NCBI RefSeq assembly: GCF_041103235.1
Contig: NZ_JBGCUN010000003.1
Location: 1-64,000, forward strand
DNA length: 64,000 nt
Direction: 5' to 3'
From: Yoonia sp. R2331
GTDB taxonomy: Bacteria; Pseudomonadota; Alphaproteobacteria; Rhodobacterales; Rhodobacteraceae
Part shown: positions 1 through 64,000 of the stretch, piece by piece
Layout: each line of letters starts with the position of its first letter
Numbering within the stretch: position 1 is the first letter of the stretch
Notes under the pieces: model-generated
The model's input: the letters and a program-made list of their open reading frames with translations, nothing else
Told to the model about the DNA's origin: nothing
Databases searched by the model: none
Program-made: the position numbers and the translations under genes

Positions 1-123
1 GGCCTGGAAGTCGCCAAAGTACTTCGTGATCGCCGCCGTCAGCGTCGTCTTGCCGTGGTCAACGTGACCAATGGTCCCGATGTTCACGTGCGGTTTATTC
101 CGTTCAAACTTTGCCTTTGCCAT
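1..123 (-). CDS. tuf: Elongation factor Tu, N-terminal fragment (window edge)
   Basis: This is the first 41 codons of the GTPase that delivers aminoacyl-tRNA to the ribosome; the rest lies beyond the left edge. The start is the ATG read from 123 down, followed by [20 protein letters not shown] and then the P-loop motif [10 protein letters not shown], which is diagnostic for EF-Tu. A TAAAGGG-like ribosome site lies about 10 bases upstream on the minus strand. Nothing downstream is visible, so it cannot be decided which of the possible tuf copies this is, or whether it belongs to a str operon or to the tuf-secE-nusG type of locus. Confidence 0.95.
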
Positions 124-319
124 GGTGCAACTGCCCTTTAGTTTAAGGGGGCCGCTGTGGCCCCTGATCCAACATCGCGGGCGATGTATTGCGGATTGGC
201 GGAGAAATCAAGCGTGGTTTGTGCTAAGCAGTCCCGATACACAAACCATGCAGGAACCATGCACCCCCGATCCGCATGATTTCCTGAATACCGATTAACG
301 CATTTACGGAGCCCCTACG

Positions 320-694
320 ATGAAACTTGGTGCTTTTTCCATCAGCCTGAACGTCAAAGACCTTGCCGCCAGCCGCGCGTTTTACGAGACGCTGGGCTTT
401 GACACCCTGGGTGGCGACATGAGCCACAATTATCTGATTATGAAAAACGAACAGACCCTGATCGGGCTGTTTCAGGGACATATTCCGGCCAATACGTTGA
501 CCTTTAATCCCGGCTGGGACCAGAACGCAGGCGAGGTAGAAGGCGAATGGGATGACGTGCGCGCCATTCAGGCGATCCTGAAAAGTGCCGGCATCGCGCT
601 GGAAGCCGAAACCGATGCCGAAGCGACCGGCCCCGGCCATATCATGATGCTGGACCCTGATGACAACGCCATTCTGATCGACCAGCACCGGTAA
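320..694 (+). CDS. VOC (glyoxalase/bleomycin-resistance fold) family protein
   Basis: A 124-residue single-domain protein of the vicinal oxygen chelate fold. The N-terminus SISLNVKDLAASRAFYETLG is the usual first beta-alpha unit of this family, and the C-terminal GHIMMLDPDDNAILIDQ is the usual last strand pair. Proteins of this length normally act as dimers and may be metal-dependent lyases, dioxygenases or ligand-binding proteins; the substrate cannot be read from the sequence. It stands alone between divergent tuf and the end of the gtrB-like gene, with its own start ATG at 320 preceded by GGAG. Cytosolic; no signal peptide. Confidence 0.8.
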   Translation: MKLGAFSISLNVKDLAASRAFYETLGFDTLGGDMSHNYLIMKNEQTLIGLFQGHIPANTLTFNPGWDQNAGEVEGEWDDVRAIQAILKSAGIALEAETDAEATGPGHIMMLDPDDNAILIDQHR

Positions 695-704
695 GGCGCG
701 GAGT

Positions 705-1733
705 TTAGCGCATGGGGTCAGCCGGCACCGGGGCGGGGTCATCGTCTGCGGCGGGTATCGCGCGGGTGGCCTCGCGCGGTGCTTCAAGTGCAGCGGGCCG
801 CGCTGTGTGCACGGCGTTGATAAAATAAAGCGGCCTGTTCTTGACCTCATTAAAGGTGCGGCCAAGGTATTCACCGATGATCCCCAAGCCGATCAACTGC
901 ACGCCGCCCAGAAATGAGATTGCCACAAAGAGCGTTGGGAAGCCGGCGACTTCATCGCCGAAGATCAGCGATTTCAGCATGATGAACAGGCCATAGAAGA
1001 ACGACAGAACCGCGACACAGAACCCAACATAGCCAAAGGCGCGCAGCGGCAGGGTTGAAAAGGACGTGATCCCTTCGAGCGAGAAATTCCACAGCTTCCA
1101 GTAGTTAAAGCTGGTCACGCCTCCAAAGCGCGGATCGCGGTCATAGTCGACAAAGGTGCGTTTGAACCCCACAAACGCAAAGATACCTTTCATGAACCGG
1201 TGTCGTTCCCGCATGCTGTTGATCGCATCTAGCGCCTTGCGGTCGATCAGGCGAAAGTCGCCGACGTTTGCGGGGATTGACGAATGCCGGTCGAGCCGCT
1301 TGATCAGCTTATAGAACAGTGACGCCGTCGCTTTTTTGAGGAACGTTTCCCCCTGCCGGGACCGGCGGCGGGCATCGACGACATCATAGCCCTCGCGCCA
1401 TTTCGCAATCAAATCCACGATCAGTTCCGGCGGGTCCTGCAAATCCACATCAATCGGAATGGCTGCCCGGCCGCGCGCGTGGTCAAGACCGGCGGTCAGT
1501 GCGATTTCCTTGCCGAAATTGCGGCTGAGATCGACCACAACCACACGGGGGTCCTGTGCCTGAAGGGCGATCAGCATGGGCAGCGTGTTGTCCCGGCTGC
1601 CATCATTCACGAAGACGATTTCGCCGTCGATTTTGTTGCCGTCAAAGGTCGCGGTCAGGCGGTCATAGAAGGCCTGCAACGAGTCCTCTTCATTATAGGC
1701 GGGTGCAACGACCGAGATTTCAGGTGCAGCCAT
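705..1733 (-). CDS. GtrB-like family 2 glycosyltransferase, membrane anchored
   Basis: A 342-residue glycosyltransferase of the GtrB/dolichyl-phosphate-mannose-synthase type, expected to charge the lipid carrier undecaprenyl phosphate with a sugar at the cytoplasmic face. The GT2 domain fills residues 1 to about 220, with the start ISVVAPAYNEEDS, the DDG-like FVNDGSRDNT and the acceptor-side motif DVDLQDPPELI. Two hydrophobic segments near residues 232-254 and 265-290 anchor it, as in GtrB. It is the last gene of a three-gene run (GT39-type gene, gtrA-like gene, this one) with a 5-base gap to its upstream neighbour. The nature of the sugar is not visible. Confidence 0.88.
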   Translation of the reverse strand: MAAPEISVVAPAYNEEDSLQAFYDRLTATFDGNKIDGEIVFVNDGSRDNTLPMLIALQAQDPRVVVVDLSRNFGKEIALTAGLDHARGRAAIPIDVDLQDPPELIVDLIAKWREGYDVVDARRRSRQGETFLKKATASLFYKLIKRLDRHSSIPANVGDFRLIDRKALDAINSMRERHRFMKGIFAFVGFKRTFVDYDRDPRFGGVTSFNYWKLWNFSLEGITSFSTLPLRAFGYVGFCVAVLSFFYGLFIMLKSLIFGDEVAGFPTLFVAISFLGGVQLIGLGIIGEYLGRTFNEVKNRPLYFINAVHTARPAALEAPREATRAIPAADDDPAPVPADPMR

Positions 1734-1738
1734 AGTGA

Positions 1739-2131
1739 TTATTCAACCCGTTTGCGAAAAGTGATTTTGTCATGGGCCAGATAATTGCACAGAAATACGA
1801 TCAGCGTACTGAGAACCTGCGATATCGGGACGGGCCAGCCAAAGACCCGGTAAAACACATAGAACAGGCACGTGTTCAACAGGATCGACAGCACCACAAT
1901 GATCGCATAGCGCCAGGTGGTTTGCTGGTGGGGCTGGTCGCTTTGGAACGTGTAGACGTAGTTCAGCACATAGCCCAAGATCGCCCCGCAGACGGCCCCA
2001 AGGAACGACCAGACGACCGCCGCGTCCCAGACCAGCAGGCCTGCAAACATCACCGCGTAGTGCAGTGCGGTTGCCAGAACACCGGCAAAGCCGAACTTGA
2101 CGAGTTTGTGCAGCGGTGACTGATCCGTCAT
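1739..2131 (-). CDS. GtrA-family small membrane protein (putative lipid-linked sugar flippase)
   Basis: A 130-residue protein of the GtrA family with four predicted membrane helices, beginning LVKFGFAGVLATALHYAVMF and ending with the basic NYLAHDKITFRKRVE tail typical of the family. GtrA proteins are thought to flip undecaprenyl-phosphate-linked sugars across the inner membrane. The start ATG overlaps the stop of the upstream GT39-type gene by 4 bases and the stop is 5 bases before the gtrB-like gene, so the three genes are almost certainly one operon that makes, flips and transfers a sugar outside the cytoplasm. Confidence 0.88.
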   Translation of the reverse strand: MTDQSPLHKLVKFGFAGVLATALHYAVMFAGLLVWDAAVVWSFLGAVCGAILGYVLNYVYTFQSDQPHQQTTWRYAIIVVLSILLNTCLFYVFYRVFGWPVPISQVLSTLIVFLCNYLAHDKITFRKRVE

Positions 2132-3648
2132 CTGCCATCACCCGCCAGCACATCTGTTACGGTGTTCAGGAACTCTGTATCCTGCGACACTACAACAACA
2201 CGATAGCCTGCAACATCCTGTTCGACATGGCCGGGGTGCTTGGCAATCAACGTGTCGGCCAGCGCATTCCATCGCGCGATAGCATCGGGATCAAAGCGGC
2301 TTAGCCGTTCGACGATCAGGATCAGGGACCGGCAGGGGCTGTCGGCCGTCAGGCACTGATCGGACGCCTTTGTGATTGCGGCGATATCGGCGTCCTGACT
2401 GTCGTGGCTGATCGGGGTGGCAAGTCCGACCAGGGCAGACCGCGCCACCACCATTTGCGGCATCAAGTATTCCTTGGCAAACACCTGATCCTGCGCCGGG
2501 TCCATCAGGGCCACAAATGTGCCGGTCCGGTCGGCAAAGTTGAATTCGCGCGCGGGCACAAAGCTGTTCTGGACGGTTGTCAGAGCATTTGCGACCAACA
2601 AGACCGCGCCGATCAGCACCGCAATGGGACGCGGCAGGCGCAACAACAGCATAGCGACAAAAATTGCCGTAAAAACAGTAAAGACCTGAATGGTGCGCAC
2701 CAGATAGATCGGTTCGTAGATACCGATAACAGCGGCCAGAATCATGCCCCCTGCGGTGAACAGGAAAAACACAACAGCATCGTCACGGTCCCGCATCCAA
2801 AGCAGGACAAACCCGGCAACCATGGCCAGAAACGCAACCGGTTTGACCCACATCGGATAGGGGAATGCACCCAGCGTCGTCCCATAGAAGATGCGCAAAG
2901 TGGTGGCTTGCATCCATGATTTGTCCGGGTCGCCAAGCGAGCTGGAAAAAAGATGGTTCAGTTGCGGCAGCACCAGAATGGTCGCGATAAAGAGGCCAAG
3001 ATAGACCCAGAAAAGGGTCATGCGGTCGCCGCGCAGCAGATAATAGAGACCCACCAACGTAAAGAGCATATAGAAAAGCGCCGCTGTGTAATGCGTGTAA
3101 AAGGCCAGCGCGAGGCTGACAGCAAAGCCAATGAGTGGCAAAACCCGCGACATGAGGCCGGCCCGGTCAGCACGCGGTGCCGACCGCAATCCCAGAAAGC
3201 AAAGGAATGAGAGCAGGAACAAGAGCCGCAACAGCGGATACATTCGGATGTCACGGTCAAACTGAATGGCCGTCGGGAAAGTTGCCAAAAAGGCTGCTGC
3301 AATCAGGGCCGCTGGAATGCCGTAGAGCCTTTTGACGATCACGAAGAGCAGACCGATTGCGGCCACGCCCAATGTGGCCGAGAACAGCCTTGCGGCGTCT
3401 CGGCTTTCACCGAATAGCGCGACCCATCCTTTGAGGGACAGAAAGTAAAGCGGCGGGTGAATATCGGTGGTGCGTCCGATGTCGATCAGATGTGCAACAC
3501 TTGTGCGCGCATAGCTGAGCGAATGCAGCTCGTCCCCCCAGGGCGTTTTGTAGCCGATGGCCCAGATGCGCAAGGCAGTACCGACCGTCAGGATGATCAG
3601 CAGAAGAAATGGCCAGGACAGTTTGAAAGGGGGCACACTCTTATTCAT
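2128..3648 (-). CDS. Polytopic GT39/ArnT-like glycosyltransferase
   Basis: A 506-residue integral membrane protein resembling the PMT/ArnT class, which use lipid-phosphate sugars as donors on the periplasmic side. After the first helix (residues 10-30) comes an outer loop with the acidic pair in TPWGDELHS and further on HPPLYFLSL, both hallmarks of this class; about ten more hydrophobic segments follow, and a soluble C-terminal domain begins near residue 400. I chose ATG 3648 because it places the first helix directly behind a short basic N-terminus; the frame stays open upstream to 4122 but that stretch is not protein-like. It is the first gene of the operon with the gtrA- and gtrB-like genes. 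Confidence 0.82.
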   Translation of the reverse strand: MNKSVPPFKLSWPFLLLIILTVGTALRIWAIGYKTPWGDELHSLSYARTSVAHLIDIGRTTDIHPPLYFLSLKGWVALFGESRDAARLFSATLGVAAIGLLFVIVKRLYGIPAALIAAAFLATFPTAIQFDRDIRMYPLLRLLFLLSFLCFLGLRSAPRADRAGLMSRVLPLIGFAVSLALAFYTHYTAALFYMLFTLVGLYYLLRGDRMTLFWVYLGLFIATILVLPQLNHLFSSSLGDPDKSWMQATTLRIFYGTTLGAFPYPMWVKPVAFLAMVAGFVLLWMRDRDDAVVFFLFTAGGMILAAVIGIYEPIYLVRTIQVFTVFTAIFVAMLLLRLPRPIAVLIGAVLLVANALTTVQNSFVPAREFNFADRTGTFVALMDPAQDQVFAKEYLMPQMVVARSALVGLATPISHDSQDADIAAITKASDQCLTADSPCRSLILIVERLSRFDPDAIARWNALADTLIAKHPGHVEQDVAGYRVVVVSQDTEFLNTVTDVLAGDGR

Positions 3649-3848
3649 GACTTTGATCCGTCTTGGACTGTTGAAACGCCTTTGAGCAGAAGATGTTATC
3701 GCAGGATATTGCTTTTGATTTTCCAATGCGTAGTGCCTGCAATGCTGTGAAACAAGCGGCGCAGTTTGGGTTTGCTGAAATGGTGTGAGTGGGGTCACAG
3801 GACCGCGCTGGGTTTGGCAAACAAAGTGAGGTATCGGTGTGATGCAGA

Positions 3849-3865
3849 GGTTGCCGGGGGCAACC
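3849..3865 (+). other. Short perfect hairpin before the SleB-like gene
   Basis: Seven-base arms GGTTGCC/GGCAACC around a 3-base loop end one base before an in-frame ATG at 3867. The hairpin would cover the place of a ribosome site for that ATG, which argues for the downstream start at 3897, which has its own AAGGGA at about 3883. Confidence 0.4.
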
Positions 3866-3896
3866 GATGTTGTCGGAGACAAAAGGGATAGGCCGG

Positions 3897-4418
3897 ATGC
3901 TGGGTAGAAGAGCCAAGGGTGCGCAAGTGATTGCTTTGGTGGCGGCCTGTGGCCTGTCCGGTTGTGCGCGGCAGCCGGACCCTGGTGGGGCGGACGTATC
4001 TGCGGCAGAGGTGAATTGCATGGCGCGGGCGATGTATTTTGAATCGAACCGGTCCAGCCGGGACGGGATGATCGCGGTGGGCAGCGTTGTGATGAACCGG
4101 GTGCAATCGGGTGATTTCCCAAGTTCCGTCTGCGCCGTGGTCAGCCAGCGAAACCAGTTCGCGCCGGGCGTCATGCGCAAGACCATGCGGGGCGAAGCAC
4201 GGGCGCTGGCCGAAGCCTCGGCCATTGCGGTGCTGAGGGGCGAAAGGCACCCGAACGTCGGGCGCGCGCGCTTCTTTCATGCCGCGTGGTATAACGCCAA
4301 TTTCAACAATATCCATTATGTTGTGACGGCGGGTGGAAATGCGTTTTACGAAAAGCGGCGACCGGAGGACGTCACATCACCAGAGCCCATACCGCAGGTT
4401 GAAGGGATTACCGGTTAA
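3897..4418 (+). CDS. SleB-like cell wall hydrolase lipoprotein
   Basis: A 173-residue protein with an N-terminal lipoprotein signal (hydrophobic run then lipobox LSGC) followed by a Hydrolase_2 domain, the catalytic core of spore-cortex-lytic SleB. The conserved glutamate is in ARAMYFESNRSSRDGMIAVG, followed by VVMNRV and the aromatic end FFHAAWYN. In alphaproteobacteria these proteins are thought to cleave peptidoglycan glycan strands during growth or division. The start at 3897 (MLGRRAKGAQ) has AAGGGA eight bases upstream; the earlier ATG at 3867 sits behind a hairpin and has no ribosome site. Anchored in the outer or inner membrane facing the periplasm. Confidence 0.82.
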   Translation: MLGRRAKGAQVIALVAACGLSGCARQPDPGGADVSAAEVNCMARAMYFESNRSSRDGMIAVGSVVMNRVQSGDFPSSVCAVVSQRNQFAPGVMRKTMRGEARALAEASAIAVLRGERHPNVGRARFFHAAWYNANFNNIHYVVTAGGNAFYEKRRPEDVTSPEPIPQVEGITG

Positions 4419-4677
4419 GGGTGATATGCGCGGTCAGAATTGAACAGTCCGGCAGAGGTCGCGGTGTGTCGGGCGATTGAGACGGCGTGGCGAACGTTGG
4501 CAATGAGCCCAAGGTGAACATAGTTTGCGGCGTAGCCAATGTCAGCAAAGTCGATCTTCCGCGATCGTCAGACCTAGGCGAACGAGAAACTGCGAAGGTT
4601 GTGGAGCACATTTCAGGCACTTGAAAAGTGTCACCAAAAAAAGATAGAACGCGCATCCACCATGTGAGGGCAGCGCT

Positions 4678-5520
4678 ATGGACGGAAAGATACCGTCGCC
4701 CGTGATAGGCGTCTTGGGCGAGATTTTCAGTGACCACTATACGCACGCGGATATTGACCGCCTTTTCGCCTACGCCGATGCGCCCGAAGAAAACCCCGGC
4801 GGGAACAAGGTACAGAAAACCGTCGATTGGCTGCGCCTCACTAACAAGCGATGTCCGTCGCCTTTAGAGGTGCTTGGCCCACTCTTGGAGGATATTCTTG
4901 AGAAACCGGGTTGGGACCCTTCGAGCGGCGATAACTGGATGCGCGTTGAAGAGCCTGAATGGTCAGTCAACCTAAAGCGCAGACAGGAGCGAATACGGAA
5001 ATCGCTGTCACGCTCCAGGCTGAGCTATTCCGTTGGCGGCAATATCGGCACCGCAAGCGCAACGCCAACGGCATCATTGGACGACATAGTTTCGCAGCGC
5101 GGTCTATCTGCCGTCGAAGTCGAAATGAAACGCGCGTTGAAACAAGTCGAAGATGATCCTAATGCAGCGGCGCAGTATGCGGGCAATGTGCTTGAAGCGA
5201 CGTTCAAGGCCTATCTGAACAAAAGGAAAGTTACGTACAACGAGAACAGGGACACGCTAAACGATTTGTGGCGCTTCACTCGCGATGATCTTGGGATCAA
5301 CCCAAAAGACTTAGAGGCAAAGGACCTAAAGAAAATCGCCTCCGGGCTTGGGAGCATCGTGGACGGGACCATGTACCTCAGGAACAAGCGCAGTGGCGCT
5401 CACGGGCGCACCGAAGCAGAGCACACGACGTCCGCGATACGTCCGCGGCACGCACGGCTTGTCATCCACTCAGCGCATACTTTAGCGGCGTATGTGTTGG
5501 AGTGTTTGGAGAACGCCTAA
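4678..5520 (+). CDS. Hypothetical protein with abortive-infection-type C-terminal domain
   Basis: A 280-residue soluble protein. The N-terminal half (about 1-115) is not recognised. The C-terminal half from about residue 155 (MKRALKQVEDDPNAAAQYAG, ATFKAYLNKR, YLRNKRSGAHGR) matches my knowledge of the Abi_C domain found at the C-terminus of some abortive-infection proteins; the RNKRSGAHG stretch is the best-conserved part. No toxin partner, recombinase or other defence gene lies beside it; its neighbours are core genes. Its codon choice (many AAA, ATA and TTA-rich stretches) is looser than that of parC next door, which suggests recent acquisition. Biological role unknown. Confidence 0.65.
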   Translation: MDGKIPSPVIGVLGEIFSDHYTHADIDRLFAYADAPEENPGGNKVQKTVDWLRLTNKRCPSPLEVLGPLLEDILEKPGWDPSSGDNWMRVEEPEWSVNLKRRQERIRKSLSRSRLSYSVGGNIGTASATPTASLDDIVSQRGLSAVEVEMKRALKQVEDDPNAAAQYAGNVLEATFKAYLNKRKVTYNENRDTLNDLWRFTRDDLGINPKDLEAKDLKKIASGLGSIVDGTMYLRNKRSGAHGRTEAEHTTSAIRPRHARLVIHSAHTLAAYVLECLENA

Positions 5521-5590
5521 GGTGCACAGGTAACGAAGCGGACGTATGCGGCACTGTGGCAGACGGCAGCTTCGTCCGCAAAGCGGCAGT

Positions 5591-7927
5591 TCACCCAAAC
5601 CGGTTGGTCTTCGGGAAACCGTAGGGGGGACGTTTGCCGACGCCGGCGCGGGCGCCTTTCCAGTCGGTCATGTCAGGCTCGGTGCGGGTTTTGTCGCCGC
5701 CCATGGGCCAGCTGAGGCCATCGGCCCAGTTGAAGGTGGTCACGTCAGACAGGCCGCCGTCCAGTTCAAGCGTACCCTGCCGGCCGCGGGCGGATTTGTA
5801 TTTTTGCAGGCGCACGCCCTTGCCCCGGCCCAGTTCGGGCAGTTCATCAAGGGCAAAGACCAGCAGTTTGGCGTTTTCGGACACCACGGCCACGTGGTCA
5901 CCTGCAACGCGGCGCACGACCTTGGCAACGGTATCCTTGACATTCAGCACCTGTTTGCCGGTGCGGGTCTGGGCGATCACATCGCTTTCGGGCACGACAA
6001 AGCCGTTGCCTTCGGCGCTGGCAACCAGCAATTTGGCGTCCGGCAGGTGCTTGAAGATGTCCACGATGGCCGCGTCATTGGGCAGATCGACCATCAGGCG
6101 CAGGGGTTCACCCATGCCACGCCCGCCGGGCAGGTTGGCCGCGGAAAGCGTGTAGAACCGCCCGTTTGAGCCAAAAACCAGCAGCCGGTCGGTGGTTTCG
6201 GCGTGAAAGATATGGCCCGGCCCGTCGCCGTCCTTGAACTTTAGCTCGCGCGCAAGGTCAATATGCCCGGTCATCGCGCGGATCCAGCCCATTTGCGAAA
6301 CGACAACGGTAATCGGTTCGCGGTCGATCATCGCCTCGAGCGGGACATCGGGGATGTCGGCGGCATCACCAAAGGTGGTGCGGCGCTTGCCTGTCTCTGT
6401 GCTGTTACCGAATTGCTTGCGGGTCTCGCGCAGCTGGTCGGCGATCTTGGTCCATTGCAGGTCTTCGCTGTCCAGCAGGTCTTCGAGTTCGGCGCGTTCG
6501 AGCATCAGCGCGTCACGTTCGGCCAGCAGCTCAATCTCTTCCAGCTTGCGCAAGGACCGCAGGCGCATGTTCAGGATGGCTTCGGCCTGAACCTCGGACA
6601 GGGACACCTCTGGGTCGGCACCGGGGCTGATCGGACTGATGTAGTCTTTTTCGTCGGTTGCGCGGGGCTTGGGCGCGGCCCAGTCTTCGACCATCAGCGC
6701 CTGCTTGGGGTCGTCGTCGTAGCGGATGATGTCGATCACCCGGTCGAGGTTCAGGAAGGCGACGATGAACCCTTCGAGCACCTCTAGCCGGTGGTCGATC
6801 TTGTCCATCCGGTGCTTGGAGCGGCGGATCAGAACCGCGCGGCGGTGATCAAGAAAGGCGCGCAACAGTTCCTTGACGCCGCAGACGCGCGGTTCAAGCC
6901 CGTCGATCAACACATTCATGTTGAGGCTGAAGCGGGTTTCCAAATCACTGTTCTTGAACAGCAATCCCATCATCATATCCGCGTCCACGGTCTTGGCACG
7001 CGGTTCGAGGACGATACGGATGTCTTCAGCACTTTCATCCCGCACATCAGCCAACAGCGGGACCTTTTTGGTCTGGATGACCTCTGCCAGCTTTTCGATC
7101 AGCTTGGATTTCTGAACCTGATAGGGAATCTCGGTGACGACGACTTGCCATTGGCCGCGGCCCAGATCCTCGACCTCGTGACGGGCACGGGTACGGATGG
7201 AACCGCGCCCGGTGCGGTAGGCCTCTGCGATGTTTTCACGGCTTTCGACGATCACGCCGCCGGTCGGGAAATCGGGGCCTGGGATGTATTCCAGCAAGGT
7301 ATCATCACGGGCGTTGGGCGCTTTGATCAGATGCAGGCAGGCGTCGATCAGCTCGTGCAGGTTATGGGGCGGGATGTTCGTGGCCATGCCGACCGCAATG
7401 CCGCTGCTACCGTTGGCCAACAGGTTGGGAAAGGCGGCGGGGAAGACAACAGGTTCTTCAAGCGTGCCGTCATAATTGGGGCGGTAGTCGACGGCGTTTT
7501 CGGTCAGCCCCTCCATCAGGGCCTCTGCCGCGGCGGTCATCCGCGCCTCGGTATACCGCGCCGCAGCCGGGTTATCGCCGTCGATGTTGCCAAAGTTGCC
7601 CTGCCCGTCGACCAGCGGGTAGCGCACGTTGAAATCCTGCGCGAGCCGGGCCATGGCGTCATAGATCGCAGCGTCGCCATGCGGGTGATAGTTGCCCATC
7701 ACATCGCCGGAGATCTTGGCCGACTTGCGAAAGCCCCCCGCAGAAGCGAGCCGGAGTTCACGCATTGCGTACAATATGCGCCGATGCACGGGTTTTAGCC
7801 CGTCTCTGGCATCAGGCAGCGCCCTATTCATAATCGTGGATAACGCATAGGTCAGATACCGCTCGCCGATGGCTCGACGGAGGGGTTCAACAATATCCAG
7901 TGGGGTGTCGCCTGAATCTTCGCTCAT
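5591..7927 (-). CDS. parC: DNA topoisomerase IV subunit A
   Basis: A 778-residue type IIA topoisomerase subunit that, with ParE, decatenates daughter chromosomes. The winged-helix region contains HPHGDAAIYDAM, and the catalytic tyrosine is in AARYTEARM (Tyr125). A long coiled-coil tower region (about 370-480) and a C-terminal beta-pinwheel with degenerate blades (about 500-740) follow, which fits ParC better than GyrA because the GyrA box is absent. Start ATG at 7927 gives MSEDSGDTPLDIVEPLRRAI; an in-frame ATG at 7972 would add 15 residues. The position matching the E. coli quinolone-determining Ser80 is Ala86 here. Monocistronic, divergent from the SH3 gene. Confidence 0.95.
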   Translation of the reverse strand: MSEDSGDTPLDIVEPLRRAIGERYLTYALSTIMNRALPDARDGLKPVHRRILYAMRELRLASAGGFRKSAKISGDVMGNYHPHGDAAIYDAMARLAQDFNVRYPLVDGQGNFGNIDGDNPAAARYTEARMTAAAEALMEGLTENAVDYRPNYDGTLEEPVVFPAAFPNLLANGSSGIAVGMATNIPPHNLHELIDACLHLIKAPNARDDTLLEYIPGPDFPTGGVIVESRENIAEAYRTGRGSIRTRARHEVEDLGRGQWQVVVTEIPYQVQKSKLIEKLAEVIQTKKVPLLADVRDESAEDIRIVLEPRAKTVDADMMMGLLFKNSDLETRFSLNMNVLIDGLEPRVCGVKELLRAFLDHRRAVLIRRSKHRMDKIDHRLEVLEGFIVAFLNLDRVIDIIRYDDDPKQALMVEDWAAPKPRATDEKDYISPISPGADPEVSLSEVQAEAILNMRLRSLRKLEEIELLAERDALMLERAELEDLLDSEDLQWTKIADQLRETRKQFGNSTETGKRRTTFGDAADIPDVPLEAMIDREPITVVVSQMGWIRAMTGHIDLARELKFKDGDGPGHIFHAETTDRLLVFGSNGRFYTLSAANLPGGRGMGEPLRLMVDLPNDAAIVDIFKHLPDAKLLVASAEGNGFVVPESDVIAQTRTGKQVLNVKDTVAKVVRRVAGDHVAVVSENAKLLVFALDELPELGRGKGVRLQKYKSARGRQGTLELDGGLSDVTTFNWADGLSWPMGGDKTRTEPDMTDWKGARAGVGKRPPYGFPKTNRFG

Positions 7928-7991
7928 TTGGGTATGGTCTAGCCGAGGGGTCAGTGGCCGTAAAGACGACATGACGCGGCACATGCGGTTT

Positions 7992-8040
7992 TTCCCCTCA
8001 TCCGCAGGAACGAATCTCGCTAAGAGACGTTCGTGGGGAA
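7992..8040. other. Nested inverted repeat between parC and the SH3 gene
   Basis: Outer arms TTCCCC (7992-7997) and GGGGAA (8035-8040) enclose an inner hairpin with left arm ACGAATCTC (8010-8018), loop GCTAA and right arm GAGA-cg-TTCGT (8024-8034). It lies in the divergent promoter region, so it may be an operator or a leader hairpin; no run of T follows. Confidence 0.3.
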
Positions 8041-8067
8041 GTAGCTAACGATTCTTTGGGGGTCGCC

Positions 8068-8616
8068 GTGGGCAAGTTTATCGTCGGAACGTTTCTGATT
8101 TTGGGTTGGACATTTTATGAGATGTCCGGCGGTGCAGATTTTGTGCCCGAAGAGCGTATTGTCGCCGAAGCCGAGGTCGTTGAACCTGCCGTCGAAGTGA
8201 CCGCTGTGACGCGGTCAGCTAGCACGCCGCTGGTGAGTCTTGCAATGCCGGTGGCGACAGAGGTGACCGTGCAGACGCCCGAAGAGACCGCACAAATCGT
8301 GCAGGCCAGCGTTGAAACCGTGGTTGAGACCATTGAGACCGCAGCACTGACCGAGACTGCCGCGCTGACCGAAACGGTGCCAACCCCTGCCGCACCTGCA
8401 CCTGTGGCCGTCCCGATCCTTGATCTGCGCTATGTTGCGGGCACACGCGTGAATATGCGCACTGGACCGGGCACCAATTTTGGCGTCATCGACACCCTGC
8501 CCGGCGGGACCGAGGCCGAGGTTATCGACGTGGATGTGAACGGATGGGCGAATATCCGCATCACGTCGACCGGTGTTGAGGGCTGGATGGCCGAGCGGCT
8601 GCTGACCGACGGGTAA
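8068..8616 (+). CDS. SH3-domain protein with N-terminal membrane anchor
   Basis: A 182-residue protein. Residues 2-17 form a hydrophobic anchor (KFIVGTFLILGWTFY), then a long acidic Val/Glu/Thr/Ala-rich linker with the repeated TAALTE unit (about 30-120), then a bacterial SH3 domain (about 121-182) with VNMRTGPGTNFGVIDTLPGG and a closing GWMAERLL. Such SH3 domains usually bind peptidoglycan, and the linker is long enough to span part of the periplasm. Start GTG at 8068 is preferred over TTG at 8056 because GGGGG sits at the proper distance. No operon partner. Confidence 0.8.
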   Translation: MGKFIVGTFLILGWTFYEMSGGADFVPEERIVAEAEVVEPAVEVTAVTRSASTPLVSLAMPVATEVTVQTPEETAQIVQASVETVVETIETAALTETAALTETVPTPAAPAPVAVPILDLRYVAGTRVNMRTGPGTNFGVIDTLPGGTEAEVIDVDVNGWANIRITSTGVEGWMAERLLTDG

Positions 8617-8655
8617 ACGCTTGCACCAACCGAATGGACGCGGCAAAGCTGCGCC

Positions 8656-9483
8656 ATGACACAAAAAACCATACTGATCACGGGCTGTTCATCGGGCATC
8701 GGATACGATGCGGCTCACGGGTTGCGTGCCGCAGGCTGGCGCGTTTTCGCATCCTGCCGCAAGGCCACCGATTGCGGGCGGCTGATGTCCGAAGGCTTTG
8801 ACAGCCCGCTGATCGACTATACCGACAGCGAAAGCATCTATAGCGGGCTGGCCGATGTTCTCGAGGCGACGGGCGGCAGGCTGGATGCGGTATTCAACAA
8901 TGGCGCCTATGCCTGCCCCGGCTTTGTCGAGGACTTGCCGCGCGGCGCGCTGCGCGAGATATTCGAAACCAATCTTTTTGGTGTGCAAGAGCTGACCAAT
9001 GCGATCATTCCGGTGATGCGCAATCAGGGGCATGGCCGGATCGTGAATTGTTCCAGCGTGCTGGGGCTTGTTGGCGGCAAGTGGCGCGGGGCCTATGTGG
9101 CAACGAAATTCGCCATGGAAGGGCTGACCGATGTGCTGCGGCTGGAAATCGCAGAGAGCGGCATCAAGGTGATCCTGATTGAACCGGGGCCGATCACCTC
9201 TGCCATCCGGCAAAACTCTATCCCGCATTTTGAAAAATGGATCGACCGCGAAGGGTCGGCCCGAGCGCGCGATTATGACGCGCTGCATGACCGGCTGTAC
9301 GAGGACACCGGCCCTGACAAGTTTGAGCTGCCCGCCAGCGCGGTCACCCAAAAGCTGTTGAAGGCGCTGGAAAGCCCCAACCCCAAGCCGCGCTGTTACG
9401 TCACACGGCCCACATATTTGATGGGCTTTTTGCGGCGTATCCTGTCCAGCCGCATGCTGGATCGCGTTTTGGCAATGGACTAG
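8656..9483 (+). CDS. SDR family NAD(P)-dependent oxidoreductase
   Basis: A 275-residue classical short-chain dehydrogenase. The cofactor site is ITGCSSGIG near residue 11, the structural NNG motif appears as AVFNNGAY, the catalytic Ser is in VNCSSVLG and the Tyr/Lys pair in YVATKFA. The phrase VILIEPGPITSAI after the active site and the long C-terminal part resemble SDRs that act on hydrophobic alcohols such as retinol or sterol-like substrates, but the substrate cannot be told. Forty bases separate it from the SH3 gene; the next gene follows after 53 bases. Confidence 0.88.
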   Translation: MTQKTILITGCSSGIGYDAAHGLRAAGWRVFASCRKATDCGRLMSEGFDSPLIDYTDSESIYSGLADVLEATGGRLDAVFNNGAYACPGFVEDLPRGALREIFETNLFGVQELTNAIIPVMRNQGHGRIVNCSSVLGLVGGKWRGAYVATKFAMEGLTDVLRLEIAESGIKVILIEPGPITSAIRQNSIPHFEKWIDREGSARARDYDALHDRLYEDTGPDKFELPASAVTQKLLKALESPNPKPRCYVTRPTYLMGFLRRILSSRMLDRVLAMD

Positions 9484-9536
9484 CCCTTTTCTTTGCGGCC
9501 TGCCCTGCTACATCGGGGCGAACACGGGGGAAGACC

Positions 9537-9740
9537 ATGGCAAATGATCCGCTTTTCATTCTGGTGATTATCGCCTGCCTTGTGGTGCTGGGCATCCTGA
9601 TGTTTGGGGTCGGCACCTTTGGTAAGGGCGGCGAATACAATCGCAAACACGCCAACAAGCTGATGCGCTGGCGGATCATCGCGCAGTTCATTGCGGTTTG
9701 CCTCATCCTGCTGTTTGTCTGGCTGCGCGGAGGAAACTGA
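9537..9740 (+). CDS. Twin transmembrane helix small protein (HIG1-like)
   Basis: A 67-residue inner-membrane protein with two hydrophobic helices (about 6-28 and 46-63) joined by a basic loop GKGGEYNRKHANKLMRWRII, the signature of the HIG1-domain small proteins of alphaproteobacteria. In mitochondria HIG1 proteins associate with respiratory supercomplexes; a similar role here is only a guess. Its stop codon is one base before the start of the cobalamin adenosyltransferase, and this pairing suggests co-transcription. Confidence 0.82.
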   Translation: MANDPLFILVIIACLVVLGILMFGVGTFGKGGEYNRKHANKLMRWRIIAQFIAVCLILLFVWLRGGN

Positions 9741-9741
9741 C

Positions 9742-10314
9742 ATGGTTGTGCTGAACAAGATCTACACCAAGGCCGGTGACGCCGGTGAGACCGCCCTTGG
9801 CAACGGCAGCCGGGTGGCCAAGCATTCAATGCGGGTCACGTCTTATGGCACGGTGGACGAATTAAACGCCACCGTCGGCCTCGCGCGGTTGCACGCAGAG
9901 GGGGATGTGGATGCCAAGCTGGCGATGATCCAGAACGACCTTTTTGATCTGGGCGCTGATTTGTGTCGTCCCGATATGGAAAAGGACGGCGAGGCGGAAT
10001 ACCCGGTGTTGCGGATGACCGACGCACAGGTGACCCGGTTGGAAACCGAACTGGACACGATGACGCAGGCTGTTGAACCATTGCGGTCCTTTATCCTGCC
10101 GGGCGGATCACCACTGGCAGCACATCTGCATCTGTGCCGGACAGTTGCGCGTCGGGCCGAACGGCTGAGCGTCGAGCTGGCCACGATGGAGGCTGTGAAC
10201 CCCGCAGCGGTCAAATACCTGAACCGATTGTCGGACTGGTTCTTTCAGGCGTCGCGGATCGCCAATGATGATGGCCGCGATGATGTCTTGTGGGTTCCAG
10301 GCGCCAACCGGTGA
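9742..10314 (+). CDS. Cob(I)yrinic acid a,c-diamide / cobalamin adenosyltransferase, PduO type
   Basis: A 190-residue ATP:corrinoid adenosyltransferase, making the adenosyl form of B12 needed by mutases. The N-terminal ATP-binding stretch KIYTKAGDAGETALGNGSRV, the YGTVDELNATVGLAR helix and the C-terminal RLSDWFFQASR are conserved marks of PduO enzymes, which work as trimers. It starts one base after the twin-helix gene, at ATG 9742 preceded by GGAGGAA. A link to the window's metabolism is plausible: the ethylmalonyl-CoA pathway (see mcd) uses two adenosylcobalamin-dependent mutases. Confidence 0.92.
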   Translation: MVVLNKIYTKAGDAGETALGNGSRVAKHSMRVTSYGTVDELNATVGLARLHAEGDVDAKLAMIQNDLFDLGADLCRPDMEKDGEAEYPVLRMTDAQVTRLETELDTMTQAVEPLRSFILPGGSPLAAHLHLCRTVARRAERLSVELATMEAVNPAAVKYLNRLSDWFFQASRIANDDGRDDVLWVPGANR

Positions 10315-10479
10315 TTCTCGAGCGGCGTCCATGACGCTGCGTATTGGTGTGAAAAAGCGACCGATTTTTTCATGGCTGCGTCGATTTTGGATTGTCAGGT
10401 GTCTTTTGGTTCTACTAGACATTGGCCTAACTGACGCTTGCGGAATGTCCCGCAGGCCCACCACGAGGAGATACGCCCG

Positions 10480-11238
10480 ATGAAGGTCCTGGTACCGGTC
10501 AAGCGCGTGATTGACTACAACGTGAAGGTCCGCGTGAAAGCGGACGGCAGCGGTGTCGATCTTGCAAATGTCAAAATGTCGATGAACCCGTTCGACGAAA
10601 TTGCTGTCGAAGAGGCCATTCGTCTGCGCGAAGCAGGCAAGGCCGACGAAGTTATTGCCGTCTCGATCGGGGTCAAGCAGTCACAGGAAACGCTGCGCAC
10701 GGCGCTGGCCATGGGTGCTGACCGCGCCATTCTGGTGGTCGCAACCGACGACGTGCACAACGACATCGAGCCGCTGGCCGTGGCCAAGGTGCTCAAAGCT
10801 ATTGTCGACGAAGAACAGCCCGGTCTGGTGCTGTGCGGCAAGCAGGCCATCGACAACGACATGAACGCCACCGGCCAGATGCTGTCTGCCCTGCTGGGCT
10901 GGTCACAGGCCACATTCGCATCTGAGGTGGATGTCGAAGGCGACAGCGCCACCGTGACCCGCGAAGTGGATGGCGGTTTGCAGACCATCAAGGTCAAGAT
11001 GCCGACAATCGTGACGGTTGATCTGCGCCTGAACGAGCCGCGCTATGCCTCGCTGCCGAACATCATGAAGGCCAAGAAAAAGCCGCTGGATGAAAAGACA
11101 CCTGCCGATTACGGCGTTGATGTCACCCCGCGCCTGACCGTGGTGAAGACAACCGAACCCGAGGCCCGCAAGGCCGGGATCATCGTCGGCTCTGTTGATG
11201 AGCTGGTCGAGAAACTCAAAGAAGCGGGGGCTGTGTAA
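10480..11238 (+). CDS. etfB: Electron transfer flavoprotein subunit beta
   Basis: A 252-residue subunit of the ETF heterodimer, which takes electrons from acyl-CoA and related dehydrogenases and passes them to ETF-ubiquinone oxidoreductase. The start [20 protein letters not shown] and the central [20 protein letters not shown] with the AMP-binding region are typical. ATG 10480 has a strong GAGGAG ribosome site. Its stop overlaps the etfA start by one base (TAATG), so the subunits are translationally coupled. Likely electron acceptor for the two acyl-CoA dehydrogenases encoded elsewhere in this window. Confidence 0.97.
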
Positions 11239-12164
11239 TGGCTGTTCTTCTGATTGCAGATGTGAACGCGGGCGAATTGTCCGTAGATGCCACCGCCAAG
11301 GCGGTATCGGCCGCCGGTGCGCTGGGTGATGTGACCGTGCTGTGCGTCGGTGCCAATTCCAAGGGTGCCGCCGACGAGGCCGCCAAGATCGACGGCGTAG
11401 CCAAGGTGCTGTGCGCCGAAGATGCGGTTCTGGGCCACCAAATGGCAGAGCCTGCCGCTGATCTGATCGTGTCGCTTGCAGGGGATTATTCCCACATTGC
11501 CGCACCGGGCACGACGGACGCCAAGAACATCATGCCGCGCGTCGCGGCCTTGCTCGATGCGCAGGTTATCAGCGAAGTTACCGCGATTGTGGATGGCGAC
11601 ACCTTTGAGCGCCCGATCTACGCAGGCAACGCCATCCAGACCGTCAAATCGGCGGATGCAACGAAAGTCTTGACCATCCGCACCGCAGGCTTTGACGCCG
11701 CGGACTTGAACGGTTCTGCCGCGGTCGAGATGATCGGCGCACCGGCTGATCCGGGCCTGTCGTCCTGGGTGGAAGACAAGGTTGCCGCCAGCGACCGACC
11801 AGAGCTGACCAGCGCAGGTGTGGTTGTGTCCGGCGGGCGCGGTGTTGGGTCCGAAGAGGACTTTGCCCTGATTGAAAAGCTGGCTGACAAGCTGGGGGCC
11901 GCTGTTGGTGCGTCCCGTGCGGCAGTCGATTCGGGCTATGCGCCGAACGACTGGCAGGTTGGTCAGACCGGTAAGGTTGTGGCCCCCGATCTTTACGTTG
12001 CTGTTGGCATCTCGGGTGCGATCCAGCACCTCGCCGGTATGAAGGACAGCAAGGTGATCGTCGCGATCAACAAGGACGAAGAAGCCCCGATTTTCCAGGT
12101 GGCGGACTATGGCCTTGTGGCTGACCTGTTCGCGGCTGTGCCGGAGCTGACGGAAAAACTATAA
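11238..12164 (+). CDS. etfA: Electron transfer flavoprotein subunit alpha
   Basis: A 308-residue FAD-carrying subunit of ETF. The N-terminal domain (1 to about 190) pairs with the beta subunit; the C-terminal FAD domain shows [40 protein letters not shown] and [20 protein letters not shown], all diagnostic. Coupled to etfB by a one-base overlap. A strong hairpin terminator lies 28 bases after the stop, so etfBA is probably a two-gene operon. Confidence 0.97.
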
Positions 12165-12192
12165 CCGGCACCGTCACAAGTTCGAAAAATGC

Positions 12193-12225
12193 CAAAGTCC
12201 CGCCCCCAAAAGGGGCGGGACTTTG
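12193..12225. terminator. Strong hairpin terminator after etfA
   Basis: A perfect stem of 14 base pairs (left arm CAAAGTCCCGCCCC, right arm GGGGCGGGACTTTG) with a 5-base loop CAAAA. The arms begin with AAA and end with TTT, so it can work in both directions, closing etfBA on the plus strand and the convergent DUF6473 gene on the minus strand. Confidence 0.85.
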
Positions 12226-12244
12226 CATTGGGAAGAATGATTTA

Positions 12245-13096
12245 TCAGGCCGCGCGCTGCGCCATTGCAGTGCGTAGGCTGGGGACGAGCATATTGGCCG
12301 CCTCGTGATGGCAAGCGACGCCCATCATGGAACTGGCCGCCTTGGCCTGCAGCGGTGAATAGAACATCCCCTTGGTGCCCTGCGCGCGGGCCACGTCAGT
12401 GGGGTTTACCACGATGACATCACGGACAAGGTGCCGAAGATTGTCGACCATTTCTGCGGTCACAAACAGCGGATCGACCTGCAGCGGATTGTCGTGCTGG
12501 TCCCAGGGGTCATCAGTCATAGGTGTCTTGGAAAACCACAACAGAACCGAACGTGGACCGATCTGGCCCAGCATGTTCTTCATCCGCGCAACCCAGGCTT
12601 CGCGCAATTCTGACACCACAATGTCGAACCGTTCCGGCGACATGGCATGCAGCGTGCTGAGCATGTGGCGCGTAAAGGTGAAATCGGCAAAGTCGACGTC
12701 GTTAAAAATCGCCTCCATCACCGTGGAGGCACGCAGGAACCGGTCATTGCGGCGCGGATGCACCGAATAGAAGCGGTTCGACATGTAATTCGCGCCCATG
12801 ATCTGCACCACGGTCATTTGCGCATCATTGCAGATGCCCATGATCGTGGGGTCGTTCACAAAGGCATCAACACCGCCGTTCACGCAACCGAGGTTGACGC
12901 AGGTCATGCCCATTTCTTTTTCGACCAGGGCAGGCACCGGTTTGTCGATGAATTTGCCAAACGTCTCTGTCCCGCCGATGAACGAGATATACGGACTGTC
13001 CAACCGACGTTTTGGGCCACGGAAAAAGATCCGCGACATCCCGTACCGGCAGGGTGCGTAGTGCAGTCCACCGCCATCTATAGCTTCATGTTTCAT
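12245..13096 (-). CDS. DUF6473 family protein
   Basis: A 283-residue protein that I recognise as the DUF6473 family, common in Rhodobacterales and without a known function. Conserved-looking parts are YISFIGGTETFGKFIDKPVP near the N-terminus, CVNLGCVNGGVDAF, VVQIMGANYMSNRFYSVHPR and VLLWFSKTPM. The GG(T/S)ET and GANYMSNR motifs together with an alternating hydrophobic pattern recall SGNH hydrolase or sulfotransferase-like folds, but I cannot assign an activity. No signal peptide. Start ATG 13096 chosen over an in-frame codon 30 bases upstream. Convergent with etfA through the shared terminator. Confidence 0.75.
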   Translation of the reverse strand: MKHEAIDGGGLHYAPCRYGMSRIFFRGPKRRLDSPYISFIGGTETFGKFIDKPVPALVEKEMGMTCVNLGCVNGGVDAFVNDPTIMGICNDAQMTVVQIMGANYMSNRFYSVHPRRNDRFLRASTVMEAIFNDVDFADFTFTRHMLSTLHAMSPERFDIVVSELREAWVARMKNMLGQIGPRSVLLWFSKTPMTDDPWDQHDNPLQVDPLFVTAEMVDNLRHLVRDVIVVNPTDVARAQGTKGMFYSPLQAKAASSMMGVACHHEAANMLVPSLRTAMAQRAA

Positions 13097-13261
13097 GGTT
13101 CCCAACGCCTCTTGTCTGTTACCCACGCAACAGAGATTCGCTGAAATGCATTTCGAATTCGCTAAAGTGAAAGTTTGAACATTCTTTTAAGCGACCGCCC
13201 GCCTTGTGGCGGCCCAGCGGGGGCGGCATAACATGCCCCAGAACAGTAAAGGATTTTGGCC

Positions 13262-14137
13262 ATGACGATCAATTCTGTGGGCATTGTCGGTGCGGGGCAG
13301 ATGGGCAATGGCATTGCCCATGTTTTTGCCTTGGCGGGATTTGAGGTCAAAATTACCGACATCAGTGATGATGCGCTTAAGGCCGCTGTGGCCCTGATTG
13401 ACCGCAATCTGGACCGGCAAGTCGGCAAGGGTGCCATTGATGCCGCATCCAAGGCTGCCGCGATGGCGCGGATCAGCACCACCCAGACGCTGACCGATCT
13501 GGGCCCCAGCGATCTGATCATTGAGGCCGCAACAGAGCGCGAGACGATCAAGCAGGCCATATTCGAGGACCTTGTTCCGCATTTGAAGCCAGAGACAATC
13601 CTGACCTCGAACACCTCGTCCATTTCGATCACACGACTGGCAAGCCGCACGGACCGACCTGAAAAGTTCATGGGCTTTCATTTCATGAACCCCGTGCCAG
13701 TGATGCAATTGGTTGAGCTGATCCGCGGCATTGCCACCGATGAACCGACGTTCCGCGCCTGTCAGGATGTGGTCAAGAAGCTGGGCAAGACCAGCACCGC
13801 GTCCGAGGATTTCCCCGCGTTCATTGTCAACCGCATCCTGATGCCAATGATCAACGAGGCGATTTATACCCTGTATGAAGGTGTCGGATCGGTGCAATCC
13901 ATCGATACTTCGCTCAAACTGGGTGCGAACCATCCGATGGGCCCGCTGGAGCTGGCCGATTTCATCGGGCTGGATACCTGTCTGGCGATCATGAACGTGC
14001 TGCACGATGGGCTTGCGGATACCAAGTACCGCCCTTGCCCGCTGCTAACGAAATACGTCGAGGCCGGGTGGCTGGGCCGCAAGTCGCAACGGGGCTTCTA
14101 TGATTATCGTGGCGAGGTACCGGTGCCGACCCGCTAG
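13262..14137 (+). CDS. 3-hydroxybutyryl-CoA dehydrogenase
   Basis: A 291-residue NAD(P)-dependent 3-hydroxyacyl-CoA dehydrogenase that interconverts acetoacetyl-CoA and 3-hydroxybutyryl-CoA. The Rossmann motif is VGIVGAGQMGNGIAHVFALA, the catalytic His is in GFHFMNPVPVMQLVE and the C-terminal dimer domain contains NRILMPMINEAI and GPLELADFIGLDTCL. Length and the absence of a hydratase domain fit the short HbdA/PaaH type rather than FadB. AAAGGA lies eight bases before ATG 13262. It ends 4 bases inside the convergent acyltransferase gene. It could process crotonyl-CoA-derived hydroxybutyryl-CoA. Confidence 0.92.
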   Translation: MTINSVGIVGAGQMGNGIAHVFALAGFEVKITDISDDALKAAVALIDRNLDRQVGKGAIDAASKAAAMARISTTQTLTDLGPSDLIIEAATERETIKQAIFEDLVPHLKPETILTSNTSSISITRLASRTDRPEKFMGFHFMNPVPVMQLVELIRGIATDEPTFRACQDVVKKLGKTSTASEDFPAFIVNRILMPMINEAIYTLYEGVGSVQSIDTSLKLGANHPMGPLELADFIGLDTCLAIMNVLHDGLADTKYRPCPLLTKYVEAGWLGRKSQRGFYDYRGEVPVPTR

Positions 14138-15027
14138 GGTTTGAGCGCCAGCGTCTGTGCACGCAGCCAGGCCATGAAGCTGCGCGGCTCTGCTGCTTTA
14201 TCGGCCCATTGGTCAGGGGTGATCGGATCACCAATGATCGGACGGAACACCGTGTTGCGGGACCGCACGATTTCGTGGATCAGCAAGCTTTGCCGCAAGG
14301 TCGCCGAGATCTGATGCGCCATTTGATAGGCGCGCGAATTGGCACCGGGAAAGAAGCAGGGCACAACCGTCGCGCCCGATTTGCGGATCATTTTGGCGGT
14401 AAAGACGTTCCATTCGGTTTCCACCGCAGGGCCGAACAGAGATTCCGACGTCGCGACAACGCCTGACGGAAAGAGCGCCACCAGCCCATCATTCTTGAGA
14501 TGCGACATCGCCGCGTGGCGCATTTCGACCATGCGTTGCTGGGCGTCAACATGGTGCGGAAACGGCACCGGGATCAGGAATTGGCTGGCCACGGTATCAA
14601 TCTCTGTCAGCAGCGAGCGGGTCAGGATCTTGTAGTCCAGCCTGCGGCGGCCGATGATTTCGGCCATAACCATGCCATCAACCATGCCGTGGGGGTGATT
14701 GGCGACAAAGACCACGGGGCCAGTTTCGGGGATGCGCGCCAGCTCTTCCGGCGGGGTCTGGATGTCGACACCCAGCACATCCAGCGCAGATGTCCAGAAT
14801 TCCTGTCCCTGATAGGGTCCGCGGCGTTCAAATTCCCGGATCATGCGCACGACCTGCAACTTGCCGGTCATCCACTCGATCGAGCGGATCAGGCCAGACC
14901 TCAACGGGCTGTCGAACGAGGTGGCATAGCTGAGCACACCACGGTCGTAATGCACAGGATTAGCCTTGGTGGCGGGCGGCATGGTGGGCGCCTTGCTGGT
15001 CAAATCGGTCAATCCGTTGCCTTCCAA
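14134..15027 (-). CDS. Lysophospholipid/1-acylglycerol-3-phosphate acyltransferase family protein
   Basis: A 297-residue PlsC-superfamily acyltransferase. The catalytic HX4D motif is in VANHPHGMVDGMVMAEI; the substrate-side block LFPSGVVATSES replaces the usual EGTRS and VVPCFFPGANSRAYQ follows. These features fit the ornithine-lipid/OlsA-like or haemolysin-related branch more than housekeeping PlsC; I leave the substrate open. It acts at the inner face of the inner membrane. Only 17 bases separate its start from the HPr gene, so it may be first in a long minus-strand transcript only in reverse order; as written, HPr lies upstream on the opposite side and could read into this gene. Confidence 0.82.
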   Translation of the reverse strand: MEGNGLTDLTSKAPTMPPATKANPVHYDRGVLSYATSFDSPLRSGLIRSIEWMTGKLQVVRMIREFERRGPYQGQEFWTSALDVLGVDIQTPPEELARIPETGPVVFVANHPHGMVDGMVMAEIIGRRRLDYKILTRSLLTEIDTVASQFLIPVPFPHHVDAQQRMVEMRHAAMSHLKNDGLVALFPSGVVATSESLFGPAVETEWNVFTAKMIRKSGATVVPCFFPGANSRAYQMAHQISATLRQSLLIHEIVRSRNTVFRPIIGDPITPDQWADKAAEPRSFMAWLRAQTLALKP

Positions 15028-15044
15028 TCATGACCGGGCCAACC

Positions 15045-15314
15045 CTAGTCGCCTTCCCCAAATTTATCGTTCACCAGGTCGGAAATGGCCTGACCCAAGG
15101 CGTCAGCCTGCGGGCCGCGCGTTTCCACATCTATAAATGTTCCGATGGTGGCTGCCAACATCAATAGCCCCATGATGCTGTCGCCTTCGGCTGACATCCC
15201 GTCCTTGCTGACGGTCGCCTCGGCGTCATGGGCTTCGACCACTTCGGCCAATCTGGCAGAGGCACGGGCGTGCAGGCCTTTGATGTTCTGAATCTCGAGT
15301 CGCAGATTTGCCAT
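15045..15314 (-). CDS. ptsH: HPr family phosphocarrier protein
   Basis: An 89-residue HPr. The phosphorylatable histidine is in IKGLHARASARLAEVVE, and the regulatory serine region GDSIMGLLMLAA is present, which matters because an HPr kinase gene lies in the same cluster. It follows the EIIA gene by 2 bases. In alphaproteobacteria lacking a sugar permease EII at this locus, such HPr proteins belong to regulatory phosphorelays that measure carbon and nitrogen status rather than import sugar. Confidence 0.95.
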   Translation of the reverse strand: MANLRLEIQNIKGLHARASARLAEVVEAHDAEATVSKDGMSAEGDSIMGLLMLAATIGTFIDVETRGPQADALGQAISDLVNDKFGEGD

Positions 15315-15316
15315 GT

Positions 15317-15709
15317 CTAACCGGGGCTGACGATGTGGGTGTTTATGTATTTATGCGCGGCATCAATGGCCGCGTTCACCGCCTCCGGCACGGGTTTGTG
15401 CCGGGTCTTGGCAAGCTTGATCAGCATCGGCAGGTTCGCGCCATAGATGATCTGACGCTTGGCAACGCCACAGGCCCGCAAGCTGAGGTTTGAAGGCGAG
15501 CCGCCGAACATATCGGTGACGATGATGACACCATTGCCATTGTCGACCGCGTCTGCAGCGGCACAGATCTCGGCCTGCTTGTCGGCACGGTTCTCTTCGG
15601 CAGCGATGGTGATGGCGCGGATGCCGTCCTGCTTGCCGACCACATGTTCGACTGCGGCCAGATACTCTGGCGCCAGCCCCCCATGTGCAACGATCACAAT
15701 ACCAATCAA
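15317..15709 (-). CDS. PTS EIIA-Man-like component
   Basis: A 130-residue EIIA of the mannose/fructose-family fold. The active-site histidine is in the first strand, [20 protein letters not shown], and the [14 protein letters not shown] loop is typical. No IIB, IIC or IID partner is present, so transport is unlikely; the protein should be phosphorylated by the neighbouring HPr and serve regulation. It overlaps rapZ by 4 bases upstream and is 2 bases from the HPr gene downstream. Confidence 0.92.
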
Positions 15710-16608
15710 CCCAACCGTCCTTTTTGACCACCGGCGCGGCGCTCCATCTCACGATGTCTCTTAGACACCTGCCAACCGTCCGCTGCAAGGGATGCCGCAA
15801 CCCTTTCGGCCATTGTGACGGAACGATGTTGCCCGCCGGTGCAGCCAAATCCGATGGCAAGGTGGCTGCGCCCCTCGTCCTTGTGGGCGGGCAAGAGCAG
15901 GGCCAGCAGGCCCGTCACCCGCTCAAAGAAGGGGGCAAAGTTGGGGTCGGCGGCGACGTAATCGGCAACGCCCGCGTCGCGGCCATCAAGCGGCCGCAGG
16001 TCGGGTTCCCAATGCGGATTGCGCAAAAAGCGGCAGTCGAGCACCATGTCCAGCCCGCGCGGCAGGCCGCGTTTGTAAGAAAAGGACTGGACCGAGACAC
16101 CAAGGGTGGCCGATTGCGGGGCGAACAGACGCTCTACCTCTGCCTTGAGGTCATGGGGTGTCATCGCGGTGGTGTCGATCAGCACATCCGCGCGCGCCCG
16201 AATAGGTACCAGCAGATCGGTTTCGGCGGTGATGCCGGCAAGCGGCGGGCCTGCAGGCGCAAGGGGGTGCCGCCGCCGGGTTTCGGAGTAGCGCCGGATC
16301 AGGGTATCGGCGTCCGCCTCGAGAAACAGGACCTGCGTGGCGTCCCCCCGACTTTGGCTGACCCGGTCAATCGCGTCGATTAGCGCATTGGTGCCAAAGT
16401 CGCGGTTGCGCACATCAATTCCAATGGCCAGCGGGCGTGTTGCAGGGCCATCCAGCAGGCGCGGCAAAAGCGACAGGGGCAGATTGTCGATCACCTCGAA
16501 CCCGATGTCTTCCAGCGCGCGGATCGCGGTCGACCGGCCACCACCCGACGGACCAGTGACCAAAAGCACCGGCGGATTGTCGTCTTGGATCGGGGTTGCG
16601 GTGGTCAT
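15706..16608 (-). CDS. rapZ: RNase adapter protein RapZ
   Basis: A 300-residue RapZ/YvcJ family protein. The N-terminal nucleotide-binding loop is [20 protein letters not shown], with Arg instead of Lys in the P-loop, as I have seen in other Rhodobacterales; the C-terminal sugar-sensing domain has [19 protein letters not shown]. In E. coli RapZ binds glucosamine-6-phosphate and guides RNase E to small RNAs; its role in alphaproteobacteria is less clear. Start ATG 16608 overlaps the HprK stop by 4 bases and the RapZ stop overlaps the EIIA start by 4 bases, giving tight coupling. Confidence 0.94.
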
Positions 16609-17027
16609 GGAGCCTCTCGCCCGTGGCGCAGATAGATCAGGATCGCAGGGGCGAAATGTAGGCCCTCTGCCTTGTGAAGCAAGGGGATGGGACATCCCAA
16701 ATGCGTGACCTGACGCGAAGGCGGCAGGCGGTTCGTTTCGCCCCGGTTCATGTCGACGGCCAGCGCAATCGCGGTACGATTGGCCAGCGGCGCGTGCATC
16801 AGGCCAACGCCGCGCGCCTCGATCAGAGGCGGCAAGTTGGCCGGGCGGCTGGCCCAAAGCTGGCCGTTTTTGGCCACCAGCGCGGTTTGGTCATCCGCGA
16901 CAAGCCGCGCACCCAAAGCGATCAGTTGCAGGGCAAGGGACGATTTGCCGCTGCCCGATGCGCCGGTGATCAGAACCCCCTGCCCGTCAAGGTCAACCGT
17001 TGTGGCATGCAGGGTCGTGGCCGTCAT
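16605..17027 (-). CDS. hprK: HPr kinase/phosphorylase, short alphaproteobacterial form
   Basis: A 140-residue protein equal to only the C-terminal catalytic domain of Gram-positive HprK (about 310 residues). The Walker A motif is [20 protein letters not shown], followed by LVADDQTAL and [12 protein letters not shown], the region that carries the catalytic and signature residues. The short form is normal in alphaproteobacteria. It should phosphorylate the regulatory serine of HPr and reverse this. It sits directly after the ChvG gene (3 bases) and overlaps rapZ, linking carbon status to the ChvGI two-component system. Confidence 0.93.
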
Positions 17028-17030
17028 GGC

Positions 17031-18761
17031 CTAGACCGGAAGCCCCACAACAAAGCGCGCGCCCAAGGGTTCTGACGTCATGTCAGCCTCTCCGGGGCGG
17101 ATATTCTCGGCCCAGATGACACCGCCATGCGCCTCGATGATTTGCTTGGAGATCGCGAGCCCGAGGCCGGAGTTATTGCCAAACTGCCCTTCTGGCCGTT
17201 CCGAGTAGAAACGTTTGAACACCTTTTGCAGGGCTTCATTCGGGATGCCGGGGCCGGTGTCTTCGACAACCACAAGCACGCGGTTTTCACGTTTGCGGGC
17301 CCAGACGCGGATGGCGTCACCGTCTTCGCAGAACGAAATCGCATTTGTAATCAAGTTGACAAAGACCTGCGCGAGCCGCCCTTCGAGGCCCACAACACGG
17401 ATCGGGTGTTCAGGCAGATCAGCGATAAACTCGATCCCCTTGGTCGTCGCCTCTTTGCCCAGAAATTCGTTCAGGTTGCCCAGCATCTTGAGTAGATCAA
17501 ATGATTCCTCTTCCTCTTTGACCAGTTCACTGTCCAGCCGCGAGGCGTTCGAGATGTCGCTGACCAGACGGTCTAGGCGGCGCACATCATGTTCGATCAC
17601 TTCGAGCATCTTCTCGCGCTGGTCATCGCGCTTGGCGATCCGCATGGTCCCAACCGCAGAGCGGAGTGAGGCGAGCGGGTTCTTGATTTCGTGGGCCACG
17701 TCAGCGGCAAATTGTTCATTGCCTTCAATACGTTCATAAAGCGCCTGCACCATGCCGCGCAGTGCGCCGGACAGACGGCCAATCTCATCCGGGCGGGCGG
17801 TCAGATCGGGAATACGCACCTTGGTCGGGGACATCTTGCGCGCGTTCTTGTCCCGGCCCAATTCGGCTGCGGCAGCCAGATCGGCCAGCGGGTTTGCGAT
17901 GGTCGAAGCCAGCACAAGGCTGAGACCGATGGAAATCAGGATGCCCACAAGCAGGAGGCGGAATATCTGTTCGCGTTCGCGCGCGACAAGCGCGTCCAGC
18001 TCACCTGCGGCAGAAGAAATCAGGACAACGCCAACGGCGCGTTCATTTTGCAGAATGGGGGTTGATACAACAAAGGTTGTGCCATCTGCATTGCTGCTGG
18101 CGCTGACCCCGGTGCCGTCCTGCATGACGGCGCGGATATCTTCGGGAGTGACGTTTTGCAGCACATCTTCGGGGCGTGTGTCGACACTGACGACCGCGCG
18201 CATTGATCCCCAGACCTGCGCCAGAAAGTCGCTGATGAACGTCGCACTGTCGTCGCGTTCCAGACCATCAATGGCAGAGCCGCCGCGCGCACCTTTGGCG
18301 GTGGCGATCAGCGTCCCAGCGGGGTCATAGACGGCCACATCAATGCCGCCGCGCAGATCCATCTGCGCCAGCGTGTTGACCACGTCGATCCCGTCCCCGG
18401 TGATCAGGTCAACGGGGGCAGTTGCGGGCATCCGTGCTTCCAGCACATCGGCGATCAATTCCGCCTCGTTCACCAGACCGTTGGCCCGTTGGAACGCAAG
18501 GTTGTCGCGGCTTGGATTGAGGTACAGCACCCCCGCTACCAGCAAGAGCATCGCCACCAGATTGAAGGTGATGATCTTGCGGGCAATGGGTGAATTGCGC
18601 AGCTGGATCAGGCCGCGCTTGCGGCGTTGTTCCAGCATTTCCTGTTCATGAAACGCCGTGGGCGAGACCCAGTCATCCCCCAGCACAAGGTCCGGCTGGC
18701 TTTGCGCCGCACGCCGGACCGAGTTCAGATCACGTACATCAATGTCAGAGACATCGGTCAT
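17031..18761 (-). CDS. chvG: Sensor histidine kinase ChvG
   Basis: A 576-residue membrane histidine kinase. A cytoplasmic N-terminus precedes helix 1 (about 60-80); the periplasmic sensor extends to about 260 and is followed by helix 2, a HAMP region, HisKA with the phosphorylated His in FAADVAHEIKNPLASLRSA, and a HATPase with DTGPGIP and GLGLAISKQIIEAHGG. The order and the neighbour ChvI identify it as ChvG, which in other alphaproteobacteria responds to acid, envelope and host-related cues. The gene begins GTGATG directly behind the chvI stop codon; ATG 18761 is taken as the start. Confidence 0.94.
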   Translation of the reverse strand: MTDVSDIDVRDLNSVRRAAQSQPDLVLGDDWVSPTAFHEQEMLEQRRKRGLIQLRNSPIARKIITFNLVAMLLLVAGVLYLNPSRDNLAFQRANGLVNEAELIADVLEARMPATAPVDLITGDGIDVVNTLAQMDLRGGIDVAVYDPAGTLIATAKGARGGSAIDGLERDDSATFISDFLAQVWGSMRAVVSVDTRPEDVLQNVTPEDIRAVMQDGTGVSASSNADGTTFVVSTPILQNERAVGVVLISSAAGELDALVAREREQIFRLLLVGILISIGLSLVLASTIANPLADLAAAAELGRDKNARKMSPTKVRIPDLTARPDEIGRLSGALRGMVQALYERIEGNEQFAADVAHEIKNPLASLRSAVGTMRIAKRDDQREKMLEVIEHDVRRLDRLVSDISNASRLDSELVKEEEESFDLLKMLGNLNEFLGKEATTKGIEFIADLPEHPIRVVGLEGRLAQVFVNLITNAISFCEDGDAIRVWARKRENRVLVVVEDTGPGIPNEALQKVFKRFYSERPEGQFGNNSGLGLAISKQIIEAHGGVIWAENIRPGEADMTSEPLGARFVVGLPV

Positions 18762-18764
18762 CAC

Positions 18765-19466
18765 TTACTCTTCGTTGTAGCGATACCCGATACCGTAAAG
18801 CGTTTCGATTGCCGAAAATTCATCATCGGCCTGACGCATCTTCTTGCGCAGACGCTTGATGTGGCTGTCGATCGTGCGGTCATCGACATAGACCTGATCA
18901 TCATAGGCCACATCCATCAGCTGATCGCGGGATTTCACGAAACCGGGGCGCTGTGCGAGCGCCTGCAGCAGCAGAAATTCTGTGACGGTCAAAGAGACAT
19001 CCTGCCCCTTCCATTTCACCGCATGGCGCAGCGGGTCCATCGTCAGCTCACCGCGGACCATGATCTTGGTCTCTTCGGTTTCTTCCACCTCTTCGCCGGA
19101 AATCACATCCTGACGGCGCAAGAGCGCACGGATGCGTTCCACCAGCAGCCGCTGGCTAAAGGGTTTCTTGACGTAGTCGTCAGCACCCATGCGCAGGCCC
19201 AAGACTTCGTCAATTTCATCGTCCTTGGACGTCAGAAAGATCACCGGCATCGAGGTTTTCTGGCGTAGACGCTGCAACAGGTCCATGCCGTCCATGCGGG
19301 GCATCTTGATATCGAGAACGGCCATATCAGGCAGACGCTTGTTGAAGGCGTCCAGTGCCGATTGGCCATCGTTATAGGTTTCAACTTCGAAACCTTCAGC
19401 CTCGAGAGTCATGGAGACCGACGTCAGGATGTTCCTGTCGTCGTCCACAAGTGCAATTTTAGACAT
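18765..19466 (-). CDS. chvI: Response regulator ChvI
   Basis: A 233-residue OmpR-type regulator. The receiver domain shows the acidic pocket [10 protein letters not shown], the phosphoacceptor Asp in [15 protein letters not shown] and the Lys in FLTSKDDE; the C-terminal winged helix has [15 protein letters not shown] and [13 protein letters not shown]. It is the first gene of the minus-strand run chvI-chvG-hprK-rapZ-EIIA-HPr and is divergent from pckA, the arrangement seen in many Rhizobiales and Rhodobacterales. Confidence 0.95.
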
Positions 19467-19642
19467 GGGTTTAACCCTTACTGCTTATTGTTGATCTTGC
19501 CTGCTTTTTTCAAAGGTTTCCCCGTTTTGGCGAAACGAATCAAGTCTCAACTACGAATCAGGCGGTCATGTGTGCCTTATTTGCGCCCGGAGGGGTTATT
19601 TTGCCATTAACTGCGTTTCAAAAAGGTCACGCTTTGGACTGG

Positions 19643-19672
19643 TGGCGTTAACATGGGAATGGTTGCGCTAAC
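19643..19672. promoter_or_regulatory. Direct repeat in the chvI-pckA promoter region (candidate operator)
   Basis: TGGCGTTAAC (19643-19652) is repeated as TTGCGCTAAC (19663-19672) exactly 20 bases later, two helical turns. Tandem sites with this spacing are typical for OmpR-type regulators, so ChvI or another factor could bind here. Assignment is by position and spacing only. Confidence 0.35.
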
Positions 19673-19726
19673 GTCCTGTCAGGGGGGTATTCGGACGGAA
19701 AATCATAGTGCTAAGTGGTGAAGTCC

Positions 19727-19745
19727 GGGCCGCAAACGGCCCTTT
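19727..19745 (+). other. Leader hairpin before pckA
   Basis: A 6-bp stem GGGCCG/CGGCCC with loop CAAA followed by TTT lies 19 bases before the pckA start and just before its GGAG ribosome site. It could be a weak attenuator or an mRNA-stabilising leader hairpin. Confidence 0.35.
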
Positions 19746-19763
19746 ATCATATGGAGCACGCTG

Positions 19764-21362
19764 ATGGACCACGGCACGGTCAACCCGCAGATGACACTTG
19801 CGCAACAAGGCATCACAGGGCTGGGTGCTGTCTATTATAACGAGGACGAAGCCACGCTTCAGGCCGCAGCCATCGCCGCTGGCGAAGGGGTTGAAGGCAA
19901 GGGTGGCACGTTCCTGGTCAGCACCGGCAAGCACACGGGCCGGTCGCCCAAGGACAAGTTCGTAGTGCGCACGCCAGAGGTCGAAGACACGATCTGGTGG
20001 GAGAACAACCCGCCGATGGACCCCGCCGCCTTTGACCGGCTTTACGAGGATATGGTCGCGCACATGCAGGGCGGCACCTACCGGGTGCAGGACCTGTTTG
20101 GTGGTGCCGACCCCGCCCACCGGCTGGATGTGCGCGTGGTGACAGAACTGACGTGGCACGGATTGTTCATCCGGCATATGCTGCGTCGCCCCGCCACCGA
20201 AGAGCTGGCGACGTTCGCCCCCGACTGGACGATCATCAACTGCCCCGGTTTCAAAGCTGATCCCGCACGGCATGGGTGCCGGTCTGAAACCGTAATCACG
20301 CTGAACTTTGCGCGCAAGATGATCCTGATCGGCGGCACCGAATACGCGGGCGAGAACAAGAAATCAGTCTTCACTCTGCTGAACTATCTGCTGCCTGAAA
20401 AGGGCATTATGCCGATGCATTGCAGCGCCAACCACGCACCCGGCAATCCGGTGGACACGGCCGTCTTCTTTGGCCTGTCGGGCACCGGCAAGACCACCCT
20501 GTCTGCTGATCCAACCCGCGTGCTGATCGGTGATGATGAACACGGCTGGTCAGAGCGCGGCACCTTTAACTTTGAGGGCGGCTGCTATGCCAAGACCATC
20601 GGACTGGACCCGGTGGCAGAACCCGAGATCTACGCCACATGTGCGATGCCGCATACGGTGATCGAGAATATGGTGTTTGACCCCGACACCAATGAACTGG
20701 ATTTCGAGGACGACAGCCTGACCGCGAACATGCGCTGCGCCTACCCGCTGAATTACATCGGCAATGCGTCTGACAGCGCGTTGGGCGGTCATCCCAAGAA
20801 TATCATCATGCTGACCTGCGATGCCTTTGGCGTGCTGCCGCCAATCAGCCGGTTGACCCCGGCGCAGGCGATGTATCATTTCCTGTCGGGCTTTACGTCG
20901 AAAGTGGCGGGCACCGAACGCGGTGTGACAGAGCCGGAGCCGACGTTCAGCACCTGTTTCGGCGCACCTTTCATGCCGCGCCGGCCCGAGGTTTACGGCA
21001 AACTGTTGCAGCAAAAGATCGCAAGCCACGGTGCCACCTGCTGGCTGGTCAACACCGGTTGGACCGGCGGGGCGTATGGCACCGGCAGCCGGATGCCGAT
21101 CAAGGCAACACGCGCCTTGCTTGCCGCGGCGTTGGACGGCTCACTGGTTGAAAACCAGTTCATCAAGGACACAAACTTTGGTTTTGAAGTCCCTGTGACA
21201 TGCGATGGCGTCGACAGCCGCCTGTTGAACCCGCGCGAGACATGGGCAGATAAGGCCGCTTACGACGTGCAGGCCGAAAAGCTGGTGACGATGTTCAGCG
21301 ACAACTTTGAAAAGTACGTCCCCTTCATTGACGATGACGTGAAAGCCGCCGCTATCGGCTAA
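19764..21362 (+). CDS. pckA: Phosphoenolpyruvate carboxykinase (ATP)
   Basis: A 532-residue ATP-dependent PEPCK, converting oxaloacetate to phosphoenolpyruvate in gluconeogenesis. Key motifs are [15 protein letters not shown] (substrate loop), the kinase-1a P-loop [16 protein letters not shown], metal site IGDDEHGW and the adenine-side [15 protein letters not shown]. The start ATG 19764 has GGAG at about 8 bases. It is single-gene and divergent from chvI. Regulation by ChvI has been reported in related bacteria, and the tandem repeat between the two genes would suit this. Confidence 0.97.
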
Positions 21363-21403
21363 GGCCCGTTTTCAAGCCACGCGAAGATCATTAGGGTCGG
21401 GCC

Positions 21404-21937
21404 ATGCGTCCGACCCTTTTTCTTATGGTGCTGCCGGTGGCGGCATGGGCCCAACCGGCCCCCGACACCGTCTCACCGGTTCTTGCCAGCGTGCAAAGCG
21501 GCGTGGTCTGCCCGCCGCCAACGGTCGGGTCGGCCCCCGCGCCTGACACGGTTGCGGGCACCACCCATCTGATCGAGGAAGAACCGCCGTTTGTGTCCCT
21601 GTCCAACCGGGTGCCTGCGGTGCTGGGGATCGGGTTCGGCGTCAAGGCGCTGTCAGAGGCGGCGATGGGCATCGACACCGTGACCATGACCGTGACCCAC
21701 CCGCCGATGGGCGATGGCGGGGCTGTGCGCCAAAGCTTTGAGACGCGGATCAGCGGGATCGACCCTTCGCTGACGTTCTATCAGTTCGATTATGACTATG
21801 AGCTGGTGCAGGGCATCTGGCAGATGGAGGCGCGCAAGGGCGGCACGATCCTGTATCGCACTACGTTCGAGGTGGTGCCGCCGCAGATGGTGCCAGAGCT
21901 GGCGGCGATCTGCGGGTTTGAGAACCTGCTGTCCTAA
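21404..21937 (+). CDS. DUF3859 domain protein, exported
   Basis: A 177-residue protein with a signal peptide (MRPTLFLMVLPVAAWAQ, cut after AWA) and a DUF3859 domain from about residue 60 to the end. Family features visible are LGIGFGVKAL, TVTHPPMGDGG, FYQFDYDYELVQGIWQMEAR and YRTTFEVVPP. The domain has an immunoglobulin-like look and is periplasmic here; function is unknown. A low-complexity Val/Pro-rich stretch links signal peptide and domain. It stands 41 bases after pckA but is probably independent. Confidence 0.75.
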   Translation: MRPTLFLMVLPVAAWAQPAPDTVSPVLASVQSGVVCPPPTVGSAPAPDTVAGTTHLIEEEPPFVSLSNRVPAVLGIGFGVKALSEAAMGIDTVTMTVTHPPMGDGGAVRQSFETRISGIDPSLTFYQFDYDYELVQGIWQMEARKGGTILYRTTFEVVPPQMVPELAAICGFENLLS

Positions 21938-21954
21938 GACGGGTCAATCGCCCA

Positions 21955-22710
21955 TTACACCAGCGCGCGCCGGATCAGGTTGGCCCCAGCGATCAGCAGC
22001 ACAAGTAGCGTTGCCCGGCGAAATGCGCGTTGATCAATCCGGTCCTGTATCGCCAGCCCTACCGCCATTCCCAGAAGCGCAGGTGCCAGCATCATCGCCG
22101 AAAGTGCCGCCGTTTCGAGCCGCAAGATACCGGACTGCACATGCCCCCCCACCAACAGCACCGCACCCAGCCCAAAGGCCGCACCTTGCAGACGCACCTG
22201 ATCCACCTTGGGGGTGTCAAGTGCCGTCAGATAGGCCACGGTCGGCGGCCCCCAGACACCTGACAGCCCCCCGATGAAGCCGGTAAAGACACCCACGCCC
22301 GCCTCAACCCCTGTGTGTTGCCGCGCCAGTCGCGGCGCCCAGCCCGCCAATTGCAACAGGGCAAAGATGATGATCGGCACCCCGATAATCAGCAACAGCG
22401 CCCGCATCGACAAAAGCGGAACAAGCTGCGCCGAGAACAGCATTGTCACCCCGCCTGCGATCAGGAACACCCGAAATTTCACAATAGAGGCCCAGGCCGC
22501 ACGCGGCACCTGCCGCAACGCCTGCCAGCCGTTTGTCACTAAGGTCGGCAATAACAACGCGGCCAGCGCCAGTTCCGGGGCCATCAGGCTGGATAAACCA
22601 GAGATCATGATCGTAGGCATCGCAAAGCCCACAGTGCCCTTTACGACGCCTGCGCCAAAGGCGACCATGGCCGCCAGCACGAACGTCATCAAAGGGAGGA
22701 GGTCAAACAT
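21955..22710 (-). CDS. TauE/SafE family sulfite exporter-like permease
   Basis: A 251-residue inner-membrane protein with about eight hydrophobic helices in two homologous halves. The N-terminal half has AFGAGVVKGTVGFAMPTIMI and the second half VFTGFIGGLSGVWGPPTVAY, the repeat motif G-x-x-x-G-x-G-G of the TauE/SafE family, which moves organosulfur anions or sulfite. Start ATG 22710 (MFDLLPLMTFVL) has AGGAGG a few bases upstream on its strand. The frame is open further upstream but without protein character. No sulfur genes adjoin it, so the substrate is open. Confidence 0.88.
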   Translation of the reverse strand: MFDLLPLMTFVLAAMVAFGAGVVKGTVGFAMPTIMISGLSSLMAPELALAALLLPTLVTNGWQALRQVPRAAWASIVKFRVFLIAGGVTMLFSAQLVPLLSMRALLLIIGVPIIIFALLQLAGWAPRLARQHTGVEAGVGVFTGFIGGLSGVWGPPTVAYLTALDTPKVDQVRLQGAAFGLGAVLLVGGHVQSGILRLETAALSAMMLAPALLGMAVGLAIQDRIDQRAFRRATLLVLLIAGANLIRRALV

Positions 22711-22787
22711 GTGCGCAGACTGCCCCAAGCCGGGCGAACAGTGGAGAGAAAATCCAGTGCGACATTTTTTGTCTTTTTTTAGGTTTC

Positions 22788-22843
22788 TTGCGCATGAATA
22801 TTGCGCTGCAGTTGCGAAATCTGTATTTCTGCACTTGCAAAAT
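22788..22843 (+). promoter_or_regulatory. Cluster of TTGC half-sites before mcd (candidate operator)
   Basis: Four TTGC elements occur within 56 bases: TTGCGCAT (22788), TTGCGCTG (22801), TTGCGAAAT (22812) and TTGCAAAAT (22835), spaced 13, 11 and 23 bases, about whole helical turns. TTTGCAAA-like sites are known for short-chain acyl-CoA-responsive regulators (PccR/RamB group) in Rhodobacterales. The link is by resemblance. Confidence 0.35.
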
Positions 22844-22857
22844 GAGAGGATTCGCCC

Positions 22858-24534
22858 ATGCCCCGCGACATCGCAGAGACCGACATGCCAATCCTGACCG
22901 ATCTGCTGACCCTGACGGCGGCCGCCCTGCCCGCGGTCGAGGATGTGACAGCCCGCGCCAAGGCCGCAGTCGCAGCGCTGGTCACCGTAGAGGGGCGCAC
23001 GGCAGGTCATCTGATCGAAGCGCATCAGACGGCGGCCCACGGGCTGGCGTGGCTGGCCACCTATGCGGAGGCGCTGCGCCAGATGCAGGGCTGGGCCGAA
23101 CGGTTGGACGCAGAGAGCAGGTTTGGCGAAACAGAGCAGCTGATCCACCAGATCGCCTTTGGCGAATACCTTTGGCAGATCTACGGCGGCATCCAGATGA
23201 ACCAGGGCGAGGTCGTGCGCCTGCAGGACATGGGGCTGACGCAGGATGATATGCGCGCACTGATGCTGCCTGCGGTCATGACGCTATGCGATGCGGGCAA
23301 CACGCAGGCTGCACGTGCCCGGCTTGTGGCGCTGATGCAGGAACACGCGGCCGATATTACCGTGGGCAAGACCGGTCTGGACGATGAGCTTGAGATGATC
23401 CGCGAGCAATTCCGGCGCTTCAGCCTGGACCGCGTGGAGCCACACGCCCATGACTGGCACCTGAAGGACGAATTGATCCCGCTGGAGATCATCAACGAGA
23501 TGGCCGAGATGGGCGTCTTTGGCCTGACCATCCCCGAAGAATACGGCGGCTTTGGCCTGTCCAAGGCATCCATGTGTGTGGTCAGTGAGGAATTGTCGCG
23601 CGGCTACATCGGTGTCGGCTCATTGGGCACCCGCAGCGAGATCGCGGCAGAACTGATCCTGTGCGGTGGCACCGACGCACAAAAGGAAAAGTGGCTACCC
23701 GGATTGGCGAGCGCTGAAATTCTGCCGACGGCGGTCTTTACCGAACCCAACACCGGGTCAGACCTTGGGTCCTTGCGCACCAAGGCGCGTAAGGATGGCG
23801 ACGACTGGGTGATTAACGGCAACAAGACATGGATCACCCATGCCGCGCGGACCCATGTGATGACCGTGCTGGCCCGCAGTGTGGAAGCCAGCGACGACTA
23901 CAAGGGCCTGTCGATGTTTCTGGCCGAAAAGACCCCCGGCACCGACGCCGAGCCATGGCAAGACCCCGGCATTTCCGGGGGCGAGATCGAAGTGCTCGGC
24001 TATCGCGGGATGAAGGAATACACGCTGAACTTTGATGATTTCAAAGTAAAGGGTGAAAACCTGCTGGGTGGGGTCGAAGGCCAGGGCTTTAAGCAGCTGA
24101 TGCAGACGTTTGAAAGCGCCCGTATCCAGACCGCTGCCCGCGCGGTGGGTGTGGCGCAATCGGCGCTGGACGAAGGCATGGCCTATGCCCAGACCCGCAA
24201 CCAGTTCGGCAAGGCGCTGATCAACTTCCCCCGTGTGGCAGGCAAACTGGCGATGATGGCGGTGGAAATCATGATCGCGCGGCAAATGACCTATTTCAGC
24301 GCCCGTGAAAAAGACAATGATCGGCGCTGCGACCTTGAGGCCGGGATGGCAAAGCTACTGGCTGCGCGGGTCGCTTGGGCTGCGGCGGACAACGCGCTGC
24401 AAATCCATGGCGGCAATGGCTTTGCGCTTGAATACAAGATCAGCCGCATCTTGTGTGACGCGCGCATCCTGAACATTTTTGAAGGAGCCGCCGAAATTCA
24501 GGCGCAGGTGATCGCGCGGCGCTTGCTGAGTTGA
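22858..24534 (+). CDS. mcd: (2S)-methylsuccinyl-CoA dehydrogenase
   Basis: A 558-residue acyl-CoA dehydrogenase with an N-terminal extension of about 150 residues before the standard fold, the size and layout of Mcd of the ethylmalonyl-CoA pathway, which oxidises methylsuccinyl-CoA to mesaconyl-CoA. The standard part begins near EMIREQFRRFSLDRVEPHAH; motifs are TIPEEYGGFGLS, FTEPNTGSDLGSLRTKA, ARAVGVAQSALDEGM, RNQFGKALINFPRV, IHGGNGFALEY and the C-terminal glutamate in IFEGAAEIQ. Start ATG 22858 follows GAGAGGA. FAD cofactor, electrons to ETF (etfBA in this window). The rest of the pathway lies elsewhere. Confidence 0.88.
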   Translation: MPRDIAETDMPILTDLLTLTAAALPAVEDVTARAKAAVAALVTVEGRTAGHLIEAHQTAAHGLAWLATYAEALRQMQGWAERLDAESRFGETEQLIHQIAFGEYLWQIYGGIQMNQGEVVRLQDMGLTQDDMRALMLPAVMTLCDAGNTQAARARLVALMQEHAADITVGKTGLDDELEMIREQFRRFSLDRVEPHAHDWHLKDELIPLEIINEMAEMGVFGLTIPEEYGGFGLSKASMCVVSEELSRGYIGVGSLGTRSEIAAELILCGGTDAQKEKWLPGLASAEILPTAVFTEPNTGSDLGSLRTKARKDGDDWVINGNKTWITHAARTHVMTVLARSVEASDDYKGLSMFLAEKTPGTDAEPWQDPGISGGEIEVLGYRGMKEYTLNFDDFKVKGENLLGGVEGQGFKQLMQTFESARIQTAARAVGVAQSALDEGMAYAQTRNQFGKALINFPRVAGKLAMMAVEIMIARQMTYFSAREKDNDRRCDLEAGMAKLLAARVAWAAADNALQIHGGNGFALEYKISRILCDARILNIFEGAAEIQAQVIARRLLS

Positions 24535-24590
24535 CCCCTTGTGATCCGACCCATGAACCCCCACCGTAGGAGGGAACAGGAGGCTGCACC

Positions 24591-25619
24591 ATGACCCAGA
24601 CCGTTTTTGTGACCGGTGCGTCCGGTTTCATCGCCAAGCACATCGTCGCAGGCCTGCTGAATCGAGGCCACCATGTTGTGGGCTCTGTCCGCTCGCTATC
24701 CCGCGCGGATGAGGTGCGGGACGCAGTCAAACCGGTGCTGAGCGACACCAGTGATCTGGACGCGCGTCTGCGGTTTGTGGCCCTTGATCTGGGCAGCGAT
24801 GAAGGCTGGGACGCGGCGATGGCAGGGGTGGATGTGCTGATGCACACCGCCTCTCCCTTTCCGATGGTGCAACCCGATGATCCGCAGGCGATCATCCGCC
24901 CTGCGGTCGACGGTGCGCTGCGCGCGCTGAAAGCGGCCCATGCGGCAGGGATCAAGCGGGTGATCTTTACCTCGTCCATCGTGTCGGTGATGTATGGGAA
25001 CGCGCCTGCCAATGGCACGGCGTTTACTGAAGAAGATTGGACCGACGTCGATGCCCCCGATGTCCTGCCCTATTCCCAATCCAAGACGCTGGCCGAACGT
25101 GCGGCCTGGGATTTCATCGCCTCTGACGCGGCAGAGATTGCGATGACCACGATCAATCCCGCACTTGTGGCTGGCCCGGCGCTGGATGCGCATTTTGGCA
25201 CGTCCTTACAGATCATCGAGCGGCTTTTGGGCGGCAAAGACCCGATGTTGCCGATGTTCGGTTTCAACATCGTCGATGTCCGCGACGTGGCAGAGGCGCA
25301 TATTCGCGCCATGGAACGCCCCGAGACGGCGGGCGAACGGCTTATCGTCTCAAACGGCTGGATGTGGTTCCCCGAGGTGGCGCAGGCGATGAAAGAGGGG
25401 TTACCGGGACGTCGCATCGTGACCCGCGTGGCGCCAACCTTTGTGGTCAAGCTGATTGGGCTGTTTGACAAATCGGTCAAATCGCTGATCCCAACGTTGA
25501 ACCGCAAGGACCTGTGTGACGGCAGCAAGGCCGCAAAGATGCTGGGGCTGGATTATATCGCGCCAGAAGCTTCTGTCCTCGCCTCGGCCCAGAGCATCAT
25601 CACGCACAAGGGTTTATAG
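24591..25619 (+). CDS. NAD(P)-dependent epimerase/dihydroflavonol-reductase-like aldehyde reductase
   Basis: A 342-residue extended SDR. The N-terminal VFVTGASGFIAKHIVAGLLN is the TGxxGxxG cofactor motif, the active-site Ser region is IFTSSIVSVMYG, and the Tyr/Lys pair is in LPYSQSKTLAERAAWDF. This is the dihydroflavonol-4-reductase/aldehyde-reductase branch, active on carbonyl compounds; the physiological substrate is unknown. ATG 24591 has AGGAGG 8-13 bases upstream. The META-domain lipoprotein follows after 2 bases. Confidence 0.86.
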   Translation: MTQTVFVTGASGFIAKHIVAGLLNRGHHVVGSVRSLSRADEVRDAVKPVLSDTSDLDARLRFVALDLGSDEGWDAAMAGVDVLMHTASPFPMVQPDDPQAIIRPAVDGALRALKAAHAAGIKRVIFTSSIVSVMYGNAPANGTAFTEEDWTDVDAPDVLPYSQSKTLAERAAWDFIASDAAEIAMTTINPALVAGPALDAHFGTSLQIIERLLGGKDPMLPMFGFNIVDVRDVAEAHIRAMERPETAGERLIVSNGWMWFPEVAQAMKEGLPGRRIVTRVAPTFVVKLIGLFDKSVKSLIPTLNRKDLCDGSKAAKMLGLDYIAPEASVLASAQSIITHKGL

Positions 25620-25621
25620 CG

Positions 25622-26014
25622 ATGATGCGCGCAACCCTCGTTGCGGGCGTGCTTAGCCTGATGGGCTGCGAGACGGATGAGACTGTCGCGGCCTTTGCCG
25701 GGGATGCCACCGTCTTTGCCCTGCAAAGCCTTGATGGCGCGCCTTTCCCGGCTAGTGCCTCGCTTGATGTCGGAACGCCGGGGCAGATCACCGGCGACGC
25801 CCCTTGCAACAGCTATTCCGCCGACCAATCCGCCCCTTATCCGTGGTTTGCACTGGGGCCAATCGCCGCCACCCGCCGCGCCTGTCCTGACCTTGCCGCG
25901 GAGGCCGCGTATTTCGATGCGCTCGCCGCGATGACATTGGCCGAAGTGGTTGGTGACACGCTGATACTGTCCAACACCGACGGCGGCGAGATGGTGTTTC
26001 AGGCCGTACCCTGA
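25622..26014 (+). CDS. META-domain lipoprotein
   Basis: A 130-residue protein with a short lipoprotein signal ([17 protein letters not shown], lipobox LMGC) followed by one META domain. Marks of the domain are the start [21 protein letters not shown], the ATRRACPD phrase with its cysteine and the end [20 protein letters not shown] domains (as in HslJ) are periplasmic and often stress-related. Two ATG codons (25622, 25625) are possible starts. Its end overlaps the convergent recO gene by 16 bases. Confidence 0.8.
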
Positions 26015-26733
26015 CGGGCAATCGTTTCCAGCAAACGCGCGCGCGCCGCTGGCATCGGGCGGTCGCCCAGCGAGCGGATCAGGCGGTTGTCGATAAACCA
26101 GCCGGTGGTGCCCAGCGCGCGCACGATCTCGGCTTCGCTTGCGTCCCCTTTGCCCGCAAGGACAGGCGGCAGGGGCAGCAAACGGTCGGCCCATTCACCG
26201 GCGGCCTCGCGGCTGACCGCACGACCCGATTTGGGCGAGACAAAGGCCAGATCCTCGTTCACACCGCGCACCGCACAGGCCGAAAGGTCCATGCCAAACC
26301 CCATCTCTTCCAACAATGCCTGTTCCCAGCGCAGATAGGCCAGCGGCCAAACTTCTGACTGTCCTAGCAGGTCCAGCAGGTTTTGGGTCCGTTCATAAAG
26401 CGGCAGATGCGCCTCGCGTTCCGGCAAGATATGGTTGAGCAGCGCGCAGACCGCGTTCAGCCCCGCCAGCGCCAGACGGTCCGCCATCACCGCCGCTGCC
26501 CGACTGCGCAGGGGTTCAATGGTAAAGGCACCCAGATGGCCATCCAGCCGCGCCTTCCAGGTCACGGTGATCTGCCCGCCGGGTTGCAAATGCGGGGTCA
26601 TCTTGCGGCTGACGCCACCGCGCACGACGCCTGCATGCCGCCCGCGCATGGGCGTAAACACCTCTAGAATAACGCTGGTTTCACCATGCGGGCGGGCGGC
26701 CAGCACCACGCCTTCATCCGTCCACTCGATCAT
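25999..26733 (-). CDS. recO: DNA repair protein RecO
   Basis: A 244-residue RecO, which with RecF and RecR loads RecA onto gapped DNA. The N-terminal OB-fold begins [20 protein letters not shown] and continues [19 protein letters not shown], typical of RecO; the helical C-terminal part contains [20 protein letters not shown] and the [16 protein letters not shown] stretch. It is downstream of era and the DUF1491 gene on the same strand, the usual Rhodobacterales order. Confidence 0.95.
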
Positions 26734-26750
26734 GGGCGCAGCCTATCATC

Positions 26751-26790
26751 TTCTTCTGGCTAAAAATATCCCCGCCGGAGGCTCCGCCGT
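26751..26790. repeat. Rhodobacterales-type intergenic motif (GGCGGGGATATTTTTAGCC)
   Basis: The minus-strand reading GGCGGGGATATTTTTAGCC followed by AGAAGAAG, preceded by a small CGGA/TCCG hairpin, resembles a short motif I know from many intergenic regions of Roseobacter-group genomes. It lies just past the DUF1491 stop and before recO and may be a weak terminator with its T-run. Identification is from memory; only one copy is visible here. Confidence 0.4.
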
Positions 26791-26792
26791 TA

Positions 26793-27122
26793 TCAATCGG
26801 CAAGCCCCGGTTCATCCAAAAGGTGCCGTCCGTGCCGATCTTCCACCTCGATCACCCAAAGATCAGGGTCAAAACTGCATTGTTTGGCGACAGAGGCATC
26901 CACAGTGGCCTCTTCCCCTTCGACCAGCGCAACCCAGCGCCGATCCCCGGTCAAAAGGTCAAACGACCGCTGGTAACAGCAGGCCTGTCCATCCAATGTG
27001 TTCAGCTTGATCAGCACGGCACCCGCCGTGGCATCGCCCTTTTGCACCACAAAGGCCGGGATTTCGACCAGCCGCAGCCGGGTCAGATAGGCCGAAACCC
27101 AAACCTCAGCCGTCAGCCGCAT
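26793..27122 (-). CDS. DUF1491 family protein
   Basis: A 109-residue cytosolic protein of the DUF1491 family, restricted mainly to alphaproteobacteria. Visible marks are the start MRLTAEVWVSAYLTRLRLVE, AGAVLIKLN, RSFDLLTGDRRWVALVEGEE and the closing DPDLWVIEVEDRHGRHLLDE. The function is unknown. ATG 27122 is preferred to an in-frame codon nine residues upstream because the family starts here. It lies between era and recO in the same direction, a conserved placing that suggests a link to RNA or DNA metabolism but proves nothing. Confidence 0.8.
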   Translation of the reverse strand: MRLTAEVWVSAYLTRLRLVEIPAFVVQKGDATAGAVLIKLNTLDGQACCYQRSFDLLTGDRRWVALVEGEEATVDASVAKQCSFDPDLWVIEVEDRHGRHLLDEPGLAD

Positions 27123-27164
27123 GACATTGCGCGGAGCGCGCGCCAGCAAGCGACAAGCCCCCCC

Positions 27165-28073
27165 TCAGGCATTGCCGTCTTTGAAATCAAGGCCCATTTC
27201 GTCATAGCGTTCAGCCTCATCCAACCAGCCGGGCCGCACCTTGACCTGCAGAAACAGATGCACTTTACGGCCAAGAAACTCTTCCAGCTCTTCGCGGGCG
27301 GCTTTGCCCACGGCCTTGATCGTCTCGCCCTTGTTGCCCAGCACGATGCCCTTGTGGCCATCGCGGACCACATAGATCAACTGGTCAATCTTGGCAGAGC
27401 CGTCTTTGCGTTCTTCCCAATTCTCGGTCTCGACCGTCATTTGATAGGGCAGTTCCTGATGCAGCCGCAGCGTCAGCTTTTCGCGGGTCATCTCGGCGGC
27501 AATCATGCGCATTGGCAGATCTGCAATCTGGTCTTCGGGATAAAGCCAAGGGCCCTCTGGCAGTTCGCCCGCCAGCCATGATTTCAGCGCGTCGCAACCG
27601 TGGCCGCGTTCGGCGGAGATCATGAAGGTCTCGGCAAAGGGAAAAGTCGCGTTCATGTCTTTGGTGAGTTTCAGCAGAACTTCGGATTTCACCTTGTCGA
27701 TCTTGTTGATCGCCAGCGCAACCTTCGGGCTGTCGGTGCGTTCGGTCAGTGCATCCAGGATCGCCTTGACCCCTTCGGTCATGCCGCGGTGCGCCTCGAT
27801 CAGCAGCACCACCACGTCAGCGTCAGCCGCACCGCCCCAAGCCGCCGCGACCATCGCCCGGTCCAACCTGCGCCGTGGCTTGAAAAGGCCCGGCGTGTCC
27901 ACGAACACAAGCTGCGCGTCACCGTCCAGCGCCACACCCCTGATCCGCGCCCGCGTGGTCTGCACCTTGTGGGTCACAATGCTGACCTTGGCACCGACCA
28001 TGCGGTTCAGCAGGGTCGATTTCCCCGCATTCGGTTCCCCGATCAAAGCAACAAAGCCTGCGCGTGTGGTCAT
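27165..28073 (-). CDS. era: GTPase Era
   Basis: A 302-residue GTPase for 30S ribosome assembly. G1 is GEPNAGKSTLLNRMVG, G3 FVDTPGLF, G4 NKID; the C-terminal KH domain has HKGIVLGNKGETIKAVGKAA and ends with a PGWLDEAERYDEMGLDF region. ATG 28073 is taken as the start; an in-frame ATG at 28091 would add six residues. In most Rhodobacterales era follows rnc directly, but here about 0.7 kb with an opposite-strand gene lies between. Confidence 0.95.
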   Translation of the reverse strand: MTTRAGFVALIGEPNAGKSTLLNRMVGAKVSIVTHKVQTTRARIRGVALDGDAQLVFVDTPGLFKPRRRLDRAMVAAAWGGAADADVVVLLIEAHRGMTEGVKAILDALTERTDSPKVALAINKIDKVKSEVLLKLTKDMNATFPFAETFMISAERGHGCDALKSWLAGELPEGPWLYPEDQIADLPMRMIAAEMTREKLTLRLHQELPYQMTVETENWEERKDGSAKIDQLIYVVRDGHKGIVLGNKGETIKAVGKAAREELEEFLGRKVHLFLQVKVRPGWLDEAERYDEMGLDFKDGNA

Positions 28074-28162
28074 CTGCGTTTTCCAATCCATGCCGGGACA
28101 ACCCCGACCTCGCGCCCCATCTAGGGGAGTTTGACGCCAAGGCCAAGCAATGCAACTCTAGG

Positions 28163-28771
28163 GTGAACGCGTTTGGCATTTTTCGAGAGAAGCATTCATT
28201 GGACTTCATACTAGTCATTGCGACAATTGCCTTTGTTGTATGGGTCGTCGCTGACGTGATCCGCAAAGGCAACGCCGCCGAAGATAGCACGCCCCCACGA
28301 CCAAACACCAAGAAACGGCAAGCACCGCCACCCTACCGCCCCAAGACGTCACCGCGCCCCGCACCCCAACCGAACTGGACCCAACCAGAGGTCATTGCGG
28401 GCAAGTGTTATGTGATCGACGGCGACACCATCGTCATCAACAAGGTCCATATCCGTCTTTTCGGGATCGATGCACCGGAACTGAACCACCCGTGGGGCAA
28501 GAAAGCGAAGTGGGAAATGGTCAACCTATGCAAGGGGCGTGTGATTACGGCGACGTTGGACGGGTCCAGTAGCCACAACAGGGTTGTTGCGACCTGCCGT
28601 TTGCCAGATGGCACCGATCTAAATGAAGAAATGGTGAAGCGCGGTCTGGCGATTGACTGGCCAAAATTTTCCGGCGGCCACTATGCACAATTCGAAGTCG
28701 AGGGTATCAGAAAGAAGCTGTGGCGTTGTCACTACAGGCAGCTTGGCAAATTCTTCGAAGTCGAACGCTAA
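28163..28771 (+). CDS. Thermonuclease (SNase-like) with N-terminal membrane anchor
   Basis: A roughly 200-residue protein. A hydrophobic helix ([20 protein letters not shown]) is followed by a Pro/Lys-rich linker and a staphylococcal-nuclease-like domain: [20 protein letters not shown] with the Asp pair and Arg, [15 protein letters not shown], and later [20 protein letters not shown] with the second Arg. The nuclease would face the periplasm. Start is uncertain: GTG 28163 or TTG 28199. It is inserted between rnc and era on the opposite strand, has lower G+C than its neighbours and overlaps rnc's end by 4 bases, which points to later acquisition. Confidence 0.75.
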
Positions 28772-29448
28772 CCGTCCACCCGGTCCAACAGCATCTGCGC
28801 GGCGGCCTGTTCGGCATGGCGTTTGGAACCGGCCTGGGCGGTGGCTGACGCGCCGCTGGTCAGTTGCACCTGAATCGTAAAAACAGGCTGGTGGTCGGGG
28901 CCGGTGCGGGCCATTTCGACGTATGTAGGGGGTGGCTCGCCGCGGGCCTGTGCCCATTCCTGAAGCGCGGTTTTGGCGTCGCGGGCATCATCGGCCACGT
29001 TTGTGACGCGGTCACCCCAGAGCCGCAGGATCGTCGCGCGTGCGGCGTCAAATCCCGCGTCCTGATAGACTGCGGCGATCACCGCTTCCATCGCGTCAGC
29101 CAGTAGCGCCTCTTTCCGGCGACCACCTGACTTCATCTCGGACCGGCCCAGTTTCAGCACTGCGCCCAGATCAATCTGGCGGGCGACATCGGCGCAAGCC
29201 TCGCGCCGGACAAGGGCGTTGTAGCGCGGAGCCAAGGTGCCTTCGGGGGCGTTGGCGTCAGCGGACAGCAGCGCCTCTGCGATCACAAGGCCCAGCACCC
29301 GGTCGCCCAGAAATTCGAGCCGTTGATTGTCGTCGCGGTGCACCGATACCATCGACGAATGGGTGACCGCGCGCACCAATAGTTCGGGCTTGGCAAAGGT
29401 ATGGCCCAGCCGCCCCTGAAAGGCTGTCAGGTCCGCTGCGATCTTCAC
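28768..29448 (-). CDS. rnc: Ribonuclease III
   Basis: A 226-residue dsRNA endonuclease. The signature [20 protein letters not shown] carries the catalytic acidic residues, with the second acidic cluster in [18 protein letters not shown]; the C-terminal dsRNA-binding domain is at about 155-225 ([20 protein letters not shown]). It overlaps lepB upstream by 4 bases, so they are cotranscribed. Downstream the usual era continuation is broken by the thermonuclease-like gene. Confidence 0.96.
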
Positions 29449-30281
29449 TCAATCGCCTTGAAGAAACGATCCGAGCGCCAAGTCCAGAAAGCAAACATCG
29501 ACCTCCCGGCAGAAGAGAACATCACCCGATCCGCACGGCCCACGATGTCAGCGCGCGGCACAAAACCGACGCCCCGCGCAGCCTGCGCGACGCGGCTATC
29601 GGTCGAGTTGTCGCGGTTGTCACCCATGAAAAAGTAGTTGTCGGCAGGCACCGTATAGACGCCTGTGTTATCAAGCGCGCGGTCGCCGATATTCAGGATT
29701 GCATGACTGGCCCCGCCGGGCAGTGTTTCGATGAACTTGTCCTTGCGGCAAACTGCACCTTCGCCCACGGACCCGTTGGAACACTGCGGCCGCAGACGCT
29801 GCGGGCCTTGCGGGCTGTAGACCTCTTCAAAGACACCGACAGGTTCAACGGTGGCAGCTTCATCGTTGATATAAAGCAGGCCGTCCTTGACCTGAATGCG
29901 GTCACCCGGCAGGCCGATCAAGCGTTTGATAAAGTCGCGCCCGGTGACGGGGTGGCGAAAGACCACGACATCGCCGCGTTCGGGATCACCGCCCAGAAAG
30001 CGTTCATTGGTGCCCTCAAAAAAGCCGCAGAAATCCTCGGCCCCAACATCCACACCTAATGCGGGAATGCGGATCGACGGGCAAGAAGCGTAGGAGTAGC
30101 CGTAGGCAAATTTGTTCACGAACAGAAAATCACCGATCAGCAGCGTGTCTTTCATCGACCCTGAGGGAATCCAGAACGGCTGAAACAAAATAGTGCGAAA
30201 GGCCCCGGCGATCAGAAGGGCATAGACGATGGTTTTCACCGTCTCGATGACGCTGCCAAGAAAGCCGGATCGTTCTGCCAT
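29445..30281 (-). CDS. lepB: Signal peptidase I
   Basis: A 278-residue membrane peptidase that removes signal peptides. One N-terminal helix (about 10-30) precedes the catalytic Ser in [20 protein letters not shown]; the Lys is in [20 protein letters not shown], and box E is [14 protein letters not shown]. The periplasmic domain contains cysteine pairs (CPSI, EDFCG; QCSN, AVCRKD) which are common in Rhodobacterales LepB. It overlaps rnc by 4 bases and follows acpS after a 55-base gap. Confidence 0.96.
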
Positions 30282-30336
30282 GGGTTCTGCCTAACCTTGT
30301 TTCTGCGCCGCTAAATGCGGGCAACATGGGTATGAG

Positions 30337-30765
30337 TCAACCCGACCCGTTTGCAGCGGGGTTATCTGCAATAGGAAGCGCTTCGATCACGACAAATGCC
30401 TGCGCCCAAGGGTGATCATCAGTCAGCGTGACATGAATAATGGCCGTGTGGCCCGGAGGGGTCATTTCTTCCAGCCGGGACTTGGCCCAGCCGGACACCT
30501 CCATCACCGGCTGGCCACTGCGCAGGTTACTGACCGCCATGTCGCGCCAGCTGATGCCCATACGCAGCCCCGTGCCCAGCGCCTTGGAACACGCCTCTTT
30601 CGCGGCCCAGCGTTTGGCATAGGTGCCCGCCACGTCCTTGCGGCGTTCAGCCTTGCGCTGTTCGATCTCGGTGAAGACGCGGTTGCGAAAGCGGTCGCCA
30701 AAGCGGTCCAGCGTGCCCTGAATGCGTTCGATGTTGGCCAGATCGGTGCCGATGCCAAGGATCAT
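30337..30765 (-). CDS. acpS: Holo-[acyl-carrier-protein] synthase
   Basis: A 142-residue 4'-phosphopantetheinyl transferase that activates ACP. The metal-binding Asp is in [15 protein letters not shown] and the Glu in [20 protein letters not shown], both diagnostic. It overlaps its upstream neighbour (exported hypothetical protein) by 4 bases, and sits in the conserved pdxJ-acpS-lepB-rnc series. Confidence 0.95.
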
Positions 30766-31217
30766 TGGGTGCCGTCCTCTGCGTAGGTGGCCGTCATCGC
30801 ACCGGTGGATTGGTTGAGGGTGATCACCACAGGTTTGCGACTGAAGCCGTCGATTTTGGCGTCGTAGAACCGCGCATCTAGGGTAAACGTCAGCCCAGTC
30901 AATGGGTTATAGCTGGATTGCAGTGTGTCAAAGAACAGCCCGGCAAAGCCGATGTCGGCACTGGCACCGACCAGGCGGCATTGCCGATCGCCCAATTCGT
31001 TGAAGGGTGGCGAGAGCACCAAGAGCCACGCAAAGCCCACAGCGGGTTCAATGGTATCGAGCACCGCCACGCGGACCTTGCCGTTAGAAAAGGTGCGCGC
31101 GTTCTCTTCCCATGGCTCTGCGATGGCCTGCGCGCTGGCCTGCCAGTCACATTGAGACACGACCTGTGCCGTCGCGGGACTGGCCAGCGCCAGCAAAAGG
31201 GCAACGGTGCGGATCAT
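30762..31217 (-). CDS. Exported hypothetical protein
   Basis: A 151-residue protein with a signal peptide ([18 protein letters not shown], cut after ATA). The mature part has two cysteines (SQCDW, RQCRL) that could form a disulfide, and an all-beta look with [20 protein letters not shown] near the end. I do not recognise a family. It is coupled by 4-base overlaps to the Dabb gene upstream and acpS downstream, so it is expressed with the pdxJ-acpS operon; its job is unknown. Confidence 0.65.
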
Positions 31218-31522
31218 GCGGCGGGCACGTCCAGATCAAAGACCATGATGCCGTCGCCGCCGCCATTGCACATGGCTACCAGCCGCGCGCCCAATACGCG
31301 GTGGCGCGGGTCGGCAGCATAGGCATCAAGGGCAGCACGGTCGTGAAAGGTGCAAACAAAGCCATAAGGGTAATCCGGCGATTTGCCTTCGGCGTCGATG
31401 TTGGGGCCATGTTCAAAGCCGGTGAAGCCATCAATCTGGCCAATCAGACCGCCGAGCCCATCCATGACGGCGGGCAAATCATCACGGGCGGAAAGGTTGA
31501 GCATGACGATATGGCGGATCAT
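31214..31522 (-). CDS. Dabb family (stress-responsive A/B barrel) protein
   Basis: A 102-residue dimeric alpha/beta-barrel domain protein. The start [20 protein letters not shown], then [20 protein letters not shown] and [20 protein letters not shown] are typical of Dabb proteins, which resemble small ferredoxin-like barrel enzymes and monooxygenases. Activity unknown. Overlaps pdxJ by 4 bases and the following exported protein gene by 4 bases. Confidence 0.85.
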
Positions 31523-32277
31523 GCGCCTGTCCCAGCTGCCCGCGCCTCATCCATCAGACGGCGCATTTCCTGAATGGAACCGGTCAGCCCCCGAAAGATC
31601 GCTTCGCCAATCAGAAAGTGGCCGATGTTGAGTTCTTTGACCTGCGGCAAAGCGGCGATGGGGGCGACGCTGTCATAGGCGAGCCCGTGCCCGACGTGGA
31701 CTTCGAGCCCCAGTTCGTGGCCATAGGCCGCCATATCGGTGATTCTGGACAGTTCACTGTCGCGCAGGGCCCAGTCGCCCTCGGCCCAGGCGTCGGAATA
31801 GGCGCCCGCGTGCAGTTCGATGACCGGCGCGCCGATACGGTGGCTGGCCTCGACCTGTTTTTGATCAGCAGCGATGAACATCGACACGCGGCTGCCGGCG
31901 TCCCGCAGGGGCGCGATATAGGCGGCAAGCGCGTTGTCATTGGCGGCCACGTCAAGGCCGCCTTCGGTTGTCCGCTCCTCGCGCTTTTCCGGCACGAGGC
32001 AGACAGCGTGGGGTTTGTGGCGCAGGGCGATGGCCTGCATTTCCTCTGTCGCGGCCATTTCAAAGTTCAGCGGCACTGTCAGCGCCTCCATCAGGCGTTC
32101 GATGTCGCTGTCGATAATGTGGCGGCGGTCTTCGCGCAGGTGTGCCGTGATGCCATCTGCCCCGGCCTCTTGCGCCAGCAACGCCGCGCGCACCGGGTCC
32201 GGCACCGCACCACCGCGGGCGTTGCGGACGGTGGCGACGTGGTCAATGTTCACCCCAAGGCGCAGTTCGTTGGACAT
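31519..32277 (-). CDS. pdxJ: Pyridoxine 5'-phosphate synthase
   Basis: A 252-residue TIM-barrel enzyme that condenses 1-deoxyxylulose 5-phosphate with 3-amino-2-oxopropyl phosphate in the last step of the DXP-dependent B6 pathway. [19 protein letters not shown] at the start, HLREDRRHI and [14 protein letters not shown] are diagnostic. ATG 32277 has AAGGA about eight bases upstream. It is the first clearly coupled gene of the run to lepB. Its product, PLP, serves the aminotransferases in this window as it does many others. Confidence 0.96.
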
Positions 32278-32304
32278 GTGCAATTTCCTTTTACTGACCG
32301 GATA

Positions 32305-32943
32305 TTAGCCCAGATCGGGGCCATCACCATCCTGCGGTTTGCGCAATTGATCAAGCTTGGCGCGCAACCGCTTGCGGCGGCTGTTCTGGTAGGCCCCAAT
32401 GAGCGGCACAGAGAGGTAGTAGCAGATGGTGGCGCAGATCACGCCGGGGATCACGCCGCCGACCATGTAGGGATAAAATACATCGTCATAGAACGACGCC
32501 AGATAGTCCCAATGGGCCACGTCGTCGGTGAAGATCGCCATAAAGTTATGGCGCAAATCTTCGAACGCGCGGGCAAAGTTGCGCCCGATCCCTTCGACAT
32601 CGGTGCGCACACCGGTCAGAAGATACCCCGATTGCAGCGCGGCCACGGCGATGGGGATATAGGTCAGCGGGTTGCCAAAGAAGGTGCCCATCAGCGCCGC
32701 CAGGATGTTGCCGCGCATCAGTTTGGCGATTACCGCGGCAATCAGAAAGTGCAGCCCGTAAAAGGGCGTGAAAGAGGTGAACACCCCGGCCCAGACGCCG
32801 CGGCTGATCTTTTCGGGCGTATCGGGTAGCCGCCGCACCCGGTGTTTGACGTATTCAAAAGCCCGCGCCCATCCCCCACGGGGATAGAGAAAATCCAGCA
32901 CAGCCTGCCAGATTGGTCGTCTGTCCCTGCGCTTGAATACCAC
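32305..32943 (-). CDS. DUF2062 membrane protein
   Basis: A 212-residue membrane protein of the DUF2062 family. Family marks are the basic start VFKRRDRRP, then SRGVWAGVFTSFTPFYGLHF and LMGTFFGNPLTYIPIAVAAL, with about three to four membrane helices and a basic C-terminus. The function is unknown. GTG 32943 is preferred because AAGGA lies seven bases before it; the upstream open frame overlaps the end of the (p)ppGpp synthetase gene and lacks a ribosome site. Confidence 0.85.
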   Translation of the reverse strand: MVFKRRDRRPIWQAVLDFLYPRGGWARAFEYVKHRVRRLPDTPEKISRGVWAGVFTSFTPFYGLHFLIAAVIAKLMRGNILAALMGTFFGNPLTYIPIAVAALQSGYLLTGVRTDVEGIGRNFARAFEDLRHNFMAIFTDDVAHWDYLASFYDDVFYPYMVGGVIPGVICATICYYLSVPLIGAYQNSRRKRLRAKLDQLRKPQDGDGPDLG

Positions 32944-32974
32944 GTCTACGTCCTTACAAGGGGCAAAGCGCCCG

Positions 32975-35113
32975 CTACGATGCGTCCTGCTGCGCCCGCG
33001 CCCGGGCCGGATCACGATACCGCAGGATCGAGGACACGGCGCTTTCAGCATCAAGGGCGGTCATCACCCGGTGCAGATGCGCGGCCTCGCTGAGGTCTAC
33101 GTCGATCAGAAGCCTATAGTAATCTGGTTTGCGGTCGATGAACTTCAAATCCGAGATATTGGCCTTCTGCTCTCCGATCAATGTGCAAATCCGACCCAGC
33201 ACCCCGGCATCGTTGCTGATCGCCACATCGAGGGTGACGGCATTGATGGCGCGGTGGTTGCCTTCGGCCCAATGCAGGTCAATCCAGCGGTCAGGCTGAT
33301 CTTCGTATTCGACAAGAACATCGCAATCGATGGCATGGACAACAACACCCTGCCCCCGGAACGCAATGCCGACGATGCGTTCGCCCGGCAGCGGTTGGCA
33401 GCATGGCGCGCGCTGGTGGGGTTGATCAGCGGTCAGACCCACAACGGCGCGGCCTGCGTCAATCTTCTCGCCACCCTTTTCGGCCAGTTCGGGGTAGATC
33501 GCGCGCACGATCTGGCGCGCCGACATTTCAGCGCTGCCAAGGCGCACCAGCATGTCGTCCACATCATCCAGCGCCAGCGTCTTGGCCGCTGTGCGCAGGG
33601 CCTTTTCGGTCAGCCGCTTGCCAATCGTTTCAAATGCCACCCGCGCCAATTCACGGCCCAGCCGGATATAGCGGGTGCGATCTTCCTCGCGCAGGCTGCG
33701 CCGGATCGCTGTCTTGGCGCGACCGGTCACGGCAATGTCGATCCACGTGGCTTGCGGTGTCTGGCCTTCGGCGGTGATCACCTCGACCGATTGCCCGTTC
33801 TTGAGTCGGGTCCAGAGCGGCACCCTCAGCCCATCCACCTTGGCGCCCACGCAGGCCATGCCGATGCGGGTGTGGATCGCAAAGGCGAAATCAATCGGTG
33901 TCGCCCCACGGGGTAGTTTGATCACATCGCCCTTGGGCGTGAAGCAGAACACCTGGTCGGTATACATCTCGAGCTTGACCGCTTCGAGAAATTCGTCGTG
34001 ATCCTGGTCATCATCCAGCCGTTCGGTCAGCGCCGAAATCCATTTCACCGGATCAACGGCAAAGCGGTTTTCGACCCGTTCACCGTTCCGATATGACCAA
34101 TGGGCCGCCACCCCGGTTTCGGCCACTTCGTGCATTTCGCGGGTGCGGATCTGCACCTCGACCCGCTTACCGTCCCGCCCCGAGACGGTGGTGTGGATCG
34201 AGCGGTAACCGTTGGTCTTGGGCTGGCTGATGTAGTCCTTGAACCGGCCCGGCACGGCGCGCCAGCGTTGGTGGATCGCGCCGAGCACACGATAGCAATC
34301 CGCCTCTGTCGCGGTGATGACCCGAAAGCCGTAGATGTCGGACAGCCGGGAAAAGCCCTGGTCCTTTTCCTGCATTTTGCGCCAGATCGAATAGGGTTTC
34401 TTGGCGCGGCCTGCGACCTCTGCGCTGATGCCCGCTTTTTCCAGTTCCACCCGCATGTCGCTGGTGATGCGTTGGATCACATCGCCGGTTTCGCGTTGCA
34501 GCGTGATAAAGCGGCGGATGATGGAATTGCGCGCCTCTGGGTTCAGGACGCGGAATGCCAGATCTTCCAGCTCTTCGCGCATCCATTGCATGCCCATGCG
34601 GCCCGCGAGTGGCGCGTAGATATCCATCGTCTCGCGCGCTTTTTGCGCCTGCTTTTCCGCGCGCATCGACTTGATCGTGCGCATGTTGTGCAGACGATCA
34701 GCCAGCTTCACAAGCGTGACGCGCAAATCCTTGGACGTCGCCATAAAGAGCTTGCGGAAATTTTCGGCCTCTTTCGATTGGGTCGAGGTCAGTTGCAGGT
34801 TCGTCAGCTTGGTCACACCATCGACCAATTCCGCGATTTCGCGGCTGAATCGCTTTTCGACCTGCGCAAAGGACGCATCGGTGTCTTCGATGGTGTCGTG
34901 CAAAAGTGCGGTGATCAGCGTGGCATCATCCATCTGCATTTCTGCGAGGATCAACGCCACAGCGACAGGATGAGTGAAATAGGGCTCGCCTGAGTGGCGG
35001 AACTGCCCGTCGTGCATCTGCGCGCCATAGGCAAAGGCGTCGCGCAGCATCTTTTCATGTGTTCGGGGGTTGTAGGTGCGAACCAGCGCGATCAGATCGT
35101 TGTCAGTCGTCAT
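32975..35113 (-). CDS. Bifunctional (p)ppGpp synthetase/hydrolase (RelA/SpoT)
   Basis: A 712-residue Rsh enzyme, the single stringent-response enzyme expected in this group. The N-terminal HD hydrolase has EPYFTHPVAVALILAE and ITALLHDTIEDTD, so the hydrolase is intact. The synthetase shows SRLSDIYGFRVI and the TNGYRSIHTTV loop. TGS (FTPKGDVIKLPRGATPIDFA) and a C-terminal ACT domain (about 640-705) follow. It lies downstream of rpoZ by 40 bases, the usual order, and upstream of the DUF2062 gene. Confidence 0.96.
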   Translation of the reverse strand: MTTDNDLIALVRTYNPRTHEKMLRDAFAYGAQMHDGQFRHSGEPYFTHPVAVALILAEMQMDDATLITALLHDTIEDTDASFAQVEKRFSREIAELVDGVTKLTNLQLTSTQSKEAENFRKLFMATSKDLRVTLVKLADRLHNMRTIKSMRAEKQAQKARETMDIYAPLAGRMGMQWMREELEDLAFRVLNPEARNSIIRRFITLQRETGDVIQRITSDMRVELEKAGISAEVAGRAKKPYSIWRKMQEKDQGFSRLSDIYGFRVITATEADCYRVLGAIHQRWRAVPGRFKDYISQPKTNGYRSIHTTVSGRDGKRVEVQIRTREMHEVAETGVAAHWSYRNGERVENRFAVDPVKWISALTERLDDDQDHDEFLEAVKLEMYTDQVFCFTPKGDVIKLPRGATPIDFAFAIHTRIGMACVGAKVDGLRVPLWTRLKNGQSVEVITAEGQTPQATWIDIAVTGRAKTAIRRSLREEDRTRYIRLGRELARVAFETIGKRLTEKALRTAAKTLALDDVDDMLVRLGSAEMSARQIVRAIYPELAEKGGEKIDAGRAVVGLTADQPHQRAPCCQPLPGERIVGIAFRGQGVVVHAIDCDVLVEYEDQPDRWIDLHWAEGNHRAINAVTLDVAISNDAGVLGRICTLIGEQKANISDLKFIDRKPDYYRLLIDVDLSEAAHLHRVMTALDAESAVSSILRYRDPARARAQQDAS

Positions 35114-35153
35114 GCTGGTCCGGCGCCCTTACAATGTGGCCGGTTGCGCGGCC

Positions 35154-35510
35154 TTAACGCTGCCCCTGCGCTTCCATCAGCGCCCGCAGCAGTTTCTCTT
35201 CGCTCAGATCATCCTCGGCCGGTTTGTCGGCGGCTTCGGCACCCATCAGCAAGGACATGCTGTCCTCTTCGGGTTCATCAACCTCGATCTGGGTCTGGTT
35301 GGCTTCGATCATGCGCTCGCGCAGGTCGTCCGCCTGCTGAGTTTCATCGGCAATCTCGCGCAGGGACACGACAGGGTTCTTGTCGTTGTCGCGGTTGACC
35401 GTGATCGGCGCACCGGCAGAAATTTCGCGCGCACGGTGTGCGGCGAGCATGACAAGTTCGAACCGGTTGGGAACCTTATCGACGCAATCTTCTACGGTGA
35501 CGCGGGCCAT
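35154..35510 (-). CDS. rpoZ: RNA polymerase subunit omega
   Basis: A 118-residue omega subunit that helps assemble beta-prime and takes part in the ppGpp response. [33 protein letters not shown] and [13 protein letters not shown] are the family marks; the acidic C-terminal tail is typical for alphaproteobacteria. It is directly upstream of the (p)ppGpp enzyme gene. Confidence 0.97.
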
Positions 35511-35540
35511 TGGCGCACTCCTGTCCAGACAAAGCGGTAT

Positions 35541-35566
35541 CGCAAGCCCTTCATCTAAGGGCTGCG
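35541..35566 (-). other. Hairpin between folK and rpoZ
   Basis: Arms AGCCCTT (35545-35551) and AAGGGCT (35557-35563) with a 5-base loop, extended by three more pairs past one bulged base. It lies just after the folK stop and before rpoZ on the same strand. Without a T-run it is a weak terminator or a leader hairpin. Confidence 0.4.
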
Positions 35567-35594
35567 TTCTGGATTGACAAGTCGATTCGGGCGG

Positions 35595-36185
35595 CTAGTC
35601 CAAAGCGACTACGGCGGCGATATCGGCAGGATCACAGCGCGCCAGCATGGCGTCCACATCAAGGCCCAAAACCGGATGGACCCAGGCGGGACACAGATCG
35701 CGCAGAGGCACCAGAACAAAAGGCCGATCCTGCGCGCGCGGATGCGGCAGGATCAGCTGATCCGGGGCCTTTTGCATTTGCTGGTCAAGCGGCAGGTCGT
35801 GCCAGCGCTGCCAGACAGCCAGATCAGGTGCCACGGTGTCGCCATATGCGATCAGATCAAGGTCAAGAACCCGTTGCCCCCAACGCTGATCCCGCACCCG
35901 GCCTGCATCCGCCTCCAACCGGTGCAAATGGACAAGTACGTCCTTGGGCGACAGGGTCGTTGGCACAGAAAAAACCGCATTGGCAAAGTCGGGACCCGCG
36001 CCCGGCGGAAACGCCGGGGTGCGATAGATTCGGCTGGCTGACACAGGCGCACCCAGTGCCAAGGCCAGATCTCGCTTGCACTTTTGTACAATTGCCGCCG
36101 CGTCAACTATGGTCGCAGTTGCGTTACTTCCTGCGGAAATCAGCACTTTTGGGCCTATTCGGTCCGTTTCGGGGCATTGTGTCAA
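35595..36185 (-). CDS. folK: 2-amino-4-hydroxy-6-hydroxymethyldihydropteridine pyrophosphokinase
   Basis: A 196-residue folate-pathway enzyme that transfers pyrophosphate from ATP to the pterin. The start VLISAGSNATAT, then YRTPAFPPGAGPDFANAVF, and the signature WGQRVLDLDLIAYGD and LPHPRAQDRPFVLVPL are diagnostic for HPPK. It is 84 bases upstream of rpoZ and divergent from the NYN-domain gene. Confidence 0.94.
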   Translation of the reverse strand: MTQCPETDRIGPKVLISAGSNATATIVDAAAIVQKCKRDLALALGAPVSASRIYRTPAFPPGAGPDFANAVFSVPTTLSPKDVLVHLHRLEADAGRVRDQRWGQRVLDLDLIAYGDTVAPDLAVWQRWHDLPLDQQMQKAPDQLILPHPRAQDRPFVLVPLRDLCPAWVHPVLGLDVDAMLARCDPADIAAVVALD

Positions 36186-36281
36186 AACGAAAACATCCTA
36201 TTATCGACATGTTTTGCGAAACTAGACCACTCACATACGACCCACCACTCTCGCAGAACATACATTTTGGAAGGACGATTA

Positions 36282-36860
36282 ATGTTTTATCGTGACGAGC
36301 GCCTGGCGCTCTTCATCGATGGATCGAACCTGTATGCGGCTGCCAAGTCGCTGGGGTTTGACATCGACTACAAGTTGCTTCGTCAGGAGTTCATGCGCCG
36401 TGGCAAAATGCTGCGCGCCTTTTACTATACGGCGCTCTTGGAGAATGACGAGTATTCACCCATCAGGCCGCTGGTTGATTGGTTGCACTACAACGGTTTC
36501 ACCATGGTGACGAAACCGGCCAAGGAATACACCGACAGCATGGGCCGTCGGAAGGTGAAGGGGAACATGGATATCGAACTTTGCGTCGATGCCATGGAAC
36601 TTGCACCGCATGTGGACCACATCGTGCTGTTTTCCGGCGACGGTGATTTCCGCCCGCTGGTCGAAAGCCTGCAGCGCAAGGGTGTGCGTGTCTCGGTTGT
36701 CTCCACCATCCGCAGCCAGCCACCGATGATCGCGGACGAGCTGCGCCGTCAGTGCGACAACTTCATCGAACTTGATGAATTGCGCGATGTTGTGGGCCGC
36801 CCACCGCGCGAGCCGCGCCCGGCAGAGGATGCCGACGAAGAAATGATTACGGCCAAGTAG
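36282..36860 (+). CDS. NYN-domain protein (LabA/DUF88-like)
   Basis: A 192-residue protein of the LabA-like PIN/NYN nuclease fold. The acidic active-site residues are visible in LALFIDGSNLYAAAKSLGFD, GNMDIELCVDAME and IVLFSGDGDFRPLVESL, with a short acidic C-terminal tail. NYN proteins are thought to be RNases, though LabA-type members may act in regulation. ATG 36282 has AAGGA directly upstream at the right spacing; the frame is open before it but contains no likely coding sequence. The upstream region also serves divergent folK. Confidence 0.9.
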   Translation: MFYRDERLALFIDGSNLYAAAKSLGFDIDYKLLRQEFMRRGKMLRAFYYTALLENDEYSPIRPLVDWLHYNGFTMVTKPAKEYTDSMGRRKVKGNMDIELCVDAMELAPHVDHIVLFSGDGDFRPLVESLQRKGVRVSVVSTIRSQPPMIADELRRQCDNFIELDELRDVVGRPPREPRPAEDADEEMITAK

Positions 36861-36903
36861 TCAGGTGGTGGGCCGGATCGCTGGCCCATCCCACCCTGCC
36901 CGG

Positions 36904-38808
36904 CTAAAGCGGTTCTTTGTTCTTGGACCGAAAGCTGGAGCCCCAGCCGATATACAAAAAGAACGCTGATACGGCGGCAATGCACGCAGGCCAGAAGAAC
37001 AAGCGCTGCATCTCAGAGAACCATCCCGCCAACGCAAGTGCTGCCCCCCAGATCACCAATGTCGCCAGAAAGCGATAGATTGCTCCGCTGTTGGAGTTGG
37101 CGTCAGATTTGAAGTCCAGATGTGTGTAGTCGCGCCCGTTCCTGGGGTTGTCGTCGATAAAGCCAACCGTATCGCCATCATAGTTGCCGCGGCCAAAGTA
37201 GATCATGTCAAACACCTGAGAAATCACCGTCCGGTTCTGAAAATACGCGGAATGCGCCGCGCCGGGACTGGGGAAATGCAGGTTTGAGATATGCACATTG
37301 TTGACCCGGTTCGTCATGCTGTCGGCCCCCGTGGGCGACTGCAAACTGCCAGAGATCACATCGGCCAGATCCCAATAGTTGACCCAATGGATATAGGGTT
37401 GCGATTCATTGCGGCTGAAGGGCGGTGACTTGATATCGCCGCGCATGGATTCGTAGGCGCGGCTATAGTGGGCAAAGCCTGTGCGGTAACTTTCGAAGAA
37501 GTAATTGATCTTGTCGATGGGCGAGGCAATCGTGACCAGATGCCGGATTTTGGTCAGCGCCACCGGCCCCTTCATGACATCGCCATTGTTGTTGTGGCCG
37601 TGATTGCGCTGCGCCAGCGCCAGCAGTGTATCATGCGCCACCGAGGTGCCCAGACTATGGCCCACCACGATCACCCGCTTGCACTTTGGATCGCTGAGCA
37701 CATGACGCATCACGTCCATGCCTTCGTTCAGTACCGCTTTGCGCCGTTCATGCAGCGCATCGGTTTCCGACAGGCTGGCCCATGCCTCGACGTCGCCCAT
37801 AAAGCTGCCCAGAAACTTGCCCAGACCGCCCGCAATCGCCAAAGACCCCGCAAGCCCGGCGGCCGTCGTCCAATCCGCCGAAAGCCAGTCCGGCACGGGT
37901 ATGTTGAACCCTGTCAGATAGTCGGTGGTCAGGGACAGCAGGCTGAGCACAAGGCTGACAAAGACCCCGGCCACCATCAGGCCGGCCAGTGCAACGGTGA
38001 TCATTACGCCCAGATTGAACACCTCAATATAAAAATATTTCCACCACCACGTCTTTGCCAAACCGGTCAGGCGGGTGGCCTTGTCGGGGTCATCGGCGTG
38101 GGTCCGTTTCAGAAACGTCTCAAAGGCGCTGAACTTGCCGCTGTCTTTCAGTGCGGCAGTGGTTTCGCCGCCGTCGCTGGCAGGGTCATCGTCTTCGGGG
38201 GTCACGCCGCGGCCAAAGAGATAGTAGGTGGTCAACAAATCCTCAAAATCCGACTTTGGCGTGCCTTCGGGCTTTTCAGCGGCGCGTTCGGCCATCTCGG
38301 CAAGGGTCGCGCGGCGCAGGCGCTGCCGTTCGCGCCAGGGTGTGACCATCATGATGAAGGGTCGCCAGATCTGCCGCATGATCCATTTGGTCACACCCAA
38401 GGGGTTGCGACCCTGCGCCATTTGCGGGGCCCAATACACCTCAAAAAAGCGCGCCGCGCGCACCGGATCTGGCTTGCCGTCCGCGTTCTTGTTGCTGTGA
38501 CCTTCGGCGAAATGGCGGGTCTTAGTATAATAGACCTGCTCTTCGTTGCGGTTCTTGACGCGGTGCGGTTCGCTGACGGTCTTGATCTCTTTGAGGTAGC
38601 CAAGCGGTTGCCCGTGCACATGTCTTGAACGGCGCAAATAGGTGTCGATGCTTTCCACAAGGCGGCTGACCTCTTCCATGCGGCGCTGTTCGCCCATGCC
38701 ATGAAAATAGATCACGCCGACGTAGCCTTCCGTCACCTCGCCCGGGACAGAGTCGGCCTCTTGAATCGGCGGGTCGCCTTCGTGGGTAATCACGTCTTGT
38801 TCGGTCAT
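36904..38808 (-). CDS. Membrane protein with alpha/beta-hydrolase (lipase-like) motif
   Basis: A 634-residue protein of unknown function. The N-terminal soluble part begins with a strand and oxyanion-like turn GVIYFHGMGEQRRMEEVSRL; two to three membrane helices occur around 260-290 and 310-340; then the nucleophile elbow VIVVGHSLGTSVAHDTLLAL with serine in GHSLG, and HLVTIASPIDKINYFF; two more helices close the C-terminus (FLATLVIWGAALALAGWF and following). The HG and GHSLG motifs fit a lipase/esterase. ATG 38808 follows AGGTGA. It is not in an operon. Confidence 0.75.
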   Translation of the reverse strand: MTEQDVITHEGDPPIQEADSVPGEVTEGYVGVIYFHGMGEQRRMEEVSRLVESIDTYLRRSRHVHGQPLGYLKEIKTVSEPHRVKNRNEEQVYYTKTRHFAEGHSNKNADGKPDPVRAARFFEVYWAPQMAQGRNPLGVTKWIMRQIWRPFIMMVTPWRERQRLRRATLAEMAERAAEKPEGTPKSDFEDLLTTYYLFGRGVTPEDDDPASDGGETTAALKDSGKFSAFETFLKRTHADDPDKATRLTGLAKTWWWKYFYIEVFNLGVMITVALAGLMVAGVFVSLVLSLLSLTTDYLTGFNIPVPDWLSADWTTAAGLAGSLAIAGGLGKFLGSFMGDVEAWASLSETDALHERRKAVLNEGMDVMRHVLSDPKCKRVIVVGHSLGTSVAHDTLLALAQRNHGHNNNGDVMKGPVALTKIRHLVTIASPIDKINYFFESYRTGFAHYSRAYESMRGDIKSPPFSRNESQPYIHWVNYWDLADVISGSLQSPTGADSMTNRVNNVHISNLHFPSPGAAHSAYFQNRTVISQVFDMIYFGRGNYDGDTVGFIDDNPRNGRDYTHLDFKSDANSNSGAIYRFLATLVIWGAALALAGWFSEMQRLFFWPACIAAVSAFFLYIGWGSSFRSKNKEPL

Positions 38809-38944
38809 CAAATCACCTGTGGAAAATTGAAAACGGTCGGAATAATGCGCCCAGCCTAATCGCAACCCGCATTTGCGCCAAGTCTGGTGGCTGCGACGTG
38901 GTTGCGTCTGGACCTGTGCGGCCAAAGTGACTAGCTCTAGGCGC

Positions 38945-39895
38945 ATGACACAACAGCCCTTGACCCTGTACCTTGCTGCGCCGCGCGGTTTCTGCGCGGG
39001 CGTGGATCGCGCGATCAAGATCGTAGAGATGGCATTGGACAAATGGGGCGCACCGGTCTTTGTGCGTCATGAGATCGTGCACAACAAATTCGTGGTCGAC
39101 GGGCTGCGCGACAAGGGTGCGGTATTCGTGGAAACGCTGGATGAATGCCCCGATGACCGCCCTGTGATCTTTTCCGCCCACGGTGTGCCCAAGGCCGTGC
39201 CCGCCGCCGCCGCCAAGCGCGAGATGGTCTATGTCGACGCCACCTGCCCACTGGTCAGCAAGGTCCATATCGAGGCGCAGCGCCACGCGGACAACGGCTT
39301 GCAGATGATCATGATCGGCCACGCGGGCCACCCCGAAACGGTTGGCACCATGGGGCAGTTGCCCGATGGCGAAGTGCTGTTGGTGGAAACCGTTGAAGAC
39401 GTGGCAACCGTCGCGGTGCGCGATCCGGACAAGCTGGCCTTTGTGACGCAGACCACACTGTCGGTAGACGATACGACTGATATCGTGGCCGCCCTGCAAG
39501 CGCGGTTCCCCGGCATCGTCGGCCCGCACAAGGAAGACATCTGTTACGCCACCACCAACCGGCAAGAGGCGGTCAAGGCGATGGCGCCAAAGTGCGACGC
39601 GATGCTGGTTGTTGGCGCGCCAAATTCCAGCAATTCCAAACGCTTGGTCGAGGTTGGCGCGCGTGCCGGCTGCAACTACGCGCAACTGGTGCAGCGTGCC
39701 ACCGACATCGACTGGCGCAGCCTCGAGGGGATCAAGAGCATGGGGATCACAGCCGGTGCCTCTGCCCCCGAAGTGCTGATCAACGAAGTGATTGACGCCT
39801 TCCGCGACCGCTATGACGTGACCGTGGAAATGGTCGAGACCGCCGTCGAAAACGTCGAATTCAAAGTGCCGCGCGTGCTGCGCGAAACGGCCTGA
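38945..39895 (+). CDS. ispH: 4-hydroxy-3-methylbut-2-enyl diphosphate reductase
   Basis: A 316-residue Fe-S enzyme, the last step of the MEP isoprenoid pathway. The three cluster-binding cysteines are in [30 protein letters not shown] and [19 protein letters not shown]-adjacent region, with [16 protein letters not shown] giving another conserved cysteine; [10 protein letters not shown] and FSAHGV supply substrate-binding His residues. ATG 38945 is chosen as start; an upstream open frame is out of family alignment. Confidence 0.96.
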
Positions 39896-39959
39896 GCCGC
39901 GCCGCCCTGGTGGGCGATCGCCCTAACCTTGGCCCCTCCCCAACACCCGGATCATCCCG

Positions 39960-40631
39960 ATGCCCCACACAACCCCCAAAGGCGTCATTTTCGATATGGA
40001 CGGCCTGCTGCTGGACACCGAGCAACTTTATTTTGACGCTTTCCGCCGCACTTTGACGGCCCTTGACCTGCCGCAGGATGATGCGCTGTTCCAAAGCCTT
40101 GTGGGCACCAACAACACGCTAGGGAACCAGCTGTTGACCGCCGGATTGGCCGGGCGCGTCACATTGGAGGCGTTTAATGTGATCTGGGACGCGGACATCG
40201 CGCAAGAAATCGCGAAAGGCATTCCGGTCAAACCCGGTGTCCGCAGCTTGGCGCTGGCGCTGCAGGATGCCAGCATTCCCTACATCATTGCCACAAGCAC
40301 CCGCACCGCGAAGGCGCATAAACATCTGGACCAATCCGGAATTGCGGACCTGTTTGGCGACGTGGTTGGCGGTGATCAGGTGAGCGCCAGCAAACCCGCG
40401 CCCGATATCTATCTACTCGCTGCCACCCGTCTTGGGCTTGATCCGGCGACCTGCGCCGCCTTTGAGGATTCAGAGAACGGCGTGCGGGCAGCCCATGCGG
40501 CTGGCATGATCACCGTGCAGGTGCCTGACACCGTGCCACCAACCGATGAGTTGCGCGCGCTGGGGCACCACATCGCACCTGATCTGTTATCAGGGGCGCG
40601 GCATATTGGGCTTCGCCCAGCCGCGTGCTAA
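39960..40631 (+). CDS. HAD-family phosphatase (phosphoglucomutase-like)
   Basis: A 223-residue HAD hydrolase with a cap domain of the beta-phosphoglucomutase/phosphoglycolate phosphatase class. The nucleophile loop is GVIFDMDGLLLDTEQLYFD, motif II TSTRTAK, and motifs III/IV in SKPAPDIYLLAA and AAFEDSENGVRAAHAAGM. The substrate is not evident. It follows ispH by 64 bases and precedes the YdeI-like gene by 10 bases. Confidence 0.9.
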   Translation: MPHTTPKGVIFDMDGLLLDTEQLYFDAFRRTLTALDLPQDDALFQSLVGTNNTLGNQLLTAGLAGRVTLEAFNVIWDADIAQEIAKGIPVKPGVRSLALALQDASIPYIIATSTRTAKAHKHLDQSGIADLFGDVVGGDQVSASKPAPDIYLLAATRLGLDPATCAAFEDSENGVRAAHAAGMITVQVPDTVPPTDELRALGHHIAPDLLSGARHIGLRPAAC

Positions 40632-40641
40632 GTCACGCGCC

Positions 40642-41100
40642 ATGACCGACTACATCACATTTGAGGGCCGCGTGGTGCCGATGATCTGGGGCGAAAGCAC
40701 CTATACCGTGCTGCCTCTGCCCGATGAGGTGACAGCGGAACTTGCAGCGCAGGGAGCCCGCCGCGTTGAGGGTGAACTCAACGACTACCCGGTCAACCTC
40801 GCCCTGACCAAAGCGCCAGTGATCGATCAAACATTCGTTTACGCAGGGAAATCTCTGTTGCGCGACTGTGATATCACCCCCGGAGAAGTGATCGACGTGC
40901 GTCTGCGCAAGGCCGATCCAAATCTGGTCGAGGTGCCAGAGGATTTGACCCTCGCCCTGCGAGCTGCAGAGGCGACACACCAATGGGACGCCCTGACGCC
41001 CGGCAAACAGCGCGGGCTGTTGCATGGTGTCACCTCCGCAAAACGGGCGGAAACACGCGCCAAGCGGATTGCCTTGCTGATCAAGGAGCTTGCCCGCTGA
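40642..41100 (+). CDS. YdeI/OmpD-associated-family protein
   Basis: A 152-residue cytosolic protein. The N-terminal half is the DUF1905-like barrel (FEGRVVPMIWGESTYTVLPL, VEGELNDYPVNLAL, GEVIDVRLRKADP) and the C-terminal helical part has the YdeI signature WDALTPGKQRGLLHGVTSAK followed by basic KRAETRAKRIALLIKEL. The function is unknown. Its TGA overlaps the start ATG of the DUF3429 gene (TGATG), showing coupling. ATG 40642 chosen from family alignment. Confidence 0.82.
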   Translation: MTDYITFEGRVVPMIWGESTYTVLPLPDEVTAELAAQGARRVEGELNDYPVNLALTKAPVIDQTFVYAGKSLLRDCDITPGEVIDVRLRKADPNLVEVPEDLTLALRAAEATHQWDALTPGKQRGLLHGVTSAKRAETRAKRIALLIKELAR

Positions 41101-41543
41101 TGCTGCGACAGATCCCACGCGGGCCGCTTTTGCTTGGTCTTGCAGGCCTCCTGCCGTTTCTTTGGGGTGCTCTGACGCTGCTGATCCCGGACCTAGGGAC
41201 CTGGGCGCAAATGAACCTTGGCGGGCGCTTTGTCGGTCCCTTTGTGCAGCTGTCTTATGGGACGATCATCCTTGCCTTCATGTCCGGTGTGCTTTGGGGT
41301 TTTGCCACAAAGTCAGACGGTTGGATCGGCTACGCCCTGTCCGTGATCCCCGCCCTTTGGGCGTTCTTCATGGTTGGCGGCGGCCCTACATCTGCCGCGA
41401 TCAACCTCGCCGTGGGGTTCCTTGGGCTTTTGCTTTTGGACCTGCAATTCTGGCAAAAAGGGCTGACGCCGCGCTGGTGGATGGCGCTGCGTGTCCTGTT
41501 GACCACCATCGTTGTCCTGACCCTTTTGCCATTGATCCTGTGA
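41100..41543 (+). CDS. DUF3429 membrane protein
   Basis: A 147-residue protein with about five membrane helices, matching the DUF3429 family. Visible marks are PRGPLLLGLAGLLPFLWGAL, SYGTIILAFMSGVLWGFATK, and the LDLQFWQKGLTPRWWMALRV loop before the last helix. Its function is unknown. It overlaps the YdeI-like gene and the methyltransferase gene by one and one base respectively (TGATG at both ends), so the three genes form one coupled transcript. Confidence 0.85.
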   Translation: MLRQIPRGPLLLGLAGLLPFLWGALTLLIPDLGTWAQMNLGGRFVGPFVQLSYGTIILAFMSGVLWGFATKSDGWIGYALSVIPALWAFFMVGGGPTSAAINLAVGFLGLLLLDLQFWQKGLTPRWWMALRVLLTTIVVLTLLPLIL

Positions 41544-42139
41544 TGCCCGACGCCAAGACAATTCAATTTTATGACACGGCGGCTGCGCGCTATGCCGCAT
41601 ACGTAGACACCCCTAAACCCAGCGCGCACCTGACCGCCTTCATGGCGCTTTTGCCTGCGGGTGGCCGGGTGTTGGACCTTGGGTGTGGACCTGCACGCGC
41701 CTCGGTCCATCTGCGTGATGCCGGGTTTCGGCCTGACCCGGTAGATGCCTCGCAGGGGATGGTTGATCTGGCCAATCGGGACCATCAGATCGGCGCGCGT
41801 TTGATGACGTTCGACGGGTTGGATGCGGTGGCAGCCTATGACGGGGTCTGGGCCAATTTCTCTTTGCTGCACGCACCCGCGGCCGACCTGCCGCGCCATC
41901 TTTTGGCGATTGCGACCGCGCTGAAGCCAAACGGCGTGTTCCACATTGGGATGAAGACCGGCACCGGAGAGGACCGCGATGCGATTGATCGGTTCTATAG
42001 CTACGTCACCGTGCCCGACTTGCAGCGCCTTCTGAGTGATGCAGGCTTTGACGTCCTTGATATTCATGAGGGCAAAGAGGTTGGCTGCGCCGGCACCAAT
42101 GACCCCTTTGTCGTGATGCGGGCGCGCAAACATGGCTGA
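41543..42139 (+). CDS. Class I SAM-dependent methyltransferase
   Basis: A 198-residue methyltransferase. The SAM-binding motif I is [20 protein letters not shown], motif II appears as [10 protein letters not shown], and [15 protein letters not shown] is the post-motif strand. The start [14 protein letters not shown] is common in small-molecule methyltransferases of the UbiE-like set. Substrate unknown. Its start shares bases with the stop of the DUF3429 gene and its stop overlaps rnhA by 8 bases. Confidence 0.88.
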
Positions 42140-42584
42140 GCTTTTCGCCTATACAGATGGGGCTTGTTCGGGCAACCCCGGCCCCGGCGGCTGGGGCGCG
42201 CTGTTGATCGCGCGGCAGGGTGATACTGTTCTGAAAGAGCGTGAGATGTCCGGCGGGGAAGCCCAGACGACCAATAACCGGATGGAGCTGATGGCGGCGA
42301 TCACCGCTTTGGAAACATTGGATAAACCATCCAAGATCACGATTGTGACGGACAGTTCTTATGTCAAGGACGGGATCACCAAGTGGATTTTCGGATGGAA
42401 GGCCAAGGGCTGGAGAACCGCCAGCAAGAAGCCGGTCAAGAACGAAGAGTTGTGGAAGCGGCTGGATGACGCCACCCAGCGCCATGATGTGACGTGGGAA
42501 TGGGTCAAAGGCCACGCGGGCCACCCCGAGAACGAGCGCGCGGACGAACTGGCACGGGCCGGGATGGCCCCGTTCAAGCCATGA
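42132..42584 (+). CDS. rnhA: Ribonuclease HI
   Basis: A 150-residue enzyme that removes RNA from RNA-DNA hybrids. The catalytic DEDD residues are in [43 protein letters not shown] and [14 protein letters not shown]. The basic handle [19 protein letters not shown] is also present. It overlaps the methyltransferase gene by 8 bases and the TRIC-like gene by 4. Confidence 0.97.
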
Positions 42585-43204
42585 CACTGCTTGCCGCACT
42601 TGATTACGCCTCGGTCTTTGTCTTCGCCCTGACCGGCGCGCTGGTAGCGAGCCGGGCGCAGTTGGACATCGTTGGGTTCGTCTTTGTCGCCAGCCTGACG
42701 GCGGTGGGTGGGGGCACGCTGCGCGATGTGCTGCTGAACCGCGACACGGTGTTCTGGATCGCAAACCCCTATTTCATTGGGGTCGCGACGCTTGCGGCTT
42801 TGATCGTTTTTCTCTCTGCCCATCTGTTGGAAAGCCGCTATCGCAGTATCGTCTGGTTTGATGCCATGGCCCTCGCCGTTGCGGTCCCGGCAGGGGTTGG
42901 GGTGTCGTTTGCGATGGGCATGGACTGGCCCGTCGTGCTGATCATGGGGATCACCACGGGGTGTTTTGGCGGGCTGATGCGGGATGTGGTCTGCAATGAA
43001 GTGCCGCTGGTGCTGAAACAGGGCGAGCTCTATGTGACCTGCGCACTGGTTGGTGCGGGCGCGGCGGTGCTGGCCGATTTTGCCGGTTTGTCTGCGCCAG
43101 TTGCACTGATGATCTGCGGTGGTGTGACCTTTGCCTTGCGCGGCGGCAGCATCGCCTTTGGCTGGCGTTTGCCAGTATACAAGAGCTTCCCCCCCCGCCA
43201 GTGA
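42581..43204 (+). CDS. TRIC-type (UPF0126) cation channel family membrane protein
   Basis: A 207-residue membrane protein with seven predicted helices made of two repeats of about 90 residues. Each repeat holds the conserved glycine/arginine/aspartate motif: [20 protein letters not shown] and [20 protein letters not shown]. Bacterial TRIC proteins form trimeric cation channels. It starts with ATG 42581 overlapping the rnhA stop by 4 bases. Confidence 0.9.
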
Positions 43205-43223
43205 CGTCGCAATCTGGGCGGGG

Positions 43224-43269
43224 CCAAAATCTTTGAAAGATTTTGGACACAGACTTTTTCAAAAGTCTG
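43224..43269. terminator. Two successive hairpins between convergent genes
   Basis: First palindrome: arms CCAAAATCTTT/AAAGATTTTGG (43224-43246). Second: arms CAGACTTTT/AAAAGTCTG with loop TC (43250-43269). Placed between the convergent TRIC-like gene and quinone oxidoreductase gene, they can serve as a bidirectional terminator. Similar paired hairpins are known to me from other Roseobacter-group intergenic regions. Confidence 0.6.
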
Positions 43270-43274
43270 GCGCC

Positions 43275-44246
43275 TCAGGCCACCCGCAGCACGATCTTGC
43301 CGATATGTGCGCTGCTTTCCATGCGGGTATGGGCCGCAGCGGCATCTGCCAGCGCAAATTCCTGATCCAGCACCGGTGCGACCGTCCCGGCTACCAGCAA
43401 CGGCCAAACCTGCGCGCGCAGCGCATCCCCAATGCGCGCCTTTGCCAGGTCCGATTGCGGGCGCAGGGTTGAACCTGTCATCGTCAGGCGACGGGTCATC
43501 AGTTGCACCAGATTCAGCTCTGACTTGGGGCCTTGCAGAAGCGCGATTTGCACAAGGCGACCGTCATCGGCCAGGGCTTTGAGATTGCGCTGAATGTAGG
43601 GCCCGCCGACCATATCGAGGATGAGGTCCACCCCGCCGTGGTTGCGCATGACCTCAACGAAATCAGCGTCGCGGTAGTTGATGGACTGTTCTGCCCCGAG
43701 CGCCGTGCAGGCGGCACATTTCGCATCCGATCCCGCGGTCGCAAAGACTCGTGCGCCAAAGGCACGGGCCAATTGGATCGCCGTCGTGCCAATACCGGAA
43801 GAGCCGCCATGAATCAGAATACGCTCGCCCGCTTGCAGGTTCCCGCGCATGAACACGTTGGACCAGACGGTAAAGAAGGTCTCTGGCAGGCAGGCCGCTT
43901 GTTTGAGGCTCAGCCCATCCGGCACAGGCAGGCAATGGGCAGCCGGAGTGGCCACGTATTCCGCATAGCCCCCACCGGGCAAGAGCGCGCAAACCTGATC
44001 GCCAATCGCAAGATCGGCGACACCGGTGCCAAGGGCCACGATTTCACCAGAGGCCTCGAGCCCCGGCAGGTCGCTGGCCCCTTTGGGCGGGTCATACAGC
44101 CCCGCGCGTTGCAGCGCGTCGGGACGGTTTACCCCTGCATAAGCCACTTTGATCACCACCTGATCATGACCCGATTCCGGCATCGGCCGCTCCGTCAGTT
44201 GCAGGACATCCGGCGGGCCGGGTTGGGTGATCTCGATGGCTTGCAT
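43275..44246 (-). CDS. NAD(P)H-quinone oxidoreductase, zinc-free MDR family
   Basis: A 323-residue medium-chain reductase of the quinone oxidoreductase (QOR/PIG3) type. MQAIEITQPGPPDVLQLTER is the typical start, YAGVNRPDALQRAGLYDPP the substrate loop, and the NADPH site is ILIHGGSSGIGTTAIQLARA; catalytic zinc ligands of alcohol dehydrogenases are absent. It reduces quinones or enones with NADPH. A single gene; its end lies near a hairpin terminator and beyond its start there is a long non-coding gap. Confidence 0.92.
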   Translation of the reverse strand: MQAIEITQPGPPDVLQLTERPMPESGHDQVVIKVAYAGVNRPDALQRAGLYDPPKGASDLPGLEASGEIVALGTGVADLAIGDQVCALLPGGGYAEYVATPAAHCLPVPDGLSLKQAACLPETFFTVWSNVFMRGNLQAGERILIHGGSSGIGTTAIQLARAFGARVFATAGSDAKCAACTALGAEQSINYRDADFVEVMRNHGGVDLILDMVGGPYIQRNLKALADDGRLVQIALLQGPKSELNLVQLMTRRLTMTGSTLRPQSDLAKARIGDALRAQVWPLLVAGTVAPVLDQEFALADAAAAHTRMESSAHIGKIVLRVA

Positions 44247-44791
44247 AGGGTGTCCTTTCGCCGCGTTGGGTTATGGATATGGTGGCAGGGGCCGGTTGCC
44301 AAGATTGGCGTGGCTTTCGGCTGACGTCACTGGCCCACCCAGGCCGGGCCATCAATGTCCCGCATGTGGCGACCCGGGATTCCCGGTGAAGCGTTTTATG
44401 GTCCCTGTGGTCAATTTTCTTATCGTCGGCGAGCGCGCGCAGCGTGAAGATTTCTGCAATAGCGTAGATTTTTCGGCCGCTGTGCCACGAGGTGATCGGC
44501 CATTCATGCGAACTGCAGCGAGAACGAGATCCCCACAGAACAAGTTGTGGGACGAAAAGGTCTTATACGGATGCGGTTGTTGCTGCCGCAGTATTTTTTC
44601 CCACCCGATGCCGCTTTAGCACTGCGATACCAACTGGATGAGCCCTACACACTCTTCCTGCGGGTCGCCGTTGTTCCAAAACTCTGACGAAGAACAGGGC
44701 CGGCTGCACTGCCATCATCCCCAACGATGACCACAAACGTCCCAACTAGTGTCGTGCTCGGTATCCATTTTCTGGAGGGTCGACGATGTGT
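44247..44791. other. 545-base gap without a recognisable gene
   Basis: Between the quinone oxidoreductase start and the livH-like stop I find no gene I can name. Short open frames exist on both strands (up to about 130 codons) but have poor coding character and no start signals. Part of the stretch (44389-44620) might be a decayed gene or mobile-element end. It marks the border of the accessory-looking region to the right. The promoter of the quinone oxidoreductase gene must lie near 44250-44320. Confidence 0.5.
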
Positions 44792-45679
44792 TTACGAACG
44801 TGCGCCGCTACGTGCGGGCATTAAGCCATCGGGCCGGACCAGAAGGGCCGCAATCACCGCACTCAGTACGATGGCATCGCGGTAAGGTGCCAGCGCATCG
44901 GGAAGAAATGCCTGTGTCAGCACTTCGAAAGTCCCGACGACAAAGCCCCCCAAGACAGCACCACCGAGGCTGCCAAGCCCACCAAGGACCGTTGCAATGA
45001 ATGCCTTCAGGACAGGGAAGAAGCCCATCATCGGGTCAACAGAACCCCGCTGAGCGGTCCAGATGACAGCCGCGACGCCAGCAAGGAGGCCCGATATCGC
45101 AAAAGATATGGCCACGACACGGTTTGCCTTTACCCCAAGCATGCGCAGCATTTCAAAATCTTCTGCAGCCGCGCGCATGGCCATCCCCACTGCTGTTCGC
45201 CTGAGGACAAATGTAAGCAGTCCCAGCGAAATGATCGTGATCAGGATTGATACCGTCGGGGCAATGCCGATCGTCATGCCAGAAATCTGAAATGTTCCCG
45301 ACCAAGAGGAGGGAAACGAAATAGGCACTGGGCGCGGTGATATTCCATTCTGGAAGAGAATCTTCAGTATCTCGGATACGGCGAAACTTGTGATCAGGAG
45401 TGAGATGACATCGGCCCCGCGCATCGCACGAAAGGCTGCCCTTTCCATTGCAAGCGCCATGACGACAGAAGCGCCAATCCCAACTGTCAGAGCCGCGAGC
45501 GGCGGAAAACCGAAAGCCATCGACAGGAAAATACCATACCCGCCAAAGGTCATGATTTCTCCGTGGGCAAAGTTGATCAGCTGGACGATGGAAAACACAA
45601 TTGCCAGTCCAAGCGCCAGCATCGCATAGGTGCCACCGAGGCTTAGCGCGTTGATAAGTTGTTGAAGCAGTTGATCCAT
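44792..45679 (-). CDS. Branched-chain-type amino acid ABC transporter permease (LivH-like)
   Basis: A 295-residue inner-membrane permease with about eight helices. The start MDQLLQQLINALSLGGTYAM and the following AIVFSIVQLINFAHGEIMTF are diagnostic for LivH proteins, as is the LGGLGSLGGAVLGGFVVGTF stretch near the C-terminus. It is the last gene of a minus-strand operon and is 3 bases behind the LivF-like ATPase gene. Paired with the LivM half of the fusion protein two genes upstream. Confidence 0.93.
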   Translation of the reverse strand: MDQLLQQLINALSLGGTYAMLALGLAIVFSIVQLINFAHGEIMTFGGYGIFLSMAFGFPPLAALTVGIGASVVMALAMERAAFRAMRGADVISLLITSFAVSEILKILFQNGISPRPVPISFPSSWSGTFQISGMTIGIAPTVSILITIISLGLLTFVLRRTAVGMAMRAAAEDFEMLRMLGVKANRVVAISFAISGLLAGVAAVIWTAQRGSVDPMMGFFPVLKAFIATVLGGLGSLGGAVLGGFVVGTFEVLTQAFLPDALAPYRDAIVLSAVIAALLVRPDGLMPARSGARS

Positions 45680-45682
45680 TGT

Positions 45683-46396
45683 TTATGCCGCCAAATATGC
45701 AGATTTAAGAACATCATTGTTGGCCAGGTCTGCAGGTGTCCCGGATGCCGCGACCGCCCCATTTGCCAGCACCACCGCGTGATCGGCCACTTCCAAGGCG
45801 AGTGATGCATTTTGTTCAACCAAAAGAATCGAAATCCCTTCGTCGCGGAGTTCTTCCACGATAGAGAAAATCGCGTCGACCATTTGCGGTGCAAGGCCAA
45901 GGGACGGTTCGTCCATCAACAAGAGCTTTGGCGCACTCATTAAGGCGCGTGCGACTGCCAACATCTGTTGCTCTCCCCCTGACAAAAGACCGGCAAGCTG
46001 TTTCCTTCGTTCGCCAAGGATCGGAAAACGCTCCATCATTTCACGTCGTCGAACAGTGGAAACGTCAGCGCTGCTCACCGCTGAACCGGCGAGTATCAGG
46101 TTCTCTTCCACGGAGAGGGACGCAAAGATGCGCCGCCCCTCTGGGCAGATGCCAACGCCCGACCGCACAAGGGCGTCGGGCGTCGACTTGTTCGCGTTTT
46201 TCCCAAAGATGGATACCTCGCCAGAGGCCACGGGTACGACGCCCGCAATTGCCATCAGCGTGCTGGATTTACCCGCGCCATTCGCGCCAAGGAGGGTTGT
46301 GATCCCACCTTTTGCCACAGAAAAACTAATTCCGCGGACAGCGTTGACGGGCCCGTATCGGACCTCAAGCGCATTTACATCAAGGACAGCATCCAT
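45683..46396 (-). CDS. Branched-chain-type ABC transporter ATPase (LivF-like)
   Basis: A 237-residue ABC ATPase. Walker A is LLGANGAGKSSTLMAIAGVV, signature LLSGGEQQMLAVARALM, Walker B KLLLMDEPSLGLAPQMVDAI, and the LivF mark GICPEGRRIFASLSVEENL is present. ATG 46396 (MDAVLDVNALEV) is preferred; an upstream in-frame codon overlaps the substrate-binding gene. It is 10 bases after that gene and 3 bases before the LivH-like gene. Confidence 0.94.
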   Translation of the reverse strand: MDAVLDVNALEVRYGPVNAVRGISFSVAKGGITTLLGANGAGKSSTLMAIAGVVPVASGEVSIFGKNANKSTPDALVRSGVGICPEGRRIFASLSVEENLILAGSAVSSADVSTVRRREMMERFPILGERRKQLAGLLSGGEQQMLAVARALMSAPKLLLMDEPSLGLAPQMVDAIFSIVEELRDEGISILLVEQNASLALEVADHAVVLANGAVAASGTPADLANNDVLKSAYLAA

Positions 46397-46406
46397 CGTT
46401 GTGATC

Positions 46407-47555
46407 TCACGGGTTGGGAAGTGTTTCGGGATCGGCAAGCGCGCGCATCACGAACTCTTTTTCACCCGCCTCTGAAATCCGTGCCACGACAACATCGCGA
46501 AGCGGCATTCTGTCGGTGCCTGCAAAGGTGAAGTTGGACATGATGCCCTCGCCATCTTCGATTTCGGCCATTGCTGCGGTGACTGCAGCAGGGTCGGTCG
46601 AGCCTGCTGCCGCGACGGCCTGTTCGATCATATGGGCGATGTCACAGCCGTTTACGTAATAGTTGTTGTCAGGTGTTGCGCCGGTCGCCGCTTCGAACCG
46701 CGCGACAAAATCGGCATAAGGCGATCCTTCATCGGGAAAACCGCCTGATGTGTGCAACACACCTGTCACGACATCACCCAACCCGCGCACCGTTGGGGTA
46801 TCCAACGCATCGCCGCCCATCACCTGGGTATCAAGCCCCGCACCGCGCAACGCCCGGATAAACGCAGGGAAATCGGGTTCCCATGCCCAGGTCACGATGA
46901 CATCCGGTGCGGAATCCGCATTTTGGATATTTGTGACGATCGCGGAAAAGTCAGGCTGGTTGAGGGAAAATGTACTTTCTCCCACGACGTTACCGCCGAG
47001 CTTTTCGAACACCTCACCGAAATACCGCGGCCCGCTGAGTGTGTAGGCACTGTCCGGTGAGGTAAGAAGCCATGCGTTCTCTAACCCGGCCTCTCGCGCA
47101 TGGCCGGCAAGAACGGCGGCTTGCTGGTTATCTGCCGGATAGCTCCCGAAGACATGCGTGCCGACTTGCGTCAGGACGGGTGCGGTGCCGGCGAAGGTCA
47201 TTGTCGGGACCATATCCGCGGCGGTGATCTGTGCCGCCGCAATTGTCGGGTCTGCATCTGCGGACGACACGATAAACTGCGCGCCGTCATCCAGCATTTC
47301 CTGAACAACCTGCACACCCATCGCAATGTCAGAGCGCGTGTCCTTGACGATAAGCCGGACCGGGAGTGTCCCGTTCAGGCCGCCATTGGCGTTCATCTCA
47401 TCAATGCAAAATTGAAATCCGGCATAGGACGGCCCGTCATACGATGCCAGATAACCCGATTGCGCCGACATGACGCCGATTACGTATTCATCTGCGAATG
47501 CAGTGCCACTCACGGCGACCAGCGCACTGGAAAGTAGAATTGCCTTCATCTTCAT
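46407..47555 (-). CDS. Periplasmic amino-acid-type substrate-binding protein of the ABC transporter
   Basis: A 382-residue receptor of the LivK/Peripla_BP_6 type. The signal peptide is MKMKAILLSSALVAVSGTAF, cut after AFA; the mature part begins DEYVIGVMSAQSGYLASYDG and has the two-lobe pattern with GGLNGTLPVRLIVKDTRSD and GSYPADNQQAAVLAGHAREA. GGAGAA lies five bases before ATG. Such receptors bind amino acids, amides, urea or aromatic acids; the ligand is unknown. It overlaps the permease-ATPase fusion gene by 4 bases. Confidence 0.92.
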   Translation of the reverse strand: MKMKAILLSSALVAVSGTAFADEYVIGVMSAQSGYLASYDGPSYAGFQFCIDEMNANGGLNGTLPVRLIVKDTRSDIAMGVQVVQEMLDDGAQFIVSSADADPTIAAAQITAADMVPTMTFAGTAPVLTQVGTHVFGSYPADNQQAAVLAGHAREAGLENAWLLTSPDSAYTLSGPRYFGEVFEKLGGNVVGESTFSLNQPDFSAIVTNIQNADSAPDVIVTWAWEPDFPAFIRALRGAGLDTQVMGGDALDTPTVRGLGDVVTGVLHTSGGFPDEGSPYADFVARFEAATGATPDNNYYVNGCDIAHMIEQAVAAAGSTDPAAVTAAMAEIEDGEGIMSNFTFAGTDRMPLRDVVVARISEAGEKEFVMRALADPETLPNP

Positions 47556-49435
47556 GTCATTTCTCCTTCTGTTGGTTCTGTGCGGTCTGGGCGTGTTTTG
47601 TTTTCGGCGGCGCGTGCCGCACGGCCGCGCCCTATGTAAGCCTCAATGACTTGTGGATTGCCCCGCACCGTTTCCGGCGTTCCTTCGGCAATTTTCTGAC
47701 CGCGGTTCATCACCACGATGTGGCTGGACAATCGATTCACGAAATGGAGATCGTGATCGATGAGCAAAATTCCAATGTTGCGCTCACTGCGGATCGCCAG
47801 GAGACGATCAGCAAGATCATCGGTCTCGGCCGGGTTCATCCCCGCCGCCGGTTCATCAAGGAGTAAGATCGCCGGATCTTGGGCCAGCGCACGGGCAATT
47901 TCGAGCCGCTTGCGGGCGCCATATGGCAGGTTATCTGCCTGCATCGCCGCAATGTCACCCAGATCGAACGCCTCCAGTTCGCGGATGGCAATGGCGTTTG
48001 CCTCTGGCCGGGTGCATCCTGCGGCCAATGCGGCAACAAGCACGTTTTCAAAGGCCGTGAGGCCGGAAAACAGTCGCAGGTTCTGGAAACTGCGCGCAAC
48101 GCGGTGGTCTATTATGCGGTGACGGGGAAGCCCCGTGAGGTTCGTGTCGCCCATATGAGCTGTGCCGACATCGGCGTCATATTGGCGCGTCAAAAGGTTC
48201 ACCAATGTTGATTTTCCAGCGCCATTGGGACCAATCAAACCGGTGATCTGGCCAGTCGGGGCGGTGAAGCTGACATTATCCACCGCCTTTACACCGACGA
48301 AGGACTTTGAAAGGCCCTTGGCCACCAGTGCGGTATCGCCGATTGGGTTGGGCTTGGGGGCAGGTTTGGTGTTGCCTTTGATCCGTCGCAAGAAATTGGC
48401 ATCCGCGCCGGGCCCAAGTTCAAACGCCCCGACAATCCCTTGTGGCCGCAGCCAGATCACCAGCAAGATCGCGAGGCCAAGGGAAATTGTCGTCAGGCCG
48501 AAAACCTCGGGGAAGGTCACCCCTGCAAACGAAATGCCGCCTTCCAGATTTCGGACCGAATTCTGCAAAAGCGCGACCGCGATTGCGCCCACAACGGCAC
48601 CGCCGACAGAACTCATCCCGCCCACGATCATCATGACAATCAAACCAAAAACGAGGCTCAGATAAAATGACGCCGGCGAAAAGGCACCAAGAATATGGCC
48701 GTAGAGCGCGCCTGCAACTGTCGCCATCATACCCGAAAAACTCCACGCGATAAGGCGGGCGCGGCGCGGGGAGATTCCAAGCGCCGTCGCAGCATCCTCA
48801 TCATCACGCACCGCACGGACAAACAGGCCCCAGCGGCTTTCGCGATAAAGGCGGGCAACCAGAATGAATATTACGGCCGCAAACAACAGGACAGGCAAAT
48901 CTGTGAGGCGCGGAACGCCATAGAACGTCTGACTGCCCCGCGTAAAATCCCGGGCGCTGATCGCGATGGAATGAACAATAATGAGAAGCCCAAGGGTCGA
49001 AATGGCGGCGGACGGTCCCAAAAGCCGTGCGATTGCACTCCCCGTGAGCAACGCAAATGCCAGCCCGGCCAGAATGACAAACGGCAATGCAGCCCAGATT
49101 GAAAGCTCATGTCCGGCCAGCCACCCCGGAAGATTGGGCAATGCAGATCCTTGGAGGCCGGCGGGCATCGTCAGAATGCCGGACAGATAGGCCCCCAATG
49201 CCATAAATGCACCATGGCCAAAGGACACGATGCCTGTATTGCCGCAGAACATCGCCAAGGCCACCACGGCAGTGACGTTGACGCACAACAGCACCGCGAT
49301 GCGTTCGCCTGTTCGCCCAAACACCAGCGTCAGCAGAACGACCGTCACGATCAAAGCCCCGATCGCGGTCAGCGTGCGCAGCCAGTTTGCAATGCGAAGT
49401 CGCGATGCGTGGGATTGCAAGACCGTTTCGGACAT
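47552..49435 (-). CDS. Permease-ATPase fusion (LivM-LivG) of the ABC transporter
   Basis: A 627-residue protein with two parts: a LivM-like permease (1 to about 345, eight to ten helices; marks CGNTGIVSFGHGAFMALGAY and GGMSSVGGAVVGAIAVALLQ) and a LivG-like ATPase (about 365-600; Walker A LIGPNGAGKSTLVNLLTRQY, signature LPYGARKRLEIARALAQDPA, Walker B ILLLDEPAAGMNPAETDDLA). Such fusions are known among these transporters. It starts at ATG 49435, sharing one base with the stop of the cysteine hydrolase gene, and overlaps the receptor gene by 4 bases. Confidence 0.93.
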   Translation of the reverse strand: MSETVLQSHASRLRIANWLRTLTAIGALIVTVVLLTLVFGRTGERIAVLLCVNVTAVVALAMFCGNTGIVSFGHGAFMALGAYLSGILTMPAGLQGSALPNLPGWLAGHELSIWAALPFVILAGLAFALLTGSAIARLLGPSAAISTLGLLIIVHSIAISARDFTRGSQTFYGVPRLTDLPVLLFAAVIFILVARLYRESRWGLFVRAVRDDEDAATALGISPRRARLIAWSFSGMMATVAGALYGHILGAFSPASFYLSLVFGLIVMMIVGGMSSVGGAVVGAIAVALLQNSVRNLEGGISFAGVTFPEVFGLTTISLGLAILLVIWLRPQGIVGAFELGPGADANFLRRIKGNTKPAPKPNPIGDTALVAKGLSKSFVGVKAVDNVSFTAPTGQITGLIGPNGAGKSTLVNLLTRQYDADVGTAHMGDTNLTGLPRHRIIDHRVARSFQNLRLFSGLTAFENVLVAALAAGCTRPEANAIAIRELEAFDLGDIAAMQADNLPYGARKRLEIARALAQDPAILLLDEPAAGMNPAETDDLADRLLAIRSERNIGILLIDHDLHFVNRLSSHIVVMNRGQKIAEGTPETVRGNPQVIEAYIGRGRAARAAENKTRPDRTEPTEGEMT

Positions 49436-50079
49436 CAGCCTGCGCCTGCCAATTCAGACACCAGCTCTTTTGTGGTGACCTGTCGGCAATAGCCCTGAAT
49501 GGCCCGCAGGGAATTTTCGTGCCGATCCTGCGAATAGGTCAGGCAGGCATCGGTGACCTGTGTGACCAGATAGCCCAGATCACAGGCGTCCCGGATCGCG
49601 CTTTCGACACATTGATCCGTGATCAGCCCCGAAATGACGATTTGACGCACTCCCAAGTTGCGCAAAACATAATCAATATGCGTCGAGACAAAGACAGAAG
49701 ACGACGATTTGGGCAGTACGATTTCATCGCCCTTGGGTGCGATCTGATCAATCACCTTTCCGTCCCAACTGCCTTTGGGCACATTGAACCCCGTGATCTT
49801 GTAGTCGAGTGAGCGATCCCGCCCATCAAGGGTGAGGCTTTCGATGGTGGTATACATCACCTCGACACCCGCATTGCGTGCCGCGTTCTGGAGGGCCTGC
49901 ATATTGGGAACAACGCGGGTTTCCAGTTGTTCGAAATACCAGCTATACTTCGCCGCGAATTCATCAGGGGGCAGATCTTTGAATTCAGCGCCCTGCCGAT
50001 GGGCGGAAAAGTTTTGGGTATCGACAAACAAGAGAGCCGATTGCTGCGGCACCAGCGGAAGATTTCGGGTCAAGGTCAT
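49435..50079 (-). CDS. Isochorismatase-like cysteine hydrolase
   Basis: A 214-residue hydrolase of the isochorismatase/ureidoacrylate amidohydrolase fold. The catalytic triad is visible: Asp in SALLFVDTQNFSAH, Lys in EIVLPKSSSSVFV and Cys in ISGLITDQCVESAIRDACDL. Members hydrolyse amides such as ureidoacrylate, nicotinamide or biuret. ATG 50079 overlaps the stop of the upstream amidohydrolase by 4 bases and its stop shares a base with the transporter fusion start, so it works with this uptake system. Confidence 0.9.
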   Translation of the reverse strand: MTLTRNLPLVPQQSALLFVDTQNFSAHRQGAEFKDLPPDEFAAKYSWYFEQLETRVVPNMQALQNAARNAGVEVMYTTIESLTLDGRDRSLDYKITGFNVPKGSWDGKVIDQIAPKGDEIVLPKSSSSVFVSTHIDYVLRNLGVRQIVISGLITDQCVESAIRDACDLGYLVTQVTDACLTYSQDRHENSLRAIQGYCRQVTTKELVSELAGAG

Positions 50080-50849
50080 GTTTGTTTTTCCATCACAGCC
50101 GAAATGGCATCGGTCAGCAGCCCTGCCCACATCTCGCAGTCATCATCGGTGGAGATGTTGTCATTCCTGATTTCGATCAGGGCATGAGCAATCTGGCGCG
50201 ACTCAGCGTGTTTGGGGATGAACCAATCGGTTTCATCATCAATCTGGTAAGGTTGGTTCACCGCAAGGGTCAGCGCGGGTTGCTGCCCTGCGATGACGTT
50301 CATCATGTCATGCGCTGTGTCAGTATCCTGTCTGCTTAGAAAACCTGCATCCCATGGCCGCACATCACCGCCCCCGAGGGTTGGGTTAAAAGAGTGGATT
50401 GAGAAACAGGCACTGCGCGGTGAGCGAGCAAACAACTCGCTTAGCGCAGTGTCCATCGGCAGAAAAATCTCTGTGACGCGCTGGGTCCGCTCTTTGGGAG
50501 ATATTGCCATGTTGCCAGGGACCGGGACGCCATCAACCTCGGTCGTTATTGCGTGGGGCCCTTCCGGGGGGCGATTGGCGTCGATCAACAATCGGCTGTA
50601 ATTCTGCAGAACCAGCGGCGCGTTCAACCGCGCGGCCACTGAACGCGCCACAACCTGCGCCCCGATGTCCCAACCACGGTGACTGTTGATCACGGCTTCT
50701 GATAGGCCCAGATTGCCCAGTGACTTTGGAATTGCCCGTCCGGCATGTTCACAAAGCAACACAACCGAAGCCCGACTGTCAGGGTTCACGATATCAATTG
50801 GATCTGGGTCCAGATCGCTAAGAATCGTCTCTGTGGCATCAGTTGTCAT
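50076..50849 (-). CDS. N-formylglutamate amidohydrolase-like protein
   Basis: A 257-residue member of the FGase family, zinc peptidase-like amidohydrolases that remove a formyl or similar group from an amino acid. Family marks are VVLLCEHAGRAIPKSLG, SHRGWDIGAQVVARSVAARL, LIDANRPPEG, CFSIHSFNPTLGG and VNQPYQIDDETDWFIPKHAE. It is the first gene of the minus-strand operon with the cysteine hydrolase and the ABC transporter. No histidine-degradation genes are nearby, so the substrate is probably not formylglutamate from histidine. Confidence 0.88.
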   Translation of the reverse strand: MTTDATETILSDLDPDPIDIVNPDSRASVVLLCEHAGRAIPKSLGNLGLSEAVINSHRGWDIGAQVVARSVAARLNAPLVLQNYSRLLIDANRPPEGPHAITTEVDGVPVPGNMAISPKERTQRVTEIFLPMDTALSELFARSPRSACFSIHSFNPTLGGGDVRPWDAGFLSRQDTDTAHDMMNVIAGQQPALTLAVNQPYQIDDETDWFIPKHAESRQIAHALIEIRNDNISTDDDCEMWAGLLTDAISAVMEKQT

Positions 50850-50864
50850 TTAGGAACCGTAGGA

Positions 50865-50877
50865 GAAATTTAATTTC
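50865..50877. promoter_or_regulatory. Palindrome GAAATTTAATTTC, candidate RpiR operator 1
   Basis: Arms GAAAT/ATTTC around TTA in the divergent promoter region. It resembles the second palindrome at 50902-50917. It lies close to the promoter of the minus-strand hydrolase/transporter operon, which has TTGACA on its strand nearby. Confidence 0.45.
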
Positions 50878-50901
50878 ACTGTCAACTTATTTGATATTGA
50901 C

Positions 50902-50917
50902 TGAAAATTCATTTTCA
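50902..50917. promoter_or_regulatory. Palindrome TGAAAATTCATTTTCA, candidate RpiR operator 2
   Basis: Perfect 7-base arms TGAAAAT/ATTTTCA with centre TC, 14 bases before the RpiR start. Known RpiR-family sites often have the GAAA-N-TTTC form, so auto-regulation is plausible. Centres of the two palindromes are about 38.5 bases apart. Confidence 0.5.
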
Positions 50918-50930
50918 CAATACTGGCCCC

Positions 50931-51770
50931 ATGACTGTAAAAGACATGATCGAAAGAGCCGCTGAACACCTTACGCAATCCGAGCGAAAACTCGTTGCGG
51001 CGTTGCTGTCAGATTACCCGTTCGCCGGGCTGCTCAACATTCAGGAACTCGCCAGCGAGGCAAGTGTATCTGCGCCTTCGATTTCCAGATTCACAGCCAA
51101 AATCGGGCTGTCCGGTTACCCGGAAATGCAACGACTGCTTCTGGAAGAGTTACGCAGCGGCGAAATTTCACCTGTGGATTTGCACGACTCCGGCAAGCGG
51201 ATCGAGGGCAGCTATCTGGCGGGTTTCCTGAGCAGAGCCGCCAGTCAGATTGAATCTGCGGGCCGGGCCATAACCGACGAACAGTTTAACCGGATAACGG
51301 CGCTTCTGTCAGATCCCAAACGTCAGGTTTTTGCTTTAGGCGGACGTATCAGTGACACGATCGCACGGCATATGACGTTCCACCTCGATCAGTCGCGCGT
51401 GGGTGTACACCATATTTCGCGCGACCCTGAATCCTGGCCCGGTCATATTTTGCGCATGAATGCAGGCGATGTGGTTTTTCTGGTGGATTTCAGACGGTAC
51501 GAACCGGCGCTGGCGCGTTTGGCAAAGGCCGCCGCAACCAAACGGGTGAAAATCGTACTTCTGACGGACAGTTGGATTTCTCCAATCAAGAAAAACGCGG
51601 CTGAAGTGCTTGCGGTTCCCATTGAAACCGGCACTGTCTGGGACAGCTATGCTGCGGCCCTTGCGATCGTCGAGGCCATCGTCGCCAGTACAGCAGAAGT
51701 GACCTGGGACGGGACGCGCACGCGCATCGAATCCTGGGACGCCACCCGCATCCTGACATCGGAGACATAG
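50931..51770 (+). CDS. MurR/RpiR family transcriptional regulator
   Basis: A 279-residue regulator with an N-terminal HTH_6 domain (about 5-75, with NIQELASEASVSAPSISRFT) and a SIS sugar-phosphate-binding-like domain (about 110-250, with VFALGGRISDTIARHMTFHL and AGDVVFLVDFRRYEPALARL). RpiR members sense phosphorylated metabolites, which fits a neighbouring kinase. It is divergent from the hydrolase/transporter operon and 2 bases upstream of the ligase gene, so it probably controls both sides through the two palindromes between them. Confidence 0.92.
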   Translation: MTVKDMIERAAEHLTQSERKLVAALLSDYPFAGLLNIQELASEASVSAPSISRFTAKIGLSGYPEMQRLLLEELRSGEISPVDLHDSGKRIEGSYLAGFLSRAASQIESAGRAITDEQFNRITALLSDPKRQVFALGGRISDTIARHMTFHLDQSRVGVHHISRDPESWPGHILRMNAGDVVFLVDFRRYEPALARLAKAAATKRVKIVLLTDSWISPIKKNAAEVLAVPIETGTVWDSYAAALAIVEAIVASTAEVTWDGTRTRIESWDATRILTSET

Positions 51771-51772
51771 GT

Positions 51773-53074
51773 ATGAGCGATCTGGTTTTTGCCGCGACGT
51801 GTGATTTGGCAGGTAAGGTCCGGGGCAAAGCGTTTCCCGCAGATCAATTGAACAAACGGTTGCAGCGCGGCGTCGGCTGGACGCCGACCAATGTGCAAAT
51901 CACCTGTTTTGACGGAATTGCCGAAAGCCCATTCGGGTCTTTTGGTGATCTGCTTTTGGTGCCGGACGAGAAAGCGGATGTGTGTGCGACATTTGGTGCC
52001 ACGACCGAAAGATTCATGCTTGGGGATATTGTCACGTTAGATGGTGATCCTTGGGATTTCTGTATGCGTTCCCTGCTGCGCGCGGCGCTTGACCGGTTGC
52101 GCGCACTTGCAGGTGTCGACGTGTTGGCCGCGTTTGAGCATGAGTTTCAGCTGAAGGGGGATTCAGACATCACGGGCGGCGCGTTCGGGCGATCTGCGTT
52201 CGAACCCCGCCGCGCGTTTTGTGAAACCCTGATCGCAAAAATCGCTGAGGCCGGGCTGAGCCCTGACAGCATCATGAAAGAATATGGCGCAAATCAGTTT
52301 GAGGTTGTTATCGGTCCGGAACTCGGTGTCCGTGCTACCGATGCATCCGTTATTGTTCAGGAGATCACCCGCTCGACCGCACGGCACGTGGGTGAAACGG
52401 CGACTTTCGCTCCGATCCTTGACCCGGCCGGGGTCGGCAATGGCGTCCATGTCCACATGAGTTTTCTGCACAAGGACGGCTCTCCGGCAACGCATGATCC
52501 CGAAGGACCTTGTGGCATGTCTGCCTTGACAGCGGCCTTTTCCGCCGGGGTTCTGAAGTATCTCGACAGTATTTTGGCCCTGACCGCGCCCTCGGTGGTG
52601 TCTTATCTTCGGCTGACGCCACACCGATGGTCTGCGGCCTACAACAATCTTGGGTTTCGCGACAGAGAGGCATCGCTGCGGGTTTGCCCCGTCACAGCCC
52701 AGGATCCAACAAGCGTTGCGCGTCAGTTCAATATTGAATTCAGGGCCGCCGATGCTGCTGCTTGCCCGCATCTGGCACTGGCGGCAATTGTCCACGCGGG
52801 GTGTCAGGGTATTGAGGACAATCTGCCTGCGCCATCACCCACCGAGGAGGATCTATCCCTTTTGTCAAAAGACGAACTGACATCACGCGGGTTGGTGCGA
52901 TTGCCGCAAACGCTGGAATCCGCGCTGGACCTGTTTGCAAACAACCCAACGGTCACAGGATGGTTTCCAAAAGGATTTGCAAGCGTTTACGTGGCCCACA
53001 AAACCGCCGAGATGGACCATGTAAAAGGGATGGATACTGCCCAGAAATGTGCTGCGTATTCCGAAACATACTAG
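51773..53074 (+). CDS. Glutamine-synthetase-family ligase (PuuA/GlnT-like)
   Basis: A 433-residue enzyme of the GS fold with the catalytic parts in place: metal-binding Glu residues in LAAFEHEFQL and KEYGANQFEVVIGP, GVGNGVHVHMSF, the TPHRWSAAYNNLGFRDREAS phosphate/ADP stretch, and FNIEFRAADAAACPHLALAA. It is not a standard GlnA (shorter, no adenylylation region) and should couple glutamate to an amine at the cost of ATP, as gamma-glutamylpolyamine or -ethanolamide synthetases do. It lies between the regulator (2 bases) and the fusion gene (7 bases). Confidence 0.85.
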   Translation: MSDLVFAATCDLAGKVRGKAFPADQLNKRLQRGVGWTPTNVQITCFDGIAESPFGSFGDLLLVPDEKADVCATFGATTERFMLGDIVTLDGDPWDFCMRSLLRAALDRLRALAGVDVLAAFEHEFQLKGDSDITGGAFGRSAFEPRRAFCETLIAKIAEAGLSPDSIMKEYGANQFEVVIGPELGVRATDASVIVQEITRSTARHVGETATFAPILDPAGVGNGVHVHMSFLHKDGSPATHDPEGPCGMSALTAAFSAGVLKYLDSILALTAPSVVSYLRLTPHRWSAAYNNLGFRDREASLRVCPVTAQDPTSVARQFNIEFRAADAAACPHLALAAIVHAGCQGIEDNLPAPSPTEEDLSLLSKDELTSRGLVRLPQTLESALDLFANNPTVTGWFPKGFASVYVAHKTAEMDHVKGMDTAQKCAAYSETY

Positions 53075-53081
53075 GATGGAC

Positions 53082-56078
53082 ATGATGAGCCATTGGCAAC
53101 AGGCGCTGGCAGATAAATGGCATATCCACACGACTCTTACCCAGCTTGACGGCGAATACGACCTTAATTTTCTGGCGCGCGACGATGCTGGAAACGGTTT
53201 CATCCTGAAGGTCATGCGCCCGGATTGCGAAGAGTGGTTGGTTGACCTGCAGGTCCGCGCGTTCGAGCATTTGGCAAAGCGCGAACCAGATTTGCCGTGT
53301 CCAAAGGTGATCCCCGCCGCCAACGGGGAGGCCTACGCAACGATCAACGATGCCGCCGGTCGACCACGACTTGTGTGGCTTTTGAGTGAACTCTCAGGGC
53401 GCTGCTATGCCGAAATGAAGCCCAAAAGCCCTGCGCTGGCCCATGAGATCGGGCAGATATTGGGCACCTGCGCCAAAGCACTCAGCGACTTTGCGCACGA
53501 CAAACTGGCCCGCGATTTCAAATGGAACCTTATGCAAGCTGGCTGGATTCGTGACCAACTGTCGTGCCTGACGGACCCAACCCGAAAAGCCATGATCGAC
53601 ACGATTTGCGACGGGTTTGATGCCGTGCTGCCGACCCTAACCGCGTTGCCGCAGCAGGCTATTCACAATGACGCCAATGATTACAATATCCTCGTCGCAG
53701 GTCAGTTGAATGAACCGCGCCGGGTCTCTGGTTTGATTGATCTGGGCGATATGTGCAAAGCGCCGCGCATTTGCGATCTTGCCATCGCGGCGGCCTATCT
53801 GGTGCTGGATGTTGACCATCCAGAGGCCATGCTGGCGGCGCTGGTTGCGGGCTTCCATAGCACCGCGCCGTTGACCGCCGCCGAGGTTGATCTGATCTGG
53901 CCGCTTGTTCGCATGCGGCTTGCCGTCAGCGTTGTCAATTCCACCCTGATGGCAAAGGACAACCCGAACGACCCCTATGTGACGATCTCGCAAGCGCCAG
54001 CTTGGAGGTTTCTTGAAGGCAACGATCTTGACCCGAAATTGCTGAACGTGCGCCTGCGCGCAGCCTGTGGCCTGCCAGTGGTTGAGGGGGCGGACCGGGT
54101 TTTGAAATGGATCAGCACCGAACGCGGTCATTTTGCCCATGTCATGGGACAGGATATTTCAGATGCCCCGATGGGGTCACTATCGGTCGAAAACGCCAGC
54201 ACCCCGCTAAACCCCTTTCATTTGCCCCAGGAAGAAGCCGCCTTGATCGGGCAGGAGTTCAACGACAAGGGCCGAGTGTGGCTGGGCTATTATAACGAAC
54301 CTCGACTGATCTATGCTGATCCGGCGTTTCGCAACGGGCCATGGAAAGCGAGCGATCGACGCACGGTTCATTTGGCGGTGGATGCATTTGCCCCCGCAGG
54401 CACCCCGATCTTCGCTCCGCTCGATGGCACCGTCTATTTGGCCACGTATCGCGAAGGGCATCTGGATTACGGTGGCTTGATCATCTTGCGCCATGAAACC
54501 CCTGCGGGGGATGCGTTTTACACGCTGTATGGCCATCTGGATCCCGAATTTCAGGATAGGCTGAGCGCAGGCGATATGGTGTCCAAAGGGCAAGCATTTT
54601 GCCAATTGGGTGATCCCACAATGAACGGCGGCTGGGCGCCTCATTTGCATTTTCAAATGGCACTGACCATCGATGGCATGGGCTTAGACTGGCCCGGTGT
54701 GGCAGATCCGGATGATCTGTACCTTTGGAATGCGATCTGCCCCAATCCTGCGGCACTGCTGAATGTTCCAGATGGCAATGTGCTTTATCAACCGACCGAC
54801 AAGGCGCGGATTGCCGCCGAACGCCGCGCGCATTTCGGGGGCAACCTGTCGTTGACCTACAACGACCCGATCATGCTGGTTCGGGGCTGGAAACACCACA
54901 TGTTCGACGAATGGGGCAGACCATACCTTGATGCCTACAACAACGTCCCCCACGTCGGTCATGCCCATCCCCGGATTCAGGCCGTGGCTGCGGATCAGCT
55001 GAAGCGGATGAATTCAAACACCCGATATTTGCATCCGGCCCAAACGGCATTTGCCGAAAAGGTACTGTCAAAGCTGCCCGACACGTTCGAAACCTGCTTT
55101 TTCGTCAATTCAGGGAGCGAAGCCAACGAATTGGCCCTGCGCCTTGCCCGTGCGCAGACCAACGCCAGAGGAATTGTCACGCCCGATCACGGCTATCATG
55201 GCAACACGAACGAAGCCGTCGCAATATCGGCCTACAAATTCAATAAACCGGGCGGAGTTGGTCAAGCGGGTTGGGTCGAATTGGTCGAAGTGGCCGACGA
55301 CTATCGCGGATCCTTTCGCAGGGGCGATCCGGAACGCGCGCAGAAATACGCAGACCTCGTTCGTCCGGCCATCGCCGCGTTGCAGGCGAAAGGCCACGGC
55401 GTCGCTGGCTTTATCGCCGAGACTTTCCCCTCGGTCGGGGGACAGATTATCCCGCCGATTGGGTATCTGGCGGCTGTCTATGAAAAGATCCGCGCGGCCG
55501 GTGGGGTCTGTATCGCCGATGAGGTCCAAACCGGATTGGGCCGTTTGGGCGACTACTACTTTGGCTTCGAACAACAAGGCGTTGTGCCGGACATTGTGGT
55601 GTTGGGCAAACCGATTGGCAATGGTCACCCGATTGGTGTGGTCGTCACGACCAAGGAAATCGCCGCACGCTTTGACAATGGGATTGAGTTTTTCTCGACC
55701 TTCGGTGGGTCGACGCTTTCATGCAGGATTGGCAAAGAGGTTCTGGATATCGTCGACGATGAAGACCTTCAGGGGAATGCGCAGCGCATGGGTGCGCGCC
55801 TTATGAACGGGCTAAAGACGCTTGAGGCGCAATTTGCCTGCGTCGGTGATGTGCGGGGCATGGGGCTTTTCCTGGGGGTGGAACTGATCAATCCAGATGG
55901 ATCGGAAGCGACCGAAATCTGTGCTTACATCAAGAACCGTATGCGGGACCACCGCATCTTGATTGGAAGCGAAGGGCCCAAGGACAACATACTCAAAATC
56001 AGGCCGCCCATGACGATTGAGGCGGACGATGTGGATATGATCGTGACTGTGCTCGATAGCGTCCTATCGGAAGTTTAA
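53082..56078 (+). CDS. Three-domain fusion: hydroxylysine-kinase-like, M23 peptidase, AGXT2L-type phospho-lyase
   Basis: A 998-residue protein. Residues 1 to about 345 are an aminoglycoside-phosphotransferase-fold kinase close to vertebrate hydroxylysine kinase: LSGRCYAEMKPKSP, FKWNLMQAGW, AIHNDANDYNIL, SGLIDLGDMCKAP and HSTAPLTAAE. Residues about 425-560 are an M23/LytM domain with its zinc ligands, H430/D434 (VHLAVDAF) and H521/H523 (HLHFQ). Residues about 590-998 are a class III PLP domain of the AGXT2L phospho-lyase group: PLP Lys843 in VLGKPIGNGHP, VGDVRGMGLFLGVELI and SEGPKDNILKIRPPM. The kinase would phosphorylate a hydroxyl-amine compound, and the lyase would release phosphate and ammonia. 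The M23 role is unknown. No signal peptide. Start: 53082 or 53085. Confidence 0.87.
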   Translation: MMSHWQQALADKWHIHTTLTQLDGEYDLNFLARDDAGNGFILKVMRPDCEEWLVDLQVRAFEHLAKREPDLPCPKVIPAANGEAYATINDAAGRPRLVWLLSELSGRCYAEMKPKSPALAHEIGQILGTCAKALSDFAHDKLARDFKWNLMQAGWIRDQLSCLTDPTRKAMIDTICDGFDAVLPTLTALPQQAIHNDANDYNILVAGQLNEPRRVSGLIDLGDMCKAPRICDLAIAAAYLVLDVDHPEAMLAALVAGFHSTAPLTAAEVDLIWPLVRMRLAVSVVNSTLMAKDNPNDPYVTISQAPAWRFLEGNDLDPKLLNVRLRAACGLPVVEGADRVLKWISTERGHFAHVMGQDISDAPMGSLSVENASTPLNPFHLPQEEAALIGQEFNDKGRVWLGYYNEPRLIYADPAFRNGPWKASDRRTVHLAVDAFAPAGTPIFAPLDGTVYLATYREGHLDYGGLIILRHETPAGDAFYTLYGHLDPEFQDRLSAGDMVSKGQAFCQLGDPTMNGGWAPHLHFQMALTIDGMGLDWPGVADPDDLYLWNAICPNPAALLNVPDGNVLYQPTDKARIAAERRAHFGGNLSLTYNDPIMLVRGWKHHMFDEWGRPYLDAYNNVPHVGHAHPRIQAVAADQLKRMNSNTRYLHPAQTAFAEKVLSKLPDTFETCFFVNSGSEANELALRLARAQTNARGIVTPDHGYHGNTNEAVAISAYKFNKPGGVGQAGWVELVEVADDYRGSFRRGDPERAQKYADLVRPAIAALQAKGHGVAGFIAETFPSVGGQIIPPIGYLAAVYEKIRAAGGVCIADEVQTGLGRLGDYYFGFEQQGVVPDIVVLGKPIGNGHPIGVVVTTKEIAARFDNGIEFFSTFGGSTLSCRIGKEVLDIVDDEDLQGNAQRMGARLMNGLKTLEAQFACVGDVRGMGLFLGVELINPDGSEATEICAYIKNRMRDHRILIGSEGPKDNILKIRPPMTIEADDVDMIVTVLDSVLSEV

Positions 56079-56082
56079 ACGC

Positions 56083-56101
56083 GCTGGGCTCTGCGCCCAG
56101 C
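56083..56101 (+). terminator. Weak hairpin after the fusion gene
   Basis: Seven-base arms GCTGGGC/GCCCAGC with a 5-base loop, four bases past the stop. There is no T-run, so it is at best a weak terminator. The rest of 56079-56192, between two convergent genes, shows nothing else. Confidence 0.35.
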
Positions 56102-56192
56102 CGATTCAGGGGGCAGAAAAGCGAACATTTATGTGCCTCTGTGCGTGTTTTCACCGTGCCGAGCAAAAAGGTAAGGTGGGTCTTTCTGCCGC

Positions 56193-57074
56193 TCATAAGG
56201 TACCGACAATCCAGGTCATGAATTTCTCGACCTGAGGCTTGATCGGAGCCTGTTCCGGCCAGACGAGGAAATACTGCCCATCGGTGTGGGTCGGGCTTCC
56301 AAACGCCGAGGTCAGCCTGCCACGCGCGATCTCGGACTGCGCCAGATAGTCCGGCAACAGCGCAACTCCCATGCCGTGAACGGCGGCTTGTGCCATTGTG
56401 GAAAACTGATCGAACAACATCCCCGGAACAGCGCCGACACTCACACCCTGACGGCCAAACCAGTCTTGCCAAGCACCGGATCGCGTTTCCAGATGTAGAA
56501 GCGGCAAGTCCGTCAAGTCAGCAACGCTGGCGAGGGGCTTTGCCAGAAAACTTGGCGCGCAGACTGGCAACAGCTCTTCGCCGGCAAGGCGCAGATACCC
56601 AACGCCCGGCCAGTCTTGGGCGCCGTAGTGGATGGCGGCATCCAGCGGTTCGCGGTCAAAATCAAATGGCCTGAGCCGCGTCGACAGATTGACAGTTACT
56701 TCGGGATGCTCCACCGCGAATGATTTCAGGCGCGGGGCCAGCCAATGCATCCCGAACGCAGGCAGGATCGCCAGATTAAGGCTACCACCCGCCGGATTTG
56801 CCCGTAGGCGCAGCGTGTTTTGCGACAGATCAGCCAGCATGGCGCGTATCTGTCCGCAATAGTCATGTGCCGCAGGTGTCAATTTCAAACCAACGCCGTC
56901 ACGCACCACCAGTTTGACGCCAATCTGCCCCTCCATGACTTTGATCTGTCGACTGACTGCGCTGTGGGTCAACGACAGTTCGTTTGCCGCAGCTGTCGCC
57001 GTGCCCAGCCGGTCAACCGCTTCCAATGCAAGAAGAGACGGAATGGACGGAAGATAACGGCGGGGACCAAACAT
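56193..57074 (-). CDS. LysR family transcriptional regulator (GcvA-like)
   Basis: A 293-residue LysR regulator. The winged HTH is near the N-terminus (LALEAVDRLGTATAAANELS, LTHSAVSRQIKVMEGQIGVK), and the effector domain resembles the GcvA group (LNLAILPAFGMHWLAPRLKSF, LSTRLRPFDFDREPLDAAIH). It is divergent from the aminotransferase/glutaryl-CoA dehydrogenase operon with a 97-base gap and should control it. ATG 57074 is taken rather than a TTG five codons upstream. Confidence 0.92.
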   Translation of the reverse strand: MFGPRRYLPSIPSLLALEAVDRLGTATAAANELSLTHSAVSRQIKVMEGQIGVKLVVRDGVGLKLTPAAHDYCGQIRAMLADLSQNTLRLRANPAGGSLNLAILPAFGMHWLAPRLKSFAVEHPEVTVNLSTRLRPFDFDREPLDAAIHYGAQDWPGVGYLRLAGEELLPVCAPSFLAKPLASVADLTDLPLLHLETRSGAWQDWFGRQGVSVGAVPGMLFDQFSTMAQAAVHGMGVALLPDYLAQSEIARGRLTSAFGSPTHTDGQYFLVWPEQAPIKPQVEKFMTWIVGTL

Positions 57075-57075
57075 G

Positions 57076-57088
57076 TGAGTTTTTCTCA
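57076..57088. promoter_or_regulatory. Small dyad TGAG-N5-CTCA at the LysR promoter
   Basis: Four-base arms TGAG (57076-57079) and CTCA (57085-57088) lie immediately before the LysR start in the divergent gap. LysR proteins use short dyads of the T-N11-A kind, so this is a possible site, but the match is weak. Confidence 0.25.
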
Positions 57089-57171
57089 AATAGATGCGCG
57101 TGAGTCTTGATAGCCGTTTGCATTAAAACATGGCAACACAAGATAGCTGTCCACCCTTGGCCGTGAGAAAA

Positions 57172-58368
57172 ATGCAAAATATCCCTGCTTCATCCGAACT
57201 TAGGCCCGCCAACAGGTTGGACGGCATCGACCTTTCTGAGATCGTGCAGATATCGGAACGGGCGGCGCGGTTGCGGGCGGCGGGGGAAGATATCGTAACG
57301 CTCTCGACCGGTGAGCCGGACCTGCCAACACCCGATCACATCATAGAGGCGGCGAATACCGCAGCGCGCGCGGGCCAGACGCGTTACACCGCGACGGCTG
57401 GCACGCCAGAATTGCGCAACGCCGTTGCCCAAGATGCAGGCGTCGCGATGTCCGATGTCATGATTTCGACCGGCGCCAAACAAGTGATCGCCAATGCCAT
57501 GCTGGCGACGTTGAACGCGGGTGATGAAGTGATCATGCCTGCCCCGTTTTGGACCAGTTACGCCGATATTGTGCGTCTTGCCGGTGGCGTTCCAGTGATC
57601 GTCCCCTGTGGCATGGACACTGGGTTCAAGCTGACACCCGAAGCACTGGCCGCCGCCCTGACACCGCGCACACGGTGGCTGATGCTGAACTCTCCCTCGA
57701 ACCCGTCGGGTGCTGTCTATGCTGCGGAGGAGATCGCCGCCCTTGCCACCGTTCTTGAAACGCAACCCGGCGTCATGGTGCTGGCCGACGAGATTTACCG
57801 CGAGCTGTGTTACTTGCCTTTCGCCTCTTTCACAGACGCGGCCCCTGATTTGCGTGACCGCACCTTGATTGTGGACGGTGTCTCAAAAGCGTTTTCAATG
57901 ACCGGATGGCGCATTGGCTGGGGCATCGGCCCTGCGGCGCTGATCTCGGCGATGATCAAGGTTCAGGGTCAAGTGACCTCTGGGGCGTGCTCTGTCGCGC
58001 AAGCCGCCGCACTGGCTGCGGTCACCGGGGACCGCAGCCTGCTGGACACCCGCCGAGCCCTGTTTCTGAAACGGCGCGATACGGTTGTATCAGGGCTAAA
58101 TGCAGTTGCTGGACTTACGTGTCCCGCGCCGGATGGCGCATTCTACGCATTCCCGTCTTGCGCTGATCTGCTGACGGACGCGGGCGGTCCCTTTGTCGAT
58201 GACGCTGCCCTTTGCGCATGGCTGTTGGACACCGCAGGTGTCGCGATTGTTCCGGGCCGCGCCTTTGGTCTGCCCGGCCATTTGCGCCTGTCATTTGCCT
58301 ATTCTGACGCAGACCTGTCGACCGCTTTGACGCGGGTCACCGACGCCCTTGAGAGGAAAACACAATGA
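57172..58368 (+). CDS. PLP-dependent class I/II aminotransferase
   Basis: A 398-residue fold-type I aminotransferase of the AspC/KAT group. Visible marks are [14 protein letters not shown]-like [43 protein letters not shown] and the PLP lysine in [20 protein letters not shown]. In an operon with glutaryl-CoA dehydrogenase and an E1-type dehydrogenase the fitting reaction is 2-aminoadipate to 2-oxoadipate, though a family member could as well act on aspartate or aromatic amino acids. Start ATG 57172 fits the family; ATG 57130 would add 14 residues. Its stop overlaps the next gene by 4 bases. Confidence 0.9.
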
Positions 58369-59567
58369 AAGACGGCTTTGGCCCCTCGCTCAGCGGATTT
58401 GATTGGGAAGATCCATTCCGCATGTCCGACCAACTGACCGAAGAAGAGCGGATGATCGCAGAAGGCGCGCGCGCCTATGCCAGCGACAAGCTCGCCCCGC
58501 GCATCACGGACGCCTATCTAAACGAAACGGTCAGCCCAGAAATATTTGCTGAAATGGGTGAAATGGGGCTGCTGGGCGTTACGATCCCCGAGGCATACGG
58601 TGGCATCGGCGCGGGTTACGTGGCTTATGGTCTGGTCGCCCGCGAGGTTGAGCGGGTGGACAGCGGATACCGGTCAATGATGTCGGTTCAAAGCTCTTTG
58701 GTGATGTATCCGATCCATGCCTATGGGTCAGAGGCGCAAAAGCAGAAATACCTTCCCGGTCTGGCCGCTGGCACATTGATCGGCTGTTTCGGTCTGACCG
58801 AACCGGATGCAGGCAGTGACCCTGCGGGTATGAAAACGACCGCCAAAAAGACCGAGGGCGGCTATGTCATCAACGGCGCAAAGATGTGGATTTCCAATTC
58901 ACCCATTGCGGATGTCTTTGTGGTCTGGGCCAAATCAGAGGCTCACGGCGGAAAGATACGCGGCTTTGTCTTGGACAAGGGCATGACAGGCCTCAGCGCG
59001 CCCAAGATCGGCGGCAAGCTATCGCTCCGGGCGTCCGTCACGGGCGAAATCGTGATGGACAACGTCGACGTGGGTGAAGACGCGCTGTTGCCCGGGGTCG
59101 AGGGGCTGAAGGGCCCGTTTGGCTGCCTGAACCGCGCACGTTTCGGCATTTCATGGGGTGTCATGGGCGCGGCAGAAGATTGCTGGCACCGGTCGCGGGC
59201 TTACGGTCTGGATCGCAAGCAGTTCGACCGCCCGCTGGCCCAAACGCAGCTGTTCCAGAAAAAGCTGGCTGATATGCAGACCGACATCGCCCTTGGCCTG
59301 CAGGGCAGCCTGCGGGCGGGCCGGATGTTGGACGCAGGCACCTGCGCGCCCGAGGTGATTTCCCTGATAAAGCGCAACAATTGCGGCAAGGCATTGGATA
59401 TCGCACGACATGCGCGCGACATGCATGGCGGCAATGGGATCATGGCGGAATACCATGTGATGCGGCACGCCCAGAACCTTGAAACTGTGAACACCTATGA
59501 AGGCACATATGATGTCCACGCATTGATCCTTGGCCGCGCGCAAACCGGCCTTCAGGCGTTTTTCTGA
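58365..59567 (+). CDS. gcdH: Glutaryl-CoA dehydrogenase
   Basis: A 400-residue decarboxylating acyl-CoA dehydrogenase that turns glutaryl-CoA into crotonyl-CoA. Group marks are [49 protein letters not shown]-like [18 protein letters not shown], and the base glutamate E379 in [20 protein letters not shown]. The N-terminus [20 protein letters not shown] is also typical. FAD; electrons to ETF. It overlaps the aminotransferase gene by 4 bases and the E1 gene follows after 11 bases. Confidence 0.93.
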
Positions 59568-59578
59568 GGGTTTTGAGA

Positions 59579-61765
59579 ATGGATCGTGCGTCAATCGTGC
59601 ATGAGAACTTTGCGGTGCGGGTCGGGGCGAACGATCTGCCCCAGGGAAACGCGCCGACCGGTCCCTTGCGGCCTGCACAGGCGGTGGGACTGTTTCGCGC
59701 CCAGGTTCTGAGCCGCGCGCTGGATATGCAAGCGCGGGCGATGCAAAAGGCGGGGCAAGGGTTCTACACCATTGGATCGTCTGGCCACGAAGGCATGGCT
59801 GCTGTTGCTGCGGCACTGCGCCCGACAGACATGGCGTTTTTGCATTACCGCGATGCGGCATTTCAACTGGCGCGCGCCGATCAGGCGCCGGGCCAATCGG
59901 CGACTTGGGATATGCTGCTGAGCTTTGCAGCCTCGTCCGAGGATCCGATTTCCGGTGGTCGCCATAAGGTGTTGGGCAGCCGCGCGCTGATGATCCCGCC
60001 GCAGACCTCGACCATTGCAAGCCACTTGCCCAAAGCGGTCGGGGCGGCCTATTCCATTGGCCTTGCACGACGTCGACCACCTGAACACCGCTTGCTGAAA
60101 GACGACGGGCTGGTGATGTGTTCGTTTGGCGATGCCTCGGCCAACCATTCGACCGCCCAAGGGGCGTTCAACACCGCGAGCTGGACCGCCTATCAATCCG
60201 TGCCGCTGCCCCTGATGTTCGTGTGCGAAGACAATGGCATCGGCATTTCCACCAAGACGCCTGACGGCTGGGTCGCCGCCAATTTTGCTGGGCGGCCGGG
60301 CCTGAAATACTTTTCCTGCGACGGGTTGGATATCTTTGACACCTTCCGCGCAGCACAAGAGGCTGCGCATTTTGTGCGTAGCCGCCGCAAGCCTGCATTC
60401 CTGCACATCCGGACCGTGCGGCTTTTCGGACATGCCGGCGCAGATATGCCCACGACTTATCTTCCAAAAGCCGAAGTCGAAGCAGACGAGGCAAACGATC
60501 CGCTTTTGCATTCTGTGCGCCTGTTACGAGATACCGGGGCGCTTGAGCCATCAGATGCACTGACGATCTACAACGAGACTCAGGCGCGTGTGGGTCGCGT
60601 CGCGGCCGAAGTCGTGACGCGACCGCGCCTGAAATCAGCCAGCGATGTTATGGCGTCGTTGATCCCGCCGCGACGGGACTGCAAGCCCACCAACGGGCCG
60701 ACACCGGAGGCCCGGGCAAACGCCTTTGGCAGTGATTTGAAATCCATGGATCAGCCCCAGCCGATGTCCCGGCTTCTCAATTGGGCACTGACCGATCTGA
60801 TGCTGGAATACCCCGAAATCGTCATGATGGGCGAGGACGTGGGCCGAAAGGGCGGCGTCTATGGCGTGACGCAAAAGCTGCACGCACGTTTTGGCCCTGA
60901 CAGGATGATCGACACCTTGCTGGACGAACAATCTATTCTGGGTCTCGGCATCGGCCTTGCGCAAAACGGCTTTTTGCCGATGCCTGAAATCCAGTTTCTT
61001 GCCTATCTGCATAACGCCGAGGACCAGCTACGCGGTGAGGCAGCAACCTTGCCGTTTTTCTCCAATGGTCAATTTACCAACCCGATGGTGCTGCGCATCG
61101 CGGGGCTTGGCTATCAAAAGGGCTTTGGCGGGCATTTCCATAATGACAATTCCGTCGCCGTGTTGCGCGATATTCCCGGTCTGATCCTCGCCTGCCCGTC
61201 TGACGGGGCCGATGCAGCCCGGATGCTGCGCGAATGCGTAAGACTGGCGCGCGAGGAACAGCGGTTGGTGGTCTTCCTGGAGCCCATCGCGCTTTATCCA
61301 ATGCGAGATCTGCACAAAGACGGCGATCGCGGCTGGATGCGGACATACCCGGCCCCGAATGAAAGCATCGCACTTGGCAATGTCGGAATGACCGGCGACG
61401 GCCCCGTCGCGCTGATCAGTTTCGCCAATGGACACCGCTTGTCGCTGCAGGCACAGGCGCGGCTGGCCGCAGATGGCATTGACACCCGTGTGATCGACCT
61501 GCGTTGGCTGTCGCCGCTGCCAAAGGCCGCCCTCATGGCCGCTTTGGAAGGATGTTCACACGCCCTGATCGTCGATGAAACCCGCCGCACAGGCGGCGTT
61601 TCCGAAGCGGTGATGACATTGATCGCCGAGCAAACAGACCTGCCACAAGCACGCCTTGCGGCCCATGACAGTTTTATCGCAACCGGCCCAGCCTATGGCG
61701 TCACGATGCCTGACACGGACGGTATCATTGCAGCCACAAAACAGCTGATTGGGGCGGGTCGATGA
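59579..61765 (+). CDS. 2-oxoacid dehydrogenase E1, fused alpha and beta parts
   Basis: A 728-residue thiamine-diphosphate enzyme with alpha part 1 to about 370 and beta part about 400-728, as in fused branched-chain-type E1. The TPP-binding region is MCSFGDASANHSTAQGAFNT with VCEDNGIGISTKT; beta marks are VMMGEDVGRKGGVYGVTQKL, IGLAQNGFLPMPEIQFLAYL and VDETRRTGGVSEAVMTLIAE. In this operon the expected substrate is 2-oxoadipate. No E2 or E3 gene is visible in the window. ATG 59579 follows GAGGG; its stop overlaps the acyltransferase gene by 4 bases. Confidence 0.88.
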   Translation: MDRASIVHENFAVRVGANDLPQGNAPTGPLRPAQAVGLFRAQVLSRALDMQARAMQKAGQGFYTIGSSGHEGMAAVAAALRPTDMAFLHYRDAAFQLARADQAPGQSATWDMLLSFAASSEDPISGGRHKVLGSRALMIPPQTSTIASHLPKAVGAAYSIGLARRRPPEHRLLKDDGLVMCSFGDASANHSTAQGAFNTASWTAYQSVPLPLMFVCEDNGIGISTKTPDGWVAANFAGRPGLKYFSCDGLDIFDTFRAAQEAAHFVRSRRKPAFLHIRTVRLFGHAGADMPTTYLPKAEVEADEANDPLLHSVRLLRDTGALEPSDALTIYNETQARVGRVAAEVVTRPRLKSASDVMASLIPPRRDCKPTNGPTPEARANAFGSDLKSMDQPQPMSRLLNWALTDLMLEYPEIVMMGEDVGRKGGVYGVTQKLHARFGPDRMIDTLLDEQSILGLGIGLAQNGFLPMPEIQFLAYLHNAEDQLRGEAATLPFFSNGQFTNPMVLRIAGLGYQKGFGGHFHNDNSVAVLRDIPGLILACPSDGADAARMLRECVRLAREEQRLVVFLEPIALYPMRDLHKDGDRGWMRTYPAPNESIALGNVGMTGDGPVALISFANGHRLSLQAQARLAADGIDTRVIDLRWLSPLPKAALMAALEGCSHALIVDETRRTGGVSEAVMTLIAEQTDLPQARLAAHDSFIATGPAYGVTMPDTDGIIAATKQLIGAGR

Positions 61766-62790
61766 AAACAGCCGTGCTGATTTGCCCCGGTCGCGGGACT
61801 TATAACAAAGACGAGCTTGGCTATCTGTCGCGCCATTTTCCCGACCGCCAGTTGATGGCCGAATTTGACACGACCCGCACAGCGGCGGGTCAGACAACAA
61901 TTTCGGACCTTGATGGCGCAGCCCGGTTCAGCGCAGCGACTCATACACGTGGCGACATCGCGTCAGGTCTGATCTTTGCGGCAACGATCGGGGACCACCT
62001 GAGTATCAACCGCAATGAAATCGACATCGTCGCTGTGACCGGCAATTCGATGGGCTGGTATTCGGCCCTTGCCTGCGGCGGGTCCGTCACCCCGCAAGCG
62101 GGCTTTGAGATCAGCAATACCATGGGCACGCTGATGCAAGAGGCATTGATCGGAGGGCAGTTGATCTATCCGTTTGTTGGGGAAGATTGGGTGCCGGACC
62201 TTGAACGCAAAGCCGCTCTTCTCGACACTGTCGCAGAAATTAACGACCGCAAAGGCAACGTTCTCGCCCTGTCCATCGACCTTGGCGGCATGCTGGTTCT
62301 GGCAGGCAATGACGCAGGCCTTGCCGCGTTCGAGGCGTCCGTCCCACCCGTTCAGGGCCGTTTCCCCATGCGTTTGCCAAATCACGCGGCCTTTCACACA
62401 GCCCTTCAGACCCAGGTAGCTGACCAAGGTCGCGCACGCCTGTCCCGTCATCTGATCGGTCAGCCGAACCTGCCTTTGATTGATGGGCGCGGGGCAATCT
62501 GGTGGCCGGATGCGTCTGACACCGACGCTCTTTATGACTACACGTTGGGAGCCCAAGTGACTGAAACCTATGACTTTACGCGCGCCATCGCCATAGCTGC
62601 GCGAGAGTTTGCGCCCGACCTGTTCATCATCACCGGACCGGGGACCACGCTTGGCGGCGCCGTTGCCCAGTCGCTGAATTTGTCGAATTGGCAGGGCCTT
62701 GCGACCAAAGCCGATTTTCAATCCAGACAAGCCGACGCGCCGTTCCTTATCGCGATGGGTAACGCGGCGCAGCGGGCTATCGTGACTTAA
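61762..62790 (+). CDS. FabD-like acyltransferase
   Basis: A 342-residue protein of the ACP S-malonyltransferase (FabD) fold. The nucleophile Ser96 is in VTGNSMGWYSAL, where the usual GHSLG has become GNSMG, and a catalytic His is in LPNHAAFHTAL (H212). It starts ICPGRGTYNKDELGYL, like FabD proteins. Inside a glutaryl-CoA operon next to an E1 without E2, it may move an acyl group between an acyl carrier (or lipoyl domain) and CoA. That is a guess. It overlaps the E1 gene by 4 bases; the aldehyde dehydrogenase gene follows after 12 bases. Confidence 0.78.
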   Translation: MKTAVLICPGRGTYNKDELGYLSRHFPDRQLMAEFDTTRTAAGQTTISDLDGAARFSAATHTRGDIASGLIFAATIGDHLSINRNEIDIVAVTGNSMGWYSALACGGSVTPQAGFEISNTMGTLMQEALIGGQLIYPFVGEDWVPDLERKAALLDTVAEINDRKGNVLALSIDLGGMLVLAGNDAGLAAFEASVPPVQGRFPMRLPNHAAFHTALQTQVADQGRARLSRHLIGQPNLPLIDGRGAIWWPDASDTDALYDYTLGAQVTETYDFTRAIAIAAREFAPDLFIITGPGTTLGGAVAQSLNLSNWQGLATKADFQSRQADAPFLIAMGNAAQRAIVT

Positions 62791-62802
62791 GGAAAGAGCC
62801 AA

Positions 62803-64000
62803 ATGACAATTCATGGCGATACTCTCAAAGCCGCAGGACTGACCGATGCCGAACTGAAAGGGGGTAGCCTGACTGTGTGCTCCCCCATTTGACGGGACGG
62901 AGGTCGCGCAGGTCCATGAACCCCCCTTGTCGGACATGGATGCAATCATCGAAGGGTCTCAGGACGCCTTCGAAGCGTGGCGTCAGGTGCCCGCCCCGCG
63001 GCGCGGCGAATTGGTCCGCCTTCCGGGCGAAGAACTGCGCGCCGCCAAGGCCGAATTGGGCGCCGTCGTAACGCTGGAAGCAGGCAAGATCACCTCCGAG
63101 GGCTTGGGCGAGGTGCAGGAAATGATCGACATTTGCGACTTTGCGGTCGGTCTGTCACGCCAGCTTTATGGACTGACAATTGCGTCCGAGCGTCCCGGTC
63201 ATCGCATGATGGAAACTTGGCATCCGATGGGCCCTTGCGGCGTGATCACGGCCTTTAACTTTCCCGTCGCGGTTTGGTCGTGGAACACTGCCCTTGCGCT
63301 TGTGTGCGGCAATCCGGTCATCTGGAAACCCTCTGAGAAATCCCCGCTAACGGCGCTGGCCGCGATGAAGATCATGAAACGCGCGCTGGCGCGGTTTGGC
63401 GATGCCCCCGAAGGTCTGGTTCAGGTTGTCATCGGCGGTGCAGATGTGGGTGCAGCCCTTGTGGCCTCGCCCGACGTTCCGATCCTTTCTGCCACCGGAT
63501 CAACGCGCATGGGATCCATCGTCGGCCCGCAGGTCGCCGCCCGGTTTGGCCGCCCGATCCTTGAACTTGGGGGCAACAACGCCATGATCGTGGCCCCTTC
63601 CGCCGATATGGACATGGCGGTGCGCGCCATTGTCTTTTCAGCTGTCGGGACCGCAGGCCAACGCTGCACCACATTGCGCCGCTTGATTGTCCACAATTCG
63701 GTCCGCGTTGATCTGGTGAACAAACTGGCCAAAGCCTACGCAAGCCTGCCTGTCGGCGATCCGCGCAGCGATGGCACATTGGTTGGCCCACTCATTGATC
63801 AGCACGCCCTGACCGCGATGCAATCCGCATTGGCCGCAGCAAAGGTGCAGGGCGGCACCGTATACGGCGGCGAGGCCGTGAAGGTTGGGACAGGCGGTGC
63901 CTACGCAGCCCCTGCCATCGTTGATATGCCCAAACAGTCAGACATAGTGCGCACGGAAACCTTTGTACCCATCCTTTATGTCGTGGGCTACGATACCTTT
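62803..64000 (+). pseudogene. ALDH7-family aminoadipate-semialdehyde / piperideine-6-carboxylate dehydrogenase, frameshifted, runs off the edge
   Basis: The gene starts at ATG 62803 (MTIHGDTLKAAGLTDAELKG) with GGAAAGAG upstream, reads to TVCSPI, then meets TGA at 62890. Removing one T (62888-62890) restores PIDGTEVAQVHEPPLSDMD and an open frame to 64000. Downstream parts are typical of antiquitin/AmaB: GLSRQLYGLTIASERPGHRM, AFNFPVAVWSWNTALALVCG, ELGGNNAMIV and the catalytic Cys in GQRCTTLRRL. The reaction is 2-aminoadipate semialdehyde to 2-aminoadipate. A reading error, a real mutation or restart at ATG 62936 (losing about 45 residues) are all possible. Confidence 0.82.

What the first reader, a model, noticed from the sequence alone, without database searches (positions are those of the whole stretch)
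50931..64000. Candidate hydroxylysine-type catabolic island feeding into glutaryl-CoA
Two neighbouring gene sets hold, in one stretch, a hydroxylysine-kinase-like domain fused to an AGXT2L phospho-lyase domain, an ALDH7 aminoadipate-semialdehyde dehydrogenase, an aminotransferase, an E1 2-oxoacid dehydrogenase and glutaryl-CoA dehydrogenase. In vertebrates hydroxylysine kinase and AGXT2L2 turn 5-hydroxylysine into aminoadipate semialdehyde, the substrate of ALDH7; the remaining steps lead to crotonyl-CoA. An ABC importer of the amino-acid type is divergent. The family calls are from sequence; the order of steps follows known biochemistry; the linkage of both clusters and the substrate are inference.
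Basis: partly seen in the sequence, partly recalled or inferred. Interest (0 to 1): 0.8.

Follow-up and report, generated by a model that had tools for sequence, protein, structure and literature searches.

The report
Amino-alcohol breakdown enzyme beside lysine genes
A marine bacterium carries a three-part enzyme that probably strips phosphate and ammonia from a hydroxylated amine, next to genes that finish off lysine; hydroxylysine is a good but untested guess for what it eats.

Summary
The genes are there. The "two-domain fusion" (53082-56078) has three domains: APH kinase, M23 zinc-peptidase fold and a class-III PLP domain with phospholyase motifs (45% identical to human ETNPPL). It scores 1513.8 bits to PRK06148 (cut-off 1128). 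The second unit (LysR, aminotransferase, glutaryl-CoA dehydrogenase, E1, FabD-like protein, ALDH7) is the aminoadipate branch of lysine catabolism.

Searches of this genome for five known sources of the semialdehyde found none convincing. Fusion and ALDH7 co-occur (20 of 31 fusion genomes, 15 of 117 others; genus level p=0.01).

Against: 11 of 31 fusion genomes lack ALDH7; seven ALDH7 genomes without the fusion also show no convincing source among those searched; the fusion's commonest partner is an amine/amide block (7 of 16 genera), the lysine genes in 2 of 16. The domains cannot tell hydroxylysine from ethanolamine.

Verdict: amino-alcohol kinase-phospholyase likely; hydroxylysine plausible, unproven.

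The parts
44792..45679 (-). LivH-type ABC permease (block A importer)
   Evidence: PF02653 131.2 bits
45683..46393 (-). LivF-type ABC ATPase
   Evidence: PF00005 99.5 bits
46407..47555 (-). periplasmic binding protein
   Evidence: PF13458 191.9 bits
47552..49435 (-). LivM-LivG fused permease/ATPase
   Evidence: PF02653 + PF00005
49435..50079 (-). isochorismatase-fold amidohydrolase
   Evidence: PF00857 110.3 bits; RutB TIGR03614 82.9 bits, cut-off 378
50076..50849 (-). N-formylglutamate-amidohydrolase-family protein (FGase)
   Evidence: PF05013 107.4 bits
50931..51770 (+). RpiR/MurR-type regulator with SIS domain
   Evidence: PF01418, PF01380
51773..53074 (+). glutamine-synthetase-like ligase, probably a gamma-glutamyl amine ligase; closest solved relative PA5508 (4hpp)
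   Evidence: PF00120 215.8 bits; 4hpp 340.6 bits
53082..56078 (+). fusion: APH kinase (res. 20-261) - M23 (429-527) - class III PLP phospholyase (599-994)
56193..57089 (-). LysR-type regulator of the second unit
   Evidence: PF00126, PF03466; a LysR gene beside the cluster in many relatives
57130..58368 (+). class I/II aminotransferase, probable 2-aminoadipate aminotransferase
   Evidence: PF00155 245.7 bits; best PDB 6f35 391.9 bits; role inferred
58365..59567 (+). glutaryl-CoA dehydrogenase
   Evidence: 3gnc 590.7 bits, 1siq 539 bits
59573..61765 (+). fused E1 alpha-beta 2-oxoacid dehydrogenase, probable 2-oxoadipate dehydrogenase E1
   Evidence: PF00676, PF02779, PF02780; substrate inferred
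61762..62790 (+). FabD/MdcH-like acyltransferase-fold protein of unknown role
   Evidence: TIGR03131 39.7 bits, below cut-off; no Pfam match; beside E1 in 7 of 7 other loci with E1
62927..64000 (+). ALDH7, aminoadipate semialdehyde / piperideine-6-carboxylate dehydrogenase (continues to C3:64297)
   Evidence: NF050084 789.5 bits, cut-off 730; best PDB 6dbb 689, Pcd 6rtr 619 bits

Best explanation
Two neighbouring units that probably meet at one metabolite. Unit 1 (block A plus fusion) imports and unwraps an amide or amine and hands a vicinal amino alcohol to the fusion: the APH domain phosphorylates the hydroxyl, and the PLP domain eliminates phosphate and ammonia to leave an aldehyde. Unit 2 is the aminoadipate branch: ALDH7 oxidises aminoadipate semialdehyde/P6C, the aminotransferase makes 2-oxoadipate, E1 (with E2/E3 from elsewhere) makes glutaryl-CoA, and glutaryl-CoA dehydrogenase makes crotonyl-CoA. 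In this genome the most likely joining metabolite is aminoadipate semialdehyde, so the most likely substrate is 5-hydroxy-L-lysine, with the fusion taking the place that lysine dehydrogenase has elsewhere. Shown by sequence: gene content, domain types, catalytic residues, conserved neighbourhoods. Inferred: every substrate, the direction of flow, and any activity of the M23 domain.
For: PLP domain: best solved relatives are the phospholyases 6tor (396.9 bits) and 5g4i (303.7), the next is 167.4; it shares the motifs NNV..GH, N..TRY, DEVQ, GKPxGNGHP, FFxTFGG and NILKIRPP wholly or nearly with them and not with four class III aminotransferases of related blocks and one of its own genome; the predicted model matches 6tor and 5g4i with TMt 0.88. 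Kinase residues H195/D197/N202/D220/D223 conserved. Slot swap: G051 has [ALDH7, MdcH-like, E1, GcdH, AT] LysR, a lysine-dehydrogenase-like gene, an Lrp-type gene, GS, RpiR, FGase, amidohydrolase, importer; the window has the same order and orientation with the fusion in place of the dehydrogenase and Lrp genes. Co-occurrence of fusion and ALDH7: 20 of 31 fusion genomes, 15 of 117 others; genera 9 of 16 against 12 of 56, p=0.010. Own genome: no lysine-dehydrogenase-like gene at 1e-25; one Sacchrp_dh_C match, in a frame that by eye begins like homospermidine synthase (not named by NCBIfam); best AmaA match 174.3 bits, cut-off 600 (AmaA-like query absent at 1e-60); no LodA_C; best lysine 6-transaminase match 118.7, cut-off 520.8.
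Against: 11 of 31 fusion genomes have no ALDH7, among them 5 of the 9 in which the fusion sits with block A. Seven ALDH7 genomes without the fusion (G014, G024, G045, G080, G093, G112, G114) show no lysine-dehydrogenase-like gene and at best a weak, distant AmaA-like one, so their absence here proves little; an unrecognised class III lysine 6-transaminase is possible, as a transaminase route was proposed for Phaeobacter inhibens (PMC5653290, passages). The GS tree puts the window's block A with G052 and G106 (92/89, below the tool's star), whose blocks carry the fusion without ALDH7, so block and fusion may have come as a unit unrelated to lysine. In Pseudomonas fluorescens 5-hydroxylysine is reported to be degraded by the monooxygenase and racemase routes (PMC12930750, passages). 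The PLP domain's closest solved relative is the ethanolamine-phosphate enzyme; closeness to PHYKPL was not tested.
Confidence: 0.42

Rival explanations
1. The fusion acts on another vicinal amino alcohol (ethanolamine, (R)-1-amino-2-propanol or a similar short compound) released by block A, and the lysine unit is only a neighbour. Block A (importer, FGase, amidohydrolase, GS-like ligase, sometimes an acetamidase/formamidase) is the real functional partner.
For: Block A beside the fusion in 7 of 16 fusion genera of the order, again in 2 of 8 other fusion genomes of the class (G407, G183) and on a Paracoccus seriniphilus plasmid; the GS tree forces at least 4 changes of the fusion label, so the pairing arose or was lost repeatedly. 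Five of the nine block-plus-fusion genomes of the order lack ALDH7. Block A without the fusion stands with class III aminotransferases, with an annotated aspartate aminotransferase family protein in Shinella and with an aldehyde dehydrogenase in Phyllobacterium. PLP domain nearest to ETNPPL among solved structures.
Against: The slot swap with a lysine-dehydrogenase-like gene in G051 and the genus-level co-occurrence with ALDH7 need another reason. No aldehyde dehydrogenase lies in unit 1 of the window.
Confidence: 0.38
2. Unit 2 is an ordinary lysine (or D-lysine/pipecolate) catabolic operon fed by an unrecognised lysine 6-transaminase or oxidase elsewhere in the genome; the adjacency of the fusion is chance.
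For: Seven other ALDH7 genomes also lack the sources searched for. Several class III aminotransferases are present in G000, one 34% identical to the one beside ALDH7 in G037. A transaminase route from lysine to the semialdehyde was proposed for P. inhibens (PMC5653290, passages).
Against: Block A and the lysine cluster are next to each other in 2 of the 8 genera (3 of 10 genomes) that hold both, unlikely by chance (my rough arithmetic: about 1% per genome for 20 kb either side in 4 Mb; not a call).
Confidence: 0.15

Closest known systems
Human ETNPPL (AGXT2L1) and PHYKPL (AGXT2L2) ammoniophospholyases with hydroxylysine kinase HYKK (Veiga-da-Cunha 2012; recalled, its reference seen in PMC8154272)
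   Same: PLP domain of the same subfamily, 45% identical to ETNPPL over the aligned part with the subfamily motifs; a kinase step followed by phosphate/ammonia elimination is the same logic.
   Different: One polypeptide here, with an M23 domain between; the kinase matches only generic APH; no substrate known. PHYKPL and HYKK sequences were not at hand for comparison.
Arthrobacter aurescens phospholyase A1RDF1 (5g4i)
   Same: 40% identical PLP domain, same motifs, TMt 0.88.
   Different: The solved chain (446 residues) has no kinase or M23 domain.
NCBIfam PRK06148 (NF004799)
   Same: Full-length member: 1513.8 bits, cut-off 1128, residues 2-998.
   Different: The family is named 'hypothetical protein'; the only paper listed for PRK06148/PRK06149 is on another subject by its title (listing).
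Lysine dehydrogenase and pipecolate routes of roseobacters (Ruegeria pomeroyi, PMC4334477 passage; Phaeobacter inhibens, PMC5653290 passages)
   Same: Unit 2 carries the same downstream steps; Ruegeria-type loci have the dehydrogenase-like gene beside ALDH7.
   Different: The window genome has the fusion where G051 has the dehydrogenase-like gene.
PA5508-type gamma-glutamyl ligase (4hpp)
   Same: 340.6 bits over residues 4-433.
   Different: PA5508 is reported to prefer bulky amines (PMC6478659 passages); the substrate here is unknown.

Membership tests
AGXT2L-type PLP phospholyase | nearest relatives are proven phospholyases, with a clear gap to aminotransferases | tested here: met
   396.9 and 303.7 bits against 167.4 for the next
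AGXT2L-type PLP phospholyase | subfamily motifs shared with 6tor and 5g4i, absent from aminotransferases | tested here: met
   motif table, five class III aminotransferases as contrast; the motif choice is mine from that alignment
AGXT2L-type PLP phospholyase | phosphate and ammonia release from an O-phosphorylated amino alcohol | not testable with these tools
   needs enzyme assay
PHYKPL (5-phosphohydroxylysine specific) | closer to PHYKPL than to ETNPPL, specificity residues | not tested
   no PHYKPL sequence or structure was at hand
Hydroxylysine kinase (HYKK) | sequence closer to HYKK than to other APH kinases; activity on hydroxylysine | not tested
   only PF01636 82.2 bits; no PDB relative
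Hydroxylysine kinase (HYKK) | intact APH catalytic residues | tested here: met
   H195, D197, N202, D220, D223 invariant in 30 of 30 and in the 21 of 23 rows that have a kinase domain; residue roles recalled
PRK06148 three-domain family | score above family cut-off over full length | tested here: met
   1513.8 against 1128
M23 (LytM) zinc peptidase | HxxxD and HxH zinc/catalytic residues | tested here: met
   H430, D434, H485, H521, H523 invariant in 30 of 30 and in 23 of 23 rows; residue roles recalled
M23 (LytM) zinc peptidase | secreted peptidoglycan hydrolase with activity | not tested
   lies between an ATP and a PLP enzyme, so presumably cytosolic; no signal-peptide tool used
ALDH7 / P6C dehydrogenase | score above NF050084 cut-off | tested here: met
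   789.5 against 730
Lysine catabolic (aminoadipate) cluster | ALDH7 with aminotransferase, E1, glutaryl-CoA dehydrogenase | tested here: met
   all present; the same set in whole or part in G051, G061, G071, G093, G098, G105
Lysine catabolic (aminoadipate) cluster | a known semialdehyde/P6C-forming enzyme in the genome | tested here: not met
   five kinds searched: saccharopine dehydrogenase C domain, lysine-dehydrogenase-like, lysine 6-transaminase, LodA_C, AmaA

The most novel reading that the evidence does not exclude
A one-polypeptide unwrap-phosphorylate-eliminate enzyme: the M23 domain, with an intact zinc site inside a presumably cytosolic protein, cleaves an amide or peptide bond to free a hydroxylated amine (for example hydroxylysine from collagen-type peptides), the kinase phosphorylates it and the PLP domain turns it into an aldehyde. 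Supporting hints: two M23-PLP variants without the kinase keep the zinc site, and in three split operons, where kinase and PLP enzyme are separate proteins, a histone-deacetylase-like or an M20 amidohydrolase gene stands beside them.
Probability: 0.18. Interest if true: 0.72.

Novelty: new variant of a known kind. Interest (0 to 1): 0.45.

Why it matters
If true, it gives a function to a 'hypothetical' three-domain family found across Rhodobacterales and in rhizobia, shows a kinase-phospholyase route to aminoadipate semialdehyde in bacteria (known to me from vertebrates, recalled), and offers a clean test: the enzyme stands in the chromosomal slot of a lysine-dehydrogenase-like gene. Marine animal collagen would be a natural source of hydroxylysine (inference).

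Tried and rejected
Rejected: a plain transaminase role for the fusion's PLP domain (scores and motifs). Rejected: a saccharopine-dehydrogenase-family gene 26-27 kb from the fusion in G075 as evidence of lysine linkage; it stands with an arginase-family gene and a decarboxylase-domain gene and looks like polyamine synthesis. Weakened: the argument that this genome has no other semialdehyde source, since seven other ALDH7 genomes look the same. Led nowhere: Rfam and tRNA scans of the window (none); PDB search with the kinase alone; papers: PRK06148/6149 (one unrelated title), bacterial hydroxylysine kinase or phospholyase (full listings; 20 of 889 listed; no bacterial kinase-phospholyase route seen in titles and abstract starts), lysine dehydrogenase cluster by exact phrases (none), lysine catabolism in Ruegeria (20 of 72 listed). 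A wrong frame was sent to NCBIfam (the reverse frame of the L107 gene); the right one went. Not done: comparison with HYKK and PHYKPL sequences; zinc-site geometry in the model; phylogeny of the fusion itself.

Counting notes: the order sample was 148 genomes drawn by the tool; fusion presence means above the NF004799 cut-off; ALDH7 presence means E <= 1e-120, where the weakest listed hit had 68% identity; GS presence means E <= 1e-100. Both genomes of the window's species are counted in genome-level figures. The ORF picker takes the longest frames and sometimes chose shadow frames; most neighbourhood claims rest on the tblastn runs, and the pairing of fusion and block. The named-genome scan kept the best 80 of at least 531 relatives, so it is biased to close kin; one search counts hits of at least 40% identity and 40% coverage. 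Alignment A1 holds 30 fusions from 29 of the 31 genomes: the same-species copy (L026) and the G105 copy were left out, G142 is there twice. In one search I meant to include six class III loci of the own genome; a filter in my script let only one through. In one search the blocks of G043, G118 and G021 showed GS, FGase and amidohydrolase but no RpiR match.
Full report
What is there. The window is contig C3:1-64000 of an unnamed 4.03 Mb genome; the same species is represented by a contig titled 'uncultured Rhodobacteraceae bacterium isolate 516-3Z' (L130, best segment 100% identical). Downstream of it come a regulator-like gene, a peroxiredoxin-like gene and an Lrp-alanine dehydrogenase pair (names by eye). 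No structured RNA at the gathering thresholds and no tRNA was found in the window.

The fusion is three-domain: APH (20-261), Peptidase_M23 (429-527) and Aminotran_3 (599-994), a full-length member of PRK06148. A glutamine-synthetase-like ligase precedes it directly; its nearest solved relative is PA5508, reported to prefer bulky amines over polyamines (PMC6478659, passages). A FabD/MdcH-like gene sits between E1 and ALDH7.

What the fusion probably does. The PLP domain's best solved relatives are two phospholyases, well clear of the rest, and the predicted model agrees (mean pLDDT 84.4; 6tor and 5g4i TMt 0.88; the PLP part has low-confidence loops). In a motif table it goes with the two phospholyases and largely with three stand-alone enzymes of split operons, and not with four class III aminotransferases found beside related blocks or one of its own genome. 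Kinase, M23 and PLP catalytic residues are invariant in 30 of 30 fusions of the order. In a second alignment of 23 rows (window, 11 class-level loci, 3 plasmid loci, 8 of the 80 named loci) M23 and PLP residues are conserved in 23 of 23 and kinase residues in the 21 rows that have a kinase. So kinase plus phospholyase acting on an amino alcohol is likely; the substrate is not told by sequence.

The lysine unit. Across 148 genomes of the order ALDH7 occurs in 35. A tblastn map of the ALDH7 surroundings of 29 of these 35 (the window included; the other six were not fetched) shows the same partners (AT, GcdH, E1, FabD-like, LysR) in varied subsets, with a possible source of the semialdehyde often beside them: a saccharopine-dehydrogenase-family gene (Pfam; weak PDB kin 3abi), which I read as lysine dehydrogenase because Ruegeria pomeroyi is reported to have a lysine dehydrogenase pathway leading to aminoadipate (PMC4334477, passage); or an AmaA-like pipecolate oxidase (one such neighbour scores 402.9 bits to NF050086, cut-off 600); or a HemL-like class III enzyme in G037. 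By the coordinates, the dehydrogenase-like gene is within 15 kb of ALDH7 in 15 of the 35 genomes and the AmaA-like gene in 8. The window genome has neither at the thresholds used (AmaA by profile 174.3 bits, cut-off 600), no LodA_C, no lysine 6-transaminase above cut-off, and its one Sacchrp_dh_C protein begins like homospermidine synthase (by eye; no NCBIfam match).

The slot swap. In G051, which has no fusion above cut-off, the lysine cluster, LysR, the lysine-dehydrogenase-like gene, a divergent Lrp-type gene, GS, RpiR, FGase, amidohydrolase and importer genes follow one another in the order of the window read backwards; the dehydrogenase (with Lrp) stands where the fusion stands here. GS (1e-100) and ALDH7 (1e-120) are both held by 10 genomes of 8 genera and are neighbours in two of these genera, the window's and that of G051.

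What speaks against it. Fusion and ALDH7 co-occur in 20 of 31 fusion genomes and 15 of 117 others (Fisher 2.6e-8), but by genus in 9 of 16 against 12 of 56 (p=0.010), and genera are still not independent. Eleven fusion genomes have no ALDH7. In the named scan, 53 of 80 loci show none of the window's other genes within the flanks held; 23 of 80 show LysR with AT, E1 or FabD-like genes upstream, 21 of them labelled Ruegeria, the others KLH11 and a MAG; one further locus shows GcdH, one LysR alone, one block A, and one is the window's own species. Block A stands next to the fusion in 9 of 32 fusion loci of the order (7 of 16 genera), and 5 of those 9 genomes lack ALDH7. Block A, or most of it, also stands without the fusion beside it in 12 genomes, with formamidase-like or class III aminotransferase genes in some; in Phyllobacterium an annotated aldehyde dehydrogenase lies near it. 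The GS tree needs 5 changes of the fusion label, at least 4 forced by well-supported branches (25 of 500 shuffles as low), so the pairing of block A and fusion came or went repeatedly; the window's GS groups with G052 and G106 (92/89), which carry the fusion but not ALDH7.

Beyond the order, 9 of 289 class-level genomes pass the cut-off, the window's own included. Of the other eight, two (G407, G183) again have RpiR, GS, a class III aminotransferase and the fusion in a row; I saw no block A and no ALDH7-cluster match beside the fusion in the other six. On plasmids the fusion is found in 89 records, 64 of them Sinorhizobium; of five plasmid stretches opened one, Paracoccus seriniphilus, shows block and fusion together.

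Prior knowledge. The vertebrate route (HYKK, PHYKPL, ETNPPL) is recalled from Veiga-da-Cunha 2012, which is cited in PMC8154272 (passages and one section) but was not held. In Pseudomonas fluorescens hydroxylysine is reported to be degraded by other routes (PMC12930750, passages). My searches (searches list only 20 each) showed no paper, by title and abstract start, on a bacterial hydroxylysine kinase-phospholyase; that covers only the open-licence library.

Verdict. Chemistry of the fusion (amino-alcohol kinase-phospholyase) about 0.85; partnership with block A about 0.85; hydroxylysine as substrate in this genome about 0.4. The finding is real, partly misdescribed, and worth a simple enzyme test.

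Noticed in passing
53082-56078, residues 429-527: M23 peptidase fold with all five active-site residues invariant inside a kinase-PLP fusion without an obvious export signal (by eye).
   Followed up: partly
61762-62790: FabD/MdcH-like gene stands beside E1 in 7 of 7 other loci with E1; Pfam gives no match and the cluster has no E2 or E3. Its role is unknown.
   Followed up: no
L072, L074, L079: Split kinase and phospholyase genes stand with histone-deacetylase-like, ThDP-enzyme, M20 or importer-type genes in varied sets; perhaps an N-acyl amino alcohol pathway.
   Followed up: partly
L245:9229-11028, L246:8648-10672: M23-PLP proteins without the kinase domain in G183 and G407, near importer-like genes (by eye).
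   Followed up: partly
L129:10209-11150, L057:19347-20000: Acetamidase/formamidase (PF03069) gene beside block A, suggesting amide substrates.
   Followed up: partly
L140: Contig titled Nocardioides marinus carries a Rhodobacterales-type fusion (best segment 74% identical); perhaps a mislabelled genome.
   Followed up: no
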